Of a stretch of 64,000 nucleotides of DNA, positions 1 through 64,000 are shown piece by piece. Location of the stretch: the NCBI GenBank assembly GCA_001464695.1, contig LNDQ01000156.1, positions 62,001-126,000 on the forward strand, read 5' to 3'. Under the pieces are notes generated by a model. It was not told where the DNA came from and did no database searches. It saw only the letters and a program-made list of their open reading frames with translations. The position numbers and the translations under genes were made by a program. Origin of the DNA: Betaproteobacteria bacterium Ga0077523 (GTDB taxonomy: Bacteria; Pseudomonadota; Gammaproteobacteria; Burkholderiales; Ga0077523). Positions within the stretch are counted from its first letter, which is position 1, and the number at the start of each line of letters is the position of its first letter.

Positions 1-295
1 GGGGGCCGATCGCGTCGAGCTGTACACCGAACCCTACGCGCGCGCCTTCGGCTCGCCGGAAGCAGGTGAGTCGCTGCAACGCTATGCAGCAGCCGCACGC
101 GCGGCGCAGCAGGCTGGGTTGGGCGTGAACGCCGGTCACGATCTGAACCGCGACAACCTGCCCGCGTTCATTGCAGCGGTGCCGGACGTCCTCGAGGTCT
201 CCATCGGCCATGCGCTGGTTGCCGACGCGCTCGAGTTCGGCATGGATGCGACGGTGCGGGCCTACCTCGCAGCGCTTGGCGGAGCGCAGGCGTGA
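1..295 (+). CDS. pdxJ: Pyridoxine 5'-phosphate synthase, C-terminal part
   Basis: The left edge of the window cuts this gene; about 97 C-terminal residues remain, read from base 2 to the TGA at 293-295. PdxJ is a cytosolic TIM barrel that condenses 3-amino-2-oxopropyl phosphate with deoxyxylulose 5-phosphate in vitamin B6 synthesis. The remnant keeps the family segments [18 protein letters not shown] and [13 protein letters not shown], which line the phosphate and substrate pockets. The stop overlaps the GTG of acpS by 4 bases (GTGA), so the two are translationally coupled, as is usual for pdxJ-acpS. Confidence 0.95.
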
Positions 296-684
296 TCGCA
301 GGCATCGGCGTGGACATCGTGGAGGTCGCAAGAATGGAGCAGGCGCTCGAGCGCTTCGGCGACAAGTTCGCCCAGCGCGTGCTGGCCCCGGGCGAATGGC
401 CCGACTACGAGGCCGCCGGCCGCCAGGCGGCGTTCCTGGCGAAACGTTTTGCCGCCAAGGAAGCATTCGGCAAGGCGCTCGGCACCGGCATCCGCGTGCC
501 GGCCACGTTTCATGCGATCAGCGTCGAACGCGACACGCTCGGCAAGCCATCGTTTCGGTTCGATGCCGATCTCAGCGAATGGCTCGAGCGCCGGGGGGTC
601 GATCGACATCATCTTTCGATCAGCGACGAGCGGTTCGCAGCCGTCGCCATGGTGGTGCTCGAATCCATGCAGGTGCAGCCGTGA
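292..684 (+). CDS. acpS: Holo-[acyl-carrier-protein] synthase
   Basis: 130 residues, the normal AcpS length. It transfers 4'-phosphopantetheine from coenzyme A to the serine of apo-ACP, here AcpP at 27.1-27.4 kb. The N-terminus [13 protein letters not shown] carries the metal-binding Asp8, and [14 protein letters not shown] carries the second metal ligand, Glu57; both are family hallmarks. The GTG start at 292 overlaps the pdxJ stop, and the acpS stop in turn overlaps the GTG of nagZ, giving a coupled pdxJ-acpS-nagZ unit. Confidence 0.96.
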
Positions 685-1736
685 GCGCGGTTCCGACCAG
701 GCCCTTGCCGCTCGGCCCGGTCATGCTGGATGTGGCCGGGTTCGAGCTCGACGCCGAAGAGCGCGAGCGGCTGCTGCATCCGGCCGTGGGCGGAGTGATC
801 CTGTTCGGTCGCAACTACGCCAATCCGGATCAGGTTACGCGGCTGGCGACGGACATCCATGCGCTGCGCTCACCGGCTCTGCTGGTCGCCGTCGATCACG
901 AGGGCGGCCGCGTGCAGCGGTTCCGCGACGGCTTCACGCGCCTGCCGCCGATGCGTGAGCTCGGCCGGCTCTATGATCGATCGCCGGATGCTGCTTGCGC
1001 TCTCGCCAATGACGTCGGATCGGTGTTGGCCCACGAGCTGCGCGCCTGCGGTGTCGATTTCAGTTTTGCGCCAGTGCTGGACCTGGACTATGGCCGCAGC
1101 GGTGTCATCGGTGATCGCTCGTTCCACGCGGACCCGACCGCAGTGGCCGATCTGGCCGCGGCGCTGGTGACGGGGTTGCAGGAAGGCGGCATGCCGGCGG
1201 TGGGGAAGCACTTTCCCGGGCACGGGTATGCGGAGGCGGATTCGCACACGGCCATGCCGATCGACGAGCGCAGCTACGAGGAGATCGAGGCTCGCGACCT
1301 CGTGCCGTTCCGGCGGCTGGTGGCGGCCGGTCTGCGCGGCATCATGCCGGCGCACGTGCTGTATCCGAAGGTGGACGAGCAGCCTGCGGGCTACTCGAAG
1401 TTCTGGCTGCAGACCGTGCTGCGCGAGCGGCTCGAGTTCGACGGTACCATCTTCAGCGACGATCTTTCCATGGTCGGAGCCCACGGAGCCGGCACCATCG
1501 TCGATCGCGCCTGGCTCGCCCTGGATGCGGGCTGCGACATGGTGCTGGTCTGCAATGATCCCACCGCGGCCGCCACGCTCCTGGAGGGCATCGCTCGGCT
1601 CTCGACACCGGCCGGGCTGGCGCGCCTTGCCGCATTGCATGGTGCACCGCGCCCGGCCGGGTTGGCCGCGCTGCGCGCGCATCCGATCTATACGGCCGCG
1701 CTCGAGGCGGTGGTCAGGAGACCGTCGGTAGTTTGA
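681..1736 (+). CDS. nagZ: Beta-N-acetylglucosaminidase (cell-wall recycling)
   Basis: Cytosolic glycoside hydrolase family 3 enzyme that removes GlcNAc from anhydromuropeptides. From the GTG at 681 it is 351 residues, close to the family's roughly 340. Visible motifs are [10 protein letters not shown] at the N-terminus, [20 protein letters not shown], the catalytic-loop KHFPGHG near residue 176 with the general acid/base His, and FSDDLSM near residue 258 with the Asp nucleophile. The GTG at 681 overlaps the acpS stop (GTGA) and was preferred for that coupling; an ATG at 723 would start inside the first strand. Release of anhydromuropeptide sugars affects AmpC-type induction in some bacteria, but no such gene is seen here. 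Confidence 0.95.
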
Positions 1737-1809
1737 ACAGCGGGAACTCCCGGTAGCCGGCTATACTGGTGTCAGCCCGCAACAAGACCCGGCACCGGAG
1801 ACTGGCAGT

Positions 1810-2151
1810 ATGGATTTCGATTGGGATACCTGGAGTGCATTGGCCCGATCCGACCCCGCAGCATTCGAAGAAAAACGCAAACAGGCAGTAGCAGATCTGA
1901 TCGCTTCGGTCCCTGAGGAGCGTCGCCAGCGCCTGATCGGTCTGCAATGCCGCATCGACCTCGAGCGGCAGCGGTCGTCGAGTCCGTTGGGTGCCTGCAT
2001 CCGCATCAGCAATCTGATGTGGGACAGTTTCGCCGAGCTGCAGCAGGCCTTAGACACGCTGACCGGCACGCTGCGGCCGGGCGCGACACCGCTGCCGGAG
2101 CTGCGACCCGTCAGGAATGCACAGGTCCTGGCGTTTCCGCCGCGGCGATGA
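1810..2151 (+). CDS. DUF3135-like hypothetical protein
   Basis: Small acidic/basic helical protein of 113 residues without signal peptide or membrane segment. It resembles the DUF3135 family: an N-terminal DFDWDTWSALARSDPAAFE stretch, a central LIGLQCRIDLERQR and a following GACIRISNLMWDSF. Function is unknown. It begins 73 bases after nagZ, and its stop overlaps the ATG of the uracil-DNA glycosylase by 4 bases (ATGA), which supports co-transcription with the repair gene. The family assignment is from recalled motifs, not from a search. Confidence 0.8.
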   Translation: MDFDWDTWSALARSDPAAFEEKRKQAVADLIASVPEERRQRLIGLQCRIDLERQRSSSPLGACIRISNLMWDSFAELQQALDTLTGTLRPGATPLPELRPVRNAQVLAFPPRR

Positions 2152-2822
2152 AACCCGGCGGCGCGGGCCGGGGACAGGCCCAGCCGCGGTTTTCCACCCT
2201 GACGGAATGCCGGCGCTGCGTGCGTCTGGCGGGCTTCCTCGAAGCGGTGCGAGGCAAGCATCCGTCCTACCACGCGCGGCCGGTGCGAGCCTTCGGCGAT
2301 GCCCGGCCGCGGCTCCTGATCGTGGGCCTGGCTCCCGGCATGCATGGGGCGAACCGGACCGGACGCCCGTTCACCGGCGACTACGCCGGCATCCTGCTGT
2401 ATCAGACGCTGCATCGTTTCGGGTGGTCCACGGGGCCGGAGTCCGTAGCCGCGGACGATCCGCTGCAACTGCGCGGCTGCCGTATCACCAATGCCGTGAA
2501 GTGCCTGCCGCCGGACAACAAGCCCGAGCCCGCCGAGGTGAAGCTCTGCAACGGGTACCTCAAGGAGGAACTCGAGGCGCTGGACGAGGGTACCGCTGTA
2601 CTCGCGCTAGGCCAGGTCGCCCACGGTGCCGTGCTGACCGCTCTCGCATTGCGCAAGGCGGAGTACCCGTTCGGACATGGTGCCGAACATGCGCTGCCGC
2701 ACCGACGGCGCCTGTTCGATAGCTACCATTGCAGTCGCTACAATACCCAGACCAAACGCCTCACCGGCGCGATGTTCGAAACGGTCTTCGCCCGCATCGC
2801 CGCTTACCTCGAGTCCACCTGA
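2148..2822 (+). CDS. Uracil-DNA glycosylase, family 5 (UDGb type)
   Basis: 224 residues starting at the ATG that overlaps the preceding stop. It excises uracil and other deaminated bases from DNA. Motif A reads GLAPGMHGANRTGRPFTGD, the form typical of family 5, which lacks the polar catalytic residue of families 1 and 4. Four cysteines fit a [4Fe-4S] cluster: the CRRC pair near the N-terminus and a later pair around KCLPP and KLCNGY. Motif B reads SYHCSRYNTQTKRLT; the family usually has His-Pro-Ser, so Cys replaces Pro here. The gene lies just upstream of uvrC, giving a small repair neighbourhood. Confidence 0.9.
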   Translation: MKPGGAGRGQAQPRFSTLTECRRCVRLAGFLEAVRGKHPSYHARPVRAFGDARPRLLIVGLAPGMHGANRTGRPFTGDYAGILLYQTLHRFGWSTGPESVAADDPLQLRGCRITNAVKCLPPDNKPEPAEVKLCNGYLKEELEALDEGTAVLALGQVAHGAVLTALALRKAEYPFGHGAEHALPHRRRLFDSYHCSRYNTQTKRLTGAMFETVFARIAAYLEST

Positions 2823-2830
2823 TTCCGCTC

Positions 2831-3019
2831 ATGCCCTACGTCAACGTGCGCGTTGCCGGTGCGCTCACCCGCCAGCAGAAGCAGGACATCGCCGCGGAGA
2901 TCACTGACACGCTCGCCCGGATCGCGGGCAAGCCGCCCGAGGTCACCTACGTCACGTTCGACGAGGTGGCCGAGGAGAACTGGGCGGTCGCGGGACGGCT
3001 GCTCGACGAGGATGGCTGA
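2831..3019 (+). CDS. 4-oxalocrotonate tautomerase family protein
   Basis: 62 residues, the standard size of the small tautomerase family. The initiator Met is followed by Pro2 (MPYVNVRVAG); after Met removal this proline becomes the catalytic N-terminal base. A later KPPEVTYVTFDEV matches the family's second half. The ATG was chosen because only it places Pro at position 2. No catechol meta-cleavage genes are near, so the natural substrate is unknown. The stop lies 8 bases inside uvrC, so the two are probably co-translated. Confidence 0.88.
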   Translation: MPYVNVRVAGALTRQQKQDIAAEITDTLARIAGKPPEVTYVTFDEVAEENWAVAGRLLDEDG

Positions 3020-4850
3020 ACCCCAGATCGACGGGTCCACGGCGGGCCAGCCGTCGATCGAAGGGATACTCGCCACATTGCCGCATCGGCCGGGGGTCTA
3101 CCGGATGATCGGAGCGACCGGCGACGTGCTCTACGTAGGCAAGGCACTGGATCTGCGCAAGCGGGTGACCTCGTATTTTCAGAAGACCGCCGCGCTGGCG
3201 CCCCGGATCCAGCTGATGGTGGGGCAGGTGGTCACCCTGGAAACGACCGTGACCCGGTCTGAAAGCGAGGCGCTGCTCCTCGAAAACAACTTAATAAAGA
3301 GTTTAAGTCCACGCTATAACATACTGTATCGGGACGATAAATCCTATCCTTATCTCGTCCTCACGGGACACGCCTTTCCGCGCCTGGGTTTCCATCGCGG
3401 AGCCCTGGACAAGCAGAACCGGTACTACGGTCCCTTTCCCCACGCCAGCGCGGTCCGGGAGAGTATCCAGCTACTGCAGAAGGTCTTCCGGGTCCGCACC
3501 TGCGAGGACACGGTATTTGCCCATCGTTCCAGGCCGTGTCTGCTGCACCAGATCCGGCGCTGCACGGCACCTTGCGTTGGCCTTGTGGACGAAGCGAACT
3601 ACGCCGAGGACGTGGGCCACGCCGCCATGTTCCTGACCGGGCGGCAGGACGAAGTGCTGGAGGATCTCGGCCGGCGCATGGAAGCGGCGGCCGGGCGGCA
3701 GGAGTACGAGCAGGCGGCGGCCTATCGCGACCAGGTGCGCAGCCTGAAAGCCATCCGCGAGCGCCAATTCGTCTCGAGTGCGAAGGCACAGGATGCCGAT
3801 GTGATCGCCGCGGTGAACGAATCGGGCCTGACAGCCGTTAACCTGGTCATGATTCGAGGCGGCATGCATCGCGGTGACCGGACGTTCTTTCCCCAGAACG
3901 CGCGCGAACACGACGAGAGCGACGCGGTGGAGGCGTTCCTGGTGCAGCACTATCTCGAAAAGCCGGCGCCTCCGCTCATCGTGGTCAATCGCGGGGTCGA
4001 GGCCGACAGTCTCGCCGCGCTGCTGACTGAGCAGTCAGGGATGAAGATCCAGATCTCGCCCAACCCCACCGGTGAGCGTCGCGTTTGGCTGACCATGGCC
4101 GAGCAGAACGCCCGCCTCGCGATCGGCCAACGCGTCGCGACCCAGGCGACGCAGGAGGCGCGATTGACGGCGTTGCAGCGCGCACTGAGCCTGCCGGAGA
4201 CCACGCAGCGCATCGAGTGCTTCGACATCAGCCACACCATGGGAGAAGCCACGGTCGCGTCATGCGTGGTATACGACCATGGAGCCATGCAGAACTCCGA
4301 ATATCGCCGCTACAACATCGAGGGCATCACGCCCGGCGACGACTACGCCGCGCTGCGCCAGGTGCTCGAGCGCCGCTATCGCAAGATCGCGGAAAGCGAT
4401 GGCGTGACGCCAGACCTGATTCTGATCGATGGCGGGAAGGGGCAGATATCCGGTGTGATCCCGGTCATGCAGGAGGTGGGATTGCCGGAGATCCCGCTGA
4501 TCGGCGTGGCGAAGGGCGAGGAACGCAAGGCTGGCCTCGAGCAGCTCATCGTCGCGGACACCGGCGAGATCGTGCGATTGGCGCCGGACGACCCGGCGCT
4601 GCATCTCATCCAGCAGATTCGCGACGAGGCCCATCGTTTCGCCATCACCGGGCATCGCAACCGACGCGCGCGAGCCCGAACCACCTCGAGTCTCGAAGGC
4701 ATCGACGGCATCGGATCGAAGCGGCGCCAACGCCTGCTCGCGCGTTTCGGTGGCCTGAAAGGGGTGGTGGCAGCGAGCATCGACGAGCTCGCGCAAGTCG
4801 ACGGCATCAGCCGGCCGCTGGCCGAGCGTATCTATCGGCAACTGCATTGA
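3012..4850 (+). CDS. uvrC: Excinuclease ABC subunit C
   Basis: 612 residues from the ATG at 3012. UvrC makes both incisions in nucleotide excision repair with UvrA and UvrB; uvrB lies at 40.1-42.2 kb. Domains in order: GIY-YIG nuclease (PHRPGVYRMIG...VLYVGKA, about 18-98), a cysteine-containing stretch CLLHQIRRCTAPC, the UVR UvrB-binding motif near 205-240, the RNase H-like second nuclease (ECFDISHTMGEATV; LILIDGGKGQ), and C-terminal helix-hairpin-helix repeats (SLEGIDGIGSKRRQ, VDGISRPLAERIY). All parts are present and the length is normal. It is followed 10 bases later by pgsA. Confidence 0.97.
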   Translation: MAEPQIDGSTAGQPSIEGILATLPHRPGVYRMIGATGDVLYVGKALDLRKRVTSYFQKTAALAPRIQLMVGQVVTLETTVTRSESEALLLENNLIKSLSPRYNILYRDDKSYPYLVLTGHAFPRLGFHRGALDKQNRYYGPFPHASAVRESIQLLQKVFRVRTCEDTVFAHRSRPCLLHQIRRCTAPCVGLVDEANYAEDVGHAAMFLTGRQDEVLEDLGRRMEAAAGRQEYEQAAAYRDQVRSLKAIRERQFVSSAKAQDADVIAAVNESGLTAVNLVMIRGGMHRGDRTFFPQNAREHDESDAVEAFLVQHYLEKPAPPLIVVNRGVEADSLAALLTEQSGMKIQISPNPTGERRVWLTMAEQNARLAIGQRVATQATQEARLTALQRALSLPETTQRIECFDISHTMGEATVASCVVYDHGAMQNSEYRRYNIEGITPGDDYAALRQVLERRYRKIAESDGVTPDLILIDGGKGQISGVIPVMQEVGLPEIPLIGVAKGEERKAGLEQLIVADTGEIVRLAPDDPALHLIQQIRDEAHRFAITGHRNRRARARTTSSLEGIDGIGSKRRQRLLARFGGLKGVVAASIDELAQVDGISRPLAERIYRQLH

Positions 4851-4860
4851 GAGCGCCGCC

Positions 4861-5436
4861 ATGCCGATGAATCTGCCGATTCTGCTCACCTGGGCGCGCA
4901 TCCTGTTGATCCCGGTGTTCGTGGCACTGTTCTATGTGCCCGATGACGTGATGACCATGCACAACAAGAATCTGCTGGCGGCCGCCGTGTTCCTGCTCGG
5001 TGCAATCACCGACTGGCTCGACGGATGGCTTGCACGCAGCCTGAACCAGACCTCGGCGTTCGGTGCGTTCCTCGACCCCGTTGCCGACAAGCTGCTGGTG
5101 GCTGCGGCGCTGATCGTGCTGGTGAAGCTCGGCCGCGCGGACGAAGTCGTGGCCGTCATCATCATCGGTCGCGAGATCGCGATCTCGGCCCTGCGTGAAT
5201 GGATGGCCCGCATCGGCGAGAGCCGCTCGGTGGCCGTGTCGTTCCTCGGCAAGGTGAAGACCATCTGCCAGATGATCGCCATCCTCATGCTGCTGCATCA
5301 CGATCCGCTGTTCGGCGTGATCGACATGCGGTTCCCTGGAACGATGCTCATCTACATCGCGGCAGTGCTCACGCTGTGGTCCATGGCCTACTACCTCAAG
5401 ATGGCCGCGAGCAGCATCCGCGGGCACTCGCGCTAG
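4861..5436 (+). CDS. pgsA: CDP-diacylglycerol-glycerol-3-phosphate 3-phosphatidyltransferase
   Basis: 191 residues with about five hydrophobic segments; an inner-membrane enzyme making phosphatidylglycerophosphate, the precursor of phosphatidylglycerol and cardiolipin. The CDP-alcohol phosphotransferase signature D-x2-D-G-x2-A-R-x8-G-x3-D-x3-D is complete in DWLDGWLARSLNQ followed by GAFLDPVADK. The N-terminus MNLPILLTWARILLIPVFV is the usual PgsA opening. It follows uvrC at 10 bases and is followed by the tRNA-Gly promoter, an order common in proteobacteria. Confidence 0.97.
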   Translation: MPMNLPILLTWARILLIPVFVALFYVPDDVMTMHNKNLLAAAVFLLGAITDWLDGWLARSLNQTSAFGAFLDPVADKLLVAAALIVLVKLGRADEVVAVIIIGREIAISALREWMARIGESRSVAVSFLGKVKTICQMIAILMLLHHDPLFGVIDMRFPGTMLIYIAAVLTLWSMAYYLKMAASSIRGHSR

Positions 5437-5456
5437 GGCCCTAAGGGCGGCTGTCC

Positions 5457-5484
5457 TTGACAGATCGACGATGGTTTCTATAAT
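5457..5484 (+). promoter_or_regulatory. Sigma-70 promoter of tRNA-Gly
   Basis: TTGACA at 5457-5462 and TATAAT at 5479-5484 with a 16-base spacer, both hexamers perfect. The -10 ends 16 bases before the tRNA-Gly 5' end, leaving a short leader for RNase P processing. Such a strong match fits a stable-RNA promoter. Confidence 0.88.
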
Positions 5485-5500
5485 GCCGGGTCTGTTCGAA

Positions 5501-5576
5501 GCGGGAATAGCTCAGTTGGTAGAGCGCAACCTTGCCAAGGTTGAGGTCGCGAGTTCGAGACTCGTTTCCCGCTCCA
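5501..5576 (+). tRNA. tRNA-Gly (GCC)
   Basis: Acceptor GCGGGAA at 5501-5507 pairs with TTCCCGC at 5566-5572; discriminator T then encoded CCA at 5574-5576. D-arm AGCTCAGTTGGTAGAGC and T-loop GTTCGAGAC are canonical. The anticodon loop TTGCCAA gives GCC. Confidence 0.97.
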
Positions 5577-5595
5577 CCCGATTCCGGGACCGCGA

Positions 5596-5639
5596 GGGAA
5601 AACAGTCGTAGTCCGTAGCGCTCGACGTTTTCCCTTTTT
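5596..5639 (+). terminator. Intrinsic terminator after tRNA-Gly
   Basis: GGGAAAAC at 5596-5603 pairs with GTTTTCCC at 5627-5634, with an inner GTCG/CGAC pair closing the loop, followed by five T residues at 5635-5639. It separates tRNA-Gly from tRNA-Cys, so tRNA-Cys depends on read-through or on a promoter I could not identify. Confidence 0.75.
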
Positions 5640-5667
5640 CTTGGTCCCTGAAGCAGCGGCACGCGAC

Positions 5668-5741
5668 GGCGGGGTGGCAGAGTGGTCATGCAGCGGCCTG
5701 CAAAGCCGTCCACGCCGGTTCGATTCCGACCCCCGCCTCCA
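5668..5741 (+). tRNA. tRNA-Cys (GCA)
   Basis: Acceptor GGCGGGG at 5668-5674 pairs with CCCCGCC at 5731-5737; discriminator T (U73, the cysteine identity base) and encoded CCA at 5739-5741. The anticodon loop CTGCAAA gives GCA. It lies 19 bases before the methyltransferase start, which may be expressed from the same transcript. Confidence 0.96.
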
Positions 5742-5760
5742 ACGTCAGATCCGTGCCGCC

Positions 5761-6789
5761 ATGACGGACACCGATCCCAAGCCTGCATCGCCCAACGCCC
5801 GGATGCGCGATCTCGCGACCGGGTACTTCGTGTCGCGCGCGCTCCAGGTAGCGGCCAGGCTGGATATCGCAACCGCGCTGACCCATGGTCCGCGGACCTG
5901 CTCCGACCTGGCGCAGGTCACGCAGACGCACGAAGAGACCCTGTACCGGTTGCTGCGGGCGCTGGCGAGCTTCGATGTGTTCGTCGAGGACGGCGAAGGT
6001 CGCTTTGCCAACACCGACCTCTCGACGCTCCTGCGCGCAGACATCCCCAACTCCATGCGACCGATGCTGATGTTCCTGGGCGAGGAGACGATGTTGCGCA
6101 CCTGGGAATCGCTGCAGCACAGCGTAACCACCGGCGAGCCGGGATTCGAACACGTCTACGGCACGCATCACTTCGACTACCTGTCGCGACATCCCGACGA
6201 GGCGAAGGTCTTCGACGCCGCCATGGTGAGCTATTCGGCCATGGTCAATTCGGCGATCGCGAAGGCATACGACTTTTCCGCATTCGGATCCATCGTCGAC
6301 ATCGCCGGCGGCTATGGCAGCACGCTGTGCGTCATTCTCAAGGCCTATCCCGTTCTGCGTGGGACTCTCTTCGACATGCCGCACGTCGTCGAGGGTGCGC
6401 GCCGATATATCGCACAGCAAGGTGTGGCGGATCGCTGCGAGATCGTGGCCGGCGATTTCTTCCAGTCGTTGCCGCAAGGTGCGGATGCGTACTTCATGAA
6501 GCACATCATCCACGACTGGGATGACGAGCGCTGCGTGAAGATCCTGCGCAGCTGTCACGCAGCGATGCCTGCTCACGGCAAGTTGCTCATCTCGGAGCGC
6601 GTCGTGCCGCCCGGTAACGGGATGTCCTATTCCAAGCTGGCGGATCTGCTGATGCTGCTGATGACGCCCGGCGGCAAGGAACGCACCGAAGCGCAGTTTC
6701 GCCAACTGTTCGAAGGCGGCGGATTCCGGCTGGTGCGCCTGGTTCCTACGGAATCGGAACACATCCTTCTCGAGTGCGTGAAGAACTGA
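5761..6789 (+). CDS. SAM-dependent O-methyltransferase (COMT/hydroxyneurosporene-methyltransferase-like)
   Basis: 342 residues. N-terminal winged-helix dimerisation domain (about 10-95, with TYRLLRALAS-like EETLYRLLRALASFDVF) and C-terminal Rossmann methyltransferase. SAM motif I reads IVDIAGGYGSTLCVIL near residue 180; the family signature FMKHIIHDWDDERCVKIL near 245 contains the His that acts as general base in plant-type O-methyltransferases. The substrate cannot be read from the sequence; relatives methylate hydroxyls of small aromatic or polyketide compounds or carotenoids. No biosynthetic partners are adjacent, so this is an orphan. The ATG at 5761 follows the tRNA-Cys CCA by 19 bases. 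Confidence 0.85.
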   Translation: MTDTDPKPASPNARMRDLATGYFVSRALQVAARLDIATALTHGPRTCSDLAQVTQTHEETLYRLLRALASFDVFVEDGEGRFANTDLSTLLRADIPNSMRPMLMFLGEETMLRTWESLQHSVTTGEPGFEHVYGTHHFDYLSRHPDEAKVFDAAMVSYSAMVNSAIAKAYDFSAFGSIVDIAGGYGSTLCVILKAYPVLRGTLFDMPHVVEGARRYIAQQGVADRCEIVAGDFFQSLPQGADAYFMKHIIHDWDDERCVKILRSCHAAMPAHGKLLISERVVPPGNGMSYSKLADLLMLLMTPGGKERTEAQFRQLFEGGGFRLVRLVPTESEHILLECVKN

Positions 6790-6811
6790 AGCCGCGTCCG
6801 TACGAGCTTCG

Positions 6812-8905
6812 CTAGTGGGCGAGCGCGGGCAGACTCACGTGGAAGGACATGCCACCTTCCGTGTTGCGGGTGGCCCAGATGCGCCCGCGATGCGCGCTCA
6901 CGATCGACCGGCAGATCGGCAGTCCGAGTCCGAGACCCTGTGCCTTGGTGGTGACGAAGGGTTGAAACACCCGCTCGAGCTGGTCCTCGGCAATGCCGGT
7001 ACCGCGATCGATGACGGAGAACTGCACGGCGTCTGCCTCCGTGCGTGCAGCTTGAATCGCGAGGTGCCGGGTACCCGGAGCGTTCTCGTTCATGGCGTCG
7101 CAGGCATTGATCACCAGATTGAGCAGCACCTGCTGGAGCTGAATCGGGTCGCCGTGGACGTCGGGCAGATCGGGCGCCACCCGTGTCTCCAGTCGTACCT
7201 GACGCTCGCGCAGATCGGTACGAGACAGATGCAGGGCCGCGTCGACTAGTTCCGCTGCGCGAATGGTTCGCGGCTCCGGCGAGGCGCCTTGCAGCATCGC
7301 GCGCAAATGGCGTATCACATCGGCAGCGCGGCGGCTGTCCGCGGCGATGTCGTGCACGATGTGGTTCATCAACGCGACGTCGATGGGTTCCCGGGCGATG
7401 AGATTCTCCGCGGCAAAGGTGTTGCACAGGATCGCGCCGAGCGGCTGATTGAGCTCGTGGGCGAGAGCCCCCGACAATTCGCCGAGCATCGCGGCCCGGT
7501 TCAATTGGGCCACCTGTCGGCGCTGCTCCGTCGCCTCGCGCTCGGCTCGTCGCTGTCCCGTGACGTCGCGCGCCAGCACGATGAGGCGATTCTCGCCGCC
7601 GATGTCGATGATGTCTCCAGTCAGGAGCACCGTGCGGGGACATCCGGTCTTGTCGATCTGTTCCACTTCGAAATCGCGCACGCCGCCGTCCGCGCGGACC
7701 GCCTCCAGGAAGCGGTCGCGGTCGCGTGGATCCACGTAGATCTTCAGCTCGGCCGTGGTACGCCCGATCACCTCAGCACGCGCGAAACCGAACATGGATT
7801 CCCAGCGCTGGTTGACGTCCAGCAGCTTGCCGTCGGCGGGATTCACGATGGACATGGGATCCGGGTTGGAGCGGAACACGCTGGCGAAGCGCACTTCCGA
7901 TGCCTGCAGCGCATCCTTGGCACGACGCCGTTCCGCGACACCAGCCATCAACAGCAGCTTGGGCACGCCGATCACGATGAGAAACAGCTGGATCGCAAGT
8001 GCGCTTTCTTCGGCTGAGCCGGTGCTGAACGGTCCGATCCCGCGGAGTGCGCCCCCGACCGCGAAGCCCGTGATCAGCAGCAGTCCGGTGCTGACCGCGA
8101 TCGGGCCGAGCCGCAACGCGGCCCAGAGGAGGAAAGGCAGCGGTACATAGAGCAGCGCCGGCGTGGCGCTCGATTCCATTCCGGTCTCTTCGAAGACGGC
8201 AATGCTGGTGACGAGCAGACCGACCAGGAACGCCGCCGGCTCCGCCGCGCGCCTCAAGGGGAGTCCGCGAAACCACGCCGGCCCCATCGTGACCCAAGTG
8301 ACGATTGCCGGAACGAGCGCCAGGGCGGCGAGGGCGTTCGAGAAGAACCGCATTCGCACCATCCGGCCGTAGTCCGTGTGCCCCCAGCCGGCGAGCTTCA
8401 CGAAAGCGACGTCGAGGAACGAGGACAGAAAGGGAGCGACGAGAACGCCAAACAGCAGGAAGATGCTGACGTGGCGAAACGATGTGAAGCGCAGCCTGTC
8501 GCCTGCGAACCAGCGGATGCAGGCGGCGCCGAACAGTGCTTCGCCGCAATTGCTCACGAACCAGCCGATCACCATCGCGAACGGCACGCCGCTTTCCAGT
8601 TCCACGGCCAGGTGAGCGGGCAGGGCTGCCGTGACCAACCACCACCAGATGCGCGTCGGCGTCAGCAGCAACGCAGCAAGCAGCAATGCGTTCGGCGGCC
8701 ACAGCAGCGAGATGGGATTGGGCTGAAACGTCAGCGCGAAGCCGATCTTCGCGCCGAGGTAGTAGGCCAGGCCGACGGCTACCGCAGCCGCCAACGCGAA
8801 GCTGCGGGAAACGGCGACTCGTGCCGGCGGCTTCGAACCGCTCAACTCGCTCGGCTCGAATTCACTCGCGAGCGTGCCTTCCGGATTGAGTGCGTGACCC
8901 GACAT
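6812..8905 (-). CDS. MASE1-PAS sensor histidine kinase
   Basis: 697 residues. Residues 30-310 hold about eight hydrophobic helices with the MASE1 flavour (NPISLLWPPNALLLAALL). A PAS domain follows (about 335-450: NPDPMSIVNPADGKLLDVN). The HisKA dimerisation box reads GALAHELNQPLGAI with the phosphoacceptor His, and the HATPase has an N box LVINACDAM, G1 DRGTGI and G2 GLGLGLPI. The HELNQP form is typical of kinases paired with FixJ/LuxR-type regulators; such a regulator and a lone receiver lie 4-5 kb upstream on the same strand, separated by sulfatase and barrel genes. The signal sensed is unknown. Confidence 0.9.
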   Translation of the reverse strand: MSGHALNPEGTLASEFEPSELSGSKPPARVAVSRSFALAAAVAVGLAYYLGAKIGFALTFQPNPISLLWPPNALLLAALLLTPTRIWWWLVTAALPAHLAVELESGVPFAMVIGWFVSNCGEALFGAACIRWFAGDRLRFTSFRHVSIFLLFGVLVAPFLSSFLDVAFVKLAGWGHTDYGRMVRMRFFSNALAALALVPAIVTWVTMGPAWFRGLPLRRAAEPAAFLVGLLVTSIAVFEETGMESSATPALLYVPLPFLLWAALRLGPIAVSTGLLLITGFAVGGALRGIGPFSTGSAEESALAIQLFLIVIGVPKLLLMAGVAERRRAKDALQASEVRFASVFRSNPDPMSIVNPADGKLLDVNQRWESMFGFARAEVIGRTTAELKIYVDPRDRDRFLEAVRADGGVRDFEVEQIDKTGCPRTVLLTGDIIDIGGENRLIVLARDVTGQRRAEREATEQRRQVAQLNRAAMLGELSGALAHELNQPLGAILCNTFAAENLIAREPIDVALMNHIVHDIAADSRRAADVIRHLRAMLQGASPEPRTIRAAELVDAALHLSRTDLRERQVRLETRVAPDLPDVHGDPIQLQQVLLNLVINACDAMNENAPGTRHLAIQAARTEADAVQFSVIDRGTGIAEDQLERVFQPFVTTKAQGLGLGLPICRSIVSAHRGRIWATRNTEGGMSFHVSLPALAH

Positions 8906-9037
8906 GATCGGTCCGCCGCCAGCGGCGGCATGTTGCCCCTTGCCCGGTGTCTCGGCCGGATTCTATGCCTCCGACGTGTACCGTGCGCTGCCGGGCGTGG
9001 GAGTTCCCGACGACCGCAGATCGCGGCCATCGGCCGC

Positions 9038-10678
9038 TTACTTGCCTTTCTGCTGTCTGGAAGCCTTGATCTCTTCGAGGGTCTGCTCCAGCACCGTGGC
9101 CGGGTTGAAGCTCGGCGGGAACGAACGTGGAGGGTACTCCTTGAACGTGGCGGCGAACGCGAAGACATCGTCCATCATTCCGTAAGCACCCCCGACATGA
9201 TTCAGGTTCCAATCCCAGAAAGTGTTCGACGTGATGTCGGCACGCTCATATGGGTCTTGAAACAGGTTGAAGATCTTCTGCAGGCGCAGCTTGACGAAGG
9301 GTTCAGCCCAGACGCCCATTGTTCCCGGCATGCGTTGTTCGGCGAAGACGAACTTGTAGTAGCCCTGCCGCATGCCCACGAGCAAACCGTCGTCGTCGGA
9401 GTAGAAGAACTTGTCGCGCGCACTCTTCACGCCGTTGTTGCTTCCTGCAGTGCCGTTCACCGTGCGCAGGAAAGTCGACTGATCGTAACCGTCCAGATGC
9501 ACTTTGTAGTTGACTCCATTGGCGGTGTAACCCTTCTTCAGCTTGTTGACGAGGTCCGGTTCGCCCGCGATGGAGGCGAGCGTCGGGATCCAGTCGTTGT
9601 GACTCATGAGTTCGTTGGTCACCGTGCCGGGCTTGATGACACCAGGCCAGCGGACCAGCGCCGGCACGCGGAACGCTCCCTCCCAGTTGGTGTTCTTTTC
9701 CGACCGGAAAGGCGTCATCGCGCCATCCGGCCAGGTATTCATGTGCGGACCGTTGTCGCTGCTGTATATGACGATGGTGTCGCCGGCGATGCCCATATCG
9801 TCGAGCGCCTTCAAGAGCGTGCCGACGGTTTCGTCATGCTCGATCATCCCGTCGTTGTATTCGCTGTCACCGTACTTGTAGCGGCCTCGATGTTCGGCGC
9901 GCACGTGCGTGCGCAAGTGCATGCGCGTCGCGTTGAACCAGGTGAAGAACGGTTTGCCGGCGGCGTGCTGACGCTGCATGAACTCGATGGCTGCCGCCGA
10001 CGTTTCGTCGTCGACCGTCTCCATTCGCTTCTTGGTGAGCGGTCCGGTGTCTTCAATGGTCTGCTTGCCGATTTTGCCGAAGCGCGGATCGACGGTGGGG
10101 TCGTCCTTGTCCGAGGCCTTTGTTCTCAGGACGCCGCGCGGACCGAACTTGGCGCGATACGCCGGATCCTTGGGATAGTCGACCAGTTCGGGTTCCTCCT
10201 CGGCGTTGAGGTGATACAGATTGCCGTAGAACTCGTCGAAGCCGTTGACGGTGGGCAGGCTCGGGTTGCGGTCGCCGACGTGGTTCTTGCCGAATTGGCC
10301 GGTGGCGTATCCCAGGTTCTTGAGCAGTCCGCCGATGGAAGGATCGAGCTGGCTCATGCCCATGGGCGCACCCGGGAATCCCACCTTCGTGAGGCCGGTG
10401 CGGATGCCGTGCTGACCGGTCAGGAATGCGGCGCGACCCGCGGTGCAGCTCTGCTCGCCGTAGTAGTGCTGGAAACGAATGCCTTCCTTGGCGATGCGAT
10501 CGATGTTGGGGGTCTCGTATCCCATGACGCCACTGCTGTAGGCGCTGACGTTGGCGATGCCGATGTCGTCGCCCCAGATGACGAGGATGTTGGGTTTCTT
10601 CTGTGCCAGCGCAGAGATCGGGCTTGCGAGCCCGATCGCCACCGCCATCGCCATCAAGATCTGCAAATGGTTCCTCAT
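9038..10678 (-). CDS. Secreted arylsulfatase-type sulfatase
   Basis: 546 residues with a signal peptide (MRNHLQILMAMAVAIGLASPISALA), so periplasmic or exported. The alkaline-phosphatase-fold start reads KPNILVIWGDDIGIANV, whose two Asp bind metal. The sulfatase signature is SCTAGRAAFLTGQ; the Cys is the expected formylglycine precursor, with Ala at the usually Pro position (C-x-A-x-R). Later metal-site residues appear in IYSSDNGPHMNTW. A maturation enzyme is not in the window. A good Shine-Dalgarno GGAGG precedes the ATG, and the HAD gene ends just upstream, so the two share a transcript. Confidence 0.9.
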   Translation of the reverse strand: MRNHLQILMAMAVAIGLASPISALAQKKPNILVIWGDDIGIANVSAYSSGVMGYETPNIDRIAKEGIRFQHYYGEQSCTAGRAAFLTGQHGIRTGLTKVGFPGAPMGMSQLDPSIGGLLKNLGYATGQFGKNHVGDRNPSLPTVNGFDEFYGNLYHLNAEEEPELVDYPKDPAYRAKFGPRGVLRTKASDKDDPTVDPRFGKIGKQTIEDTGPLTKKRMETVDDETSAAAIEFMQRQHAAGKPFFTWFNATRMHLRTHVRAEHRGRYKYGDSEYNDGMIEHDETVGTLLKALDDMGIAGDTIVIYSSDNGPHMNTWPDGAMTPFRSEKNTNWEGAFRVPALVRWPGVIKPGTVTNELMSHNDWIPTLASIAGEPDLVNKLKKGYTANGVNYKVHLDGYDQSTFLRTVNGTAGSNNGVKSARDKFFYSDDDGLLVGMRQGYYKFVFAEQRMPGTMGVWAEPFVKLRLQKIFNLFQDPYERADITSNTFWDWNLNHVGGAYGMMDDVFAFAATFKEYPPRSFPPSFNPATVLEQTLEEIKASRQQKGK

Positions 10679-10697
10679 TGCCGTACCTCCAGGGTGG

Positions 10698-11219
10698 TCA
10701 TTCGAAAGCGAAGATCTTCTTCCAGTCGGATTTCATGCTGACGACGACCCAGCCCTTGGCGATCGCTTCGTCCCAGGCCTGGTCGAGTTTACCGATGGAC
10801 GATTGGCGGTCATAGGCGCCGACAGTCATGCCGCTGTTGGCCACCGCCAGCAGTTCGAGGATCGGTTTGTGCCCCATCGCCGCGAGCGCTTTGCGGTCGT
10901 GCGCGACGAGTGCCTTGAAGGCAGCGTTGTCCTTCCATTCCGGGTGCTGCGGTGCCGCGGCCTTCAACTGGTCGAGCATGAACACGAACTGGAAATAGAG
11001 CGGCTGTTCGCTCCACAGCGTGCCGTCGTTGTCGAAGGTCGCGACACGGTCCGCTGGTGCGACGAAATCCTTGCCGCCTTCGGTGGTCACGGCGGTGACG
11101 AATTCGGTGGTGCTCGCCTTCGCGGCGCCTTCGTTCCATGACGGTAGCGGGTCCTGGGCCTGCACCGCGAGCGACATTGCGGCGAGCACCAAGGCTAACC
11201 CCATCGTTTGCGCGCGCAT
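10698..11219 (-). CDS. HAD-family phosphatase with a large internal deletion
   Basis: 173 residues from the ATG that begins a signal peptide (MRAQTMGLALVLAAMSLAVQA). The N-terminal half matches a secreted HAD family often found beside arylsulfatases: RVATFDNDGTLWSEQP holds the Asp nucleophile motif, then APQHPEWKD. The C-terminal tail AYDRQSSIGKLDQAWDEA and GWVVVSMKSDW also matches that family's extreme C-terminus. Relatives as I recall them are about 330 residues; the middle part, with HAD motifs II, III and IV, is absent. The junction lies at about 10810-10830, in frame. The product should lack phosphatase activity unless this is an assembly collapse. A TTG at 11282 is an alternative, less likely start. 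Confidence 0.75.
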   Translation of the reverse strand: MRAQTMGLALVLAAMSLAVQAQDPLPSWNEGAAKASTTEFVTAVTTEGGKDFVAPADRVATFDNDGTLWSEQPLYFQFVFMLDQLKAAAPQHPEWKDNAAFKALVAHDRKALAAMGHKPILELLAVANSGMTVGAYDRQSSIGKLDQAWDEAIAKGWVVVSMKSDWKKIFAFE

Positions 11220-11532
11220 TTGACCCCGAGGGATGCTCCGGGTGACGAGTAGCGAACCTGACCAGTGCATGACGTGCTCCAAGCTCGATGGAAGTGTCGC
11301 GGTGCGGGCGCAGCGTCGTGAGGTCCTGATCGGTCACCCGTCTATCGACAAGGCCACACCGCGGTCCGGGAATCTCGAACGTAAACTGTGACCGTTGCCC
11401 TGCCTATTGCACTTTGGTGCAGAAGGCCGTGGCCGCGTAGCGGGTGAGCGCAAACGCACCGCCCGGCGACCGTCATCGCTTGCAATGGGAGCCGTTGCCG
11501 CCATTGGGCGGTCGCTATCCCCCAATGTCGCG
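11220..11532. other. Intergenic region upstream of the HAD-sulfatase pair
   Basis: 313 bases with no convincing coding sequence. The only structure seen is the palindrome TGCACTTTGGTGCA at 11408-11421, a possible operator. No clear -10/-35 pair was recognised. Confidence 0.4.
11408..11421. promoter_or_regulatory. 14-bp palindrome, possible operator
   Basis: TGCAC-N4-GTGCA dyad lying about 190 bases upstream of the HAD ATG and about 110 bases downstream of the barrel gene stop. It resembles the half-sites of NtrC boxes, but the spacing is shorter than the usual one, so the assignment stays open. Confidence 0.25.
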
Positions 11533-12708
11533 TCACCGCCACGCACTTCCGACCTGGATGTAGAACGCGAAGTCTTCCGGCCCCCAGGCGAAATCCATCC
11601 CGGTGTACAGGCCAAGGGCACTCGACGTGAGGTAGCGGAAACCGAAGCCCTTGTTGACCACAGAGGGACTGGCGCTGAGGTTCGACTGCTTGCCCCAGGC
11701 GCGGCCGGCCCCCAGAAAGCCGATCAGTGCCCACCGCGAATTGACGTTCCAGCGCAATTCAGCTTCGACCAAGGCCGTGTACTCGTCCTGGTAGCGTCCC
11801 GCCGGCACGCCTCGAAGGTCGAGATAGGGCAGCTGATAGAAGGGCACGTCGCCCTGCGCGGTGCGCCCGTCCAGGCGACCGCCAAGCACCCACGACGACC
11901 CGATCGGGTGGTAGACGAAGGCATTGGCACGGTAGGACTGGAAGCGGGTGTTGCTGCCCCAGTCCGGGTCGTAGAGCAGTGTGGCCACGCCGCCGTTCCA
12001 CCCGCGCGAGGGCGTGAACGTGTTGTCGCGCGAATCGTGCTCGTAGGACAGGCCGAGACCGGAACTGCGGCTCTCGACGGTGTAGTTCGAGAGTGTGCCG
12101 CGATTGCCGCCCAGGTCGAAGGCGCTGTTGAAATCGAGATAGACCCAACGGGCCGCGATCCAGTCGTTGCTGGTGCCGCCCCCGAGGCGCCGCAGGACCT
12201 GCTGCGATGAAGCCCATCCGTTCAGGCCGTAGCCGACCTTGCGATCCCCGGTGTTCAGCCCGCCGGTGGCGCCGTAGAAATCCAGGTGGAGCTCGATCCT
12301 GCCGACCCCGCCGCGATAGCGCCAGCGATCGTCGTCGAAGCTGAACATGCCGCCGGCGGCCGCACCTTTGCTCCCGTTCTCGGTGCCGAACGCGGCGATG
12401 CCGAATACGTCCGGTGGGGTGACGTGGCCGGTTTCCTTGGCACGCTGGGCCGCCTCGCCGATCGACTGGCGGAAGAACGTGAGCGCCACGCCGCCCCCGT
12501 ATCCGACGGCCGGTTCGGTGATCAGGATCGGTACCGGCAAGAAGCCCTTGCGCTCGAGCAACCACTGCGATGCATCGAGCTTGCCATCCTTCGGGTCGAT
12601 GAATGTGGAGACGAGGTCGGCACGTGCCGATGCACAGCATGCCGCAAGGGCGAGGCCTGCAACCGTCAGCGCAGCGGTTCGGACGCCAGGTTCAGCCGAA
12701 CCCGGCAC
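11533..12708 (-). CDS. Outer-membrane beta-barrel protein, BamA/TamA (D15 surface antigen) type
   Basis: About 391 residues from the GTG at 12708, which gives a signal peptide ending ACCASARA before DLVSTFIDPK. The rest is rich in alternating aromatic/Gly strands (VGYGGGVALTFF, LGLSYEHDSRDNTFTPSRGW, YQDEYTALVEAELRW) and ends in Trp-Arg, typical of barrels of the bacterial surface antigen family. The SRDNTFTPSRGW stretch resembles the RDN...P..G signature of D15 barrels. No POTRA domain is present, so it is a barrel-only relative rather than BamA. The start overlaps the upstream receiver gene's end by 17 bases; other starts cannot be excluded. Confidence 0.78.
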   Translation of the reverse strand: MPGSAEPGVRTAALTVAGLALAACCASARADLVSTFIDPKDGKLDASQWLLERKGFLPVPILITEPAVGYGGGVALTFFRQSIGEAAQRAKETGHVTPPDVFGIAAFGTENGSKGAAAGGMFSFDDDRWRYRGGVGRIELHLDFYGATGGLNTGDRKVGYGLNGWASSQQVLRRLGGGTSNDWIAARWVYLDFNSAFDLGGNRGTLSNYTVESRSSGLGLSYEHDSRDNTFTPSRGWNGGVATLLYDPDWGSNTRFQSYRANAFVYHPIGSSWVLGGRLDGRTAQGDVPFYQLPYLDLRGVPAGRYQDEYTALVEAELRWNVNSRWALIGFLGAGRAWGKQSNLSASPSVVNKGFGFRYLTSSALGLYTGMDFAWGPEDFAFYIQVGSAWR

Positions 12709-13087
12709 TCTCGGACGGCTCTGGTGGGGCGAGGCGCCCGATCGCGTCCACCAGCTGGGTGCCTTCGAATGGTTTGAGCAGATACTCCGAATGACCGAGC
12801 GCCCCGGCGCGGTCGCGGAAAGCCTGATCGTCATGTGCGGTGATGAAGATGATCGGAATACTGGGACTGGAACCCGCCAATCGCTCCGCGAGTTCCAGGC
12901 CGGACATACCCGGCAACTTCAGATCGACCACCATACAGGCTCCGTTGCGGGGCGGACCGTCACCCAGGAACGCTTCGGCCGATTCGTATGCGATGGGGAA
13001 GTAGCCCGCGGCATAGAGAAAACGCAGGACGGCGCGACGCATGCTGGCGTCGTCCTCGACCACGAAGACATTCTGATGCGCCCCCAT
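12692..13087 (-). CDS. Stand-alone response regulator receiver
   Basis: 131 residues containing only a CheY-like receiver. The acidic pocket is VVEDDAS, the phospho-acceptor is the Asp in MVVDLKLPGMSG, the switch Thr is in IIFITAHDD, and the conserved Lys is in YLLKPF. With no output domain it probably acts in a phosphorelay or by protein contact. It lies between a FixJ-type regulator and the barrel gene on the same strand and overlaps the barrel start. Confidence 0.9.
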   Translation of the reverse strand: MGAHQNVFVVEDDASMRRAVLRFLYAAGYFPIAYESAEAFLGDGPPRNGACMVVDLKLPGMSGLELAERLAGSSPSIPIIFITAHDDQAFRDRAGALGHSEYLLKPFEGTQLVDAIGRLAPPEPSESAGFG

Positions 13088-13233
13088 GGGAAGCCGCCGT
13101 GCAGATTTCGCTCCAAGGTGCCGCGGATCACGACAGGCGCATTTTTTCTGCGCGAAGGCGGCATTGCTATTGGCCGTTGGTGAGGGGGCTCGCTGCCCAT
13201 TGGTGCAGGGACCGGCAGGCCTGGAAGCTGCCG

Positions 13234-13887
13234 TCAGGCGTTCAGCGTTCGGTGGGTCCGCGACGATGTCGTCGCGTCGGCTTGCCAGCGCTCGGCGGAA
13301 CGAACGAGATCGGCGACCGAGTCAACACCCATCTTCGCCATAATGCGCGCCCGGTGGGCTTTGACCGTGCGTTCGGAGGCGTTCAGCGAAGCGGCAATCT
13401 GCTTGTTGCGGCGGCCGGCTACCACCTGATCGAGGACTTCACGTTCGCGCGGAGTGAGGCTATCCAGTTTGCTGTTCCACGTTTGCGACTCGTGCCGCTT
13501 GGCCCGGGCTTTTCTTGCTTGCGACAGTGCATTGGATATCGCCGCCAGGAGCGAGTCCTTCTCCACCGGCTTGGTGAGAAAATCACACGCCCCGGCCTTC
13601 ATGGCACGCACGCTGGCGGCCACGTCGCCGTAGCCGCTCAGGAAGATGATGGGCAGCGTCGACTCCATGCGCGTCAGCGCCTGCTGCAGGTCGAGGCCGC
13701 TCGGCCCGGGCAGGCGCAGGTCCAGAACGAGGCAACCGGCCATGTCCGGTGATGGTGGTTCGATCAGGTATTCACCGGCAGACGCGTAGGTCCGCACCTG
13801 GTACCCGGCGGAATCCAACAGGCGCGAGACGGCGACTCGGAACGCTTCGTCATCGTCGATCACGTGGACTATCGATTCCTCGGACAT
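13234..13887 (-). CDS. FixJ/LuxR-type response regulator
   Basis: 217 residues from the ATG before SEESIVHVIDDDEAF. Receiver domain (1-120): acidic pocket IDDDE, phospho-Asp in LVLDLRLPGPSG, and KPVEKDSL with the conserved Lys. C-terminal LuxR helix-turn-helix (about 150-205): LTPREREVLDQVVAGRRNK and ASERTVKAHRARIMAKMGV. The architecture is that of FixJ, usually paired with HELNQP-type PAS kinases such as the one at 6812-8905. Upstream ATG codons at 13920 and 14064 would add unstructured sequence and were rejected. Confidence 0.92.
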   Translation of the reverse strand: MSEESIVHVIDDDEAFRVAVSRLLDSAGYQVRTYASAGEYLIEPPSPDMAGCLVLDLRLPGPSGLDLQQALTRMESTLPIIFLSGYGDVAASVRAMKAGACDFLTKPVEKDSLLAAISNALSQARKARAKRHESQTWNSKLDSLTPREREVLDQVVAGRRNKQIAASLNASERTVKAHRARIMAKMGVDSVADLVRSAERWQADATTSSRTHRTLNA

Positions 13888-14066
13888 GCGGGTACTGGTC
13901 TCCCCAGACAGTGGACGCATGACAGGCCCGGGATTCCCGGGGCACGGACATAGTCTAGCGCCTGCGTTGGAAAACGCGCGATATCGCCGCGGCCGTGTAC
14001 TATCCTGGAGCAAATGCGCGGCGCGTGCGATCGTCATAACCCCAACTACCTGCAAGGAGATCAACC

Positions 14067-14624
14067 ATGAAACTCAAACTGTATGCAGCATTGCTCGTTC
14101 TGCTGTGCTGGGTCGCGCCGGCCAGTGCCGACGACAAGCCCGGCGTCGTCGTAGCGGACGTGGTCGAGCAGATCGTCACGGTCCAGGCCGTCAACTACAC
14201 CGAGCGTACCGTGACCATTGCGCTGCCGACCGGCGAGGTGACCACGATCAAGGTGCCCGACGAGTCCAAGAACCTCGATCAGGTTCACGCCGGCTCGCGC
14301 TTTCGGGTGGTCTATGCCCAGTCAGTCGTCATCGCCGTGATCGGCGAAAAGAGCGAGCCTTCCGCCGGTTCCGTCGACCGGATGGAACTGGCAGCCAAGG
14401 GCGACATTCCCGGTGGCACACTGGTGAGCGTGAAGGAAATCACGGCCCGCGTCGAAGGCATGGAGAATGCAGCGCGTACGGTGTCGGTACGGGGACCGTC
14501 AGGCGAACTGCGGCGCTACGTTGTCGGCCCTGAAGTGCAGCGCTTCGACAACATCCAGGTCGGCGATACCGTCGTGTTGCGTTACACCGAGGCAATCGGC
14601 TTCAAGATGATCGAAGACAAGTAG
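14067..14624 (+). CDS. Secreted protein with two similar beta domains, function unknown
   Basis: 185 residues with a signal peptide (MKLKLYAALLVLLCWVAPASA). The Shine-Dalgarno AAGGAG at 14054-14059 fixes the start. The mature part seems to hold two related segments of about 55 residues: VTVQAVNYTERTVTIALPTG...AGSRFRVVYAQSVVIAV and ITARVEGMENAARTVSVRGPSG...VGDTVVLRYTEAIGFKM. Both have the order strand-turn-strand, a V/PDE..K or GPEV..F linker, then a G-x-x-V/F-V-x-Y strand. This suggests an internal duplication of an OB-like unit. No enzyme motif is visible. It is divergent from the response regulator. Confidence 0.75.
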   Translation: MKLKLYAALLVLLCWVAPASADDKPGVVVADVVEQIVTVQAVNYTERTVTIALPTGEVTTIKVPDESKNLDQVHAGSRFRVVYAQSVVIAVIGEKSEPSAGSVDRMELAAKGDIPGGTLVSVKEITARVEGMENAARTVSVRGPSGELRRYVVGPEVQRFDNIQVGDTVVLRYTEAIGFKMIEDK

Positions 14625-14667
14625 CGCTACGGGGCGCGCCGCAGGGCGCGCACGCCTGCTTTGCCGG

Positions 14668-14756
14668 TGGTGCCCGGAGCCGGAATCGAACCGGCACGGG
14701 CGGTGAGGCCCGAGGGATTTTAAGTCCCTTGCGTCTACCAATTTCGCCATCCGGGC
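14668..14756 (-). tRNA. tRNA-Leu (UAA)
   Basis: Minus strand. Acceptor GCCCGGA (5' end at 14756) pairs with TCCGGGC; discriminator A and encoded CCA (TGG at 14668-14670 on the plus strand). Anticodon loop CTTAAAA gives TAA. The long variable arm and 89-base length fit a class II leucine tRNA. Confidence 0.97.
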
Positions 14757-14866
14757 GGCAAACCGCGCCCCGCACTTTACGCGGTGCCGGCGCCGCGGAA
14801 AACCTTTCGCCACGGGTCTCGTCGGGGATAGAGGAACCGCACCCGTTGCGAAGTGTCACAATGCCG

Positions 14867-14930
14867 CATCGGGACGACCCGATGACAGGTCCTGTGCCCC
14901 GGAGACGACTCCCCAATTGTCTCCGGAGGT
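14867..14930 (+). promoter_or_regulatory. Guanidine-II (mini-ykkC) riboswitch before sugE/gdx
   Basis: Two hairpins carry the diagnostic ACGR loop. P1 is CATCGGG-ACGA-CCCGATG at 14867-14884, and P2 is GGAG-ACGA-CTCC at 14901-14912, with a 16-base linker. An alternative helix pairs CCGGAGAC (14899-14906) with GTCTCCGG (14919-14926), which covers part of the Shine-Dalgarno GGAGGT (14925-14930). Forming P2 with guanidine would break this helix and free the ribosome site, so an ON switch by translation is expected. The downstream gene is the known target class of this riboswitch. Confidence 0.85.
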
Positions 14931-14934
14931 TTCC

Positions 14935-15249
14935 ATGAACTGGGTCCTGCTGCTTCTGGCGGGTATTCTCGAAATCGGCTGGGCGGTCGGTCTCAAGTAC
15001 GCCGAAGGGTTCACCCGCTTCTGGCCAAGTGTCGGCACTGTCGTGGCGATGATCGCGAGCCTGGCGCTGTTGGGGTTGGCCGTGCGGGGATTGCCGCTGG
15101 GTACCGCCTACGCGGTATGGACAGGGGTGGGGATCGTGGGCACTGCCATCCTGGGGATGGTAGTGCTGGGTGAACCTGCCAATGGGCTTCGCATTGCCTG
15201 CATCGCGCTCATCGTCGGCGGTATCGTCGGTCTCAAGGTCCTGCACTGA
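14935..15249 (+). CDS. sugE: Small multidrug resistance-family guanidinium exporter
   Basis: 104 residues with four membrane helices, the SMR length. The N-terminal helix MNWVLLLLAGILEIGWAVGLKYAEGF carries the essential membrane Glu of the SMR family in LEIGWA, and the GWAVGLKY and GTAYAVWTGVGIVGT signatures place it with SugE/Gdx rather than EmrE. Gdx proteins export guanidinium by proton antiport. The riboswitch immediately upstream supports the guanidine role (gene also called gdx). The ATG at 14935 lies 5 bases after GGAGG. Confidence 0.93.
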   Translation: MNWVLLLLAGILEIGWAVGLKYAEGFTRFWPSVGTVVAMIASLALLGLAVRGLPLGTAYAVWTGVGIVGTAILGMVVLGEPANGLRIACIALIVGGIVGLKVLH

Positions 15250-15302
15250 CGAGAGGCAATTCCCCCGGGGCCGGTGGGCAACCCGATGCGTGCTCCGGGA
15301 CT

Positions 15303-15863
15303 CTATGGAGCGTCGGTGAGACGACGGCGGCGGCGGACGGCAATCGTGCCGACCAAGGCCAGCCCGGCCGCGATCAGCGCCGCACTCCGTGGTTCCGGTA
15401 CCACGGCGACGATGCTGCCGGCGACGACGTTCCGGCCCGCCAGCGACGTGAAGGCGAGGTACTCGTAGTTCTGAATGTTCGAGAGATCGACCGGGAGGGT
15501 TGTTCCCAGCGCCACGGCGCGCACGGTGCTGTTGGCGTTCAGAATCGGGCCGGCAAAAGTGAGAGCCAGGAATCCTCCCGGGCTCGTGAAGTTGGTGGCG
15601 TTCTGGCGGACGATGTTGCCTATCGGATCTGCATTGTTGTCGAGCGTGTAGGAAACGCCGGGGAAGTCTGCGATCGTCGGGGTCTGGATGTCGTAGCCCG
15701 CAATGAGCCCCGGGGCACTGTCGTCCAGTGCGAACCAGCCGGCCGCGATGCCACCATCGGAGAAGGTGATGCCGTCCAGCTTCCAGATGGTCTGAGTGGC
15801 ACCGACGCCGGATATCCATGCCACCAACGCGACTGCAACCGCCAACTGCAGGAACTTGCCCAT
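15303..15863 (-). CDS. PEP-CTERM sorting domain protein
   Basis: 186 residues. Signal peptide (MGKFLQLAVAVALVAWISGVGA), a beta-rich low-complexity body with few charged residues, and a C-terminal PEP-CTERM signal: VPEPRSAALIAAGLALVG, then a run of arginines. Such proteins are cleaved and exported by exosortase EpsH, often in exopolysaccharide-making bacteria; no exosortase lies in this window, so it must be elsewhere. Function of the body is unknown. Confidence 0.88.
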   Translation of the reverse strand: MGKFLQLAVAVALVAWISGVGATQTIWKLDGITFSDGGIAAGWFALDDSAPGLIAGYDIQTPTIADFPGVSYTLDNNADPIGNIVRQNATNFTSPGGFLALTFAGPILNANSTVRAVALGTTLPVDLSNIQNYEYLAFTSLAGRNVVAGSIVAVVPEPRSAALIAAGLALVGTIAVRRRRRLTDAP

Positions 15864-16000
15864 CGGGTCTCCCTGGGTCGATCGTGCCTGAGCACAGGTT
15901 CAAGCAGCATAGCGCACGAACGCTTACGGATCATGCACCTTTCCAGCGTCCGAGACCTTCGCGGGCCCCTTCAGGAACCGCTCCCAAGGGCCTGATTCCC

Positions 16001-16027
16001 TAAAGTCGTCGGCGCCCGGTCCGTTAA
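16001..16027 (+). promoter_or_regulatory. Sigma-28 (FliA)-like promoter of motAB
   Basis: TAAAGTCG at 16001-16008, 11-base spacer, TCCGTTAA at 16020-16027. Compared with TAAAGTTT-N11-GCCGATAA it matches 6 of 8 bases in each half with exact spacing. It lies about 95 bases before the motA ATG. The rest of 15864-16121 shows no gene. Confidence 0.55.
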
Positions 16028-16121
16028 CCGCTTCGATCCCCCCGGGGCGACGCGGACTTGTCGTGCCGTCGGCCAGGCGGGTTGATCCCCGATAGATCAC
16101 CCGTACTCTAGAAGAACACGC

Positions 16122-16982
16122 ATGACCGTCATCGTCGGCTATCTCATCATCCTCGGTGCCGTCCTGGGTGGTTTTGCCCTGGCCGGCGGCCACTTGGGTT
16201 CCCTCATCCAGCCGGTCGAACTGATCATGATCGGCGGCTCGGCGGTCGGGGCATTCATGGTGGCCAACTCGGGCAAGGTCATCAAGGGCACGATGAAGGC
16301 CCTGCCGACGACGCTGAAGGGCTCCAAGTTCACCAAGGCGCTCTATCTCGAGCTCCTGTCCCTGCTCTACGACATCCTCGCGAAGGTGCGCAAGGAAGGC
16401 CTGATGTCGATCGAGTCGGACGTCGAGAATCCGGACCAGAGCCCGGTGTTCTCCAAGTACCCGGTGATCCTCGCCGATCACCATGCAATGGAGTTCCTGA
16501 CCGACTACCTGCGGCTGATGGTGGGCGGCAACCTGAACGCCTTCGAGATCGAGAACCTGATGGACGTCGAGATCGAGACCCATCACCACGAGGGCGAAGT
16601 GCCGGTGCAGGCGGTGAGCCGTCTTGCCGACGGCCTGCCCGCGTTCGGTATCGTCGCGGCGGTGATGGGTGTGGTGCACACCATGGAGTCGGTGGGAATT
16701 CCGCCCTCCGAACTGGGCAAGCTGATCGCCGCGGCGCTGGTCGGTACGTTCCTCGGCATCCTGCTGTCCTACGGTTTCGTGGGGCCCCTCGCGACCCTGC
16801 TCGAGCACAAGCTCAACGAGGCGACCAAGATGCTCCAGTGCATCAAGGTGACGCTGCTCGCGAGCCTGAACGGCTATGCGCCGCAGGTCGCGGTCGAATT
16901 CGGTCGCAAGGTGCTGTACTCCACCGAGCGCCCGACGTTCAGCGAACTCGAAGAGGAAGTGAAAAGCCGCAAGTCGAAGTAG
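16122..16982 (+). CDS. motA: Flagellar motor stator protein MotA
   Basis: 286 residues, normal MotA length. Four membrane helices: two near the N-terminus (VGYLIILGAVLGGFALAGG; LIMIGGSAVGAFMVAN) and two around 170-220 (GIVAAVMGVVHTMES; AALVGTFLGILLSYGFVGPL). The large cytoplasmic loop between them holds the charged residues that contact FliG. With MotB it forms the proton-conducting stator. Twenty-eight bases separate it from motB; a FliA-like promoter lies upstream. Confidence 0.96.
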   Translation: MTVIVGYLIILGAVLGGFALAGGHLGSLIQPVELIMIGGSAVGAFMVANSGKVIKGTMKALPTTLKGSKFTKALYLELLSLLYDILAKVRKEGLMSIESDVENPDQSPVFSKYPVILADHHAMEFLTDYLRLMVGGNLNAFEIENLMDVEIETHHHEGEVPVQAVSRLADGLPAFGIVAAVMGVVHTMESVGIPPSELGKLIAAALVGTFLGILLSYGFVGPLATLLEHKLNEATKMLQCIKVTLLASLNGYAPQVAVEFGRKVLYSTERPTFSELEEEVKSRKSK

Positions 16983-17010
16983 CGCTTCTCTCGCCCACGA
17001 GCCCGAAACC

Positions 17011-17949
17011 ATGAGCGACGATTCCCAGCGCCCCATCATCGTCAAGAAGATCCGCAAGGGTGGCCACGGTCATCATGGCGGTGCGTGGAAGATCGCGTAT
17101 GCGGACTTCGTGACTGCCATGATGGCGTTCTTCCTGCTGATGTGGCTCCTCGGCTCGACCACCAAGGGCGATCTCGAGGGCATTGCGGAACACTTCAAGA
17201 CGCCGCTCAAGGTGGCTCTGATGGGCGGTTCCGGCGCCGGCGATGCCACCTCGATCATCAAGGGCGGCGGCAACGACCTCACCAAGAAGACGGGCCAGGT
17301 GAACAAGGGCGGTGAGGGCAAGCCCAAGTCCGGCGCCGTGAGCACGGAAGAGGCGGAAAAGGCGCTGCGTGCGCAGGAGGCTCAGCGGCTGCGTGAGTTG
17401 AAGGCCCAGCTCGAGTCGGCGATCGATGCGAGCGAGATGCTGAAGCAGTTCAAGAATCAGCTGTTGATCGACATCACCAGCGAGGGATTGCGCATCCAGA
17501 TCATCGACGAGAAGAACCGGCCGATGTTCGCCACGGGCCGCAGCGAGGTGCAGTCGTACATGCGCGAGATCCTGCGCGAGATCGGCAAGGTGCTGAACGA
17601 TGTGCCGAATCGCATCACGATCTCGGGGCATACCGACGCTGCGGTGTACTCCGGCGGCGAGCGCGGCTACAGCAACTGGGAGCTGTCGGCCGATCGTGCC
17701 AACACCGCTCGCCGCGAGTTGCTCGCGGGTGGCATGGTCGAGACACGCATCGCACGCGTGATAGGTCTGGGCTCTGCGGTGCTGCTCGATCCTTCAGATC
17801 CGATCAATCCGATCAACCGGCGCGTGAGCATCATCGTGATGAATCGCAAAGCCGAGGAAGCCGCACTCAAAGACGGCGGCGTGCTCGAAGCCGAAGACGC
17901 ACAGGACGTGCGCGAGGGGGTAGGTGGAGATGGTACCGAGAAGCGTTGA
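17011..17949 (+). CDS. motB: Flagellar motor stator protein MotB
   Basis: 312 residues. A single N-terminal membrane helix AYADFVTAMMAFFLLMWLLG carries the proton-binding Asp (equivalent to Asp32). The periplasmic part ends in an OmpA-like peptidoglycan-binding domain with NRITISGHTDA and a later NRRVSIIVMN. The charged stretch HGGAWKIAYAD is the usual start. The C-terminal tail overlaps the downstream methyltransferase start by about 20 bases, implying co-translation. Confidence 0.96.
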   Translation: MSDDSQRPIIVKKIRKGGHGHHGGAWKIAYADFVTAMMAFFLLMWLLGSTTKGDLEGIAEHFKTPLKVALMGGSGAGDATSIIKGGGNDLTKKTGQVNKGGEGKPKSGAVSTEEAEKALRAQEAQRLRELKAQLESAIDASEMLKQFKNQLLIDITSEGLRIQIIDEKNRPMFATGRSEVQSYMREILREIGKVLNDVPNRITISGHTDAAVYSGGERGYSNWELSADRANTARRELLAGGMVETRIARVIGLGSAVLLDPSDPINPINRRVSIIVMNRKAEEAALKDGGVLEAEDAQDVREGVGGDGTEKR

Positions 17950-18703
17950 GTCGTTGACGCCGGCGTGGCCGTCGCTGCCGCCGCTGGCCCACGCGTTTGC
18001 AGCGCAGTTGCTGGCTTGGCTGCTCACCGCCTGCATCCAGATTCTTCTGGGCGGCGCCACGGGCTGGTACTGGACGATGGGGCAGGGACTGCTTGCGGCG
18101 CTCGTCGGGCGGATGTTCGGATTGCCGTGGTGGTGGGCGCCCATCAATGCACTGTTCGCGCCTGCGGTGATCGTGGCGCAGGTGGTTCGCCTGGATTCGT
18201 GGTGGTACTTCGGCGCATTCGCCGTGTTGCTGGCGGTGTACTGGACGACGTTTCGCACGCGTGTGCCGCTGTATCTTTCCAGTAGCGAAGCTTGTGATCG
18301 CCTGGCGGCGTTGCTGCCGGCGGAGCGCGCGTTCAAGTTTCTGGACATCGGCAGCGGTGTCGGGACCGTGCTTGCCAATCTGGCGCCGCGCTTTCCCGCG
18401 GGAAGATTCACCGGGCTGGAGATCGCACCGCTGCCGTTCCTCACTTCGTGGTTGCGCGGCAACTGGTCCCATCGCTTCGAGACCCGGTGCGCGGATTTCT
18501 GGGAAGAGGATCTGTCCGCCTATGACGTCGTGTATGCATTCCTGTCGCCGGTGCCCATGACGGACCTGTGGCGCAAGGCGAAACGCGAAATGCGTCCTGG
18601 CAGCGTGTTCGTCAGCAACACGTTCCGCGTCGACGGCGAGACGCCCGACAGCGTGATTCCGCTCGGCGGTGGCCGGCGATCGCTGTACGTCTGGCGTCTG
18701 TAG
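17930..18703 (+). CDS. Membrane-anchored class I SAM-dependent methyltransferase
   Basis: 257 residues from ATG 17930 (a GTG two codons upstream at 17924 is equally possible; the purine-rich GGTGGAG lies just before). The first about 110 residues carry three or four hydrophobic segments (AAQLLAWLLTACIQILLGG; MFGLPWWWAPINALFAP; YFGAFAVLLAVYW). The soluble C-terminal half has SAM motif I FLDIGSGVGTVLANL, a FTGLEIAPLP motif II and a DVVYAFLSPVPM motif IV-like stretch. The substrate is unknown. It overlaps the end of motB by 20 bases and is followed by the HDOD gene after 17 bases, so it belongs to the motAB transcript. Confidence 0.82.
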   Translation: MVPRSVESLTPAWPSLPPLAHAFAAQLLAWLLTACIQILLGGATGWYWTMGQGLLAALVGRMFGLPWWWAPINALFAPAVIVAQVVRLDSWWYFGAFAVLLAVYWTTFRTRVPLYLSSSEACDRLAALLPAERAFKFLDIGSGVGTVLANLAPRFPAGRFTGLEIAPLPFLTSWLRGNWSHRFETRCADFWEEDLSAYDVVYAFLSPVPMTDLWRKAKREMRPGSVFVSNTFRVDGETPDSVIPLGGGRRSLYVWRL

Positions 18704-18720
18704 CCGGGGCTCAAGCGCCC

Positions 18721-20145
18721 ATGGACATGCAGGAACTGGTGCGCGCGTGGAGCGGACGCGACGTTGCCGTGCTCGCATCGACCACGGCGCAACTGAAGCA
18801 GCTGCGCCGGAACGAGGACAAGATCACGGGCCGCGACATTTCGCGCGTGGTGCTGCGCGATCCATTGCTGACGTTGCGCGTCCTGCGCTTCGCGCAATCC
18901 AGGAAGACGTCGCGCCAGCCTACCGAGATCACCACCGTGGAGCATGCGGTGATGATGCATGGGATCACGAGCTTCTTCCGCGAGTTCGGTGCGGTGCCAG
19001 CGCTGGAGCTGGTGCTCAAGGACGATCCGGTGGCCCTGCGCGGTGCGCTCGGGGTCATCAGCCGCGCGCACCACGCAGCGGCGTACGCACGTGCGATCGC
19101 AGCGCATCGTCACGACATCGAATCCGACGAGGTGACGATCGGCGCGCTGCTGCACGACCTCGCCGAGTTGCTGCTCTGGTGTCATCTGCCGCAGGCAGCC
19201 GCGCAGATCGAGCACCTCGTGGACAACGCCCGCGGATTGCGCAGCGCTGCCGCGCAGACGGTAGTTCTCGGGTTCTCCAACGTCGAACTGCAGCTTGCGC
19301 TGGCGCAGGCGTGGAATCTGCCGGCGCTGCTGCGACGCTTGATGGACGACACCCACGCCGCACAGCCGCGGGTCGTCAATGTCGTCACGGCCGTGGCCCT
19401 CGCGCGCCATTCGGCCCACGGTTGGGACAACCCGGCCTTGCCGGACGACTACCGTCGCATCGAAAAGATGCTCGGCATGAACGAGGATCAGTCGTGGCGC
19501 ATGGTGCGGCAGGCCTGCCTGCAGGCGGCCAGCAACTGGCAGGACTACGGCGTGCGCCCGACCGCGGCCTGGTTGCCGCTCGAACCAGGGGAGGGGAGTG
19601 GCGTCTCGTCACAGCGCGCCCAGGTGATCAACCCGGATCCCGAAGTTCTCAAGAACACGTTGCAGCAACTGGCGGCTGCCCCGGCCACCTCGGAATCGAT
19701 GGCTCTGGCTGCGCTCGCGCTGTCCGGGTTGCAGGGCGGTCTCGGCCTGCAGCGACTGGTCTACGCCGAGGTCGATCCGTCGGGCAAACGCATGGAGTTT
19801 CGCTTCCTCTTCGGCGACGGACAGGGCGAAATCGATGCCAAGGTGTTCGGATTCGAACTGGGTGCCGCGCACCTCTTCGGGCGGCTGATGGGGAAAATGC
19901 AGGGGCTGTATGCGGGTGGTGCCAACCGGGCGCAACTCGCGGCGCTGCTGACCGACGCCCAGCGCTCTAGAATGGGCGGAGGCGATTTTCTCGCCATGTC
20001 GATCTTTGCCGGCTCCCACCCGAAGGCCCTCGTCGTCGCATACCGTGATCCACCGGATACGCCCATTCCCGAGGCGTTGTACGCACCGTTCAAGGCCGTC
20101 TGTCTCGCCTTGTCGCAACGTCTGGCCGCACAACGCCCGGCCTGA
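18721..20145 (+). CDS. HDOD-domain signalling protein
   Basis: 474 residues. The N-terminal part (about 15-260) is an HDOD domain: LRRNEDKITGRDISRVVLRDP, the TTVEHAVMMHGITSF core, and ALLHDLAELLLW with the HD-like helix. HDOD proteins are non-catalytic HD relatives used in signal transduction and often sit near motility genes. The C-terminal half (about 300-474) has no motif I recognise; its length and alternating pattern could suit a GAF-like sensor fold. The ATG at 18721 opens the domain directly. Located in the motAB-methyltransferase run, so a motility link is plausible. Confidence 0.82.
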   Translation: MDMQELVRAWSGRDVAVLASTTAQLKQLRRNEDKITGRDISRVVLRDPLLTLRVLRFAQSRKTSRQPTEITTVEHAVMMHGITSFFREFGAVPALELVLKDDPVALRGALGVISRAHHAAAYARAIAAHRHDIESDEVTIGALLHDLAELLLWCHLPQAAAQIEHLVDNARGLRSAAAQTVVLGFSNVELQLALAQAWNLPALLRRLMDDTHAAQPRVVNVVTAVALARHSAHGWDNPALPDDYRRIEKMLGMNEDQSWRMVRQACLQAASNWQDYGVRPTAAWLPLEPGEGSGVSSQRAQVINPDPEVLKNTLQQLAAAPATSESMALAALALSGLQGGLGLQRLVYAEVDPSGKRMEFRFLFGDGQGEIDAKVFGFELGAAHLFGRLMGKMQGLYAGGANRAQLAALLTDAQRSRMGGGDFLAMSIFAGSHPKALVVAYRDPPDTPIPEALYAPFKAVCLALSQRLAAQRPA

Positions 20146-20170
20146 GCCGGCGCGCGCGGGACGCTGAGCG

Positions 20171-21019
20171 ATGGATACGCCACCGACCGGGCCCGCAGCC
20201 TGGTACATCCGCCGCGGCATTCAGGTCAGCGGACCGTTCCCACAGGGGCTGCTGGTGCGCTACCTCGAACTGGGGCGGCTCAAGGCGCCCGACGAAGTCA
20301 GCGCGGACGGCATCAACTGGTTCGCCATAGCCGACGTGCCGGTGCTCGCCTCGGTGCGTGAAGCAGCGACCGACGACGCGGAGCCGGTCGATGAATTCGG
20401 CGAGATCGACTGGAATCGTGAGCGCGGACGGGCACGCCGCCGTTGGCTCGAAGAGCGCTGGGTGCCCGATCGGCGCATGAGTGCCGGTGGTGAAACCGGG
20501 GCAGGGCGCGAGCGTGGGCCCGATCGCCGGGCCGATCCGGCGGCGCGGTCCGGGGTTCATTTTCAGGCGGAGGCGAACACGCAGGCGAGCCGCGTTCCGG
20601 CGTTCGCTATCGCGGCGGCGGTGTTGTTGTCCGTCGGCGTGGCGACCACGGCGCTGTGGCAGTTCGCTCCACGCGAAGCCTTCAAGGTCGTGCTGTTTCG
20701 CGCACGCCTGAGCGATTGCGCAGCACCACCCGCTCCGTCGATTCGATGGAGCGGTTGCGACAAGCGTGGTGCCGATCTGGTCCGGGCCGACTTATCGGGC
20801 GCCCGAATGGAGAACGCGATTCTGGCCGGCGCCAACCTTACCGGGAGTCGCCTCGATGGCGCCGACCTGCGCAACGCGGACATGCGTGGAGCGGACTTGA
20901 GCGGCGCGAGCATCGTCAGCGTGAATCTTTCGGGTGCACGGCTCGGGGAAGCTCGGTGGATCGATGGGCGGTCGTGTGCGCCGGACTCGATCGGCGGGTG
21001 CACGAGTAGCACGCCTTGA
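20171..21019 (+). CDS. GYF_2-like / transmembrane / pentapeptide-repeat protein
   Basis: 282 residues with three parts. Residues 10-60 resemble a GYF_2 (DUF4339) module ([17 protein letters not shown]...SADGINWF), thought to bind peptides. Next comes an Arg/Glu-rich linker and one membrane helix near 140-160 ([20 protein letters not shown]). The C-terminus contains about eleven pentapeptide repeats A(D/N)LxG, for example [14 protein letters not shown] and [18 protein letters not shown], forming a right-handed quadrilateral helix, expected outside the cytoplasm. No function is known. The stop overlaps the TTG start of the RNA methyltransferase. Confidence 0.8.
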
Positions 21020-21810
21020 AAGTCATCCGCTCCGCCGACAATCCACTCGTCCGACGTCTGCTGGGTCTGAGGGATTCCTCCCGCGAGCGACGCGAGGAAG
21101 GCCGCACCGTCATCGAAGGCGCCCATCTGCTCGAAGCGTTGCTCGACAATACCGGCCAGCATCCAGAAGTGGTCGTGGCGAGCGAATCCTCGATCGATGA
21201 ACAGGAAGTGTTGGCGCTGCGAGCGCGCCTCGATCCCAAGTCGGTCGTGTCGTTGGATGACGGGGTGTTCGCCAAGATCAGCCCGGTTGCAGGTCGCAAC
21301 GGCATCCTCGCCATCATCCCGGTCGTGTCGACCCCGCTTGAAGAGGTGATTGATGCCGGTGGATTTCAGCTCTGGCTGGACGGCGTCCAGGATCCGGGCA
21401 ACGTCGGATCGCTCATCAGGACAGCGGCGGCCGCCGCAGCGAGGGCCGTGGTGCTGGGGCCCGGCTGTGCCGATCCGTGGTCGCCGAAGTGCCTGCGCGG
21501 CGGGATGGGGGGCCAGTTCGCGACCCGTATCGCTGTGTCCGATGACCTGCAAGCCGGGCTGCGCGCGGTGCAGGGCCGCGTGCTGGTCGCGGGATCGCGA
21601 TCCACCGCCTCGGTTTTCGCCACGGACCTGACAGGCGACGTCACCGTCGTCCTCGGCAGCGAAGCGGACGGCGTTCAGCCCGCCGTAGTGGCTGTGGCCT
21701 CCGCAACGATCGGCATCCCGATGCCGGGGAATGTGGAATCGCTCAACGTTGGAGCTGCCGGCGCTGTCATCTGTTTCGAGCGTCTGCGGCAGGTCATGGC
21801 TAGCGGGTGA
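21016..21810 (+). CDS. TrmH/SpoU-family RNA 2'-O-methyltransferase
   Basis: 264 residues. N-terminal substrate-binding part ([16 protein letters not shown]...[14 protein letters not shown]) and C-terminal SpoU knot: motif 1 [21 protein letters not shown] with the catalytic Arg, motif 2 [12 protein letters not shown], motif 3 [18 protein letters not shown]. Modifies rRNA or tRNA ribose, exact target not readable. The start is a TTG overlapping the preceding stop (TTGA); no nearer ATG keeps the N-terminal motif. Confidence 0.93.
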
Positions 21811-21839
21811 CGGCCGAGGCAGGCAGCACTCTAAACCAA

Positions 21840-21882
21840 CATCGGTGCATAAACATAATACACATTATGCGGTTCACCGATG
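21840..21882. terminator. Hairpin between convergent genes
   Basis: CATCGGTG at 21840-21847 pairs with CACCGATG at 21875-21882; an inner GCATAA/TTATGC stem lies inside. The AT-rich loop and location between the convergent RNA methyltransferase and tatD suggest a shared terminator, though no T-run follows. Confidence 0.4.
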
Positions 21883-21897
21883 GATCGAGACGAGGGC

Positions 21898-22683
21898 TCA
21901 GGCGATCCCGGAAAGCGCCGCGGCGTGCTTGAACAGTCCGAAGAAATTCGCTGTCGTCTGGCGCTCTATCTCGGCTGTGTCGACCTGCCGGAGCCGCGCG
22001 ATCTCATCGGCCACGTGGCGGACGAAACCGGGCTCGTTCAACTTGCCCCGGTGCGGCACCGGAGCCAGGTACGGCGAATCGGTTTCCACCAGCAGCCGGT
22101 CCGGCGGGACGCGTCGCGCCACATCCTTCAGCGCCACCGCGTTCTTGAACGTCACGATCCCGGAAAACGAGATGTGGAAATTGAGGGCGATCGCCGCCTC
22201 CGCCACCTCCCACGATTCCGTGAAACAGTGCATGACGCCGCCCACCTCCGCTGCGCCTTCCTCGCGCATCAGTCGCAGGGTGTCTCCTGCGGCCTCGCGG
22301 GTATGGATGATGAGGGGCTTGCCCGTACGCCGTGCGGCGCGGATGTGCTCCCGAAAACGCATTTGCTGGATGGGGGCAAGTTCGGGATGACGGTAGTAAT
22401 CCAGGCCGGTTTCACCGATGGCAACCACCCGGGGATGGGCCGCCAGTTCCACCAGCCGGTCCGCGTTCGGCTCTTCACCGCCTTCGTGGTCGGGATGCAC
22501 GCCCACCGAGGCGTACATGTTGTCGAAGCGCTCCGCCAGTGCCCGAACGCGGGAAAAATCCTCGAGATTCACACTGACGCAGAGCGCATGGCCCACCTGC
22601 TGGGCGCGCATGTTCGCCGCGATCTCGTCGATGCGCGGCAGCAGTTCGGGAAAATCCAGATGGCAGTGCGAATCGACCAGCAT
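21898..22683 (-). CDS. tatD: TatD-family metal-dependent deoxyribonuclease
   Basis: 261 residues, cytosolic amidohydrolase-fold nuclease. Metal ligands are seen in DSHCHLDF (HxH), the Glu in VAIGETGLDYYR, His in LIIHTREA, His in GVMHCFTES, and the final Asp in LLVETDSPYLAP. All family signatures are intact. It is the last gene of the minus-strand run that begins with yceD, 10 bases after the PilZ gene. Confidence 0.94.
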   Translation of the reverse strand: MLVDSHCHLDFPELLPRIDEIAANMRAQQVGHALCVSVNLEDFSRVRALAERFDNMYASVGVHPDHEGGEEPNADRLVELAAHPRVVAIGETGLDYYRHPELAPIQQMRFREHIRAARRTGKPLIIHTREAAGDTLRLMREEGAAEVGGVMHCFTESWEVAEAAIALNFHISFSGIVTFKNAVALKDVARRVPPDRLLVETDSPYLAPVPHRGKLNEPGFVRHVADEIARLRQVDTAEIERQTTANFFGLFKHAAALSGIA

Positions 22684-22693
22684 GCCGCCAGAC

Positions 22694-23065
22694 CTACATC
22701 GTGTGCGTTGGGCGACTTACCTTGCCGTGCCCGGCGAGCAGCGCCTCGATGCGCGTGCGCGCCTGCTGGCCGCCTTCGTCATCCTTGAACTGGACCCCGA
22801 CGCCCTGCACCTTGTTGCCCTGGGCACCCGCAGGCGTGATCCATGTCACCTTGCCTGCGACCGGGATCTTGTTCGCGTCCCCCATCAGGCTGATCAGCAT
22901 GAAGATCTCGTCGCCCAGCTTGTAGGGCTTGTTGGTGGGAATGAAGATCCCGCCATTCTTCGTGTAGGGCATGTACGCGGCGTACAGGATCGACAGATCC
23001 TTGATGTTGAGCGACAGCGCCGTGGTGCGCCCGGGATCGCCCTTGTCCGGCGGTGGAGTGCTCAT
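22694..23065 (-). CDS. pilZ: PilZ-domain protein of type IV pilus biogenesis
   Basis: 123 residues. Matches the short PilZ form found beside holB in proteobacteria: LSLNIKDLSILYAAYMPYTKNGGIFIPTN then DEIFMLISLM and GKVTWITPAGAQG. The c-di-GMP motif RxxxR is not present in the N-terminal region, as in the original P. aeruginosa PilZ, which does not bind c-di-GMP. It overlaps the holB stop by 4 bases. Confidence 0.92.
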   Translation of the reverse strand: MSTPPPDKGDPGRTTALSLNIKDLSILYAAYMPYTKNGGIFIPTNKPYKLGDEIFMLISLMGDANKIPVAGKVTWITPAGAQGNKVQGVGVQFKDDEGGQQARTRIEALLAGHGKVSRPTHTM

Positions 23066-24075
23066 CCTTTGGGCAGCAGGTGCGAATAGGACATCAGGAG
23101 ATCTTCGGCGAACAGTTTCGGGTTCAAGGGGTGCCCGACCAGCCGCTTGGCACCCGTGAGTTTTCGAGCGAAATCAGCGAGTTCGGTGGAGCCGATGGTG
23201 GGCGCGGTACGCGCGAGCTCAACCGACCGATCCTGATGATAACGGACGCTGCCGTGAAATCTGGTGCTCATCAGGTCCCAGCACCAGGTCTGCAGCAAGT
23301 GCACCAGGTGTGCCAGGTCCGTGTCCCCGATGCGGGCAGCGGCATCCAGCCAACTCGGGTCGCGCCCGCTGAGGAACGGCAGCAGGCCCTCCCGTACGGC
23401 CCAGTAGCGCTCCCCCAACGACGCCGCGGCAGCCGGTGCCCCGCCCACTTGCGCGAGAGCGAGCTCGGTGTCCGGCAGGCCGGCTGCGTGCAGCCAGGCT
23501 GCCGCCTGCGACGCGGTCGGCTTTGGCAACGCAATCGTGATGCAGCGGCTGCGGATCGTGGCGGGCAGGCGTGCCGGCTGAGACGTCACCAGCAGGAACA
23601 GGGCGCCTGGCGGTGGCTCCTCGAGAATCTTCAGCAGGGCGTTCGCCGCCGCGATGTGCATCGTGTGCGCCGGATGAATCAGCACGACACGTGCGCGCCC
23701 GCGATGCGCGACGAGGCGCAGGAAGTCCGCGGCCTCGCGTACTTCGTCCACCGAAATCTGTATGCGCGCCCTTTTCTTGTCGCGTTCGCCCGAGGCTGAT
23801 TCCTCGTCGATACTCGAGCTCTGTACATCCTGCGCGCACTCTGGGTCGAGCCGGCGGAAATCCGGATGGGTTCCGGCCGCGAACCAGCGGCAGTCGTCGC
23901 ATACGCCGCAAGCATCGCCATTGGTTGTCGGTTGGGCACAAAGGCGCGACACCGCCACCCGTTCCGCGAACGCAGACTCGCCTGTACCGCGCATTGCAGT
24001 GAACAGGATCGACTGGGGCAGCCCGCCGGTACGGAAGCGGGTATTCCACAGTGCAGAATGCCATTCAAATTTCAT
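23062..24075 (-). CDS. holB: DNA polymerase III subunit delta-prime
   Basis: 337 residues from the ATG at 24075 (a TTG one codon upstream is possible). A clamp-loader AAA+ subunit. The N-terminus FEWHSALWNTR and a degenerate nucleotide site AMRGTGESAFAERVA (no Walker lysine) are typical of delta-prime, which does not hydrolyse ATP. A zinc site lies in CGVCDDCRW plus an upstream Cys. A segment EESASGERDKKRARIQIS is a charged insert, then DEVREAADFLRL and HAANALLKILEEPP follow. Translationally coupled to pilZ. Confidence 0.93.
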   Translation of the reverse strand: MKFEWHSALWNTRFRTGGLPQSILFTAMRGTGESAFAERVAVSRLCAQPTTNGDACGVCDDCRWFAAGTHPDFRRLDPECAQDVQSSSIDEESASGERDKKRARIQISVDEVREAADFLRLVAHRGRARVVLIHPAHTMHIAAANALLKILEEPPPGALFLLVTSQPARLPATIRSRCITIALPKPTASQAAAWLHAAGLPDTELALAQVGGAPAAAASLGERYWAVREGLLPFLSGRDPSWLDAAARIGDTDLAHLVHLLQTWCWDLMSTRFHGSVRYHQDRSVELARTAPTIGSTELADFARKLTGAKRLVGHPLNPKLFAEDLLMSYSHLLPKG

Positions 24076-24113
24076 CAATTCAACGGATTGCTGAGCTTAC
24101 CTAAGAAATGACT

Positions 24114-24746
24114 CTAAACAAAGATCTTTTCTTTCCAGAGCCTTGAAAGCTCATTCTCAAGCGATTTCTTAACTTCTTCCGACCGTTGTCCGGCGTCGAT
24201 CACGGTGATTCGGTTCGGGTAGCGCGCCGCCAATTCGCGGTACACGCGCCGCACCTTCTCATGGAAGGCCCCCTCCTCTCTCTCGAACCGGTCGGCGGGG
24301 CTGCGGTTACCCATTCGCTCGCGGGCGGTGGGGACGCTGATGTCGAACAGGAATGTGAGATCGGGTTCGAGGCCCTGCTGCACCCAGTCGGCCAAGCGCT
24401 CGATCCGCTCCATCGGTACGCCGCGACCGCCACCCTGATAGGCGCGCGTGGCGTCGGTAAAGCGGTCGCAGAGCACCCAATCGCCCCGCTCCAGCGCCGG
24501 CTCGATCGTGCGCGCGATATGCTCGCGTCGGGCGGCGAACATCAGCAGGGTCTCGGTCTCCGGGTTCATGTCGGACGTTCGGTCGAGCAGAAGCTTGCGG
24601 ATCGCTTCGCCGATGGGAGTTCCGCCCGGTTCACGCGTCATGACCACCTCGAGTCCGTGCGCTTCCAGCCACCCCTGCACGGTCTTGAGATGCGTGCTCT
24701 TGCCGGCGCCGTCGATACCCTCGAGGGTGATGAATCTGCCGCGCAT
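24114..24746 (-). CDS. tmk: Thymidylate kinase
   Basis: 210 residues. dTMP to dTDP kinase of the cytosol. P-loop EGIDGAGKSTHLKT at the N-terminus, the DRx motif LCDRFTDATRAYQGGGRG, and a lid region TARERMGNRSPADRFE. One base is shared with the mltG stop (TAA/ATG overlap), which is the usual mltG-tmk-holB order. Confidence 0.96.
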   Translation of the reverse strand: MRGRFITLEGIDGAGKSTHLKTVQGWLEAHGLEVVMTREPGGTPIGEAIRKLLLDRTSDMNPETETLLMFAARREHIARTIEPALERGDWVLCDRFTDATRAYQGGGRGVPMERIERLADWVQQGLEPDLTFLFDISVPTARERMGNRSPADRFEREEGAFHEKVRRVYRELAARYPNRITVIDAGQRSEEVKKSLENELSRLWKEKIFV

Positions 24747-25792
24747 TATCGTCGCTGGAACCGGTCCACGGCCCGATTGTGCTCCTTCAGCGTCCGGGAG
24801 AAATGGGAGCTGCCATCGCCGCGTGCGACGAAGTACAAGGCGCGCGAGTTGGCCGGATTCGCCGTCGCTGCGAGAGCGGCCTCACCAGGAAGTGCGATCG
24901 GCGTCGGTGGAAGACCGCCGCGAGTGTAGGTGTTGTAGGGGCTGTCGGTTTCCAGATCGCGTCGGCGCAGGTTGCCGTCGAAGCGCGCACCGAGCCCGTA
25001 GATCACCGTCGGGTCGGTCTGCAGCCGCATTCCGATCCTGAGGCGGTTCATGAACACGGCTGCGATGTGAGTCCGGTCTTCGGGTGCCCCGGTCTCCTTT
25101 TCTACGATCGAGGCGAGAGTCAGCAGGTCGTAAGGCGAATTGAGCGGCAGTCCCGGCGCCCGGTTCTCCCAATTGGTCCGCACGCGTTCGCGCATGCGGG
25201 TGTGCGCCATGCGGAGCACTACGAGATCGCTCACGCCGACGCTGAACCGGTACGTGTCCGGAAAGAACAAACCCTCGGCCCGGCTTTCGACGGCGCCGAT
25301 GCGTTCGAGGATCTCGCGTTCGGAGAGATCGCGGGTGTCGTGGCGGAGCCCGGGATGGGCATCGAGTGCGCCGCGCATCTGCCGGACGGTCCAGCCTTCG
25401 ATGAACTTGATCTCGTCGTGCAGAGCTTCACCGCGCACCATGCGGTCGAGCAGCCCGCTGGGAGTCATCGCCGGTGTGACTTCATACACGCCGGCCTGCA
25501 GCGATTCGCCGACGCCGCGCGCCCGCCCAAGCACGGTGAACGCCCAAGGCACGGCGATCACGCCCTTGCGCACGAGCTGACGCGAAATCGACTTGAGGCC
25601 GCTGCCCGGGTCCACCGAGACGCGCACGGTGCCCCCCGCATAGCCGAACGGTGCGGCTGCGTAGTGCAGGAACCCGCCGACGGTCGCAGCGATGCCTAGT
25701 ACCGCCAGCATTGCGAGCAGGATCCAGAGCCTCCCGCGCGGTGCGGCCGGCGGCTCGATCCTCTGCGGCTTTTTTCGCGTCGGGCGCGCCAT
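24746..25792 (-). CDS. mltG: Endolytic murein transglycosylase MltG (YceG family)
   Basis: 348 residues. Short cytoplasmic basic N-terminus, one membrane helix near 20-45 (LWILLAMLAVLGIAATVGGF), then a periplasmic YceG domain with the LysM-like part (ISRQLVRKGVI) and the catalytic region LASIVEKETGAPEDR, whose Glu is the active-site acid. Downstream LQTDPTVIYGLG and SPYNTYTRGGLPPTPI are family hallmarks. It cleaves nascent glycan strands and sets peptidoglycan chain length. Confidence 0.96.
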   Translation of the reverse strand: MARPTRKKPQRIEPPAAPRGRLWILLAMLAVLGIAATVGGFLHYAAAPFGYAGGTVRVSVDPGSGLKSISRQLVRKGVIAVPWAFTVLGRARGVGESLQAGVYEVTPAMTPSGLLDRMVRGEALHDEIKFIEGWTVRQMRGALDAHPGLRHDTRDLSEREILERIGAVESRAEGLFFPDTYRFSVGVSDLVVLRMAHTRMRERVRTNWENRAPGLPLNSPYDLLTLASIVEKETGAPEDRTHIAAVFMNRLRIGMRLQTDPTVIYGLGARFDGNLRRRDLETDSPYNTYTRGGLPPTPIALPGEAALAATANPANSRALYFVARGDGSSHFSRTLKEHNRAVDRFQRR

Positions 25793-25830
25793 CCGTCAGT
25801 CAGGTCCCGGGCACCACGGTCCGGCGCGCA

Positions 25831-25845
25831 CCGGGGATTCCCCGG
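25831..25845 (-). terminator. Short GC hairpin between fabF and mltG
   Basis: CCGGGG-ATT-CCCCGG, 6-base stem with a 3-base loop just downstream of the fabF stop. There is no T-run, so it may only slow transcription or protect the fab mRNA 3' end. Confidence 0.3.
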
Positions 25846-25850
25846 CGGCC

Positions 25851-27089
25851 TTACACCGCCTTGAAGACCAGCGTACCGTTGGTGCCGCCGAACCCGAAGG
25901 AATTCGACATGGCCACGGCGATCTTCATCTGTCGCGCCGTGTTCGGTACGAAGTCGAGATCACACGCCGGATCGCGCTGGTGAAGATTGATCGTCGGCGG
26001 TGCCACCTGATCGCGAATCGCCAGCGCCGAGAACACCGCCTCGATGCCGCCGGCGGCACCGAGCAGGTGGCCGGTCATGGATTTGGTGGAGCTCACGGCG
26101 AGCTTCGCGGCGTGGTCGCCGAAGTAGCGCTTGATCGCGACGGTTTCCGCAACGTCGCCCAGTGGCGTGGAGGTGCCGTGGGCATTGACGTAGTCGATGG
26201 CATCCGGATTCATGCCGGCGTTGCGCATGGCATTGCGCATGCAGCGATAGGCACCGTCACCGTCTTCGCACGGCGCGGTCATGTGATTGGCATCGGCGCT
26301 CATGCCGTAGCCCGCGAGCTCGCAATAGATCTTGGCGCCGCGCTTTTTCGCGTGCTCGTACTCCTCCAGCACCACCACACCGGCGCCTTCGCCCAGGACG
26401 AAGCCGTCGCGCTCGACGTCCCACGGCCGGCTCGCACCGGCGGGGTCGTCGTTGCGGGTCGACAGCGCCTTGGGTGCGGTGAAACCGCCGACCCCGAGCG
26501 GGCTGATGGTTGACTCGGCGCCACCGGCGACGACCACGTCGGCATCGCCATACTCGATCAACCGTCCGCCCTCACCGATCGAATGGGTCGAGGTGGTACA
26601 TGCGGTCACGATCGCGAGGTTCGGTCCCTTGAATCCATGGGTGATGGAGAGGACACCCGCGATCATGTTGATGATGCTGCCCGGCACGAAGAACGGCGAG
26701 ATCTTGCGTGGCCCGCCTTCAGCCACCGCTTCCTTCGTTTCCTCGATGAGCGGCAGGCCGCCGATGCCCGAACCGATCACCACCCCGATGCGCTCGGCAT
26801 TTTCCGGAGTGGCGACGATGCCGGCATCCGCGATGGCTTCCGATGCCGCCGCGAGGCCGTAGTGGATGAACGTATCGAGCCGGCGGACTTCCTTCGCCGG
26901 CATGTACTTGGCAGCGTCGAAACCCTTTACTTCCCCGGCGATGCGCGACGGAAAGGCGCTGGCATCGAAGCGTGTGATGCCGGTGATTCCGGAGCGCCCG
27001 GCGACGATGTTGCCCCAGGCTTCCGCTACTCCTATGCCGGTCGGGCAGACGATACCTAGACCGGTGACGACGACTCTGCGTCTGGACAA
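25851..27089 (-). CDS. fabF: 3-oxoacyl-[acyl-carrier-protein] synthase II
   Basis: 412 residues. Condensing enzyme that elongates fatty acids in the cytosol. The Cys-His-His triad is complete: TACTTSTHSIGEG (Cys), NAHGTSTPLGD (His) and STKSMTGHLLGAAGG (Lys, His). The start is TTG at 27089 with GGAG 7 bases upstream and the normal N-terminus SRRRVVVTGLGIVCPTG. It follows acpP after a hairpin. Confidence 0.97.
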   Translation of the reverse strand: MSRRRVVVTGLGIVCPTGIGVAEAWGNIVAGRSGITGITRFDASAFPSRIAGEVKGFDAAKYMPAKEVRRLDTFIHYGLAAASEAIADAGIVATPENAERIGVVIGSGIGGLPLIEETKEAVAEGGPRKISPFFVPGSIINMIAGVLSITHGFKGPNLAIVTACTTSTHSIGEGGRLIEYGDADVVVAGGAESTISPLGVGGFTAPKALSTRNDDPAGASRPWDVERDGFVLGEGAGVVVLEEYEHAKKRGAKIYCELAGYGMSADANHMTAPCEDGDGAYRCMRNAMRNAGMNPDAIDYVNAHGTSTPLGDVAETVAIKRYFGDHAAKLAVSSTKSMTGHLLGAAGGIEAVFSALAIRDQVAPPTINLHQRDPACDLDFVPNTARQMKIAVAMSNSFGFGGTNGTLVFKAV

Positions 27090-27101
27090 TGCTGCTCCGG
27101 A

Positions 27102-27129
27102 GGGAAAGCGCGCCTGTGGTCAGGCGCGC
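27102..27129 (-). terminator. Hairpin between acpP and fabF (attenuator)
   Basis: On the minus strand GCGCGCCTG-ACCA-CAGGCGCGC, a perfect 9-base stem with a 4-base loop, followed by TTTCCC. Its position suggests partial termination, which would make acpP more abundant than fabF; the same hairpin may protect the acpP mRNA end. Confidence 0.55.
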
Positions 27130-27135
27130 GGGACG

Positions 27136-27372
27136 TCAGTTGACGTGCGCGTTGACGTAGTCGATGGCCTGCTGGACGGAAGTGATCTTCTCGGCCTCCT
27201 CGTCCGGGATCTCGCACTCGAATTCTTCCTCGAGCGCCATCACGAGTTCCACGGTATCGAGCGAATCGGCGCCGAGATCGTCGACGAAAGTGGACTCGGT
27301 CTTGATGTCCGCTTCGTTCACTCCGAGCTGCTCCGCGACGATGCGCTTGACACGCTGTTCTACGCTATCCAT
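27136..27372 (-). CDS. acpP: Acyl carrier protein
   Basis: 78 residues, very acidic. The phosphopantetheine attachment serine is in [18 protein letters not shown]. The ATG at 27372 gives the standard N-terminus [17 protein letters not shown]; a longer reading upstream adds unlike sequence and was rejected. It carries growing acyl chains for the adjacent Fab enzymes and is activated by AcpS at the window's left end. Confidence 0.98.
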
Positions 27373-27486
27373 TGATCTGCCCTTCCCTTCAGGTGGATGA
27401 GTCTCCCCGGGCCTGCATCCCAAAACTGCCAGGAGCGCAAGAATCTTAACTGCCCGCTGCCCGGCGGCTCGCCGAACAAGGCCCGC

Positions 27487-27513
27487 ATTTTACCAAATCT
27501 CGCCCGCGTGCAA
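27487..27513 (-). promoter_or_regulatory. Probable sigma-70 promoter of acpP
   Basis: On the minus strand TTGCAC (27508-27513) and TAAAAT (27487-27492) with a 15-base spacer, followed by GCGGGC. The spacer is short, but TAAAATGCGGGC is a frequent promoter/start context in betaproteobacteria. It would start transcription about 110 bases before acpP, independent of fabG. Confidence 0.5.
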
Positions 27514-27540
27514 TGACGTGTGCGAGTCATTTTTCCTGCG

Positions 27541-28281
27541 TCAATCCATGAACATGCCGCCGTTGACATGGATCGTACTGCCGGTGATGTAGCCGGCGCC
27601 ATCGGAAGCGAGAAAACCGGCGGCCGCTGCGATCTCCCGGACCGTCCCGAAGCGCCCCAGCGGCACCTGCCCAAGCAGAGCCTGCTTCTGCGCATCGGCG
27701 AGCGTTTTGGTCATGTCCGTGTCGATGAACCCGGGAGCGATGCAGTTGACCGTGATGTTGCGGCTGCCCACCTCCCGCGCCAGGGACTTGCTGAAACCGA
27801 CCATGCCGGCCTTGGCCGCGGCGTAGTTGGCCTGTCCCGCGTTTCCCATACTGCCCACCACCGAGGAGACGTTGATGATGCGGCCCCAGCGGGCCTTCAT
27901 CATTGCCCGCAGCACCAGCTTCGACAACAGGTAGATCGGACGCAGGTTGGTGGCCATGACCCGGTCCCATTCCTCGTCTTTCATGCGCAGGAGCAGGTTG
28001 TCGGCGGTGATGCCCGCGTTGTTGACCAGGATAGCCACATCGCCGAAGCGCTGGGTGATCTCCCCGAGCACTGCCTCGCAACGGGCCGGGTCGTTCACGT
28101 CCAGTACGAAGCCTGCGCCAGTGCCACCGGCGGTCTCGATGGCACCGCTGATGCCGTCGGCACCCGCCTGACTCGTCGCGGTGCCGGCGACCTTTGCCCC
28201 CGCCGCAGCCAATTCGAGTGCGATCGCCTGTCCTATGCCGCGTGAAGCCCCGGTCACCAGCGCCACCTTGCCGTTCAACAT
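27541..28281 (-). CDS. fabG: 3-oxoacyl-[acyl-carrier-protein] reductase
   Basis: 246 residues from the ATG at 28281, preceded by GAGG five bases upstream; a GTG two codons earlier is possible. NADPH-dependent short-chain dehydrogenase. Cofactor motif VTGASRGIGQAIA, the NNAG stretch, and the Ser-Tyr-Lys triad in NVSSVVGSMG and ANYAAAKAGMVGFSK. C-terminal ITGSTIHVNGGMFMD is typical. Two-base spacing from fabD. Confidence 0.97.
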   Translation of the reverse strand: MLNGKVALVTGASRGIGQAIALELAAAGAKVAGTATSQAGADGISGAIETAGGTGAGFVLDVNDPARCEAVLGEITQRFGDVAILVNNAGITADNLLLRMKDEEWDRVMATNLRPIYLLSKLVLRAMMKARWGRIINVSSVVGSMGNAGQANYAAAKAGMVGFSKSLAREVGSRNITVNCIAPGFIDTDMTKTLADAQKQALLGQVPLGRFGTVREIAAAAGFLASDGAGYITGSTIHVNGGMFMD

Positions 28282-28288
28282 CGTCACC

Positions 28289-29218
28289 TCACTTGAGAGC
28301 CTGGACGGTTTCCGCGATGGCTGCCGACGACGACAGCGTGAACGCCGTCACCTGGGGAGCGATCCGCTTCACCATGCCCTGCAGCACCTTGCCCGGGCCG
28401 CATTCGACGATGTGCGTGGCGCCCTGATCGGCCATGGCGGTCACGGTTTCTATCCATCGTACCGGGTTGTGGAGCTGGCGCACCAGCGCATCCGCGATTG
28501 CCTGCGGCTCCTTGGGAGAGGTCACGTCGGCGTTGTTGATCACCGGGATCGAAGGTGCGGCGATCGGCACGGATGCGAGCCGCACCGCCAGCTTCTCCGC
28601 CGCGGGACGCATCAGGCTGCAATGGGACGGCACACTCATGGGCAGCAGGATGGCGCGCTTGGCGCCCTTCGCTTTCGCCGCTTCGATCGCACGCTCGACC
28701 GCGGCGCGCGCGCCAGCGATGACGATCTGCCCTGGTGCATTCAGATTGGCGGCTTCGACCGCTTCGCCTTGTGCGGCTTCGGCACAGGCTTCGCGTATCT
28801 TCGCTTCGTCGAGTCCGAGGATGGCCGCGATGCCGCCGGCGCCCTCCGGGACGGCGGCCTGCATCGCTTCGGCGCGCGCCTGTACCAGACGCAGCGCATC
28901 GGCAAAGGTGAACGCACCGGCGACCACCAGCGCGGCGTACTCGCCGAGGCTGTGACCGGCGACGAGCACCGGTGCGAGTCCGCCGGCTGCAACCCACGCG
29001 CGATAGACCGCGACATCCGCTGCCAGCATGACGGGCTGCGTGTTCACCGTCTGATTCAGATCAGCTTCGGGGCCGGTGCTCGCAAGTGCCGCCAGGTCGC
29101 GGCCGAGCACGTCGGAAGCTTCCCGCATGGTGGCCGCTACGGCAGGGTGATCTGCATATGCGGCGAGCATGCCCACCGATTGCGATCCTTGCCCGGGAAA
29201 TACGAAGGCGAGTTTCAT
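28289..29218 (-). CDS. fabD: Malonyl-CoA-acyl carrier protein transacylase
   Basis: 309 residues from the ATG that opens MKLAFVFPGQGSQSVGM. The nucleophilic Ser is in VAGHSLGEYAALV and the catalytic His in MSVPSHCSLM; the Arg that binds malonate and Gln of the GQGSQ loop are present. It loads malonate from CoA on to AcpP. Twenty-six bases separate it from fabH. Confidence 0.97.
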   Translation of the reverse strand: MKLAFVFPGQGSQSVGMLAAYADHPAVAATMREASDVLGRDLAALASTGPEADLNQTVNTQPVMLAADVAVYRAWVAAGGLAPVLVAGHSLGEYAALVVAGAFTFADALRLVQARAEAMQAAVPEGAGGIAAILGLDEAKIREACAEAAQGEAVEAANLNAPGQIVIAGARAAVERAIEAAKAKGAKRAILLPMSVPSHCSLMRPAAEKLAVRLASVPIAAPSIPVINNADVTSPKEPQAIADALVRQLHNPVRWIETVTAMADQGATHIVECGPGKVLQGMVKRIAPQVTAFTLSSSAAIAETVQALK

Positions 29219-29244
29219 GGGTCGATTGGGGTTGGGGTGTCCGT

Positions 29245-30204
29245 TTACCAGCGCAGTGCGACCGCGCCCCAGGTGAATCCGCCGCCCACGCCTTCGAGCA
29301 GTACGTGATGTCCCGCACGGATGCGACCGTCGCGCACTGCCACATCGAGCGCCAGCGGAATCGAGGCAGCCGAGGTGTTGCCATGACGATCCACCGTCGC
29401 CACCACCTTGTCCATGCCGAGCCCCAGCTTCTTCGCGGCGGCTTCGATGATGCGGATGTTCGCCTGGTGCGGAATGAGCCAATCCACCTGTGACTTGTCG
29501 AGACCGGCTGCCGGCAACACTTCCTCCGCCACTTCGCCGAGCACGCGCACGGCAAGCTTGAAGACGGCAGTGCCGTCCATCGATACGAACGGCGAGCCTT
29601 CTACCCGACCGCCGCAGACCGTGCCCGGCACGGAGAGGATCCCGGTGTGGGCACCGTCGGCGTGCAGCCTGGCCGCGAGGACCCCCGGGGTATCGCTGCG
29701 CGACAGCACCACCGCACCGGCCCCGTCGCCGAACAGTACGCAGGTACCGCGATCCTTCCAGTCGAGGATTCGCGAGAACACTTCCGCACCCACCACCAGC
29801 GCGTGCTTGCAGTGGCCGGCCTTGACGTACATGTCGGCCGTGGCGAGTGCGTAGACGAAACCGGTGCAGACCGCCTGCACGTCGAAGGCCGGACAGCCAT
29901 GGATGCCGAGCTTCGATTGCAGCAGGCACGCCGTGCTCGGAAAGATCATGTCGGGCGTGGTCGTGGCAAGCACGATCAAGCCGATGTCGGATGGCTGGAG
30001 GTCCGCAGCTGCGATTGCGAGCCGCGAGGCATGCAACGCGAGATCGCTCGCCTGTTCTTCGGGCGCTGCGATGTGACGCTCGCGGATGCCTGAGCGCGAA
30101 AAGATCCATTCGTCCGAGGTCTCCACCATGGACTCGAGATCGCGATTGGTGAGCACCTTCGCCGGCAGGTACGACCCGGTGCCGGTGATCCGTGCGAAGG
30201 TCAC
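29245..30204 (-). CDS. fabH: 3-oxoacyl-[acyl-carrier-protein] synthase III
   Basis: 319 residues. Initiates fatty-acid synthesis by condensing acetyl-CoA with malonyl-ACP. Triad: Cys in [12 protein letters not shown], His in [12 protein letters not shown] and Asn in [12 protein letters not shown]. The GTG at 30204 overlaps the plsX stop (GTGA), and begins the normal [14 protein letters not shown]-terminus. Confidence 0.97.
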
Positions 30205-31220
30205 GTTGCGACCTCGACCTGCAGCGTCTGCAGTCGCGCGCTGATGAGGACCGGCAGTTCGCTCTTCGCCTCCTCGTAGGCCCGGCTGATCGCGAACTGG
30301 AAGCCGAAGCTGTCGGCGGAGCCATGGCTCTTCACGACGATGCCGCGCAGCCCCAGCAGGCTCGCGCCGTTGTAGCGACGATGGTCGACGCGGCGCTTGA
30401 ACGCGTTGATCACCGGAAGTGCGAAGATCGCAGACAACCTGGTGACGAGATTGCGCTTGAACTCCTCGCGCAGGTAGGCCGCGAGCATCTGCGCGAGACC
30501 TTCGGAAGTCTTGAGCGCCACGTTGCCGACGAATCCGTCGCACACCACCACGTCCGTGGTGCCCTTGTAGATGTCGTCGCCCTCGATGTTGCCGTAGAAA
30601 TTGAGGCCGCTGCCGCGCAAGAGCTCGCCGGCGTCCTTGACGACGTCGTTGCCCTTGATCTCTTCCTCGCCGATGTTGAGCAACCCCACGGACGGTCGTT
30701 CGCTGTGATCCATGGCGGCGGCAAGCGCGGTGCCCATTATCGCGAACTGGAACAGGTGCTCGGCCGTGCAGTTCACGTTCGCGCCGAGGTCCAGCACCAG
30801 GGTGTGACCGTGCTGGGTCGGGAGCACCGACGCAATCGCGGGCCGCTCGATGCCGGGCAGCATCTTGAGGACGAAGCGCGCCATCGCCATCAGCGCGCCG
30901 GTGTTGCCGGCGCTCACGCAGCAATCGGCTTCACCAGCCTTAACCAGGTCGATCGCGAGGCGCATGGACGATTCCCGTTTGCCGCGCAGCGCGCTGGCGG
31001 GCGCCTCGTCCATCTCCACCACTTCGGGCGCATGGACCACCCGTACGCGCGGTCCGGGCGACGCATGCGCCGCGGCCAGGGCCTTGTCGACCACCTCCTG
31101 CGGGCCGACGAGAATCATCGCCGCATCGTCGTGCGCGGCAAGAAACTCGAGAGCCGCGGGTACCGTCACGTGGGGGCCATGATCGCCGCCCATGCAATCC
31201 ACCGCGACGCGAATCGTCAT
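30201..31220 (-). CDS. plsX: Phosphate acyltransferase PlsX
   Basis: 339 residues. Peripheral membrane enzyme converting acyl-ACP to acyl-phosphate for phospholipid synthesis. Family segments: [14 protein letters not shown] at the N-terminus, [37 protein letters not shown] and [16 protein letters not shown]. The ATG at 31220 lies about 200 bases after the damaged rpmF. It is normally co-transcribed from the yceD promoter. Confidence 0.97.
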
Positions 31221-31314
31221 CGGGACGTCATCTCAGCCCGCGCCGGGCCGCAAGCGGGCTGGCCCCCTGGGGGGAAAGGCCGCAGGCCCATCGGGGGGGA
31301 CGTCATCTCAGCGG
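31218..31314. repeat. Direct repeat in the plsX-rpmF spacer
   Basis: GGGACGTCATCTCAGC occurs twice, about 78 bases apart (first copy overlapping the plsX start at 31222-31237, second near 31297-31312). Between them lies a GC-rich stretch with GGCCCCCTGGGGGG and GGCCGCAGGCC inverted repeats. The spacer looks like a local duplication or a family of GC-rich intergenic repeats. Confidence 0.5.
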
Positions 31315-31417
31315 CCCCGGCGCGGGGCGAGTGCCACCGTTTCACCGCGGAGCGCCGTAGGGCTCCGGGGTTTACGTGTCGCGCGCTGCACCGATCGGGC
31401 TCGATGCCGCGCAAGGC

Positions 31418-31547
31418 TTATTCGCCCTTGGCCTTCGCGACTTTGCGACCGCGGTAGTAGCCGCTCGGGGGGCGGGTTGGTCAGAAAGTCGTGCGACCGG
31501 TGCATCCCGCGCTTCGACGGCGACTTCTTGTTCTGCTGGACTGCCAT
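31418..31547 (-). pseudogene. rpmF: 50S ribosomal protein L32, internally deleted and frameshifted
   Basis: The ATG at 31547 opens a perfect L32 N-terminus ([20 protein letters not shown], then FLTNPP). Immediately after, at a C-run around 31469-31475, the frame shifts: the genuine C-terminus [15 protein letters not shown] is found in another frame ending at TAA 31418-31420. The central portion, the family's acidic Thr-Gly-Glu/His-rich stretch of about 17-18 residues, is missing. The remaining 130 bases are not a multiple of 3; in frame 1 the reading runs on to 31308 as unrelated sequence. Either a real pseudogene with another L32 copy elsewhere, or a sequencing or assembly deletion. The start lies 38 bases after yceD as usual. 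Confidence 0.8.
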
Positions 31548-31584
31548 GACTTGCTCCTTTCGCGCCCCGATACCGGCGCGCTGC

Positions 31585-32079
31585 TCAATGCTTTTTCAAC
31601 TGGGACAAGACCGCGAAGGGCCTCGGTTTCCCGGAATCCGTACCGCCTGCACCCGCTGCCGGGCACTGATCCGCCGCATGCCTGGGTGCCATCGGGAGGC
31701 ACAACAACACTTCATCTTCCACCGCTTCTTCCACGTCGAGCGGTTGGCCCGCATCGAGGTAATCCGATTCCGCTTCCTCTTCGGCGATCTCGCCGAAACC
31801 GGATTGTTCCACGAACACCAGTTCCCGCGTGGAGTCGACCGGCTGTTCCAATGCCTCGAGGCAGCGCTGACAGGTCAGACGCACCGCCCCGCTCACTTCG
31901 AGCCGGACTGCTGCCTTGCCGTCGGCACGCTGGTGGCCGGTCAATCGATATCGCACCGTGCCGGCGTGGTCGTGGACCATATCGCGCAGGCGCGGCAAGG
32001 CGGCGATGTCGAATTCCCCCTCCAGCCGACGGGCGGCTGCTGCAAACTGAACCCCGTCGAGTGTGGCTCGAGCGGACAT
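31585..32079 (-). CDS. yceD: YceD family (DUF177) protein, 23S rRNA accumulation
   Basis: 164 residues. [16 protein letters not shown] near the N-terminus and [20 protein letters not shown] with the CxxC pair typical of DUF177; a later [29 protein letters not shown]. YceD proteins are linked to 23S rRNA levels and always precede rpmF. The ATG is only about 3 bases from the expected transcription start of its promoter, and no Shine-Dalgarno is visible, so translation may be leaderless. Confidence 0.93.
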
Positions 32080-32088
32080 AAGCGCGGC

Positions 32089-32117
32089 ATACTATTGGCT
32101 TTTCCTTTTACTGTCAA
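32089..32117 (-). promoter_or_regulatory. Sigma-70 promoter of yceD-rpmF-plsX-fab operon
   Basis: On the minus strand TTGACA (32112-32117), 17-base spacer, TAGTAT (32089-32094). The -35 is perfect and the -10 matches 4 of 6. The predicted start of transcription is near 32082, three bases before the yceD ATG at 32079. Confidence 0.75.
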
Positions 32118-32125
32118 AAGAGTAG

Positions 32126-32710
32126 ATGGCATCGACGCCGCGCCTCATCCTCGCCTCGACCTCCCGGTACCGGGCCGAGCTCCTGACCCGCCTGGGGTTG
32201 CCATTCGAGGCCGTTGCCCCCGGGGTGGACGAGACCACCATGCCGGGCGAACAGCCGCAAGCGGCTGCTTCGCGGCTCGCCCGCGCCAAGGCCCTCGCGG
32301 TGGCTGCACGGCATGCCGACGCCGTCGTCATCGGTTCCGACCAGGTGGCGGTCTGCGACGGCATGCGACTCGACAAGCCGGGCGACCGAGCCAATGCGAT
32401 CCGGCAGCTCACAGCCGTCAGCGGCCGAACCGTCGTCTTCCACACGGCGGTCTGCGTCGTGAGCGCAGCGACTGCGCCAGCCGAGGCGGTGGTGCCGACT
32501 GCAGTCGCGTTCCGGCACCTGCCCCTCGACATCATTGAACGCTATGTAGACCGGGAACAGCCCTTCGACTGCGCCGGCAGTGCCAAAGCCGAGGGCCTGG
32601 GAATCGCGCTCATCGCCCGCATGGACGGCACTGATCCAAGCGCTCTGATCGGCCTGCCGCTCATCGCGCTCACCGACCTGCTCGCACGGCATGGCTTGTC
32701 GGTACTCTGA
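32126..32710 (+). CDS. Maf-family nucleoside triphosphate pyrophosphatase (YceF type)
   Basis: 194 residues. Opens with LILASTSRYRAELLTRLGLPFE, the Maf substrate loop, and has VVIGSDQVAVCDG and KPGDRANAIRQL, then AGSAKAEGLG. The subtype lying next to yceD-rpmF in proteobacteria hydrolyses 7-methyl-GTP (YceF). Divergent from yceD with a 46-base spacer; abuts the next gene with no gap (stop 32710, ATG 32711). Confidence 0.92.
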   Translation: MASTPRLILASTSRYRAELLTRLGLPFEAVAPGVDETTMPGEQPQAAASRLARAKALAVAARHADAVVIGSDQVAVCDGMRLDKPGDRANAIRQLTAVSGRTVVFHTAVCVVSAATAPAEAVVPTAVAFRHLPLDIIERYVDREQPFDCAGSAKAEGLGIALIARMDGTDPSALIGLPLIALTDLLARHGLSVL

Positions 32711-33481
32711 ATGAGCGCGGCACCACCGCCTGGGCGGCTCTACTTGGTGCCGATGCCTCTGGGCCCCGACGTCGATCCGAAAGCGGTGCTGCCGGCGGCC
32801 ACCATCGAGGCCGCCGCCGCGCTCAGGCATTTCGTCGCCGAGAACGCCCGTACGGCACGCCGGTTCCTGGCGCGCCTGCCGCTCGCCGTGCCGATCCAGC
32901 AGGTCAGCTTCGAGGAACTGAACGAGCACACCCGGCCTGACGCCTTGCCAGGTCTGCTCGCCCCGCTGTTCGCCGGCTCCGACCTCGGGCTCGTCTCGGA
33001 AGCGGGTTGTCCGGCGATCGCCGATCCCGGCGCAGCTCTGGTCGCTCTGGCCCACGAGCGCGGTGTCACCGTCGTTCCGCTGGTGGGGCCGAGCTCGATT
33101 CTGCTGGCGCTAATGGCTTCGGGGCTCAACGGTCAGGCTTTTTCTTTCCACGGCTACCTGCCCGTCGAAAGTGCGGCGCGCGCGACCAGAATCCGGGAGC
33201 TCGAAGCTGCTTCTGCGGCCAATGGCGCGACCCAGGCGTTCATCGAAACGCCCTACCGAGCGGAAGCCATGTTCGCTGCGCTGCTGACCACGGCCGAACC
33301 GGCGTCCCGGTTGAGCGTTGCGATCGATCTCACGCTGGCGACGGCCTCGATTGCCACCCACACCGTGGGGCAATGGCGCCAGCTGCCGCGCCCGGCGCTG
33401 GCTTCGCGCCCCGCCGTGTTCGCCCTGCTCGCCGAGCCGCGTGTCAGCGCACGCGCGGCGCGGAAACCCCGCCGAGTCTGA
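32711..33481 (+). CDS. Tetrapyrrole-methylase-fold SAM-dependent methyltransferase, RsmI-like
   Basis: 256 residues. LYLVPMPLGPDVD at the N-terminus, HFVAENARTARRFL, then LGLVSEAGCPAIADPGAALVALA and VVPLVGPSSILLALMASGLNGQAFSFHGYLP match the RsmI branch of the SAM/tetrapyrrole methylase fold. RsmI itself 2'-O-methylates C1402 of 16S rRNA; this paralogue, typical beside maf and sppA in betaproteobacteria, diverges, and its target is unproven. Its last 38 bases overlap the convergent sppA. Confidence 0.88.
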   Translation: MSAAPPPGRLYLVPMPLGPDVDPKAVLPAATIEAAAALRHFVAENARTARRFLARLPLAVPIQQVSFEELNEHTRPDALPGLLAPLFAGSDLGLVSEAGCPAIADPGAALVALAHERGVTVVPLVGPSSILLALMASGLNGQAFSFHGYLPVESAARATRIRELEAASAANGATQAFIETPYRAEAMFAALLTTAEPASRLSVAIDLTLATASIATHTVGQWRQLPRPALASRPAVFALLAEPRVSARAARKPRRV

Positions 33482-34418
33482 CCAGCGCTTCCGCCGTCGC
33501 CGCGCCGAATCGCTTGGCGAAACGTTCGGCCAGATTCTCGCGCGGGGTGAAGTCGACGATCTTCTCCGCCTTGATCACCTCGCGCGCGACATAGGCCGTG
33601 TCGCCGAGCGCGTCGGCGAGGCCCAGTTCGATGCTGCGCTCGCCGGTCCAGACCAGCCCGCTGAAGGTGTCGCCATCCTCCTTCAGGCGCTTGCCGCGGC
33701 CTTCGCGCACCACCTGGACGAACTGCTGGTGGATCTCGCCCAGCATGCGTTGCGCATACTGCTTCTGCTTCGCTTCCATCGGCGAGAACGGGTCGAGGAA
33801 ACCCTTGTTCTCGCCGGCCGTGAGAAGGCGCCGTTCGATGCCGAGTTTTTCCATGGTGCCGGTGAAGCCGAAGCCGTCCATCAGCACGCCCACCGATCCG
33901 ACGATGCTCGCCTTGCTCACGAAGATCCGATCGGCCGCCACGGCAACGTAGTAACCGCCGGAGGCGCAGATGTCGTCCACCACCGCATAGAGGGGGGTTT
34001 CGGGATGCTTGCTGCGCAGGCGCCGGATCTCGCCGTTGATGGCGTCGGCCTGAACCGGACTGCCGCCAGGGCTGTTGATGCGCAGGATCACGCCCTGAGT
34101 GTTCTTGTCGTCGAAGGCATCCTGCAGGCCGGCGGTCACGTTGTCCGCGCTCGCCGGACCATCGGAGTCGATGACCCCGCTCAGCGTCACCATGGCGGTG
34201 TGCTTGCCGGCGGTTACGCCCTCGCGCGATCCGATCCAACCAAGCGCGATGAACAGCAGCGCGAACAGATAGACGAAGGTGAGGCTCTTGAACAGGATGC
34301 CCCAGCGTCGCGCCTTGCGTTGCTCCGAGAGAGCCGCTTCGGCGAGCTTGCGGATGACATCCCGCTCCCAGTTCTCGCGCTGAGGTGCTGCCCCGTGTGG
34401 TTGCTGTTCATCCGCCAT
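33444..34418 (-). CDS. sppA: Signal peptide peptidase SppA, short single-domain form
   Basis: 324 residues from the ATG before ADEQQPHG. One membrane helix near 45-65 (SLTFVYLFALLFIALGWIG), then a periplasmic S49 serine-lysine peptidase domain: ILRINSPGGSPVQAD, DDICASGGYYVAVAADRIF, the Ser in ASIVGSVGVLMDGF, and the Lys in TAGENKGFLDPFSPM. Digests signal peptide remnants in the inner membrane. It overlaps the Rieske gene's end by 11 bases (start inside it), so rluC-gph-Rieske-sppA read as one operon. Confidence 0.94.
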   Translation of the reverse strand: MADEQQPHGAAPQRENWERDVIRKLAEAALSEQRKARRWGILFKSLTFVYLFALLFIALGWIGSREGVTAGKHTAMVTLSGVIDSDGPASADNVTAGLQDAFDDKNTQGVILRINSPGGSPVQADAINGEIRRLRSKHPETPLYAVVDDICASGGYYVAVAADRIFVSKASIVGSVGVLMDGFGFTGTMEKLGIERRLLTAGENKGFLDPFSPMEAKQKQYAQRMLGEIHQQFVQVVREGRGKRLKEDGDTFSGLVWTGERSIELGLADALGDTAYVAREVIKAEKIVDFTPRENLAERFAKRFGAATAEALVRLGGVSAPRVR

Positions 34419-34779
34419 CGACGTTGCCTTCTTCGGAAAGATAGACGCTGCCATCGCGCTCGAACACATCGAGCTTCTTCAGGCTGCCACCGGTGCAGGG
34501 GCCGCGTATGCAGCGACCGGTTTCAGGCAGGTAGGTGGCACCGTGCGTGGCGCAAATCAAGTATAGCCCTGACAGATCGAAGAACATGCCTTCCGACCAG
34601 TCGAGTTCGACGGGCACGTGTGCGCACTGATTGAGGTAGCTGTGCACGATGCCGTCATAGCGGATGGCAAAAGCCGGAATCGACTTGCCGTAGCGTTCCA
34701 CTTCGAACTTCACGCCGGTGCCGCCCTCCTCGAGCGCTGCGCCGGCGCAGATCAGGCGTTCTCTTCCAGCCATCGCCAT
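34408..34779 (-). CDS. Rieske [2Fe-2S] ferredoxin-like protein
   Basis: 123 residues. The Rieske ligands are Cys and His in NQCAHVPVELDW and Cys and His in LICATHGATYLPETGRC. This small soluble form is common between gph and sppA in betaproteobacteria; its electron partner is unknown. The ATG at 34779 is the first of two (34773 also possible). It overlaps gph by 28 bases. Confidence 0.9.
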   Translation of the reverse strand: MAMAGRERLICAGAALEEGGTGVKFEVERYGKSIPAFAIRYDGIVHSYLNQCAHVPVELDWSEGMFFDLSGLYLICATHGATYLPETGRCIRGPCTGGSLKKLDVFERDGSVYLSEEGNVDGG

Positions 34780-35414
34780 AGGGCCGCGGGTGAGTCGACG
34801 CAGGCGCGGGGCTGCGCCGCACGCAAGGTCCGGGGGTCGTGCGCACCGTAGGCGACGGCCACTGCGTCCACCGACGCTGCCCGAGCCATTTCGAGATCGT
34901 GGGTCGTGTCCCCCACCATGACGGCGGCGCTGCGCTCCACTGCCAGTTCGTCGACCAGGAAATCCAGCATGTCGGGGTGAGGCTTGGGAAAACCCTCGTC
35001 GCCGCAGCGCGTGGCGTGGAAGAACCGGCCGAGGTCCGTCTCCTCGAGTGCGCGATCGAGCCCGCGGCGGCTCTTGCCGGTCGCCACGGCGAGAAGGCGG
35101 CCGGAGGCGTGCAGGCGTGCCAGGCCTTCCTCGACGCCTTCGAAGAGTTTCACCACGTGTTCGCCCAGGAGATAGTGATGTCGATACTGTTCAGCTACTC
35201 GTGGATACATATCGGCCGACAACTGCGGAAATAGATACCCCATCGCGTCGATCAGGCCCAGGCCGATGATATGGCGCGCATCGGCGTCGCTGGGCGCTGG
35301 GATGTCGACGTCGCGTGCGGCGCGCTGGATGCTGTCGACGATGTGGGCCGCCGAATCCACCAGCGTGCCGTCCCAGTCGAACACCACCAGCTCGTAACGC
35401 GGCACCGCCGTCAT
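34752..35414 (-). CDS. gph: HAD-family hydrolase, phosphoglycolate phosphatase type
   Basis: 220 residues. HAD motif I VVFDWDGTLVDS, motif II-III region AVATGKSRRGLDRALEE and GFPKPHPDML, motif IV VMVGDTTHDLEMARAA. Size and cap helices fit the Gph/Cof-like class I phosphatases; the exact substrate is inferred. The ATG overlaps the rluC stop (ATGA). Confidence 0.88.
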   Translation of the reverse strand: MTAVPRYELVVFDWDGTLVDSAAHIVDSIQRAARDVDIPAPSDADARHIIGLGLIDAMGYLFPQLSADMYPRVAEQYRHHYLLGEHVVKLFEGVEEGLARLHASGRLLAVATGKSRRGLDRALEETDLGRFFHATRCGDEGFPKPHPDMLDFLVDELAVERSAAVMVGDTTHDLEMARAASVDAVAVAYGAHDPRTLRAAQPRACVDSPAALWRWLEENA

Positions 35415-36367
35415 GCGTCGGCCGCCACGGGTGTGGCCTCGAGTTGCGCGAGGAACGCCGCGAGGTCCGGCGCCAGAGGCGCCTCGAGGACCAGCCGCTC
35501 GCCGGTGGCAGGATGCTCGCATTCGAATCGCGCCGCGTGCAGGAACAACCGCTTGAGCCCGGTCCGGGCGAGCGTCTTGTTGAGCACGAAGTCGCCGTAC
35601 TTGTCGTCACCGGCGATCGGGAAACCGAGGTGCGCTAGATGCACCCGGATCTGGTGCGTGCGGCCGGTCTTCAACTCCGCCTCGAGCAGCGTGAACGCGC
35701 CGAATCGCCGCTGCAGGCGGAACGTGGTCAGTGACGCCTTCCCGTCCTCGCTCACGCTGACCCGGCGCTCGCCCGATGGCAGGACGTGCCGCTCCAGTGC
35801 CAGGCGGACCGACTGCTTGGGCGCCCGCCAGTCGCCCTTGACCAGCACCAGGTATCGCTTGCCGGTGCGGCCGAGGCGGATCTGTTCGTGCAGCCCGGTC
35901 AACGCGCTGCGCTTCTTGGCGAGCAGCAGTACACCTGAGGTTTCCTTGTCCAGGCGGTGCACCAGCTCCAGGAACCGGAGTTGGGTGCGCTCGGCCCGCA
36001 GCCGCTCGATTACCCCGAAGGAAATGCCGCTGCCACCGTGGACGGCGACGCCCGGAGGCTTGTCGATCACCAGCAAGCTGTCGTCCTCGAACACCGTCCG
36101 TGCGCCAAGTGCAGCCGCCGGTGCGGCGGGCGCTGGGCTGGCAGACACCCGGATGGGCGGTACTCGAACCCGGTCGCCGGCCTGCAGCCGCAGGGTCGGG
36201 TCGGCCCGCCGGCTGTTCACCCGGACCTCACCGCTGCGCAGGATGCGGTACACGTGGCTCTTCGGTACCCCTTTCAGTACGCGCAGCAGAAAATTGTCGA
36301 TCCTCTGCCCCTCCGCTTCCTCTCCCAGGTCGAGCCAGGTGACCGATTCTTTACTTAAGCCCTTCAT
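35411..36367 (-). CDS. rluC: 23S rRNA pseudouridine synthase C
   Basis: 318 residues from the ATG at 36367. N-terminal S4 domain (RIDNFLLRVLKGVPKSHVYRILRSG), then the RluA-family catalytic domain: LLVIDKPPGVAVHGGSG and LVHRLDKETSGVLLLAK with the catalytic Asp, later GRTHQIRVHLAHLGFPIAGD. E. coli RluC modifies U955, U2504 and U2580. Divergent from rne, an arrangement conserved in many proteobacteria. An ATG 11 codons earlier is less likely. Confidence 0.93.
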   Translation of the reverse strand: MKGLSKESVTWLDLGEEAEGQRIDNFLLRVLKGVPKSHVYRILRSGEVRVNSRRADPTLRLQAGDRVRVPPIRVSASPAPAAPAAALGARTVFEDDSLLVIDKPPGVAVHGGSGISFGVIERLRAERTQLRFLELVHRLDKETSGVLLLAKKRSALTGLHEQIRLGRTGKRYLVLVKGDWRAPKQSVRLALERHVLPSGERRVSVSEDGKASLTTFRLQRRFGAFTLLEAELKTGRTHQIRVHLAHLGFPIAGDDKYGDFVLNKTLARTGLKRLFLHAARFECEHPATGERLVLEAPLAPDLAAFLAQLEATPVAADA

Positions 36368-36752
36368 TCTGCATATACTCCGGGCCGGTGACAGCCCCAT
36401 GGCGGCATCATAGCGGCAGCCTAGAACTTCTGCCCGATGCGCCCGGTTGAGGTCATCGCCCGCAGCCCGGACCCTCCGGCTGCCGGCCTTCCAGGTTAAG
36501 TTCGCTCACCTCGCCAAGCAGCGATCTCAAGTCCCAGAAACGCGCTCGTACCACCGGCCTCAATCCTTTCGCGCTTGCCGCCAGCTGCGGCTGCGCCGAT
36601 ATCCTAGACAAACCCGCCAACCCATCATCGTTCGTATCCGGCTTTTCAATCTCGTGAGCCTGCCATCGTACGACTAAGGAGCGTCTCCAGTAGCGCGCCG
36701 CCGGCGCGAGTTTGTCGGTCCCGTGGTTTTCCGAGCGCGGGAGAGTACACCG
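36368..36752 (+). promoter_or_regulatory. rluC-rne divergent intergenic region and rne 5' leader
   Basis: 385 bases with no gene. It must hold the divergent promoters and the rne leader, which in enterobacteria folds into hairpins used for RNase E autoregulation. I see a TATGAT hexamer on the minus strand at 36407-36412 as a possible rluC -10 without a good -35, and no clear rne promoter. A GGGAGA Shine-Dalgarno lies at 36740-36745. Confidence 0.4.
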
Positions 36753-39509
36753 ATGAAACGCATGTTGTTCAACGCGACGCAACAAGAGGAAATCCGCGTC
36801 GCCATCGTCGACGGCCAGAAGCTGATCGACCTGGACATCGAAACCTCAGGAAAAGAGCAACGCAAAGGTAACATCTACAAAGGCATCATCACCCGCATCG
36901 AGCCCAGTCTCGAAGCGGCGTTCATCGACTACAGTGCCGACCGGCATGGCTTCCTGCCGTTCAAGGAAATCAGCCGCCAGTACTTCGCCGAAGGCATCGA
37001 TGCCTCGCGCGCCCGCATCCAGGACGCACTGAGGGAAGGTCAGGAGATCATCGTCCAGGTGGACAAGGACGAGCGCGGCACCAAGGGTGCGGCGTTGACC
37101 ACGTATGTGAGCCTGGCCGGTCGCTACGTCGTCCTGATGCCCAACAACCCTCGCGGCGGCGGGGTGTCGCGCCGGGTCGAGGGCGAAGAGCGCAACGAAC
37201 TGCGCGACGCGATCCAGCAGCTCGAAGTGCCCAACGGCATGAGCATCATCGCCCGCACCGCGGGCATCGGCCGCACCGTCGAGGAGTTGAACCGCGACTT
37301 GAGCTACCTGATGCGCCTGTGGAAGGCCATCGAGAATGCTTCCAAGTCGCAGGGCGGCGCGTTCCTGATCTACCAGGAAGGCTCGCTGGTCATCCGGGCG
37401 ATCCGCGACTACTTCCAGCACGACATCGGCGAACTGCTGATCGACAACGAAGCCATCTTCGAGCAGGCACGCCAGTTCATGGGCCATGTGATGCCCGAGA
37501 ACGTGAACCGCGTGAAGCTCTACGGCGACGACGTGCCGCTCTTCTCCCGCTTCCAGATCGAGCATCAGATCGAGACCGCGTATGCGCGGCAGGTGCCGCT
37601 GCCCTCCGGCGGTGCCGTGGTCATCGACCACACCGAAGCGCTGGTGTCGATCGACGTCAACTCGGCGCGGGCCACCAAGGGCCACGACATCGAGGCCACG
37701 GCTTTCAACACCAACGTGGAAGCTGCGGACGAAATCGCACGCCAGTTGCGCCTGCGCGACCTGGGCGGCCTGGTGGTGATCGACTTCATCGACATGGAGT
37801 CGGCCAAGAACCAGCGCGAGGTGGAGAATCGCCTGCGCGACGCGCTGCACTACGACCGCGCGCGGGTGCAGATCGGCAAGATCTCGCGTTTCGGCCTGAT
37901 GGAACTCTCGCGCCAGCGACTCCAGACCTCACTGGGCGAAACCAGCCACATCGCTTGCCCTCGGTGCCACGGCATCGGTCACATCCGCGGCATCGAGTCC
38001 TCCGCGCTGCACGTCCTGCGCATCCTGCAGGAGGAGGCGATGAAGGAGAACACGGCGGCGGTGCATGCCCAGGTGCCCATCGAGGTGGCGACCTACCTGC
38101 TGAACGAGAAGCGTGGTGAGTTCCATTCGATGGAGGCGCGCCTCAAGGTGAGCGTGGTGCTGATTCCGAACATGCACCTCGAGACGCCCAACTACACGGT
38201 CACGCGGCTGCGTCACGACGAACTGAACCAGACCGGTCCGCTCCCCGCCAGCTACCAGATGGTGGAAGCGCCCTCGGAAGCCGCCGAGCAGGTGCCCGGC
38301 GTGCCGGTCGAGAAGCCGCCGCGTCCGGAAGCCGCCGTCAAGGGCGTCACTCCGGAGCAGCCGGTGGCTGCGCGCGCGCCGGAACCCCCGCCGCCCGCAC
38401 CCAAGGAGCCCTCGATCCTGCAGAAGATCTTCGGCTGGCTGACCCGCAAGCCGGAAGAATCCGCACCTGACGTCAAGGCGCCGCCGCGGGGCCGTGAACC
38501 CCGTCGTGGTGGCCGCGATAGCGGCGAGCGCCGTGATCGCCGTCCGCAGGACGGCCGTGGACGCGGTGGCGAAGGTCGCGGCGAAGCAGACGGTAGCCGC
38601 CGTCGGGGCCGCGGCGGTGAACGCGACCGCAATCAGCCGCAGCCCCAGGGCGGAGCACCGGCCTCAGAGCGCGAAGAAGCCGCAGCCCGCGCCCCGCAGC
38701 AGCAGGGCGAAGGTCGCAACCGCCAGCGTCCGCCGAAGCAGCGTGGTGAAGGCCGTGAAGGTCGTGAACCGCGCGAGCCGAGAGAGCCGAGAGAGCCCAG
38801 ACAGGGTCGCGAGGCGCCGCGCGACGGTGACCGCGAAAGCGCGCCCCCGCAGCAGGGCAGGCTGACCGAGCGCCCGGCTGGCACCGATGCACCGCTGACC
38901 GATGGCGGTACCGGTGAAGGCCGCGGTCGCCGCCGCCGCGGACGGCGCGATCGGCAGCGCGGTGAGGGCAACGAGACCGATCGTGGCAGCGCCCCGCTGC
39001 AAGCCATGGAAGCATCTTCTGCCATGTTGGTCGAGGAAGAGGCGGCAATCACCACCGTGGTCGACGCCCCGTTCACCGAACCTGTGGCTCGCGAAACGTC
39101 CGTCGCCATGCCCTCCTTCATGCTCCCGCCAACCGAGCGCGAGGAAGTTGCGCCGGTAGAGGTTGCCGAACCGGAGGAAGCGGAACCGGTCGAGGCCGCC
39201 GCTGCCGAACCCGCCATCGAGGAACCGGTGGCTCCGCCACCTGCTCCGCGCGCTTTCGTGGAGATGTTTTCGCAGCGTATCGCCGATCCGGTGAATGCGC
39301 CGCCGGTCGAGTCGCTGACGGTGCCTCTGCCGCCGGCAGCCGAGCCGATTCAGTTGCCGGAAGGCATGGAGATGATCGAGACCCGTGCCGAACGTGCGGC
39401 GGCGGCAGTCGCCGAGGAAGCCGTCCCCGAGGTGCCCCGCCGGCCGCGCCCGCGGCCTCAGGCGGTCGCGGCTGACGAACCCATGCAGCAGGTGGAAACG
39501 CGCAAGTAG
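36753..39509 (+). CDS. rne: Ribonuclease E
   Basis: 918 residues. Catalytic half: S1 domain about 35-120 (GNIYKGIITRIEPSLEAAF), 5' sensor, DNase-I subdomain with metal ligands in VSIDVNSARATKG and VVIDFIDMES, and the zinc-link CPRCHG. The C-terminal 400 residues are low-complexity, with Pro/Glu linkers, a DKTRG-like Arg/Gly/Glu-rich block (QPQPQGGAP, RGRRRRGRRDR) and an acidic, Pro-Glu tail. This half should scaffold a degradosome and bind RNA. The ATG at 36753 gives MKRMLFNATQ, the family start. The strand and rluC neighbour are typical. Confidence 0.97.
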   Translation: MKRMLFNATQQEEIRVAIVDGQKLIDLDIETSGKEQRKGNIYKGIITRIEPSLEAAFIDYSADRHGFLPFKEISRQYFAEGIDASRARIQDALREGQEIIVQVDKDERGTKGAALTTYVSLAGRYVVLMPNNPRGGGVSRRVEGEERNELRDAIQQLEVPNGMSIIARTAGIGRTVEELNRDLSYLMRLWKAIENASKSQGGAFLIYQEGSLVIRAIRDYFQHDIGELLIDNEAIFEQARQFMGHVMPENVNRVKLYGDDVPLFSRFQIEHQIETAYARQVPLPSGGAVVIDHTEALVSIDVNSARATKGHDIEATAFNTNVEAADEIARQLRLRDLGGLVVIDFIDMESAKNQREVENRLRDALHYDRARVQIGKISRFGLMELSRQRLQTSLGETSHIACPRCHGIGHIRGIESSALHVLRILQEEAMKENTAAVHAQVPIEVATYLLNEKRGEFHSMEARLKVSVVLIPNMHLETPNYTVTRLRHDELNQTGPLPASYQMVEAPSEAAEQVPGVPVEKPPRPEAAVKGVTPEQPVAARAPEPPPPAPKEPSILQKIFGWLTRKPEESAPDVKAPPRGREPRRGGRDSGERRDRRPQDGRGRGGEGRGEADGSRRRGRGGERDRNQPQPQGGAPASEREEAAARAPQQQGEGRNRQRPPKQRGEGREGREPREPREPREPRQGREAPRDGDRESAPPQQGRLTERPAGTDAPLTDGGTGEGRGRRRRGRRDRQRGEGNETDRGSAPLQAMEASSAMLVEEEAAITTVVDAPFTEPVARETSVAMPSFMLPPTEREEVAPVEVAEPEEAEPVEAAAAEPAIEEPVAPPPAPRAFVEMFSQRIADPVNAPPVESLTVPLPPAAEPIQLPEGMEMIETRAERAAAAVAEEAVPEVPRRPRPRPQAVAADEPMQQVETRK
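38773..38798 (+). repeat. Short tandem repeat in the RNase E tail
   Basis: A 9-base unit, AGAGAGCCG and close variants, encodes successive Arg-Glu-Pro triplets in the disordered C-terminal half. Such repeats can change copy number by slippage without shifting frame. Confidence 0.6.
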
Positions 39510-39530
39510 CGCATCGCCGTTCTTGAAGTC

Positions 39531-39566
39531 ATGCGAAAGGCCGGTTGCACCGGCCTTTCGCATTTT
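39531..39566. terminator. Bidirectional intrinsic terminator between rne and the phosphatase gene
   Basis: ATGCGAAAGGCCGG at 39531-39544 pairs perfectly with CCGGCCTTTCGCAT at 39550-39563, loop TTGCA, followed by TTT on the plus strand. It stands between the convergent rne and phosphatase genes and should work in at least the rne direction. Confidence 0.85.
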
Positions 39567-40069
39567 CAGGGTTGCTCGAGGCGCTGTTGCACGCGGACGA
39601 GCAGGCCATCCGCGGCGGCTTCGATCAGGTCCAGTACCAGTTCGAACCCTTTGGGGCCGCCGTAGTACGGATCGGGCACTTCCCGCAACGACTGATCCGG
39701 CGCGAAGTCGAGCAGCAGCCCGAGATGTCCCGGATGATTCGGTGGCCGCAGGCGCTGCAAGGCACCGAGGTTGTCGCGATCCATCGCCAGCACGAACTCG
39801 AACTTGGTGAAGTCCTCCGGTACCACCTTGCGGGCCTTGAGCCCGTTCAACGCGTAGCTGCGTTGGGCAGCGGTCGCAATGCTGCGTCGGTCCGGCGGTT
39901 GGCCGATGTGGTACGCGTGCGTGCCGGCGGAATCCACCAGCACGCGGTTCTGCAGGCGCGCCTGCTCGATCCGGTGCCGGAATACGCCCTCCGCCGTGGG
40001 CGAGCGACAAATGTTGCCCATGCAGACGAACAGCACGCCGACCTTGTCCGCACCACCGAGAAGTGCCAT
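39566..40069 (-). CDS. Low-molecular-weight protein tyrosine phosphatase
   Basis: 167 residues. P-loop VLFVCMGNICRSPTAEG holds the C-x5-R active site, and DPYYGGPKGFELVLDLIE supplies the general acid Asp. Bacterial relatives often control tyrosine kinases of polysaccharide export (Wzb/Etp) but no kinase is adjacent. The last base meets the terminator of rne. Located between rne and uvrB. Confidence 0.93.
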   Translation of the reverse strand: MALLGGADKVGVLFVCMGNICRSPTAEGVFRHRIEQARLQNRVLVDSAGTHAYHIGQPPDRRSIATAAQRSYALNGLKARKVVPEDFTKFEFVLAMDRDNLGALQRLRPPNHPGHLGLLLDFAPDQSLREVPDPYYGGPKGFELVLDLIEAAADGLLVRVQQRLEQP

Positions 40070-40085
40070 GGCGTCCTGACGAGCT

Positions 40086-42155
40086 TCAGCGGCCCGCCGC
40101 GCGCGGCAAGGGGATCACATTGGCGCCGCCCGCACCCTCGTCGGTGCCGAACAACTTCTCTTTCAGCCGGCGCAACTCGTCACGGAGCTCTGCTGCGCGC
40201 TCGAACTCGAGGTTGCGCGCGTGATCGAGCATCTCCTTCTCGACGCGCTTGATTTCCTTGGCGAGATCCTTTTCGCTCATGCTGCCCACGACCGCCTCGT
40301 TGCGTGCCGCCTTCAGCTGCGTACGCGAACCTTCGGTGTCGTACACGCCGTCGATCAGATCCTTGACGCGCTTCACCACGCCCTTGGCCACGATCCCGTG
40401 CGCCGTATTGAACGCCAATTGCCGGTCGCGGCGCCGATCGGTTTCCGCGATCGCCCGCTGCATCGAGTCGGTGATCCTGTCGGCATAGAGAATTGCGGTG
40501 CCATTGATGTGGCGCGCCGCCCGGCCGATGGTCTGGATCAGCGAACGTTCCGATCGGAGGAAGCCTTCCTTGTCGGCGTCGAGGATCGCGACCAGCGACA
40601 CTTCTGGCAGATCCAGCCCTTCGCGCAGCAGGTTGATCCCCACCAGCACATCGAACTCGCCCAGCCGCAAGTCGCGGATGATCTCGACCCGTTCGACGGT
40701 GTCGACGTCAGAGTGCAGGTAGCGCACCTTCACGCCGTGCTCGGCGAGGTATTCGGTGAGGTCTTCCGCCATGCGCTTGGTGAGCGTGGTCACCAGAACG
40801 CGCTCCTGTGCATTCACCCGCTGGGTGATTTCCGACAGCAGGTCATCCACCTGTGTGGCCGCTGGACGAACGATGACCTGGGGATCGACCAGGCCGGTCG
40901 GACGCACCAGCTGTTCCACCACCTGTTGCTGGTGGTCGGCCTCGTAGTCGGCCGGCGTGGCCGAGACGAAGATGGTCTGGGGCATCATCGCCTCGAATTC
41001 GTCGAAGCGCAGCGGGCGGTTGTCGAGTGCACTAGGCAGGCGGAAGCCGTAGTCGACCAGGTTCTCCTTGCGCGCACGGTCGCCCTTGTACATGCCGCCG
41101 ATCTGCGGCATGGTCACGTGGCTCTCGTCGATGATCATGAGCGTGCCGGGCGGCAGGTAGTCGATCAGCGTCGGCGGCGGCTCGCCGGGCTGGCGGCCAG
41201 ACAGATGCCGCGAGTAGTTCTCGATGCCTTTGCAGAAGCCGAGCTCGTTCAGCATCTCCAGGTCGAATCGCGTGCGCTGTTCGATACGCTGCGCCTCCAC
41301 CAGTTTGCCGGAGCGATGGAAATGGTCGGTACGCTCGGCGAGCTCCAGCTTGATCGCGTCGACCGCCTTCAAGGTCGTGCTGCGCGGTGTGACGTAGTGA
41401 CTCGATGGATAGACGGTGAACCGCGCCACTTTCGAAAGGATGTGTCCGGTGAGCGGATCGAACAGTGACAGCGATTCGACTTCGTCGTCGAACAGGACGA
41501 CACGCACCGCGGTCTCCGAATGTTCCGCCGGGAAAATGTCGAGCACGTCGCCTCGAACCCGGAACGTGCCGCGGCGGAACTCGAGTTCGGAGCGTTCGTA
41601 TTGCATTTCCGCCAGCCGCTGGATCGCCTGCCGTTGCGGCATCTTCTCGTGCTCGCGCAGGTGCAGGATCATCGAGTGATAATCGACCGGGTCGCCGATG
41701 CCGTAGATGGCCGACACGGTCGCCACGATCACGGCGTCGTCGCGTTCGAGCAGCGATTTGGTGGCCGACAGGCGCATCTGCTCGATGTGCTCGTTGATGC
41801 TCGAGTCTTTCTCGATGTAGAGATCGCGTGAGGGCACGTAGGCTTCCGGCTGGTAGTAGTCGTAGTACGAAACGAAGTACTCGACTGCGTTCTCCGGAAA
41901 GAACTCGCGCATCTCCGCGTAGAGCTGGGCCGCGAGCGTCTTGTTGGGCGCCATGACGATCGCCGGCTTGCCGATGCGCGCGATCACGTGCGCCATCGTG
42001 TAGGTCTTGCCCGATCCCGTGACGCCGAGCAGCGTCTGGTACTTCATGCCGCGGTGCAGGCCGTCCGTGATGCGCGTGATTGCTTCCGGCTGGTCGCCCG
42101 CAGGTTCAAACGGCTGGTGCAGCCGGAACGGGCTGTTGGGGAAGGTGGCGATCAC
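40086..42155 (-). CDS. uvrB: Excinuclease ABC subunit B
   Basis: 689 residues from a GTG start. Damage-verification helicase of nucleotide excision repair, working with UvrC at 3.0-4.9 kb. Walker [15 protein letters not shown], the beta-hairpin region [13 protein letters not shown], Walker B IDESHV, helicase motifs IV-VI ([39 protein letters not shown]), and a C-terminal UVR coiled coil ([21 protein letters not shown]). Complete. Confidence 0.97.
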
Positions 42156-42293
42156 AGGTAAAATATCGGGTCGAACTCGATGGAATTCGAGTCTAGCACG
42201 CGATGTCGGCGCGTCTGCCGGCCGCGGGCGCGCAGGTCGTGAACCGGCCCCGTTTCCGGCGGCGCGGTCCTTTCAATCCACAGGATCCAGAAG

Positions 42294-43502
42294 ATGACGT
42301 CCTCCGTTTTCGCCGCGGTACCGATGGCACCGCGCGACCCCATCCTCGGTGTGACCGAGACTTTCAACGCCGACACCAATCCGAAGAAGGTGAACCTGGG
42401 GGTGGGCGTCTACACCGACGATGGCGGCAAGGTGCCGCTGCTGGAGTGCGTCCGCCGTGCGGAGCAGCAACTGGTTGCTTCCGCCCTGCCCCGTTCCTAC
42501 CTGCCGATCGACGGCCTCGTCGCCTACGACCGTGCGGTACAGGCGCTGGTTCTGGGTGCCGACAGCGCAGCAATCCGCGACAAGCGTGCCGTGACCATCC
42601 AGGCACTCGGCGGCACCGGTGGCCTCAAGATCGGTGCCGACTTCCTGCGCCGGATCGCGCCCGAGGCCCAGGTCTGGATCAGCGATCCGAGCTGGGAGAA
42701 TCACCGTGCACTGTTCGAGGGGGCCGGTTTCACGGTCAACGCCTATCCCTACTACCTTGCGCAGACCCATGGGCTCGACTTCCCTGGCATGGTTGGGGCG
42801 CTCGAGAGCATGCCGGCGGGATCCATCGTCGTGCTGCATGCCTGCTGCCACAACCCAACCGGCGTCGATCTCTCTGCCGAGCAATGGGCGAAGGTCATCG
42901 AGATCGTATCGAAGCGCAACCTGATTCCGTTCCTCGATATCGCCTATCAGGGATTCGGTGACGGCATCGATGCTGACGCGGCCGCGGTGCGCAGGTTCGA
43001 AGCTGCGGGCGGACCGCTCTTCATCTCCAACTCATTCTCGAAATCCTTCTCGCTGTACGGTGAGCGTGTCGGTGCACTCACGGTAGTTGCCGGCAGCGGT
43101 GAGGAAGCAGCGCGCCTGCTGAGTCAGTTGAAGCGGGTCGTGCGCACCAACTATTCGAACCCGCCGACCCATGGCGGCAAGGTAGTCGCCACGGTGCTGG
43201 AATCGCCGGAGTTGCGCGCCTTGTGGGAGCAGGAACTCGCCGGCATGCGCGATAGGATCCGGTCGATGCGCGGTGCGCTGGTGGAAAAACTGCACGCGCA
43301 AGTGCCCCAGGCGAACTTCGAGTTCGTCAAGCAGCAACGCGGCATGTTCTCGTATTCAGGGCTCACCAAGGCGCAGGTGCAGCGCTTGCGCGAGGAGTTC
43401 TCCGTCTATGCGATCGACACCGGACGCATCTGCGTCGCGGCGCTCAACACGAAGAACATCGATCATGTGGCCACAGCCGTGGCCGCGGTACTCAGGGGCT
43501 AG
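42294..43502 (+). CDS. Class I aminotransferase (aspartate/aromatic amino acid)
   Basis: 402 residues of the AspC/TyrB subgroup. VNLGVGVYTDDGGKVPLLECV at the N-terminus, QALGGTGGLKIGADF, the PLP-binding Lys in SNSFSKSFSLYGERVGAL and the substrate Arg region GRICVAALN. Uses pyridoxal phosphate to interconvert aspartate or aromatic amino acids with their 2-oxo acids. AspC and TyrB cannot be distinguished by eye. Divergent from uvrB; its end overlaps the convergent AsmA-like gene by 4 bases. Confidence 0.92.
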   Translation: MTSSVFAAVPMAPRDPILGVTETFNADTNPKKVNLGVGVYTDDGGKVPLLECVRRAEQQLVASALPRSYLPIDGLVAYDRAVQALVLGADSAAIRDKRAVTIQALGGTGGLKIGADFLRRIAPEAQVWISDPSWENHRALFEGAGFTVNAYPYYLAQTHGLDFPGMVGALESMPAGSIVVLHACCHNPTGVDLSAEQWAKVIEIVSKRNLIPFLDIAYQGFGDGIDADAAAVRRFEAAGGPLFISNSFSKSFSLYGERVGALTVVAGSGEEAARLLSQLKRVVRTNYSNPPTHGGKVVATVLESPELRALWEQELAGMRDRIRSMRGALVEKLHAQVPQANFEFVKQQRGMFSYSGLTKAQVQRLREEFSVYAIDTGRICVAALNTKNIDHVATAVAAVLRG

Positions 43503-44890
43503 CGCCCAGCGCCGTTCTCATCGACGCGCTTGCGGGGGCTGCCGCCGAAGAGCTTTTTCGTGAGCACGCCCGCCTTTGCACCGATGGCGGTGCCGACCCC
43601 GGGCAGGATCGCCGTGCCAACCGCTGCGCCGGCCAGCGCGGCCTTGCTCGGCCGCACCACGGGATCGTCGACGGTGCCGGAGATGCTGAGCGGTGTGGCG
43701 ATGAGCGATGCCGTACCGCGCACTTCTGCCGAGATATCGCCAGAGAGTTCCCTGGATCGGGAGATCGATACGTCCCCGGTGGCCTTGAGCAGACCGGACG
43801 CGATCTCCAGAGCGGAGAAGTGGAAGCCCTCCCGATCGACGGCGAAATGGCCCGTGAGATAGTCGAAACGTGTGTCGCCGCTTTTCGCGTCGGTGGTGCC
43901 GAGGACCGAGCGCGCGGCTGCATTGAGATCCATGCCCTTCAGGACGCCGTGTGCGATCTCGAAATCCGTATCGAGCTGCAGGGCATCGGCGATGCCGCCT
44001 GCGACGGGAGCGGAAGCCGAAACAACGGGCTTGGCTCGCAGGCGGCCCGACAACGACGAGTTGCCGCCGACCGCGACCGCGACCGCGAGCGGCGCGACGG
44101 CGACGTCGGTGACGGTGAATCTGCCGTCGAGTTTCCAGCCACCCTTCCAGCCGAGCAGAAGATTGCCGACTACGGCGCCGTCGTACAGTCGACCATCGAT
44201 GGTCCGCAGGGCGAGGCCATGCGCGTTGACAGTCCCGCGCGCGTCGAGGCGATCGAACTTCACCGGACGGCCCACGGGCAGGTGCCACTCCCGCGCGATC
44301 ACCTCGAGCGAGAAATCGCGTCCGGCAGGTTGCAGGGTCGCCCTCAGGCGTCCTCCGGCCTGCGCGAGGTCCACACGCTCGAGTGCCCTTGTCGCGTCGA
44401 ACTGAATGGTGGCATCCAGGTTTGCGATGGAACCGGCGGCGAGGCGCAACTCAGCGTCGGTGATCCGGACCCGTTCGACTCGGGGCTCCGGCGAGGCGGA
44501 GCCATCGGCCTTGCGCGGGGCGCCCGCCGCATGGGCAAGTACTGCGAGGCCAGCCTGCTCGATCCAGGGGCGCACCACATGGATATCAAGGACTAGGCCG
44601 GCTGTCGCAAGGAGGCTCGACAGCTGCGGCGTCACCACGATCGCGTCGATGCCGGCCGAGACTGGCTGGCCAATGGACGTCCGGTAGGCCGTCACGTGCG
44701 GACGTGGCAGCAGGTGCAGGCGCAACGCTTCGACGCGCACCGGCTGGCCGAGCGTGGCGGCGGCGCTCTGTTCGATCGCCGGGATGTAACTTCCCAGCGG
44801 TACGACGTACGGCACCACCAGCGCGACCAGCAATACTGCGGCCGCGCACCAGGCGATCAGCCTGGCGCGTCGGGATACACCCATGCTCAT
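43499..44890 (-). CDS. AsmA-like inner-membrane-anchored protein
   Basis: 463 residues. N-terminal membrane helix LIAWCAAAVLLVALVVPYVVP then a periplasmic part with AsmA features: YIPAIEQSAAATLGQPVRVEALRLHLLPRPHV, repeated amphipathic beta strands, and DVAVAPLAVAVAVGGNSSLSGRL, later SISGTVDDPVVRPS. AsmA relatives are proposed lipid-transfer or outer-membrane assembly proteins. C-terminal Gly/Ala-rich and basic stretch VGTAILPGVGTAIGAKAGVLTKK is unusual but found in such proteins. Exact role unknown. Divergent from tRNA-Asn. Confidence 0.82.
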   Translation of the reverse strand: MSMGVSRRARLIAWCAAAVLLVALVVPYVVPLGSYIPAIEQSAAATLGQPVRVEALRLHLLPRPHVTAYRTSIGQPVSAGIDAIVVTPQLSSLLATAGLVLDIHVVRPWIEQAGLAVLAHAAGAPRKADGSASPEPRVERVRITDAELRLAAGSIANLDATIQFDATRALERVDLAQAGGRLRATLQPAGRDFSLEVIAREWHLPVGRPVKFDRLDARGTVNAHGLALRTIDGRLYDGAVVGNLLLGWKGGWKLDGRFTVTDVAVAPLAVAVAVGGNSSLSGRLRAKPVVSASAPVAGGIADALQLDTDFEIAHGVLKGMDLNAAARSVLGTTDAKSGDTRFDYLTGHFAVDREGFHFSALEIASGLLKATGDVSISRSRELSGDISAEVRGTASLIATPLSISGTVDDPVVRPSKAALAGAAVGTAILPGVGTAIGAKAGVLTKKLFGGSPRKRVDENGAGR

Positions 44891-44918
44891 TGACCCTTGA
44901 AATCCTGATGACTATGAT
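44890..44918 (+). promoter_or_regulatory. Sigma-70 promoter of tRNA-Asn
   Basis: TTGACC at 44890-44895, 17-base spacer, TATGAT at 44913-44918; transcription would start near 44925, 7 bases before the tRNA. The -35 abuts the start codon of the divergent AsmA-like gene. Confidence 0.75.
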
Positions 44919-44931
44919 AGCGGGCTTCGAT

Positions 44932-45007
44932 TCCCCGATAGCTCAGTCGGTAGAGCGACGGACTGTTAATCCGCAGGTCCCTGGTTCGAGCCCAGGTCGG
45001 GGAGCCA
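44932..45007 (+). tRNA. tRNA-Asn (GUU)
   Basis: Acceptor TCCCCGA at 44932-44938 pairs with TCGGGGA at 44997-45003; discriminator G and encoded CCA at 45005-45007. Anticodon loop CTGTTAA gives GTT; T-loop GTTCGAGCC is canonical. No duplicated 3' end (attachment site) was seen within the window. Confidence 0.97.
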
Positions 45008-45024
45008 CTTGAACCCGCTGCGAG

Positions 45025-45040
45025 CCCCGAGGTTTCGGGG
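45025..45040 (+). terminator. GC hairpin after tRNA-Asn
   Basis: CCCCGA-GGTT-TCGGGG stem-loop 18 bases after the CCA end; no T-run follows. It may mark the 3' end of the tRNA-Asn transcript. Confidence 0.35.
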
Positions 45041-45060
45041 CCGGCGACGACTCGGCCCGG

Positions 45061-46680
45061 TCACTGCCGCGCCAGCCGCCTCAGCGGCCCGATGTATTCC
45101 GTGGCGATAGCCATGGCGCCGATCTCGTACTCGTTGGTGCCGTTCGGCGTGCCATTGCCGCCGTGCATGATGCGCCAACCGGCATAGGAAAGGATATTCG
45201 CATTGGGGTGACCGGACCATGCGATGTCCGTTTTCTCGAAGATGAGAACCCCGTCGAGCCAGACACGCATCACGCCATCGCGGGCGATGGCGTACGGCGC
45301 ACTACCCGTGACCGCGTTGACCTTGATCTCGATCTCGATGGTGTAGGGGTCCTCCCTCCCCGGGATCATGGCACCGTGTGTGGGCCAGGTATCGCCGCGG
45401 TCGGGGTGATCGAACTGGTGATCCTGGTGGTAGGCATAGGGAACGATGCCCACCATGCCGTCCGTGCACGGTTCCGCGATGTTGAGTGCCAGTCCCCACT
45501 GTGCGTTTTCCGGAATGTAATCCTCGCCCACCCACGGTTGATTGGCGTAGTGCATCTGCGCGCCTTCGGGTGCAGGAAGCTTCGTGCCGAGATAGTCGTT
45601 CTTGCATACGGATGCGGGCACCTTGATCGCGTAGCGCATGAAGATGTGCTTGCGCGCCTGCGCGAGCGGCACCGAATAGGGCTTCCTGTGCTTCGCGCGA
45701 TCGACCGAGAGCCATCGACAGTTGATGGCGGTTGCATTGGTCTTCTCGTTGCGCACCCGCAGGAACCGCACGCCATGCTGTGGCCATGTGCCGATGCTCG
45801 AACGCGCAGGATCGATCCAGCCTTCGGAGCAGTCGGCGTTGGCCTTGGCGACGCTGGAGAGGTCCATGCAATCCAGCACCGACGGGTGTGCGCATAGCGC
45901 ATCTTCGCCGTGCGCCGCCAGGCCGACCCGTACCAGTTCCGGATGCTGTTGCGCCGGATTGACCAACAACTCGGGCAGGTCGAGGCGGTAGAACTCCAGA
46001 TCATGATGGACCTGAAAGTACAGAGTGAACAGCGACAACGTCGCGCGGACCACCTTGCCGGTGACGCCGGTCAGGTCGAACGTGAGAATCGCGTTGCCGT
46101 GTTGCCCGCCCCCGTCTTCGTTCTTCGAACCCGCTGCGAAGTAGTCTGCACTCCCGAGCGGTCGATTGGTGGTGACCGAGGTCCACGTGTCAACGACGAT
46201 GGGCACCTGATGGGTGCCGGTGGTGGTGATGACCGTGAGTTTCGGCCTGCGCTCGGGTGGAGCCTCCTTGCTGGCGAAGGTCGGCGCGTTTCCGTGCATG
46301 TACTTGTTGCGGATGAGAATACCGGTGTTATCCGCCATCAGCCCCCGCATCCGCTCGTTACCTTTCACGATCGCGGTGACGTCGAAGTGGTGGTAGATAT
46401 TCCCGGTGGCCACGCGCGCCGCGTGACAGGGCACCTCGCCTTGCTTCACGCCCGCACAGTCGATCCAGGTGCCGCCCGGCACTGCCCACGCCTTCCAGAG
46501 CCCGGGGCTCGCGAAGCGGTAGTTCGCCTGGTCAGGCGAAACGTAGAGCATCGGCCTGGCAGCAACGGGCGGGGCCATGTCGGCCGCGTCCTCCCCCTTG
46601 TTCTTGAGGTTTCGTTCCGCAGCGATCGCACCGCTGCACAGGGTCGCCGCCAGCATCACGTGCAGCAGGAGTCGCGTCAC
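45061..46680 (-). CDS. Large secreted protein of unknown function
   Basis: 539 residues from a GTG with GAGG seven bases upstream. Signal peptide MTRLLLHVMLAATLCSGAIAA. The body is rich in Trp, Tyr, Asn and Gly, with segments that look like carbohydrate-associated beta modules: ILTFDLTGVTGKVVRATLSL recalls DNRLRE-type domains in the middle, and VMRVWLDGVLIFEKTDI near the C-terminus recalls the jelly-roll of polysaccharide lyases and lamin-G-like proteins. Several Cys pairs (for example WIDCAGVKQGEVPCH) suggest disulfides. No catalytic motif is certain. It stands alone between tRNA-Asn and map and may be a transferred gene. Confidence 0.7.
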   Translation of the reverse strand: MTRLLLHVMLAATLCSGAIAAERNLKNKGEDAADMAPPVAARPMLYVSPDQANYRFASPGLWKAWAVPGGTWIDCAGVKQGEVPCHAARVATGNIYHHFDVTAIVKGNERMRGLMADNTGILIRNKYMHGNAPTFASKEAPPERRPKLTVITTTGTHQVPIVVDTWTSVTTNRPLGSADYFAAGSKNEDGGGQHGNAILTFDLTGVTGKVVRATLSLFTLYFQVHHDLEFYRLDLPELLVNPAQQHPELVRVGLAAHGEDALCAHPSVLDCMDLSSVAKANADCSEGWIDPARSSIGTWPQHGVRFLRVRNEKTNATAINCRWLSVDRAKHRKPYSVPLAQARKHIFMRYAIKVPASVCKNDYLGTKLPAPEGAQMHYANQPWVGEDYIPENAQWGLALNIAEPCTDGMVGIVPYAYHQDHQFDHPDRGDTWPTHGAMIPGREDPYTIEIEIKVNAVTGSAPYAIARDGVMRVWLDGVLIFEKTDIAWSGHPNANILSYAGWRIMHGGNGTPNGTNEYEIGAMAIATEYIGPLRRLARQ

Positions 46681-47131
46681 AAAGGTGCCTCGGTTGGGGG
46701 TGGAAGGTGGATAGCCGGATGATCAAGGATCATGAACCGGACTGCACGTCCGCCACGGACTCGTCAGGGTGATCTCGAGCGAGTGGCGGCTGGCGCAGCT
46801 GCAGGAAGTGACGCCTGCAGGGGTGGCGAGCCGTGTGCCCAAGCCGAGGCCCCACCCGGAGTATCGGCCAGCGGGAACCGGGCTCAATCCCGGGCTGCTA
46901 TACTCCGCGCCCGTTGCATCAAGCATTCGCCGCCAGCGATCAGGAAGCAGCAGCGTCAATGTGCGGATTCACAGCAGGGCTGGCGCGCGGAGCCGATTTG
47001 TACGTGCAGCCCGCCGGTTTGACCGGAACGCCCATGCTGGTCTCGGGCTGACGCTCCCGCGCCTTCCGGCATCCTCGCGGCGAAGCCGTCGGCACGGATA
47101 GCCCTGCCGGGGTCACTGCATTCGAGACACC
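46681..47131. other. Long intergenic region upstream of map
   Basis: 451 bases with no recognised gene. It holds a perfect hairpin CTGCAGG-N8-CCTGCAG at 46799-46820 without a T-run and a TATACT hexamer at 46899-46904 that could be a -10 for map, with no good -35. Small reading frames here lack ribosome sites and homology I can recognise. Confidence 0.4.
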
Positions 47132-47926
47132 ATGTCGGTAACCATCAAGTCCTCCGAAGACATCGAGAAGATGCGCGTGGCCGGCCGCCTCGCGGCGGAG
47201 GTGCTCGACTTCATCGAGCCGCACGTGAAACCCGGGGTGACCACCGACGAACTGGATCGCCTGTGTCACGAATACATCGTGCAGCAGCAAGGCGCGGTGC
47301 CGGCCCCGCTCAACTATGCACCGCCGGGGTACCAGCCATTTCCGAAGAGCATCTGCACGTCGGTCAACCACGTGGTCTGCCACGGCATTCCGAGTGACAA
47401 GCGCCTGAAGGCCGGTGACGTCGTGAACGTCGACGTGACCATCATCAAGGACGGCTATCACGGCGACACGAGCCGGATGTTCTACGTCGGCGAGCCGTCT
47501 ATCCAGGCGCGCCGCCTGTGCGATGTCACCTTCGACTGCATGTGGCGTGGCATCCGTTCGGTGCGCCCCGGTGCGCACCTGGGCGACATCGGTCACGTGA
47601 TCCAGACTCACGCGGAAGGTTCCGGCTATTCGGTGGTGCGCGAGTTCTGCGGGCATGGCATCGGGCGCAAGTTCCATGAGGAGCCGCAGGTGCTCCACTA
47701 CGGCCGCAGCGGCACCGGCCTCAAGTTGCAGGCCGGCATGACGTTCACAATCGAACCGATGATCAACGCCGGCCGGCCCGGCATCCGCCAACTTGCCGAC
47801 GGCTGGACCGTGGTGACCAAGGATCACAGCCTTTCGGCGCAATGGGAACACACGGTGCTCGTGACCCCCGAAGGCTTCGAAGTCCTGACGCTCTCTGCCG
47901 GCGCGCCCCAGCCGCCGCAGCTCTAG
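47132..47926 (+). CDS. map: Methionine aminopeptidase type I
   Basis: 264 residues. Removes initiator Met from nascent proteins. Metal ligands: Asp in VVNVDVTIIKDGYHGDTSRMF, His in REFCGHGIGRKFHEEP, Glu in MTFTIEPMIN and Glu in SAQWEHTVLV. All conserved. The N-terminus SVTIKSSEDIEKMRVAGRLAAE is standard. Fourteen bases before glnD, the normal betaproteobacterial pairing. Confidence 0.97.
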   Translation: MSVTIKSSEDIEKMRVAGRLAAEVLDFIEPHVKPGVTTDELDRLCHEYIVQQQGAVPAPLNYAPPGYQPFPKSICTSVNHVVCHGIPSDKRLKAGDVVNVDVTIIKDGYHGDTSRMFYVGEPSIQARRLCDVTFDCMWRGIRSVRPGAHLGDIGHVIQTHAEGSGYSVVREFCGHGIGRKFHEEPQVLHYGRSGTGLKLQAGMTFTIEPMINAGRPGIRQLADGWTVVTKDHSLSAQWEHTVLVTPEGFEVLTLSAGAPQPPQL

Positions 47927-47939
47927 GGCCGATCGATCC

Positions 47940-50528
47940 ATGGAAGTCGCGGACGCGCCGGTCCGCCGCCCCGCCGAGGCGCGAGCGCGCTGGAAGCAGG
48001 AGTTGAAAGACGGTCGCGACCGGCTCCAGCAACAGTTCCTCGAGCGTGGGCATCCCCACGCGGTGCTCGTGCATCAGCGCGAGCTGACCGATCAGGTGCT
48101 CGCGGACATATGGAACACGCTCGCGATGCCAGACGCCCTGGCGCTGATCGCCGTCGGCGGTTATGGCCGGGGGCTGATGTTCCCCTACTCCGACGTCGAT
48201 ATCCTGGTGTTGCTGCCGGCCCCACCGGCTGGTGAGGGCAATCGCCAGATCGAGGAATTCGTCGGCACGCTGTGGGACATCGGCATGGAGGTGGGCCACA
48301 GCACACGCACCATCGAGGAGTGCGTGGAACAGCTCAAGCAGGACGTCTCGGTGCAGACCAACTTGCTGGAAGCGCGCCTGCTCCGAGGCGACACCGAGTT
48401 GTTCGAGCGCTTTCGCAATGCGTGCGCGGACGCGATGGACGACAAGGCTTTCTGCGAAGCCAAGCTGCTCGAGCAGCAGCAGCGCCACCAGCGCTTCAAT
48501 GACGTCGCGTACAGCCTCGAGCCGAACATCAAGGAAAACCCGGGCGGCCTGCGCGACCTGCAGGTGATTCTCTGGATCACGCGGGCCTGCGGCCTGGGCG
48601 AGTCGTGGCGCGATCTGACCCAGCACGGGATCATCACCGAGCAGGAGGCCGCGCGGCTCGCACGGCATGAAGGCACCCTGCAGGCGCTGCGCGTGCGCCT
48701 GCACTTCATGGCCAACCGCCGCGAAGACCGCCTGTTGTTCGACCACCAGAGTCGGCTGGCGCGCGACCTGGGGTTCGTCGACACGCCTGCCCGCCGCGCG
48801 AGCGAGCAGCTCATGCAGCGTTTCTACCGGACCGCCAAGGCGGTGCTGCAGTTGAGTTCCATCGTGCTTGCGAACCTGCGCACGCGCATCCTGCCGCCAC
48901 CCGAGACTGGTACGTTCGAGCTCACGTCGCGCTTCGAGGTCCGCAACCAGCTCCTCGAAGCGCGCCGGGCCGATCTGTACGAGCGCCAGCCGCATGCGAT
49001 CCTGGAGACGTTCCTGTTGTGGCAGCGGCATCCCGAGGTGAAGGGGCTGGGTGCCAAGACCCTGCGCGCGCTGTGGCATGCACGGCGCCAGGTCAACGCG
49101 GCGTTCCGTCACGATCCTCGCAACCGCGCTTTGTTCATGGAGATCCTGCGTGAACCGGCGGGGCTTACGCATACGTTGCGACGCCTGAACAAACATGGCT
49201 TGCTCGGCCTTTACCTGCCGGCGTTCGGGCGCATCGTCGGGCGCATGCAGCACGACCTGTTCCACGTCTATACGGTGGACGAGCACATCCTGATGGTCGT
49301 ACGCAACATGCGCCGGTTCGCCATCCCCGAGATGGCGCACGAATACCCGCTGTGCTCGCGGTTGATGAGCGGATTCGACCGGCGCGAAGTCCTGTACCTG
49401 GCCGCCCTCTTCCACGACATCGCCAAGGGCCGCGGCGGCGACCATTCGGAGCTGGGCAAGCACGACGCGATCCGCTTCTGCAAGGCGCATGGCCTGTCGG
49501 CCGAGGACACGGAGTTGGTGGGCTGGTTGGTCCAGTATCACCTCACCATGTCGTCCATCGCGCAGAAGCGCGATCTCTCCGACCCGGAAGTGGTCCGCGA
49601 GTTTGCCCAGCTCGTCGGCAACGACCGGCGCCTGGTGGCGCTCTACCTGCTCACGGTCGCGGACATTCGCGGCACCAGCCCGAAGGTCTGGAACGCCTGG
49701 AAGGCGAAGCTGCTGGAGGACCTGTTCCGCGCGACCCAGCGCTGCCTCGGCGGCTCGCCGGCACCGATCGAGGGCTCGGTGCAGCACACCAAGAACGAGG
49801 TGCTGGCTAAGCTGCGGGCATACGCCCTGCCCGAAGGTGTCGAGATGCCGCTGTGGAGCCAGTTGAGCGACAGCTATTTCCTGCAGCACGATGCGCAGGA
49901 AGTCGCGTGGCACACGCGGCTGCTCAACTACCGCGTGGACACCAAGGTGCCGGTGGTGAAGGCGCGCCTGTCACCCATCGGCGAAGGGCTCCAGGTGATG
50001 ATCTACTGCCCTGACCGCAACAACCTGTTCGCGCAGATCTGCAGCTTCTTCGAAAAGATCAGCTTCAGCATCGTGGAGGCGAAAGTGCATACCACGCGCC
50101 ACGGCTGGGCACTGGACAGCTTCCAGGTGATGGACCCGAGCGACACGCGCTCCCACTACCGCGATCTCATCAGCTACATCGAGCACGAGCTCACCGAGAA
50201 GCTGATGGCGAACGCTCCGCTCGATGCGCCCGCGCGCGGTCGCTTGTCACGGCAACTGAAGGCGTTCCCGATCACGCCCGAGGTCATCATCCGGCCCGAC
50301 GAGCGCGGCCGGTTCCATTACCTCTCGCTGATCGCAGGCGATCGTCCCGGCTTGCTGTTCCGGGTGGCCCGGACACTTGCCGAGTATGGCATCAGCGTGC
50401 AGAACGCGAAGATCAACACGCTGGGAGCCCGCGCCGAGGACACGTTTCTCCTGAGCGGAGAGGCGCTGCAGGATCAGCGCAGGGTAGTGAAGCTCGAGGC
50501 GGATCTCATCCACCAGTTGGAGGCTTGA
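47940..50528 (+). CDS. glnD: Bifunctional uridylyltransferase/uridylyl-removing enzyme
   Basis: 862 residues. Nitrogen sensor that modifies PII proteins. Nucleotidyltransferase motif VGGYGRGLMFPYSDVDILVL near residue 75; linker NPGGLRDLQVILW; HD phosphohydrolase with YLAALFHDIAKGRGGDHSELG near 495; two C-terminal ACT domains (VMIYCPDRNNLFAQI and YLSLIAGDRPGLLFRVA) that bind glutamine. Full length. The 3' end overlaps the convergent flhB-like gene by 23 bases. Confidence 0.97.
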   Translation: MEVADAPVRRPAEARARWKQELKDGRDRLQQQFLERGHPHAVLVHQRELTDQVLADIWNTLAMPDALALIAVGGYGRGLMFPYSDVDILVLLPAPPAGEGNRQIEEFVGTLWDIGMEVGHSTRTIEECVEQLKQDVSVQTNLLEARLLRGDTELFERFRNACADAMDDKAFCEAKLLEQQQRHQRFNDVAYSLEPNIKENPGGLRDLQVILWITRACGLGESWRDLTQHGIITEQEAARLARHEGTLQALRVRLHFMANRREDRLLFDHQSRLARDLGFVDTPARRASEQLMQRFYRTAKAVLQLSSIVLANLRTRILPPPETGTFELTSRFEVRNQLLEARRADLYERQPHAILETFLLWQRHPEVKGLGAKTLRALWHARRQVNAAFRHDPRNRALFMEILREPAGLTHTLRRLNKHGLLGLYLPAFGRIVGRMQHDLFHVYTVDEHILMVVRNMRRFAIPEMAHEYPLCSRLMSGFDRREVLYLAALFHDIAKGRGGDHSELGKHDAIRFCKAHGLSAEDTELVGWLVQYHLTMSSIAQKRDLSDPEVVREFAQLVGNDRRLVALYLLTVADIRGTSPKVWNAWKAKLLEDLFRATQRCLGGSPAPIEGSVQHTKNEVLAKLRAYALPEGVEMPLWSQLSDSYFLQHDAQEVAWHTRLLNYRVDTKVPVVKARLSPIGEGLQVMIYCPDRNNLFAQICSFFEKISFSIVEAKVHTTRHGWALDSFQVMDPSDTRSHYRDLISYIEHELTEKLMANAPLDAPARGRLSRQLKAFPITPEVIIRPDERGRFHYLSLIAGDRPGLLFRVARTLAEYGISVQNAKINTLGARAEDTFLLSGEALQDQRRVVKLEADLIHQLEA

Positions 50529-50802
50529 GCGCCGCTTCCTCGCCGCGCTCGAGCCGATAGATCCACGCCAGCAGCTCGGCCACCGCGACATAGAGTTGCG
50601 GTGGAATGCGCGAGTCTAGGTCCACCTGCATCAGCAGCGCCACCAGCTCGGGTGACTCGTGCACGAACACGCCGGCTTCGCGGGCCTTGTCCATGATGGC
50701 CTGGGCGAGCAGGCCCCGGCCCTTGGCGACGACGCGCGGCGCGCCGTCCGCCGATTCATAGGCGAGCGCAACGGCGACCGATTGCGGATCAGGTGCCGGC
50801 AT
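50506..50802 (-). CDS. FlhB C-terminal-domain-like protein (EscU/FlhB family)
   Basis: 98 residues matching only the cytoplasmic C-terminal domain of FlhB: VAVALAYESADGAPRVVAKGRGLLAQAIMDKAREAGV, then PQLYVAVAELLAWIYRL. The NPTH autocleavage motif is absent: the equivalent position reads PDPQSVAVAL. Stand-alone forms are found after fliK in many flagellar clusters and are thought to assist substrate-specificity switching. It overlaps the fliK end by 14 bases and the glnD end by 23. Confidence 0.85.
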   Translation of the reverse strand: MPAPDPQSVAVALAYESADGAPRVVAKGRGLLAQAIMDKAREAGVFVHESPELVALLMQVDLDSRIPPQLYVAVAELLAWIYRLERGEEAALKPPTGG

Positions 50803-51904
50803 CGTCCGTCACGCGGAAGGTATCGAGCGCGAGGCCGCGCGCCTCGAGCATCGCGCGCAGGTCGCTTTCACCGGCGCGCATCGTGGTGAGACTGACCGGG
50901 CCACCGCTTGCGTCGATCGCGATGGCGAGGTGCTCCCCATTGAGATCCAGTCGGGCAGTCATGGCCCCCAGCACCGGGAGCTGCAGCCGCAGCTCGGTCC
51001 GCCAGCGGGCACCACCCTCCTCTTCCCCGGGGCGCGCCGCTTGCTCCTCCACCCGCCAGTCCATGGCTTGCCCGGGCCACACCTGACCTTGCCACACGAT
51101 CTGCTGGTTCGCGATCGCGTCCAGTTGTCGGTCGACGATGCCGGCCACGGCAGGAGGGAGTGGTGCGGTCGGTGCTGCGGCTGTCCCTGAGTCCGACCGC
51201 AAGGCCGGTACCGGCGTCGAGCGGGTGGCGGTTACCGCCTCGTCGTCCTGGCGCCCCATCGGCCGCGCCCCATCCGTCTTGTCCGGCGCTCCCTTGCCCT
51301 GCTCTTCCCGAGCGATCCGGGCCTGAGGTTCCTGGCGCAAGGCTTCCAGCTCGCGCTTGCCCCCTACCCACTCGGCTTGATGCGATTCATAGAACAGGCC
51401 GCTGGTTTCGAGGGCCTGCCGCAGCGGCGCTGCCAGCGCGGCGCCAGTGGCAGGTGGGGCGGAAAGGATCGGCAGCAGCGGTGTCGGGGCCGCACCGCGA
51501 GCAGGCGCGTTGTCCGTGCTGGTGGTGCCAGCGCTCAACATCGTCGCGACCTGGCTTGCGAGCGTACTGAGGCTCACCCGGCTCGAAGTGTTTCCAAGTG
51601 CTTCCGCTGCCGGCGTGCCCAGCATCAGCGTGGGCGCAGGACCCGGCCGGATGACCGTGAGCTGCATGCGTTGCCCCACCTGGGTGTCCTGGCGTTCCGG
51701 CAGCCGCACCTGGAACAGCGTGCCCTCCACGTCGATCAGGGACCGCCCGTCGGCCAGCTTGGTCTCGACCCGGGCTTCGAGCGTCTGCCCGGCTCGCCAC
51801 TGGGGTGCCGGGCTGGTTGGTCGGTCGGGTGCCGCCTCGATCAACGCTGCGCGGCCATCGCGCAGCATCGACAGGATTCGCGCCTGGAGCGCGACGTCGA
51901 CCAT
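50789..51904 (-). CDS. fliK: Flagellar hook-length control protein FliK
   Basis: 371 residues from ATG 51904. Low-complexity Ala/Pro/Thr-rich N-terminal and middle region, acting as ruler, then a structured C-terminal domain: WRTELRLQLPVLGAMTARLDLNG, LAIAIDASGGPVSLTTM and RAMLEARGLALDTFRV, typical of the FliK substrate-switch domain. The N-terminal third has a GQTLEARVETKLADGRSLIDV beta segment common to one FliK subgroup. The context among fliD-fliS-fliT and an FlhB-like gene fits. Confidence 0.88.
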   Translation of the reverse strand: MVDVALQARILSMLRDGRAALIEAAPDRPTSPAPQWRAGQTLEARVETKLADGRSLIDVEGTLFQVRLPERQDTQVGQRMQLTVIRPGPAPTLMLGTPAAEALGNTSSRVSLSTLASQVATMLSAGTTSTDNAPARGAAPTPLLPILSAPPATGAALAAPLRQALETSGLFYESHQAEWVGGKRELEALRQEPQARIAREEQGKGAPDKTDGARPMGRQDDEAVTATRSTPVPALRSDSGTAAAPTAPLPPAVAGIVDRQLDAIANQQIVWQGQVWPGQAMDWRVEEQAARPGEEEGGARWRTELRLQLPVLGAMTARLDLNGEHLAIAIDASGGPVSLTTMRAGESDLRAMLEARGLALDTFRVTDDAGT

Positions 51905-51935
51905 CAACGAGCCGCCGGAGCTGCCGGCGCCGCCA

Positions 51936-52322
51936 TCAGCGTCGTCGGTACAGAGCGACGATCAAATCGGCCTCGCCGCGAGAGATTCCCGTGTTCGACG
52001 CCACGTCGGCCGCCGCACGGCCGTGCCGGGCGAGGTCGATGGCCTTGCCGTAGGGGGTAGGCGCCTGCGGCGGGTTCGCTGCGGTGGTCAGCCGGTCCAC
52101 TTCGGCACGCAGCGCTCCCACCTGCTGGCGCAGGCCCGCCAGCTCGGACTTCAAGGCGGCGACGGCGTAGTGCTCCACGTGGGCATCCGCGCCGCGGCGC
52201 CACAATTTCAAGCCCTTGCGGTTGCCCAGGCGCAGCAGCAGGAGCAATTCGGCGACATATATGCCGAGCACGGCGATCAGGCCGATCAACAGCTCGCGCC
52301 AGGAAATGACGAAGGGTTCCAT
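51936..52322 (-). CDS. DUF2802 membrane protein of the flagellar cluster
   Basis: 128 residues. One N-terminal membrane helix (LLIGLIAVLGIYVAELLLLL), a short coiled coil (LKSELAGLRQQVGALRAEVDRL) and a C-terminal helix-turn-helix-like DUF2802 segment PYGKAIDLARHGRAAADVA...ISRGEADLIVALYR. This family is found in polar-flagellar and chemotaxis loci; its function is unknown. Located between fliT and fliK. Confidence 0.8.
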   Translation of the reverse strand: MEPFVISWRELLIGLIAVLGIYVAELLLLLRLGNRKGLKLWRRGADAHVEHYAVAALKSELAGLRQQVGALRAEVDRLTTAANPPQAPTPYGKAIDLARHGRAAADVASNTGISRGEADLIVALYRRR

Positions 52323-52416
52323 GCCGCTCCACGGGATTCGCAGCGGCGGAAAGTTTGCTGGCGGGCGCCGACGGCGTCAATCCGTGACTCCCGAAGTCCA
52401 TGCGGCCCTCGCACTC

Positions 52417-52743
52417 CTAGGGCTGCGAATAGGTCTTGTTGAGGCGCTGTTCGGTGTTGACGCTGGCGAGGATCTCGCGCAGCTCGCGCATCCAGTCCTG
52501 GGTGAGCAGGCGGATCTCGTCATCGCGGGTCATGATCGTCTGTATCAGCTCGCGCTTGCGATCGCGGTGTTGCCGCGCCTTCACCGGATCGGCCTCCTCC
52601 TGACGGGCCACCTCGATCAGGCGGGCCCGCTCCTGCTCGAGGCGCACCAGGTCGTCCCAGTCGCTCTTGCGAGCGCAATCGAGCATGCGCTCGGTGAGCG
52701 CAAGCACCTCGATCCAGACGGAGACCACCTCAGCGGCTTCCAC
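52417..52743 (-). CDS. fliT: Flagellar protein FliT-like chaperone
   Basis: 108 residues, all helical and highly charged. It starts at a GTG 6 bases after the fliS stop. FliT binds FliD as an export chaperone and, in enterobacteria, FlhDC. Sequence identity to FliT is low by eye; the call relies on size, helix pattern (LALTERMLDCARKSDWDDLVRLEQER is typical of FliT) and position after fliD-fliS. Confidence 0.8.
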   Translation of the reverse strand: MEAAEVVSVWIEVLALTERMLDCARKSDWDDLVRLEQERARLIEVARQEEADPVKARQHRDRKRELIQTIMTRDDEIRLLTQDWMRELREILASVNTEQRLNKTYSQP

Positions 52744-52749
52744 CGGGGA

Positions 52750-53232
52750 TCAGGCCTTGCCGTAGCTCGCCGAGGAACGCGGCGCCGGCGCTTGACTCGC
52801 CTGGGCCGCCGGGGCGTCGACGGCAGCCGATCGGCTCGCCTGCATAGTGATCAGCGACTCCCACGCCCCCTTCAGCTCGCGCAGCAGGCGCGTTACTTCG
52901 TCCAGGATCTCCACGCTGTTGTGGAGGTTCGCGAGCATGAGCTGCCGCGTCATGTATTCGTACAGCGCCTGCAGATTGGCGGCGATCTCGCCGCCGGCCA
53001 CGGGGTCGAGTGCTGCGAGCAGCCCCTCCTCGATGATGCCGATGGCCTTCGACAGCTGCGCCCCCTTGGCGGCGTAGTCCTTGCGCAGCATCTCGCTGCG
53101 GGCGATTCCGATCGCCTTGATCGCGCCGTCGTAGAGCATCACGACCAGCGCTTCCGGGCTGGCACCCAGGACCCCGACCTCGACGTCCACTTTGGCATAC
53201 GAGCTGGCGGCGCGATCTATGGTTGCGTTCAT
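52750..53232 (-). CDS. fliS: Flagellin chaperone FliS
   Basis: 160 residues from the ATG that opens MNATIDRAASSYAKVDVE. Core helices: SPEALVVMLYDGAIKAIGIA, GEIAANLQALYEYMTRQLM and LDEVTRLLRELKGAWESL, all FliS signatures. The Ala/Pro-rich C-terminal tail of about 25 residues is longer than usual. FliS binds the C-terminal D0 of FliC to prevent cytosolic polymerisation. Confidence 0.94.
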   Translation of the reverse strand: MNATIDRAASSYAKVDVEVGVLGASPEALVVMLYDGAIKAIGIARSEMLRKDYAAKGAQLSKAIGIIEEGLLAALDPVAGGEIAANLQALYEYMTRQLMLANLHNSVEILDEVTRLLRELKGAWESLITMQASRSAAVDAPAAQASQAPAPRSSASYGKA

Positions 53233-53279
53233 CACTGTTCTCCTCGTTCGGTCGGCGCTGGCTGCGCTGTCCCGTCCCT

Positions 53280-55280
53280 TCATGAATCCCGGGTGTTGTT
53301 GAGTGCGCCCAGCTGTTGCGTGAGGAAGTTGCTGGTCGCGAGCATGCTGCTCATCATGGTGTCGAGTGCGGTGAACTGGGCCCGGTAGCGGGCCTCGACG
53401 TCGGTCAACCGCCGGTTCAGGGCGGTGCGACGATCCCCCAGATCATCGATCGATCGGTTGATGCCCTCGGTGCGGCTGGTGATTACGCCGGTCGTGGACA
53501 GGATGTTGGTGAGCAGCGCGTCAAGGCGCGAGGCGAACCCGCGTACGACGGTCACGGTGCCGCGGTCGCCCGTGGCTCCGCCAATCACCTCGAGCCGGAT
53601 CCCGGCGAGGCTGCTGCCGGTCGGGCCGCTCAGCACCTGGCCGTTGCCCGTGGCGGGCACGCCGTTGATGGTGCCGGCGACGTCCACACCGATGGTCGTG
53701 ACCGGAGCACCGCCCAGCAGGCCCGCTGCAGCATTGCCGGTGGCCGAGACCTGCGAGGCGCTGCCGTAGCGGTTCGACGTGATCGTCAGGACCCCAGCCG
53801 ATTCGGTCACCGCAACGGTTGCTCCGGCCGCCTGGATATCCGTCGAACCGTTGATGCCCGACTGCACCGCAGTCGCGAGCGCCGCAGCCGTATACGTTCC
53901 GGCGGCGATCGTCACGGTCGTGACCACGCCGTTCACGTTCACAGCGAGCGAGTCGTTGCTGCCCTGGGTGATCGTCAGGTTCGCCGCGGCAGACCCAACC
54001 ACGTTGCCCTGGGTGGCGAGAGCGCTCACGTTGAGCGCGTAGCGGCCCGGTGTGCTGTTGGCCGTCGCGCCCAGGAAACTCACCAGGCTGTCGGTCGTCT
54101 TGCCGGTCGCCGTGAACGCGCCCGCGAGGTCGTCGGCCGCGGTGCCGGCCATGGCCGTCTGGAGCTTGGCCGTGTCGAGAGCGAGGCTGCCGTCGCGCTG
54201 GAAGCTGATGCCGAGCTGCGAGAGGTTCGAAATGGCCAGGCCGGCGCCGAGGCTGTCACCCAGGACGCCGCGCAGCTGTGCCTGGATGCTGCGGACCGCG
54301 AAATCGCCATTGAGCGGCCCCGCTTGCCGGGTTTCGGCGTTGAAGCTCGCAAGCTGGTCGAGGGTGGCGTCGACGTCGTTGTAGGCCTTCACCATGGCGG
54401 CTACGGCGGTCTGGATCGACGCCGTGTCCCGGGCAACGGTCAGCGTGCTGGTGCCCACCTTGGCGAGCGTCAGATTGACCCCTTGCAGCGCCGTCGATAC
54501 GGTGTTCGTCCGGCTCGTGAGAGCGAGACCGTTCACGGTGAAGGCGGCGTCCTGGGCCGCCAGCGTCTGGGTCAGGTTCTGGGTACCGGCCGGGTCGTAT
54601 GACAGCAGGTTCGAGATGGCGGCTTCGCCGGTCACCGAGACCTTCATGCTGACGTTGGCGCCGGTCGAAGCCGACTGGAGCACCAGCCGGTATGGCGTCG
54701 CACTGCCGTCACCGACGATGCTCGCCGTCACGCCGACATTCGCGTTGTTGATCGCGTCCTTGATGCCGGCCAGCGAGTTGTTCTCGGCGCTGATCGTCAC
54801 CGAGCCGCTCGCCTGGGTGCCGTCCTGGGTGAAGGTCGCGCCGGTGTATACCCCGTTGGTCAGCGTGCCGCCGGTGATGGTCCCGAACTGGAAGCTGATC
54901 GTGGTGCTGGCGCCTGCCCCGATGGCGGCGGATACGCTCGCCTGGCCCGCAGCAACCACAGCTTGGCTCTGCGCGAGCTGCGAGACGTTGAGGGAGAAGC
55001 TGCCGACACTGGCGATGGACGTGGCGGTCGCGGTGGCGATACCCATGTCCGAGCTGGTCACCGTCCGCGCCTGGAAGCGCGAAACGCTGTTGAGCGCTGC
55101 CACCGACGTCTGGAACGCCGACAGGGTGCCCTTCAGGTTGCCGTAGGCCGACAACTGCGCCTGGAAGCTCGCTTCCTTGGTGTCGAGGGCCAGCAATGGC
55201 TGACGCTCGATGGACATCAACTGCGTGACGATCGAGTTGATGTCGAGGTTGGAGCCGATACCGGGGGATGAAATGGCCAT
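53280..55280 (-). CDS. fliD: Flagellar filament cap protein FliD
   Basis: 666 residues. N-terminal coiled-coil start ISSPGIGSNLDINSIVTQL and SIERQPLLALDTKEASFQAQLSAYGNLKG are FliD hallmarks; C-terminal GINRSIDDLGDRRTALNRRLTDVEARYRAQFTALDTMMSSM with a final LGALNN closes the hairpin. The centre holds repeated Ser/Thr/Gly-rich D2-D4 modules with flagellin-hook-like segments (TIAAGTYTAAALATAVQSGI). The sigma-28-like promoter lies 35 bases upstream. It exports last and caps the filament. Confidence 0.96.
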   Translation of the reverse strand: MAISSPGIGSNLDINSIVTQLMSIERQPLLALDTKEASFQAQLSAYGNLKGTLSAFQTSVAALNSVSRFQARTVTSSDMGIATATATSIASVGSFSLNVSQLAQSQAVVAAGQASVSAAIGAGASTTISFQFGTITGGTLTNGVYTGATFTQDGTQASGSVTISAENNSLAGIKDAINNANVGVTASIVGDGSATPYRLVLQSASTGANVSMKVSVTGEAAISNLLSYDPAGTQNLTQTLAAQDAAFTVNGLALTSRTNTVSTALQGVNLTLAKVGTSTLTVARDTASIQTAVAAMVKAYNDVDATLDQLASFNAETRQAGPLNGDFAVRSIQAQLRGVLGDSLGAGLAISNLSQLGISFQRDGSLALDTAKLQTAMAGTAADDLAGAFTATGKTTDSLVSFLGATANSTPGRYALNVSALATQGNVVGSAAANLTITQGSNDSLAVNVNGVVTTVTIAAGTYTAAALATAVQSGINGSTDIQAAGATVAVTESAGVLTITSNRYGSASQVSATGNAAAGLLGGAPVTTIGVDVAGTINGVPATGNGQVLSGPTGSSLAGIRLEVIGGATGDRGTVTVVRGFASRLDALLTNILSTTGVITSRTEGINRSIDDLGDRRTALNRRLTDVEARYRAQFTALDTMMSSMLATSNFLTQQLGALNNTRDS

Positions 55281-55314
55281 GGCTTACGTCTGGATGGAGC
55301 TGATTCTCCCGACG

Positions 55315-55342
55315 TTATCGGCAGGCCCGAAGCGCTCCTTGA
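55315..55342 (-). promoter_or_regulatory. Sigma-28 (FliA)-like promoter of fliD
   Basis: On the minus strand TCAAGGAG (55335-55342), 12-base spacer, GCCGATAA (55315-55322). The -10 matches the FliA consensus in all 8 bases, and TCAAG is a common -35 variant. It would start transcription of fliD-fliS-fliT about 28 bases before the ATG. Confidence 0.72.
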
Positions 55343-55385
55343 GGAACTTCGCAGCCCGTGCGGCTACCCTTCAAACTCCTGAAAA

Positions 55386-55760
55386 CTATGCCTTCTTGTC
55401 GAGGAGCATGCCTTCCAGTCGGCCCAGGTTGCGGGCGATGGCGAGCATCTCTTCCGAGGGGAACTGGCGGATCACCTCGTTGGTGGCGCCATCCAGCACG
55501 CGGACCACGGTCTTGCCGGATTCCTCGTCGATGCTGAATTGCAGGTTGGAGCTGGTCGATCGCACCTGCTCGCGCGCCGCGGCTACGGCCGCTTCCACAT
55601 CTGCGCGTTTCGGTTCGGAGACCTGGGACGTCGGTACCTCGGGTGCCGCGCGTGGCGGAGCGGCGGTATCCGGCGGTGATGCCTGGCGGGCGACAGGCGT
55701 ACCGGTTTCGGCCGGTGCGTTCGCCGTCGTGGCCACACGTTGCAGTGCTGAGAGCAACAT
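55386..55760 (-). CDS. flaG: FlaG family flagellar protein
   Basis: 124 residues. Disordered Ala/Pro/Thr-rich N-terminal half, then the FlaG fold: STSSNLQFSIDEESGKTVVRVLDGATNEVIRQFP followed by EEMLAIARNLGRLEGML. FlaG proteins are found between fliC and fliD and influence filament length. Unknown mechanism. Confidence 0.93.
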   Translation of the reverse strand: MLLSALQRVATTANAPAETGTPVARQASPPDTAAPPRAAPEVPTSQVSEPKRADVEAAVAAAREQVRSTSSNLQFSIDEESGKTVVRVLDGATNEVIRQFPSEEMLAIARNLGRLEGMLLDKKA

Positions 55761-55788
55761 GTTCGTATCCTCAGTTCGCGGTCAGGAG

Positions 55789-55816
55789 ACCCCGGCCGGG
55801 GCTAGCCCGGCCGGGT
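55789..55816 (-). terminator. Strong hairpin between fliC and flaG
   Basis: On the minus strand CCCGGCCGGGCTAGCCCCGGCCGGG folds into a 10-base stem with a CTAG loop and one bulged C. No T-run follows. It could attenuate read-through from fliC into flaG or stabilise the fliC mRNA 3' end, giving more flagellin than cap protein. Confidence 0.5.
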
Positions 55817-55825
55817 GAGACCCAA

Positions 55826-57310
55826 TTAACGAAGCAGCGACAGCACGTTGTTCGGGATCGCGTTCGCCTGCGCCAGGACGGCAGTGCCGGCCTGCTGCAG
55901 GATCTGCGCCCGCGTGAGTGCTGCAGTCTCGGCTGCGAAGTCCGCGTCACGGACCCGGCTGCGCGAGGCACTGAGGTTCTCCGATGTGGTCTGGAGGTTG
56001 GCGATGGTGTTGATGAAGCGGTTCTGAATGGCACCCAGGCTGGCGCGCATGCGGCTTACCTGAGCGAGCGACGCGTCGATGATGTCGATCGCACTGTTGG
56101 CGCCAGCAACCGTCGAGATGTCCACCGACGACAGCAACGAGGCAGTCGACGCGGTCGTGGTCGTGCCGGCGACAATGACGTCGGTACCAGCGCTCGACAC
56201 CGCCGTGAAGCCCTGGTCGGCGTTCAGCGTGACCTCACCCCCGATACGGGTGCTGTCGTTGCCGCCGCTGGTCAGCGCTTCGTTGGTCGCCGCCGTGGCC
56301 GAGCCATCCACCTGGATGGTGCCGCCGGCGGAGTTGGTGAAGCCCTCGATCGTGACGTCCTTGCCTTCCGCCTGCTTCACGACAACCGAGGTCTTGTCGG
56401 CCGACAGCGTCGCCGTCACACCGGTCTTGCCGCTCACGTCGTTGATCGCCGCGGCGAGTGCCGTCAGATCGCTCGTCGTGACCTGCGCGGAGATGGCGGT
56501 TGCGGTACCGCCGCCGTTGATGGTGAAGCTGAGCGTACCCGAAGCCGACAGCGTGCCGATGGTGGCCGAGGTCGTGGCCTTGGCCGCGACACCGGTGCTG
56601 CCGACGATGGCGTTGATCGAAGCGGCGATCGTCGACGCTTGATCGTTCGCGGACACGGAGACCGTCGAGGAGCCCGAAGCGCCGGCGATCGTCAGCGTTT
56701 GCGCGCCGACCCCGTTGCCCGCGGCGGCCGTGTTGGCAGCAGCGGTCACGGTACCGAGACCGTCGTTGTCGGTGGCCGACTGGAGCGCGATCGTGTTGTT
56801 CTTGAGGTCGTTGGCGGTGGCGCCCTGGACCGACACACCGATCGTCTCGTTCGCGTTGGCGCCCACCTGGAACTGCTGGCCCTGGTAGGTGCCGTCGAGG
56901 ATCTTGAGGCCGTTGAACGTGGTCGTGTTGGCGACGCGGTTCACTTCCTGGATCAACTGGTTCACTTCGTCGTTCAGCGCCTTGCGGTCGGTTGCCGAGT
57001 TCGTCGCGTTCGCGGACTGGATCGACAACTCACGGATACGCTGCAGGATTTCGCCGGTCTGGGTGAGCGCGCCTTCGGCCGTCTGCGCAAGCGAGACGCC
57101 GTCATTGGCGTTGCGGCGGGCCTGGTCAAGGCCGCGGATCTGAGTGGTCAGTCGCTCGGAGATCGCGAGACCGGCCGCGTCGTCGCGGGCGGAGTTGATG
57201 CGAAGACCGGAGGACAGACGCTGCAGGGCGGTAGCAAGCGCGCCTTGCGATTGCGTCAGGTTGCGCTGAGCATTCAGCGACGGGATGTTGGTGTTGATGA
57301 TCTGAGTCAT
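55826..57310 (-). CDS. fliC: Flagellin
   Basis: 494 residues. N-terminal D0/D1 [40 protein letters not shown] and [17 protein letters not shown], with the Arg that is part of the TLR5 contact; C-terminal D1/D0 [31 protein letters not shown] and ending NNVLSLLR. The central D2 is about 250 residues, rich in Ser, Thr, Ala and Gly without Cys, with segments [15 protein letters not shown] that resemble flagellin-hook IN modules. Ser/Thr richness makes it a plausible glycosylation substrate. Two sigma-28-like promoters lie upstream, and the sugar operon lies directly beyond. Confidence 0.98.
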
Positions 57311-57411
57311 GTAAAGCCCTTTCGAGAGAAGTCAAAGTTCGGAAACGAAGAACATTGCTCGACTTTGGTTACCCTCGCCACTTAAGGCCTTTCAAACCGC
57401 TGTCACCGCGA

Positions 57412-57438
57412 TTTACGGCACAAACCCCGAAATCTTGA
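57412..57438 (-). promoter_or_regulatory. Sigma-28 (FliA)-like promoter P1 of fliC
   Basis: On the minus strand TCAAGATT (57431-57438), 11-base spacer, GCCGTAAA (57412-57419). It matches the FliA consensus 6 of 8 in each half. The fliC ATG is about 100 bases downstream. Confidence 0.65.
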
Positions 57439-57520
57439 GTCTGGTGGCGGGCTTCTCAGGGGAATGGCGCTACGGACAGGACCATCGATCCGCGCGTTGC
57501 ACGCGGGGCGTAGCGGATTC

Positions 57521-57547
57521 AATACGGCGGTTGTCGAGAAAACTTTA
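57521..57547 (-). promoter_or_regulatory. Possible second sigma-28-like promoter P2 of fliC
   Basis: On the minus strand TAAAGTTT (57540-57547, perfect -35), 11-base spacer, GCCGTATT (57521-57528). Only the GCCG half of the -10 is right, so P2 is weaker on paper than P1. It lies inside the spacer between the aminotransferase gene and fliC. Confidence 0.4.
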
Positions 57548-57570
57548 GCCCCCGAAACCGCTGCGATTCG

Positions 57571-58728
57571 TTACCTCGCCGGGCGGTCCGCGGGCCGGTC
57601 GTCAACGAACGACAAAACGGCCGCCGCGACCGCCTCGATCTGCGCTGCTGCGAGGGTCGGACCCATGGGCAGGCTCAACACTTCCGCCGACAGGCGTTCG
57701 GTACGCGGCAGGCTGCCCTGCGCCCAGCCGCACTGGCGGTAGGCGCCCTGCAGGTGCGGCGGCACCGGGTAGTGGATCACGCTCTGGACGCCGTGGCTGG
57801 CCAGGTGGGCCTGCAGGGCATCGCGCTTGCTCGATCGGGCTACGAAAAGGTGCCATACCGACTCTGCCGACGGTGCATCTGCCGGCACGATGACGCTGGA
57901 GCCCGACAGTGCAGACCGGTAACGGGCCACAGCGCGCCGGCGCGCGGCGTTCCACTCGTCAAGATGGCGCAGCTTGACGCGCAGCAGCGCCGCCTGCAGC
58001 TCGTCGAGGCGACTGTTGACGCCCTGCTCTTCGTGCACGTACTTGCGCGACGATCCGTAGTTGCGCAGCCGCCGGACCCGTTCCGCGAGAGCACGGTCGG
58101 AAGTGACGACAGCCCCACCATCACCGAGCGCCCCCAGGTTCTTGCCTGGATAGAAGCTGAACCCCGCTGCCGTGCCCAGGCTGCCGACGCGCCGGCCACC
58201 GTGGCGTGCACCGTGGGCTTGCGCGGCGTCCTCGATCAGCGCGAGCCCATGGCGTTTCGCGACGGCGGCGAGTGCCACCATGTCTGCGGGCTGTCCGTAC
58301 AGGTGTACCGGCATGATGGCGCGGGTTCGCGGCGTGATGCGCGCCTCGACCCCGCGCGGGTCGATATTGAAACCGCCCTCGACCGGCTCCACCGGCACCG
58401 GCACCGCACCGGCTTCCGACACAGCCAACCAGGTGGCGATGAATGTCATCGAAGGGACGATCACCTCGTCGCCGGGCCCGATGTCCAGCGCCCGCAGGAT
58501 CAGCGTCAGCGCATCCAGACCATTGCCCACGCCGATGCAGTGCTGCACTTCGCAATAGCGCGCGAACTCCTCTTCGAATGCGGCCAGCTCGGCACCCATG
58601 ATGAACTGCCCGCCGGCCAGTACACGCTGCCAGGCGACATCGAGTTCCGACCGGATGGTGGCGTGCAGTCCCTCCACGTCCAGGAAGGGGACGCCGGCGC
58701 GCGGCAACGATGTCGGGCGTGCGCTCAC
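57571..58728 (-). CDS. DegT/DnrJ/EryC1 sugar aminotransferase (FdtB/QdtB type)
   Basis: 385 residues. PLP-dependent enzyme acting on nucleotide-linked keto sugars. Motifs: [10 protein letters not shown]-like [31 protein letters not shown], and the PLP Lys in [20 protein letters not shown]; a later [21 protein letters not shown]. Its partner, an FdtA/QdtA-like ketoisomerase, overlaps its GTG start (GTGA), so it probably aminates dTDP-3-keto-6-deoxyhexose at C3, giving a 3-amino-3,6-dideoxy sugar. rmlA and rmlB are not in the window. It is the last gene of the operon before fliC. Confidence 0.9.
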
Positions 58729-59150
58729 GCTCGCTTGGCCGCTGCTGCCTCGGTGGCCGCCTTGAAATCCGCGTACTCGCGGAAATAGTCGGCCTCGTCG
58801 TAGAACTCCGACGCGAGCACCATGCACACCGATCCGGAGGAGAAGTTGTCGATCTCGCGCCACATCATCGGCGCGATGTAGAGCCCGTAGTACGACCGGT
58901 TCAGGTGATAGCGCCGGGTGCGCGAACCGTCGTCGAGCACGATGTCGAAACTGCCGGACATGGCGATGACGAGCTGGTGCAGCGCCTTGTGGCCGTGGCC
59001 CGCCCGGGTCGCGCCGCCGGGGACGTCGTACAGGTAGTAGACGCGCTTGATGTCGAACGGGATGTGGCGGCCGCTTTCGGCGAAGGTCAGATTGCCCCGC
59101 GGATCGTGGATGATCGGTAGTTCGATGAACCGGCACAGCTCGAGGCCCAT
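58725..59150 (-). CDS. Sugar 3,4-ketoisomerase, FdtA/QdtA (WxcM-like) cupin
   Basis: 141 residues, one cupin domain, the FdtA/QdtA length. [14 protein letters not shown] near the N-terminus, [28 protein letters not shown] with the catalytic His pair, and [26 protein letters not shown]. Family members shift the keto group of dTDP-4-keto-6-deoxyglucose from C4 to C3; the C4 stereochemistry (fucose or quinovose type) cannot be read here. A GGAG lies 9 bases before the ATG. Coupled to the aminotransferase. Confidence 0.92.
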
Positions 59151-59175
59151 GGGCGATTTCTCCTGGTGGCAGCTA

Positions 59176-60042
59176 TTACGGAAGTGCGGACTCGTCCTTG
59201 AAGCGCACGCGCACCAGTCCGTCGCGACAGGCGAGCAAGGCGCTGCGGGTGCCGATCCGGTCGCCGCCGTGCAGCGCGCCGGGCCAGTCCCCCACCACGT
59301 GCTCGGCGGCGACGATGCGGCGGCCCGCGAGCCGCGGCAGCTGGAACGGTTCGAAGATCAGCGAGCGGATGAGATCAACGCAGTGATCCGCGGTCATGGC
59401 GCGCCAGTCGACGATGTCGATGGCGGTGAAATCGATCGATTTGCGATCGTAGTAGGTGGCCGCGTTCGCATCCTGCGGTTGCCGCCGTTCGCGCCCTGCC
59501 AGGACGTCCGGAAGGTTGCGCTTGAACACCTCGTAGCCGTGAGCGTGATACAGGCCGTAGAGGTCGAACGCGGTCGTGAAGGGCGGGACCGCGAAGTGCT
59601 GCTGATCGATGATGTCGCCATCGTCGATGCCAGCCTCGAGCACGTGCAGCGTGACGCCGCTCGCAGCCTCGCCGTTGCGCAGCGGCCACATGCTTGGATA
59701 GCAGCCGCGGTAGCGCGGCAGCGGCGAGAAATGCAGGTTGTAGGCGCGCGCGCCGCCGAGCTGTGCGGGCCGGATGATGCGGTCGTACTGGAGGCTGAAG
59801 AGGACATCGCGCGTGCCCAGCGCCAGTGCCTCCACGCTGTCGACGACGGGTACACCCGACCGTTCGCTCTGCGCGCGCAACGACGGCTCCCAGCGATCGA
59901 CCCCGGGGTCGCTTCGCACCGGGACCACCGCGAGCTCCCACGGCTCGGTGAGCAACGGCAACACATCCGCGAGGTATCCGAGGGCATTGCAGGCGATCGC
60001 GCCCTTCCCGCAGACGGCCACGCGCCGGCGTTCAACCGCCAT
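59176..60042 (-). CDS. Sugar N-formyltransferase (methionyl-tRNA formyltransferase-like)
   Basis: 288 residues. N10-formyltetrahydrofolate-dependent. Catalytic Asn-His in YNLHFSPLPRYRGCYPSMWPL and Asp in LEAGIDDGDIIDQ form the known triad of nucleotide-sugar formyltransferases. The N-terminal VAVCGKGAIACNALGYL is a Rossmann start. In the context of the ketoisomerase and aminotransferase it should N-formylate the 3-amino sugar (as QdtF does), replacing the acetyltransferase seen in Fuc3NAc/Qui3NAc loci. The ATG at 60042 lies 11 bases inside the upstream nucleotidyltransferase gene. Confidence 0.9.
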   Translation of the reverse strand: MAVERRRVAVCGKGAIACNALGYLADVLPLLTEPWELAVVPVRSDPGVDRWEPSLRAQSERSGVPVVDSVEALALGTRDVLFSLQYDRIIRPAQLGGARAYNLHFSPLPRYRGCYPSMWPLRNGEAASGVTLHVLEAGIDDGDIIDQQHFAVPPFTTAFDLYGLYHAHGYEVFKRNLPDVLAGRERRQPQDANAATYYDRKSIDFTAIDIVDWRAMTADHCVDLIRSLIFEPFQLPRLAGRRIVAAEHVVGDWPGALHGGDRIGTRSALLACRDGLVRVRFKDESALP

Positions 60043-60814
60043 GTGGTCCTCCCACCTGGCGCCAGTCGTGGGTCCAGGGACGTGCCGCCGCCAGGGCTTG
60101 TTCGTAGCGCGCGAGATCTTCGACCGAATCCACTTCGCACCAGCCGCCTTCGATGGCCAGCGCGCCGACGCGCTCGTCACGATCGAGCATCAGGCGCAGC
60201 AGGCTCGTCATGTCCAGGCGATCGCGAAGTTCCGGCGGTTGTTCCTGCCAGGCCGTCACGGCACGGCGCCAACCGACGGGCGTGAAGCGGATCAAACCCA
60301 TGTACTGTCCCTGCACCTGATCGAGACTCTGCGGGCGCTCGCCGATGGCGAGCAGCCGACCTTGTTCCTCGAGAAACGTCTCCGCATCGCGCAGCGGGTC
60401 GCCGAACCGGAGCTGCCACAACGGCAGCCAGCAGCGATCATAGGTGATGGTGACATCGTCCTGTGCCGTCAGAAGTCGTTGCACGATGTCCGGACCGTAC
60501 ACGATGTCCGAGTAGGAAACGATGGTCGTGCCGGCCTCCATCCACTCAGCGGCGCACGCGAGTGAGGCGACCATGTTCGTGTCGGCCCAACGCGGGTTGT
60601 GAAAGCACGTGGCAGCGAAGGATTGCAGCAAGTCCGCACGGTAGCCGGTCACGATTGCAATGCGTTGGATCCCCGCCGCCCGCAGCGCCTCGAGTTGCCA
60701 CTCCAGCAGCGGTCGGCCCGCCAGCGGCGTCAGGCACTTCGGCTTGTCGCGGGTGATCTCGCCCAACCGCGAGCCGCGGCCGGCGGCCAGGATGATGGCG
60801 CTGGTCGCCGTCAT
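60032..60814 (-). CDS. LicC-like nucleotidyltransferase, probable CTP:phosphoglutamine cytidylyltransferase (Cj1416-like)
   Basis: 260 residues. N-terminal nucleotide site SAIILAAGRGSRLGEITRDKPKCLTPLAG, then FHNPRWADTNMVASLACAAE (the LicC-like NP...TNMV motif) and VSYSDIVYGPDIVQ with the metal Asp. Size and family match C. jejuni Cj1416, which joins CTP to L-glutamine phosphate. The immediate upstream neighbours are the Cj1417- and Cj1418-like genes in the same order, which is the main basis for the specific call; from sequence alone, phosphocholine or a sugar phosphate could also be the substrate. Confidence 0.82.
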   Translation of the reverse strand: MTATSAIILAAGRGSRLGEITRDKPKCLTPLAGRPLLEWQLEALRAAGIQRIAIVTGYRADLLQSFAATCFHNPRWADTNMVASLACAAEWMEAGTTIVSYSDIVYGPDIVQRLLTAQDDVTITYDRCWLPLWQLRFGDPLRDAETFLEEQGRLLAIGERPQSLDQVQGQYMGLIRFTPVGWRRAVTAWQEQPPELRDRLDMTSLLRLMLDRDERVGALAIEGGWCEVDSVEDLARYEQALAAARPWTHDWRQVGGPHGG

Positions 60815-61452
60815 GCGCCTGCCTCGCGCGCTTCGAGCCCGAACGCATCGCGCAGCAACCGACGGTCGTCCGCGTGGAAGGGAGACTCCCGTTCCGGGTG
60901 CCACATCACCGCCGTCCAGCGTCGCGCCGGGCAGACGAACGCTTCGACGCTCGTGTCCGGAGCGTAGGCGAGTGGTGCGATGCCTGACGGAACCGCCGCG
61001 CTCGGCAAACCCCAGTGGTGGTAGGAGTTCACGTCGGGAGCACCAAGGGAGGTGCCGCCCGGACGCGTCAGTGCGTGGCGCTGCGCGACGTGGCCTTCCA
61101 CCGGTACCAGCGTGCCCCCGAGCGTGTCCCACATGAGCTGGGCGCCGCGACAGACGCCGAATACCGGCAGATCCCGGCGCCGGCACGCGTCCAGCAGCGC
61201 GCGCTCGGTCTGGTCGCGGCGCGGGCTCGAGCCGATGTCTTCGCCGCCGGTCAGGATCAGGGCGTTCAAGCCGAACGTTGCAAACCCCTGCGCGGCGCCC
61301 TCCGCACCGTTGGGCAAGGGTATCCACACGCCTTCCGGCAGCGCCCAGGCGAGGAACTCGCCCCACGAGGCCGCCAGGGCGTCGCGCAACTCGCCGGTAC
61401 CTGGATTGCGCATCTCGCGCATGGTCACGCCGATGCGAAGCGGCGGGTTCAT
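60811..61452 (-). CDS. Class I glutamine amidotransferase-like hydrolase, probable gamma-glutamyl-CDP-amidate hydrolase (Cj1417-like)
   Basis: 213 residues, a lone peptidase C26-type domain. LILTGGEDIGSSPR, nucleophile Cys in VFGVCRGAQLMWD, and His-Glu in AVMWHPERESPF complete the triad. No synthase partner domain is attached, as in Cj1417, which splits CDP-glutamine to glutamate and cytidine diphosphoramidate. Starts and stops overlap both neighbours by 4 bases (ATGA). A gamma-glutamyl-GABA-like hydrolase role is the alternative if context is ignored. Confidence 0.84.
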   Translation of the reverse strand: MNPPLRIGVTMREMRNPGTGELRDALAASWGEFLAWALPEGVWIPLPNGAEGAAQGFATFGLNALILTGGEDIGSSPRRDQTERALLDACRRRDLPVFGVCRGAQLMWDTLGGTLVPVEGHVAQRHALTRPGGTSLGAPDVNSYHHWGLPSAAVPSGIAPLAYAPDTSVEAFVCPARRWTAVMWHPERESPFHADDRRLLRDAFGLEAREAGA

Positions 61453-63878
61453 GCGGCTACCAGTTCGCGCGTAGGACGAAGCACGCGGGCTGCGGCGTTG
61501 AGTTCGGCCATGCCCGAGGACAGCAGGCGCGCATAGGTCTGTTCGCCGCAGCCGATCGCGGCCGGCAGACCCAGTTCGGCACACCGGATCGCCATGTGCG
61601 AGTTGGCTCCGCCGAACTTGGTCACCAGGGCCTGGATGCCACGCGTGAACACCCAGTCGAAACCGGGATCGGCATTCTCGATGCACACGATGCAGCCGAA
61701 CAGGTTCACGCCGCCGCCGCTATGGGCGTCGAGCGCCACGACCGGGCCGTTCGCGTGGCCGGTGCCGACGAAGTTCGGCTCGCTGCGATGGATCGTCGCG
61801 ACGTAGATGTCGCGCACGTCGCGCACGATGTGGCTCAGCCGGAACGCGTGCGCTTCCCGGTGGCGTTGCCGTCCTTCCTCCGCCAGCGCCAGGAAATGCC
61901 GGTCGGCGTAGTCGATGACCGGGTCGGTGCAGGTGCGCTCCAGCGCAGCCCAGTCGACGAACGACAGGTCGTCGCGGCTGAGACCCTGGGCTTCACCCCA
62001 GTTCGCCAGCGCTTCGAGCGCATCGGACAGGCACCGGGTGAACACGAACTTCGCGTGTTCGCGGCCGGCGATGGCGCGTTGCGCGTAGACGAGCAGCCCC
62101 GCGGGCGTGATGCCGTCGAATCCGGTCTCGGCGAGCAGCGCACCGAGATCGCGCCGTTCCCGGGGGCGCAACACGAAGCGCTCCGCGGGTGCATGGGCGG
62201 CGAGCGGCAGTGCCGCCGAGAAGAGATCGTCGCGCGCATCGTAGCGCGGCGAGGTGATGTCGTAGGTGCCCGGGCGCAGGTGGCCGTAGCGGCCCAGGAA
62301 TGCGGTGCGTGGTGCCTGGCCGGCACACACGGCGGCATGATCGCGCAGCATGCCGCTCGTGACCGTGACGACGGCGCGGCGAAAGGCGGACACCCGCTCG
62401 GGTGCCAGTGCGCCGCGCCGCTGTGCCGACCGCACCAGCGCTTCGGCGACGAACGCATGCCGCGCGATGACGGCGAATGCGAACGTGCCGCTGCGCGCCC
62501 CTTCGCGTACCAGGCGCACCGCCCGCCTCAATGCCTCGAAGGCCTCGGGGGTCCGGCCGGTGTCGACGGGCGCGCCGGCGACGGATTCCAGCCCCGCCAC
62601 CAGGTGTTCGGCAGTGGCCAGCGATCCACGATCGCTCTCATGGAGGAACCCCCGGGTGAGCTGCGTGAGGCGGGCCTGGTAGTCGCTGCGTGCCCGGGGC
62701 CGCAACAAGCCGGCGTAGCGCTGGCGGAAGCTGCGGTCGAAATCGAAGTCGAGGCAGGTGTGCGCGATCTCGAACTCGACCTTGTCGTGCAGTTCGGGCT
62801 GTGCATCGAGGCGATCGAGCCACGCATTCACCAGCGCCTCGCCCGTAGCCGGATCGATGCCCTCTGGCAGGAAGGAATTGAAGCTCGCCCGCACGTCCAC
62901 ATACGGGTGGCTGTTGACCACCACCATCAACTCTTCCGGCGGCAGGCGCCGGTAACCCATCGCGGCACGCGCCTCGCGCCAGACGTCGCGCGTCACCAGT
63001 TCGCGATAGAGCGACGCCGCCAGCGGGCGCGGCGTGGTGCCGATGATCTCGGCCGGATTCCAATCGGGCATGACGGCGAGTATGGTCCGCTGGCCGTAGA
63101 GCCCGGGTCGAGGCGCACTGCATTCGCGCACGAAATTCTCGACGAAGACCAGTTGGCGCGCCACGCGGCGCTCCGTTACCGGATGCCAGGTCCGGGTGGA
63201 GGCGATGCGCCGAACCTGCAGGAGTACCAGCGTGCCGTCGCGCGTGAGGGCGAATTCGATGTCCAGCGGTACCTCGCCGCACAGGCGCTCCAGTTCGCGC
63301 GCGAGTGCCAGGAATCGCGCTACGCGCGGCGACTGAATGAATTCGGGCACTGCGTGGCGATAGACGCGCAGTGCCTTGTGTACGCCCCGTCCTGCCGTCA
63401 CTGCGTCGGTGCGGCCGGTTTCGTCGTCGAAGTTGATGACGTAGTACGGGGCACCATGGACCAGGTCGTGGGTGAGGATGACACCGCTCACGGCGACATC
63501 GGCGAGCATCGGTTGCACCAGGATCTGGTCGCGGGGATCGCCGGTGAGAGAGGCGATGACCCGATCGACGGCAGTGCCGACGGTGGCTTCGTCGCCCCCC
63601 GGCACACCCAGGACGCTCTCGAAGGCGCCGGCGAGGGACCGCTGCGCACCGTCCTCGGCGAGCGCGCTGGAGCGCACGGCGAGTGCCGTGTGACCGAGGC
63701 GACCGGCGATCCGCTGCAGGCAGCGGCGACGATCGCGCCGCCATTGCTCGACCGTGAAGTGGATGAGGTCGAGCACACGCGCTGATCGCAAGTGCGGTGC
63801 GACCCGTTGCAGCGTCTCGGCCTTGGTACCGAACTGCAGCGGCGTGCGCGGCTTCCGCGCCTTGCGCTCAGCGGTCAT
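61449..63878 (-). CDS. PEP-synthase-like kinase, probable L-glutamine kinase (Cj1418-like)
   Basis: 809 residues from the ATG before TAERKARKPR, overlapping the upstream gene by 11 bases. N-terminal PPDK/PPS ATP-binding domain (LAVRSSALAEDGAQRSLAG near 70-90; DIEFALTRDGTLVLLQVRRI closes it), a large middle region without known motif, and a C-terminal swivelling phosphohistidine domain IQALVTKFGGANSHMAIRCAELGLPAAIG with the His. PPS proper has a third, PEP-binding TIM barrel, absent here. That is the layout of Cj1418, which makes L-glutamine phosphate from ATP. Full-length, and followed at once by the Cj1417- and Cj1416-type genes. Confidence 0.85.
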   Translation of the reverse strand: MTAERKARKPRTPLQFGTKAETLQRVAPHLRSARVLDLIHFTVEQWRRDRRRCLQRIAGRLGHTALAVRSSALAEDGAQRSLAGAFESVLGVPGGDEATVGTAVDRVIASLTGDPRDQILVQPMLADVAVSGVILTHDLVHGAPYYVINFDDETGRTDAVTAGRGVHKALRVYRHAVPEFIQSPRVARFLALARELERLCGEVPLDIEFALTRDGTLVLLQVRRIASTRTWHPVTERRVARQLVFVENFVRECSAPRPGLYGQRTILAVMPDWNPAEIIGTTPRPLAASLYRELVTRDVWREARAAMGYRRLPPEELMVVVNSHPYVDVRASFNSFLPEGIDPATGEALVNAWLDRLDAQPELHDKVEFEIAHTCLDFDFDRSFRQRYAGLLRPRARSDYQARLTQLTRGFLHESDRGSLATAEHLVAGLESVAGAPVDTGRTPEAFEALRRAVRLVREGARSGTFAFAVIARHAFVAEALVRSAQRRGALAPERVSAFRRAVVTVTSGMLRDHAAVCAGQAPRTAFLGRYGHLRPGTYDITSPRYDARDDLFSAALPLAAHAPAERFVLRPRERRDLGALLAETGFDGITPAGLLVYAQRAIAGREHAKFVFTRCLSDALEALANWGEAQGLSRDDLSFVDWAALERTCTDPVIDYADRHFLALAEEGRQRHREAHAFRLSHIVRDVRDIYVATIHRSEPNFVGTGHANGPVVALDAHSGGGVNLFGCIVCIENADPGFDWVFTRGIQALVTKFGGANSHMAIRCAELGLPAAIGCGEQTYARLLSSGMAELNAAARVLRPTRELVAA

Positions 63879-64000
63879 AAGCGTAGTGCTGCCGCGCCTC
63901 GGCAAGATCGAAAGGTGCTGTCGCCGTGATCACGGGTCGTTCGCGTCGTCGCAGGATGACGAACAGCTTGTCGACGTCGTGGAACGGTACGAAGGCCGGT
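63868..64000 (-). CDS. Unidentified gene, C-terminal 43 residues
   Basis: Cut by the right edge. The minus-strand frame reads PAFVPFHDVDKLFVILRRRE, RPVITATAPFDLAEARQHYA, then YDR and TGA at 63868-63870. Codon use is like its neighbours, and it overlaps the kinase start by 11 bases, so it is a genuine member of the operon. Its family is not recognisable from this fragment; candidates by context are a CDP-amidate kinase, a transferase or a methyltransferase. Confidence 0.7.
   Translation of the reverse strand, partial: PAFVPFHDVDKLFVILRRRERPVITATAPFDLAEARQHYAYDR

Follow-up and report, generated by a model that had tools for sequence, protein, structure and literature searches.

Is activated phosphoramidate, familiar from Campylobacter, made elsewhere, and on which surface structure would it then be placed? 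The question is raised by three overlapping genes in the window, by which we mean the whole 64,000-nucleotide stretch of DNA analysed here, from Betaproteobacteria bacterium Ga0077523 of the Burkholderiales. In C. jejuni, the Cj1415-Cj1418 enzymes make CDP-phosphoramidate 3'-phosphate (PMC11800397, excerpt). The preliminary description of the window had proposed that the three genes form a CDP-amidate module like the one that serves capsule sugars in C. jejuni. The genes and their families are confirmed, on evidence stronger than first stated, and the interpretation is supported in part: for CDP-amidate synthesis, but not for a capsule setting.

Three overlapping genes

The genes lie where they had been placed, all open (zero internal stops) and all on the minus strand, with overlaps of 4 bases at the kinase/hydrolase junction and 4 bases at the hydrolase/cytidylyltransferase junction:

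61449-63878, minus strand: L-glutamine kinase-like protein (Cj1418 role), 809 aa; from domains and an NCBIfam model
60811-61452, minus strand: gamma-glutamyl-CDP-amidate hydrolase-like class I/C26 amidotransferase (Cj1417 role), 213 aa; Peptidase_C26, NF045546 as best model
60032-60814, minus strand: CTP:phosphoglutamine cytidylyltransferase-like protein (Cj1416 role), 260 aa; NTP_transf_3

The kinase combines a PPDK-type ATP domain (PPDK_N, 50.7 bits), a long middle domain and a swivelling His domain (PEP-utilizers mobile domain, 43.6 bits), and the PEP-barrel family is absent from the matches in a domain-family search of the protein. It passes the NCBIfam model PRK05849/NF004508 with 849.8 bits (cut-off 501), as against 47 bits for PEP synthase and 38.5 bits for rifamycin phosphotransferase, which speaks against the rifampin-phosphotransferase-like enzymes that had been named as one alternative. 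H761, within GGANSHMAIR, is invariant in 15/15 aligned proteins. The hydrolase carries GVCRGAQ and MWHPE motifs, aligned to solved relatives; its top NCBIfam model is NF045546 (GCDPHdlase), at 100.5 bits under the curated cut-off of 250. The cytidylyltransferase scores 82.8 bits with NTP_transf_3 and has LicC (1jyk, E 1.1e-12) as its best solved relative, and no dedicated phosphoglutamine cytidylyltransferase model occurs among the NCBIfam matches listed (the best 25 of 45). Domain matches and 1jyk agree with the architecture first described: ATP and His domains without a PEP barrel, a C26 amidotransferase and a LicC-like protein.

Co-occurrence and gene order

Among 398 Pseudomonadota genomes, the kinase is present in 15 and the hydrolase model in 14 (preset E<=1e-18), all 14 falling within the kinase-positive 15 (hypergeometric P 6.6e-25, relatedness ignored); the curated NF045546 cut-off is reached by 0 of the 398. 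The two genes are on separate contigs in two of the 14 co-occurring genomes (G307 and G363). The 398-genome samples for kinase, hydrolase and TagF (see below) were taken as identical, being of the same size with the same listed handles.

Synteny was counted in 100 scanned loci, with short-flank loci uncounted and with L037 (which duplicates the L101 region) and L125 (a phage record) excluded. In 83 loci the sequence extends for 2.5 kb or more beyond the kinase on its downstream side, a sample tilted towards operons resembling the present one because the loci are the best-scoring relatives. Of these, 63 have kinase, hydrolase and cytidylyltransferase following one another in this sequence on the same strand, inside 3.5 kb. 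Where at least 5.5 kb was available on both sides (60 loci), the neighbours include the hydrolase in 55, the cytidylyltransferase in 55, an APS-kinase-like gene in 49 and TagF in 16; the hydrolase is missing nearby in 5/60. The order TagF-apsk-u185-ft2-kinase is kept in 15 of the 16 TagF-bearing loci. The co-location of the trio is more than chance.

The operon and its neighbours

The genes flanking the trio are as follows:

63868-64000, continuing to 65082 (L004:868-2082), minus strand: 3' part of the gene for a 404-aa SAM methyltransferase; Methyltransf_25, 36.8 bits
59176-60042, minus strand: ft1, sugar N-formyltransferase-like, 288 aa; Formyl_trans_N, 45.9 bits
58725-59150, minus strand: FdtA-type protein (dTDP-6-deoxyhexos-4-ulose ketoisomerase family), 141 aa; PF05523, 184.3 bits, cut-off 23
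57571-58728, minus strand: FdtB-type DegT aminotransferase, 385 aa; PF01041, 392.9 bits
55826-57310, minus strand: flagellin, 494 aa; Flagellin_N 158.9 bits, Flagellin_C 90.9 bits
53280-55280: fliD, beyond the flagellin gene
stop at 52750: fliS, beyond the flagellin gene
L004:3379-3903: APS-kinase-like protein (Cj1415 role); PRK05541, 147.8 bits, cut-off 127, a family-level match

Past the end of the window, reading outwards from the kinase, come the methyltransferase, ft2 (formyltransferase-like), u185 (helical, of no known family), the APS-kinase-like protein and a 1600-aa protein of TPR-GT41-GT61 layout with a C-terminal TagF-like domain. The operon thus comprises 11 genes in a row, the first encoding the 1600-aa protein and the last FdtB, with overlaps of 1-11 bases at nine of its ten junctions and a 25-base gap at the tenth. 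The methyltransferase gene shares 11 bases with the start of the kinase gene, and its product is, from its family, a candidate O-methyltransferase of the phosphoramidate. The ft1 and cytidylyltransferase genes likewise share 11 bases, and the fdtB-type gene, with a GTG start, overlaps the FdtA gene by 4; ft1 reaches 94.7 bits with PRK06988, under the cut-off of 316. A dTDP-glucose dehydratase is encoded in the genome, which is 87% complete, so that absences from it are weak evidence. The island recurs in an independent MAG (L043), with a kinase 87% identical. Family matches, kinase/hydrolase co-occurrence and the APS-kinase-like fourth gene all favour the proposed CDP-amidate module, whereas the hydrolase's score under the NF045546 cut-off counts against it.

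Proposed pathway

How might these genes act together? Taylor et al. reportedly worked out which of the Cj1415-Cj1418 enzymes does which step. By analogy, the kinase would use ATP to form L-glutamine phosphate, the cytidylyltransferase would use CTP to join CMP to that product, giving gamma-glutamyl-CDP-amidate, the C26 hydrolase would cleave off glutamate to leave CDP-amidate, and the APS-kinase-like protein would phosphorylate the 3'-hydroxyl. We regard these four steps, as far as CDP-amidate 3'-phosphate, as highly probable. Phosphoramidate would then pass from the nucleotide to a sugar hydroxyl through the TagF-like domain at the C-terminus of the 1600-aa protein, a role that synteny and fold make moderately probable. 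Capping as O-methyl phosphoramidate would follow, perhaps by the methyltransferase, although on the same kinds of evidence we put the chances of this a little short of even. A formylated 3-amino-3,6-dideoxyhexose would come from FdtA, FdtB and a formyltransferase. The glycan carrier would most likely be the flagellin encoded by the adjoining gene; synteny and fold tilt modestly towards flagellin as the target. Taken as a whole, it is likely that the operon makes and uses activated phosphoramidate that ends on a flagellin glycan.

The acceptor

Considering that a formyltransferase, FdtA, FdtB and flagellin lie downstream, the locus is a flagellin-linked island and not a capsule locus, and the capsule-sugar setting first suggested gives way to a flagellin-flanked glycosylation island. 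Could CDP-amidate be made for LPS O-antigen or another surface glycan, with the flagellin neighbourhood a mere insertion site? Most related operons have no flagellin in reach (the flagellin profile matches 8 of the 100 scanned loci, the present one included, and flank lengths vary). In Vibrio alfacsensis, the related operon sits inside a PEP-CTERM/exosortase polysaccharide locus, and LPS phosphoramide lacking O-methyl is reported from Xanthomonas campestris and Shewanella (PMC3907429, excerpt). Against this, on the window's contig and in L043, L044 (Methylotenera oryzisoli, a cultured methylotroph), L046 and L055 the operon has flagellin in its vicinity, along with TPR-GT41 or GT61 proteins, and the end of the island directly abuts fliC. 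We consider an O-antigen or similar acceptor unlikely.

Two genes of the operon, ft2 and u185, have no place in the Campylobacter scheme. ft2 belongs to the formyltransferase superfamily, with HxH replacing NxH. The u185 model is all-helical (pLDDT 91.5); it has no Foldseek match at E<=0.001, and its best VIA Z of 10.7 is uninformative for a helical protein. A more elaborate proposal is that flagella bear phosphoramidate through action of the TagF-like domain on (3'-phospho-)CDP-amidate in place of CDP-glycerol, with ft2 and u185 turning the P-NH2 into a novel N-substituted, e.g. N-formyl, phosphoramidate; in this full form it is improbable.

A candidate transferase

PF04464 matches the 1600-aa protein over profile positions 158-280 of 367 (43.8 bits, cut-off 22.1). 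In a model of the L043 copy (pLDDT 93), TagF is the top fold match (Foldseek E 2.6e-12), and VIA comparison with TagF gives Z 24.1 and rmsd 3.4 with 317 aligned, 2-epimerases reaching Z about 20; the TagF-domain profile has no match among PDB sequences at E<=1. A C. jejuni TagF-like domain transfers glycerol-P from CDP-glycerol to galactose (PMC11924219, excerpt).

Would CDP-glycerol then be the donor here? The operon's own domain is the single PF04464 match in the genome at E<=1e-5, and no TagD exceeds the cut-off in this 87% complete genome (best 34.4 bits, cut-off 165.4; of 14 control genomes, 12 match at the threshold used and 2 exceed the cut-off). CDP-glycerol is therefore an unlikely donor, and the canonical teichoic-acid donor is disfavoured on these grounds. 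H444 of TagF is the catalytic His of its His-Gly, on the acceptor side; H444N entries occur among the TagF structural matches. Where TagD-linked TagFs show His-Gly, weak N-terminal alignments place A, V or L before Gly in the operon's TagF domain, which seems to lack the His-Gly.

Stand-alone versions of the TagF-like domain occur, for example in L083 and L047. Sister TagFs adjoin a G3P-cytidylyltransferase-like gene in two of three loci read. Vibrio alfacsensis has the gene order kinase-hydrolase-cytidylyltransferase-CDP-glycerol glycerophosphotransferase family, without apsk, and in G644 a PF04464 protein adjoins an APS-kinase-like gene and the kinase (the neighbour genes scanned for PF04464, G644 included, were chosen by eye). 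The TagF profile matches five of the 398 genomes, four of them kinase-negative and scoring 88-180 bits versus 470. Since none of the 17 loci L026-L042 matches the profile, there must be other transferases as well.

Could the cytidylyltransferase and TagF-like domain instead serve CDP-choline or CDP-glycerol, in teichoic-acid-like fashion, beside an unrelated PEP-synthase-like kinase? Public annotation of the trio (PEP-utilizing enzyme, gamma-glutamyl-gamma-aminobutyrate hydrolase family, phosphocholine cytidylyltransferase family) would agree, as would LicC as nearest solved relative. It is difficult, however, to see how this would explain the near-perfect kinase/amidotransferase co-occurrence; the 87% complete genome has no LicD match as well as no TagD over cut-off, and the kinase scores far better with PRK05849 than with PEP synthase or rifamycin phosphotransferase. 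We judge such an arrangement very improbable, and on the scores, the co-occurrence and the lack of a LicD match we reject reading the trio as PEP synthase, rifamycin phosphotransferase or phosphocholine enzymes.

Spread among bacteria and replicons

A GTDB scan gave at least 549 stretches with kinase relatives, in many phyla, of which the best 80 are the named loci. As far as its predicted genes go, the pathway is no epsilonproteobacterial speciality. The suggestion that it would be notable outside that group holds for the open literature, where the glutamine kinase is termed 'C. jejuni-specific' (PMC9561416, excerpt) and where we found no account of the pathway's genes outside Campylobacter, but not for genomes. 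Since related gene sets occur in many bacterial groups, phosphoramidate surface decoration is probably far commoner than thought.

Thirteen pattern matches on viral contigs included no relative, and a viral origin of the genes was rejected for that reason; a 32% relative is encoded in a 9.5-kb 'Bacteriophage sp.' record from human faeces, which is unannotated, marked 'UNVERIFIED' and perhaps bacterial DNA. Plasmid carriage was also rejected: relatives in 14 plasmid records are every one below 60% identity, and short matches were all that a megablast search of plasmids with the L043 island returned. On an Agrobacterium vitis plasmid the trio lies beside a LysE family translocator and a CDP-alcohol phosphatidyltransferase, not glycosyltransferases, as might suit a small phosphoramidate metabolite with no glycan decoration, but on the window's contig the operon encodes a formyltransferase, FdtA and FdtB besides the GT41 and GT61 domains and stops at flagellin, which makes that product scarcely credible here.

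If phosphoramidate is indeed placed on a flagellin glycan, P-N chemistry on surface glycans would be a widespread bacterial trait that includes flagella, not a Campylobacter speciality, and the three database names given above would need re-annotation. The operon also offers a candidate for the phosphoramidate-transfer step in its TagF-like domain, with sulfotransferase-like proteins as alternative candidates in other loci. In C. jejuni, a phage is reported to recognise the group (PMC3232882), and so the same could apply elsewhere.

Comparison with known systems

By family, the operon resembles the C. jejuni MeOPN pathway in gathering glutamine kinase, hydrolase, cytidylyltransferase and APS-kinase-like kinds in one cluster. 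It differs in lying in a flagellin island rather than a capsule locus, in having a TagF-like domain as candidate transferase and in two additional conserved genes, ft2 and u185. With the TagF/TarL CDP-glycerol/CDP-ribitol transferases (PF04464), the operon's domain shares the family match and, through the L043 homologue, the TagF fold; unlike them, it is co-encoded with CDP-amidate genes, in a genome with no TagD over cut-off, and its His-Gly is not evident. A chemical parallel is the LPS phosphoramide found in Xanthomonas campestris and in Shewanella sp. MR-4, which shows that Gram-negative bacteria other than Campylobacter carry phosphoramidate on a surface glycan; there the chemistry is known, in a passage that gives no genes (PMC3907429, excerpt).

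The core genes and their operon

Three genes of the window, read in the preliminary description as an overlapping set at 60032-63878, do lie at that position, on the minus strand, as open frames (no internal stops in any of the three) joined by 4-base overlaps:

61449-63878, minus strand: kinase, 809 aa, PPDK_N and PEP-utilizers mobile domain (Pfam)
60811-61452, minus strand: amidotransferase/hydrolase, 213 aa, Peptidase_C26 (Pfam)
60032-60814, minus strand: cytidylyltransferase, 260 aa, NTP_transf_3 (Pfam)

Pfam agrees with the proposed kinase architecture, a PPDK-type ATP domain plus a His domain, and a Pfam search found no PEP barrel; the stand-alone C26 amidotransferase and the LicC-like nucleotidyltransferase were likewise borne out, LicC being the closest solved relative of the latter. 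All solved relatives of the kinase are distant ones, PEP synthases; NCBIfam places it in PRK05849 (849.8 bits, cut-off 501). The top NCBIfam model for the amidotransferase is gamma-glutamyl-CDP-amidate hydrolase, at 100.5 bits, below the cut-off of 250. CDP-amidate biosynthesis by the operon, as originally proposed, is well supported as a pathway, but at the level of characterised orthologues membership is only putative, because the hydrolase is below its cut-off.

The window covers C156:62001-126000, and the operon extends past its end, as read in the adjoining contig stretch (L004; adding 63000 to an L004 position gives the window position). The genes upstream of the kinase are:

L004:868-2082: methyltransferase
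L004:2079-2825: ft2, formyltransferase-like
L004:2825-3382: u185, no family
L004:3379-3903: APS-kinase-like; best NCBIfam model PRK05541 (147.8 bits, cut-off 127)
L004:3897-8699: 1600-aa protein with TPRs, a GT41-like part, Glyco_transf_61 (975-1160) and Glyphos_transf/TagF (1378-1495)

Overlaps of 1-11 bases link these successive genes and the kinase. A formyltransferase, FdtA and FdtB lie 3' of the cytidylyltransferase, followed by flagellin, fliD and fliS; across the 11 genes from the 1600-aa protein to FdtB, 9 of the 10 junctions overlap and one is a 25-base gap. A second TPR-GT41 (SPINDLY/OGT-like) gene just upstream of the operon (L004:8869-10878) is a candidate flagellin O-glycosyltransferase. 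The nearest locus among the matches listed, L043 from a MAG named Burkholderiales, holds the same island with an 87% identical kinase, which argues against an assembly artefact and suggests that the host belongs to the Burkholderiales.

Gene order and accessory proteins

We scanned 100 loci with profiles seeded from window and contig proteins, and counted genes and their order in the 60 that have 5.5 kb or more of flank on each side. Hydrolase and cytidylyltransferase each occur in 55/60, the APS-kinase-like gene in 49/60, ft2 in 28/60, u185 in 27/60 and the TagF-like domain in 16/60. The order TagF, APS-kinase-like, u185, ft2, kinase is kept in 15 of those 16, among them loci of Methylotenera, Methylophaga, Sedimenticola, Alteromonas and Pseudomonas. 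Stand-alone TagF proteins at these loci show that the TagF-like domain is an independent unit; in Methylotenera it is joined to GT61, and in the source genome to TPR-GT41-GT61.

ft2 keeps a formyltransferase-like motif, with HxH at the place where the family motif is NxH, and u185 is helical, without a structural match. Because they are strongly tied to the APS-kinase-like gene (within the set of 60, 27 of 28 loci with ft2 have it), both may alter the activated phosphoramidate or handle it. Next to the cytidylyltransferase or APS-kinase-like gene, four loci share a SAM methyltransferase that begins with a WDYTxLAxAY-like motif (L068:6676-7605, L029:5423-6214, L033:11849-12628, L057:13770-14687); it differs from the one in the window operon, and two of these four genes were scanned. 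Sulfatase-family (PF00884) genes adjoin the APS-kinase/u185/ft2 module at L106:5066-6955 and L103:15497-17218.

The transfer step

The structure of the L043 copy of the TagF-like domain was predicted from a 20-row alignment (mean pLDDT 93.3). In Foldseek, TagF structures rank first (E 2.6e-12), followed by a capsule-synthesis multienzyme, TarL and an O-GlcNAc transferase homologue (4e-9); VIA gave Z 24.1 (rmsd 3.4, 317 aligned) against TagF and Z about 20 against UDP-GlcNAc 2-epimerases. At E<=1e-5, the source genome, a 4.7-Mb draft that is 87% complete, has this domain as its sole PF04464 match and the APS-kinase-like gene as its sole PRK05541 match, and it has no glycerol-3-phosphate cytidylyltransferase above cut-off.

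As a counter-test, the TagF profile was run against a Pseudomonadota sample of 398 genomes, source genome included, and matched five: the source genome at 470 bits and four others at 88-180 bits, none kinase-positive. The three of these four loci that were read all lie near flagellar genes; a glycerol-3-phosphate cytidylyltransferase-like gene is near TagF in two (122.6 and 128.9 bits, cut-off 165.4), and none was seen there in the third. The sister TagF group thus seems to be accompanied by a CDP-glycerol maker, and the operon's group by a CDP-amidate maker. The His-Gly of TagD-linked TagFs (loci L126, L127) was seen in neither group, so that its absence does not separate them. PMC11924219 offers a precedent for a TagF-like domain working on a sugar hydroxyl. 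The best reading is that phosphoramidate is probably placed on flagellin via the TagF-like transferase. TagF-like genes lie near glycerol-3-phosphate cytidylyltransferase-like genes in L126, L134 and L135; the L134 and L135 pairs have flagellar genes in the vicinity, a hint that flagellin glycans may carry glycerol-phosphate.

Other settings suggest other transferases. The TagF profile matched none of the 17 loci L026-L042, and in L034 a PF04464 protein of another kind adjoins the module. Vibrio alfacsensis has kinase, hydrolase, cytidylyltransferase and TagF-like genes without the APS-kinase-like gene. Azospirillum lipoferum has APS kinase, methyltransferase, kinase, hydrolase, cytidylyltransferase and a DUF1566 gene, then a sulfotransferase; three neighbours picked by hand, in L091, L045 and L113, are sulfotransferase-like as well. 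A sulfotransferase-like mover of phosphoramidate is chemically sensible, since 3'-phospho-CDP-amidate resembles PAPS. On an Agrobacterium vitis plasmid (L137), the three genes lie instead beside a CDP-alcohol phosphatidyltransferase and a LysE family translocator, perhaps to make a phosphoramidate lipid or a small P-N molecule for secretion. A Cupriavidus taiwanensis plasmid from a Mimosa nodule isolate (L136) carries a glutamine-kinase relative that has a thiamine-diphosphate enzyme and an aminotransferase in its vicinity, with no adjacent hydrolase or cytidylyltransferase in the annotation; a Microvirga lotononidis plasmid has a related match.

Distribution

The kinase model matches 15/398 genomes, all above cut-off (one only by summing two pieces), and 0/14 control genomes. 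At a threshold of 1e-18, fixed beforehand, the hydrolase model matches 14/398, every one kinase-positive and none reaching the curated cut-off, as well as one control (Lactococcus lactis). The one kinase-positive genome without a hydrolase match, G415, is also the two-piece case. Chance overlap would be 6.6e-25 for independent genomes, which these are not; in two genomes (G307, G363) the kinase and hydrolase genes are on different contigs.

The kinase occurs in 2/100 genomes of the order and, searching with the protein, 2/274 of the class, source genome included each time, and in 0/2 same-genus genomes searched. This patchy distribution suggests horizontal spread. In the GTDB species collection at least 549 stretches encode kinase relatives, the best 80 being from Pseudomonadota, Verrucomicrobia, Desulfovibrio, Planctomycetota, Acidobacteria, Omnitrophota, cyanobacteria and others. 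At the level of the family, this breadth contradicts the term 'C. jejuni-specific' that PMC9561416 applies to glutamine kinase.
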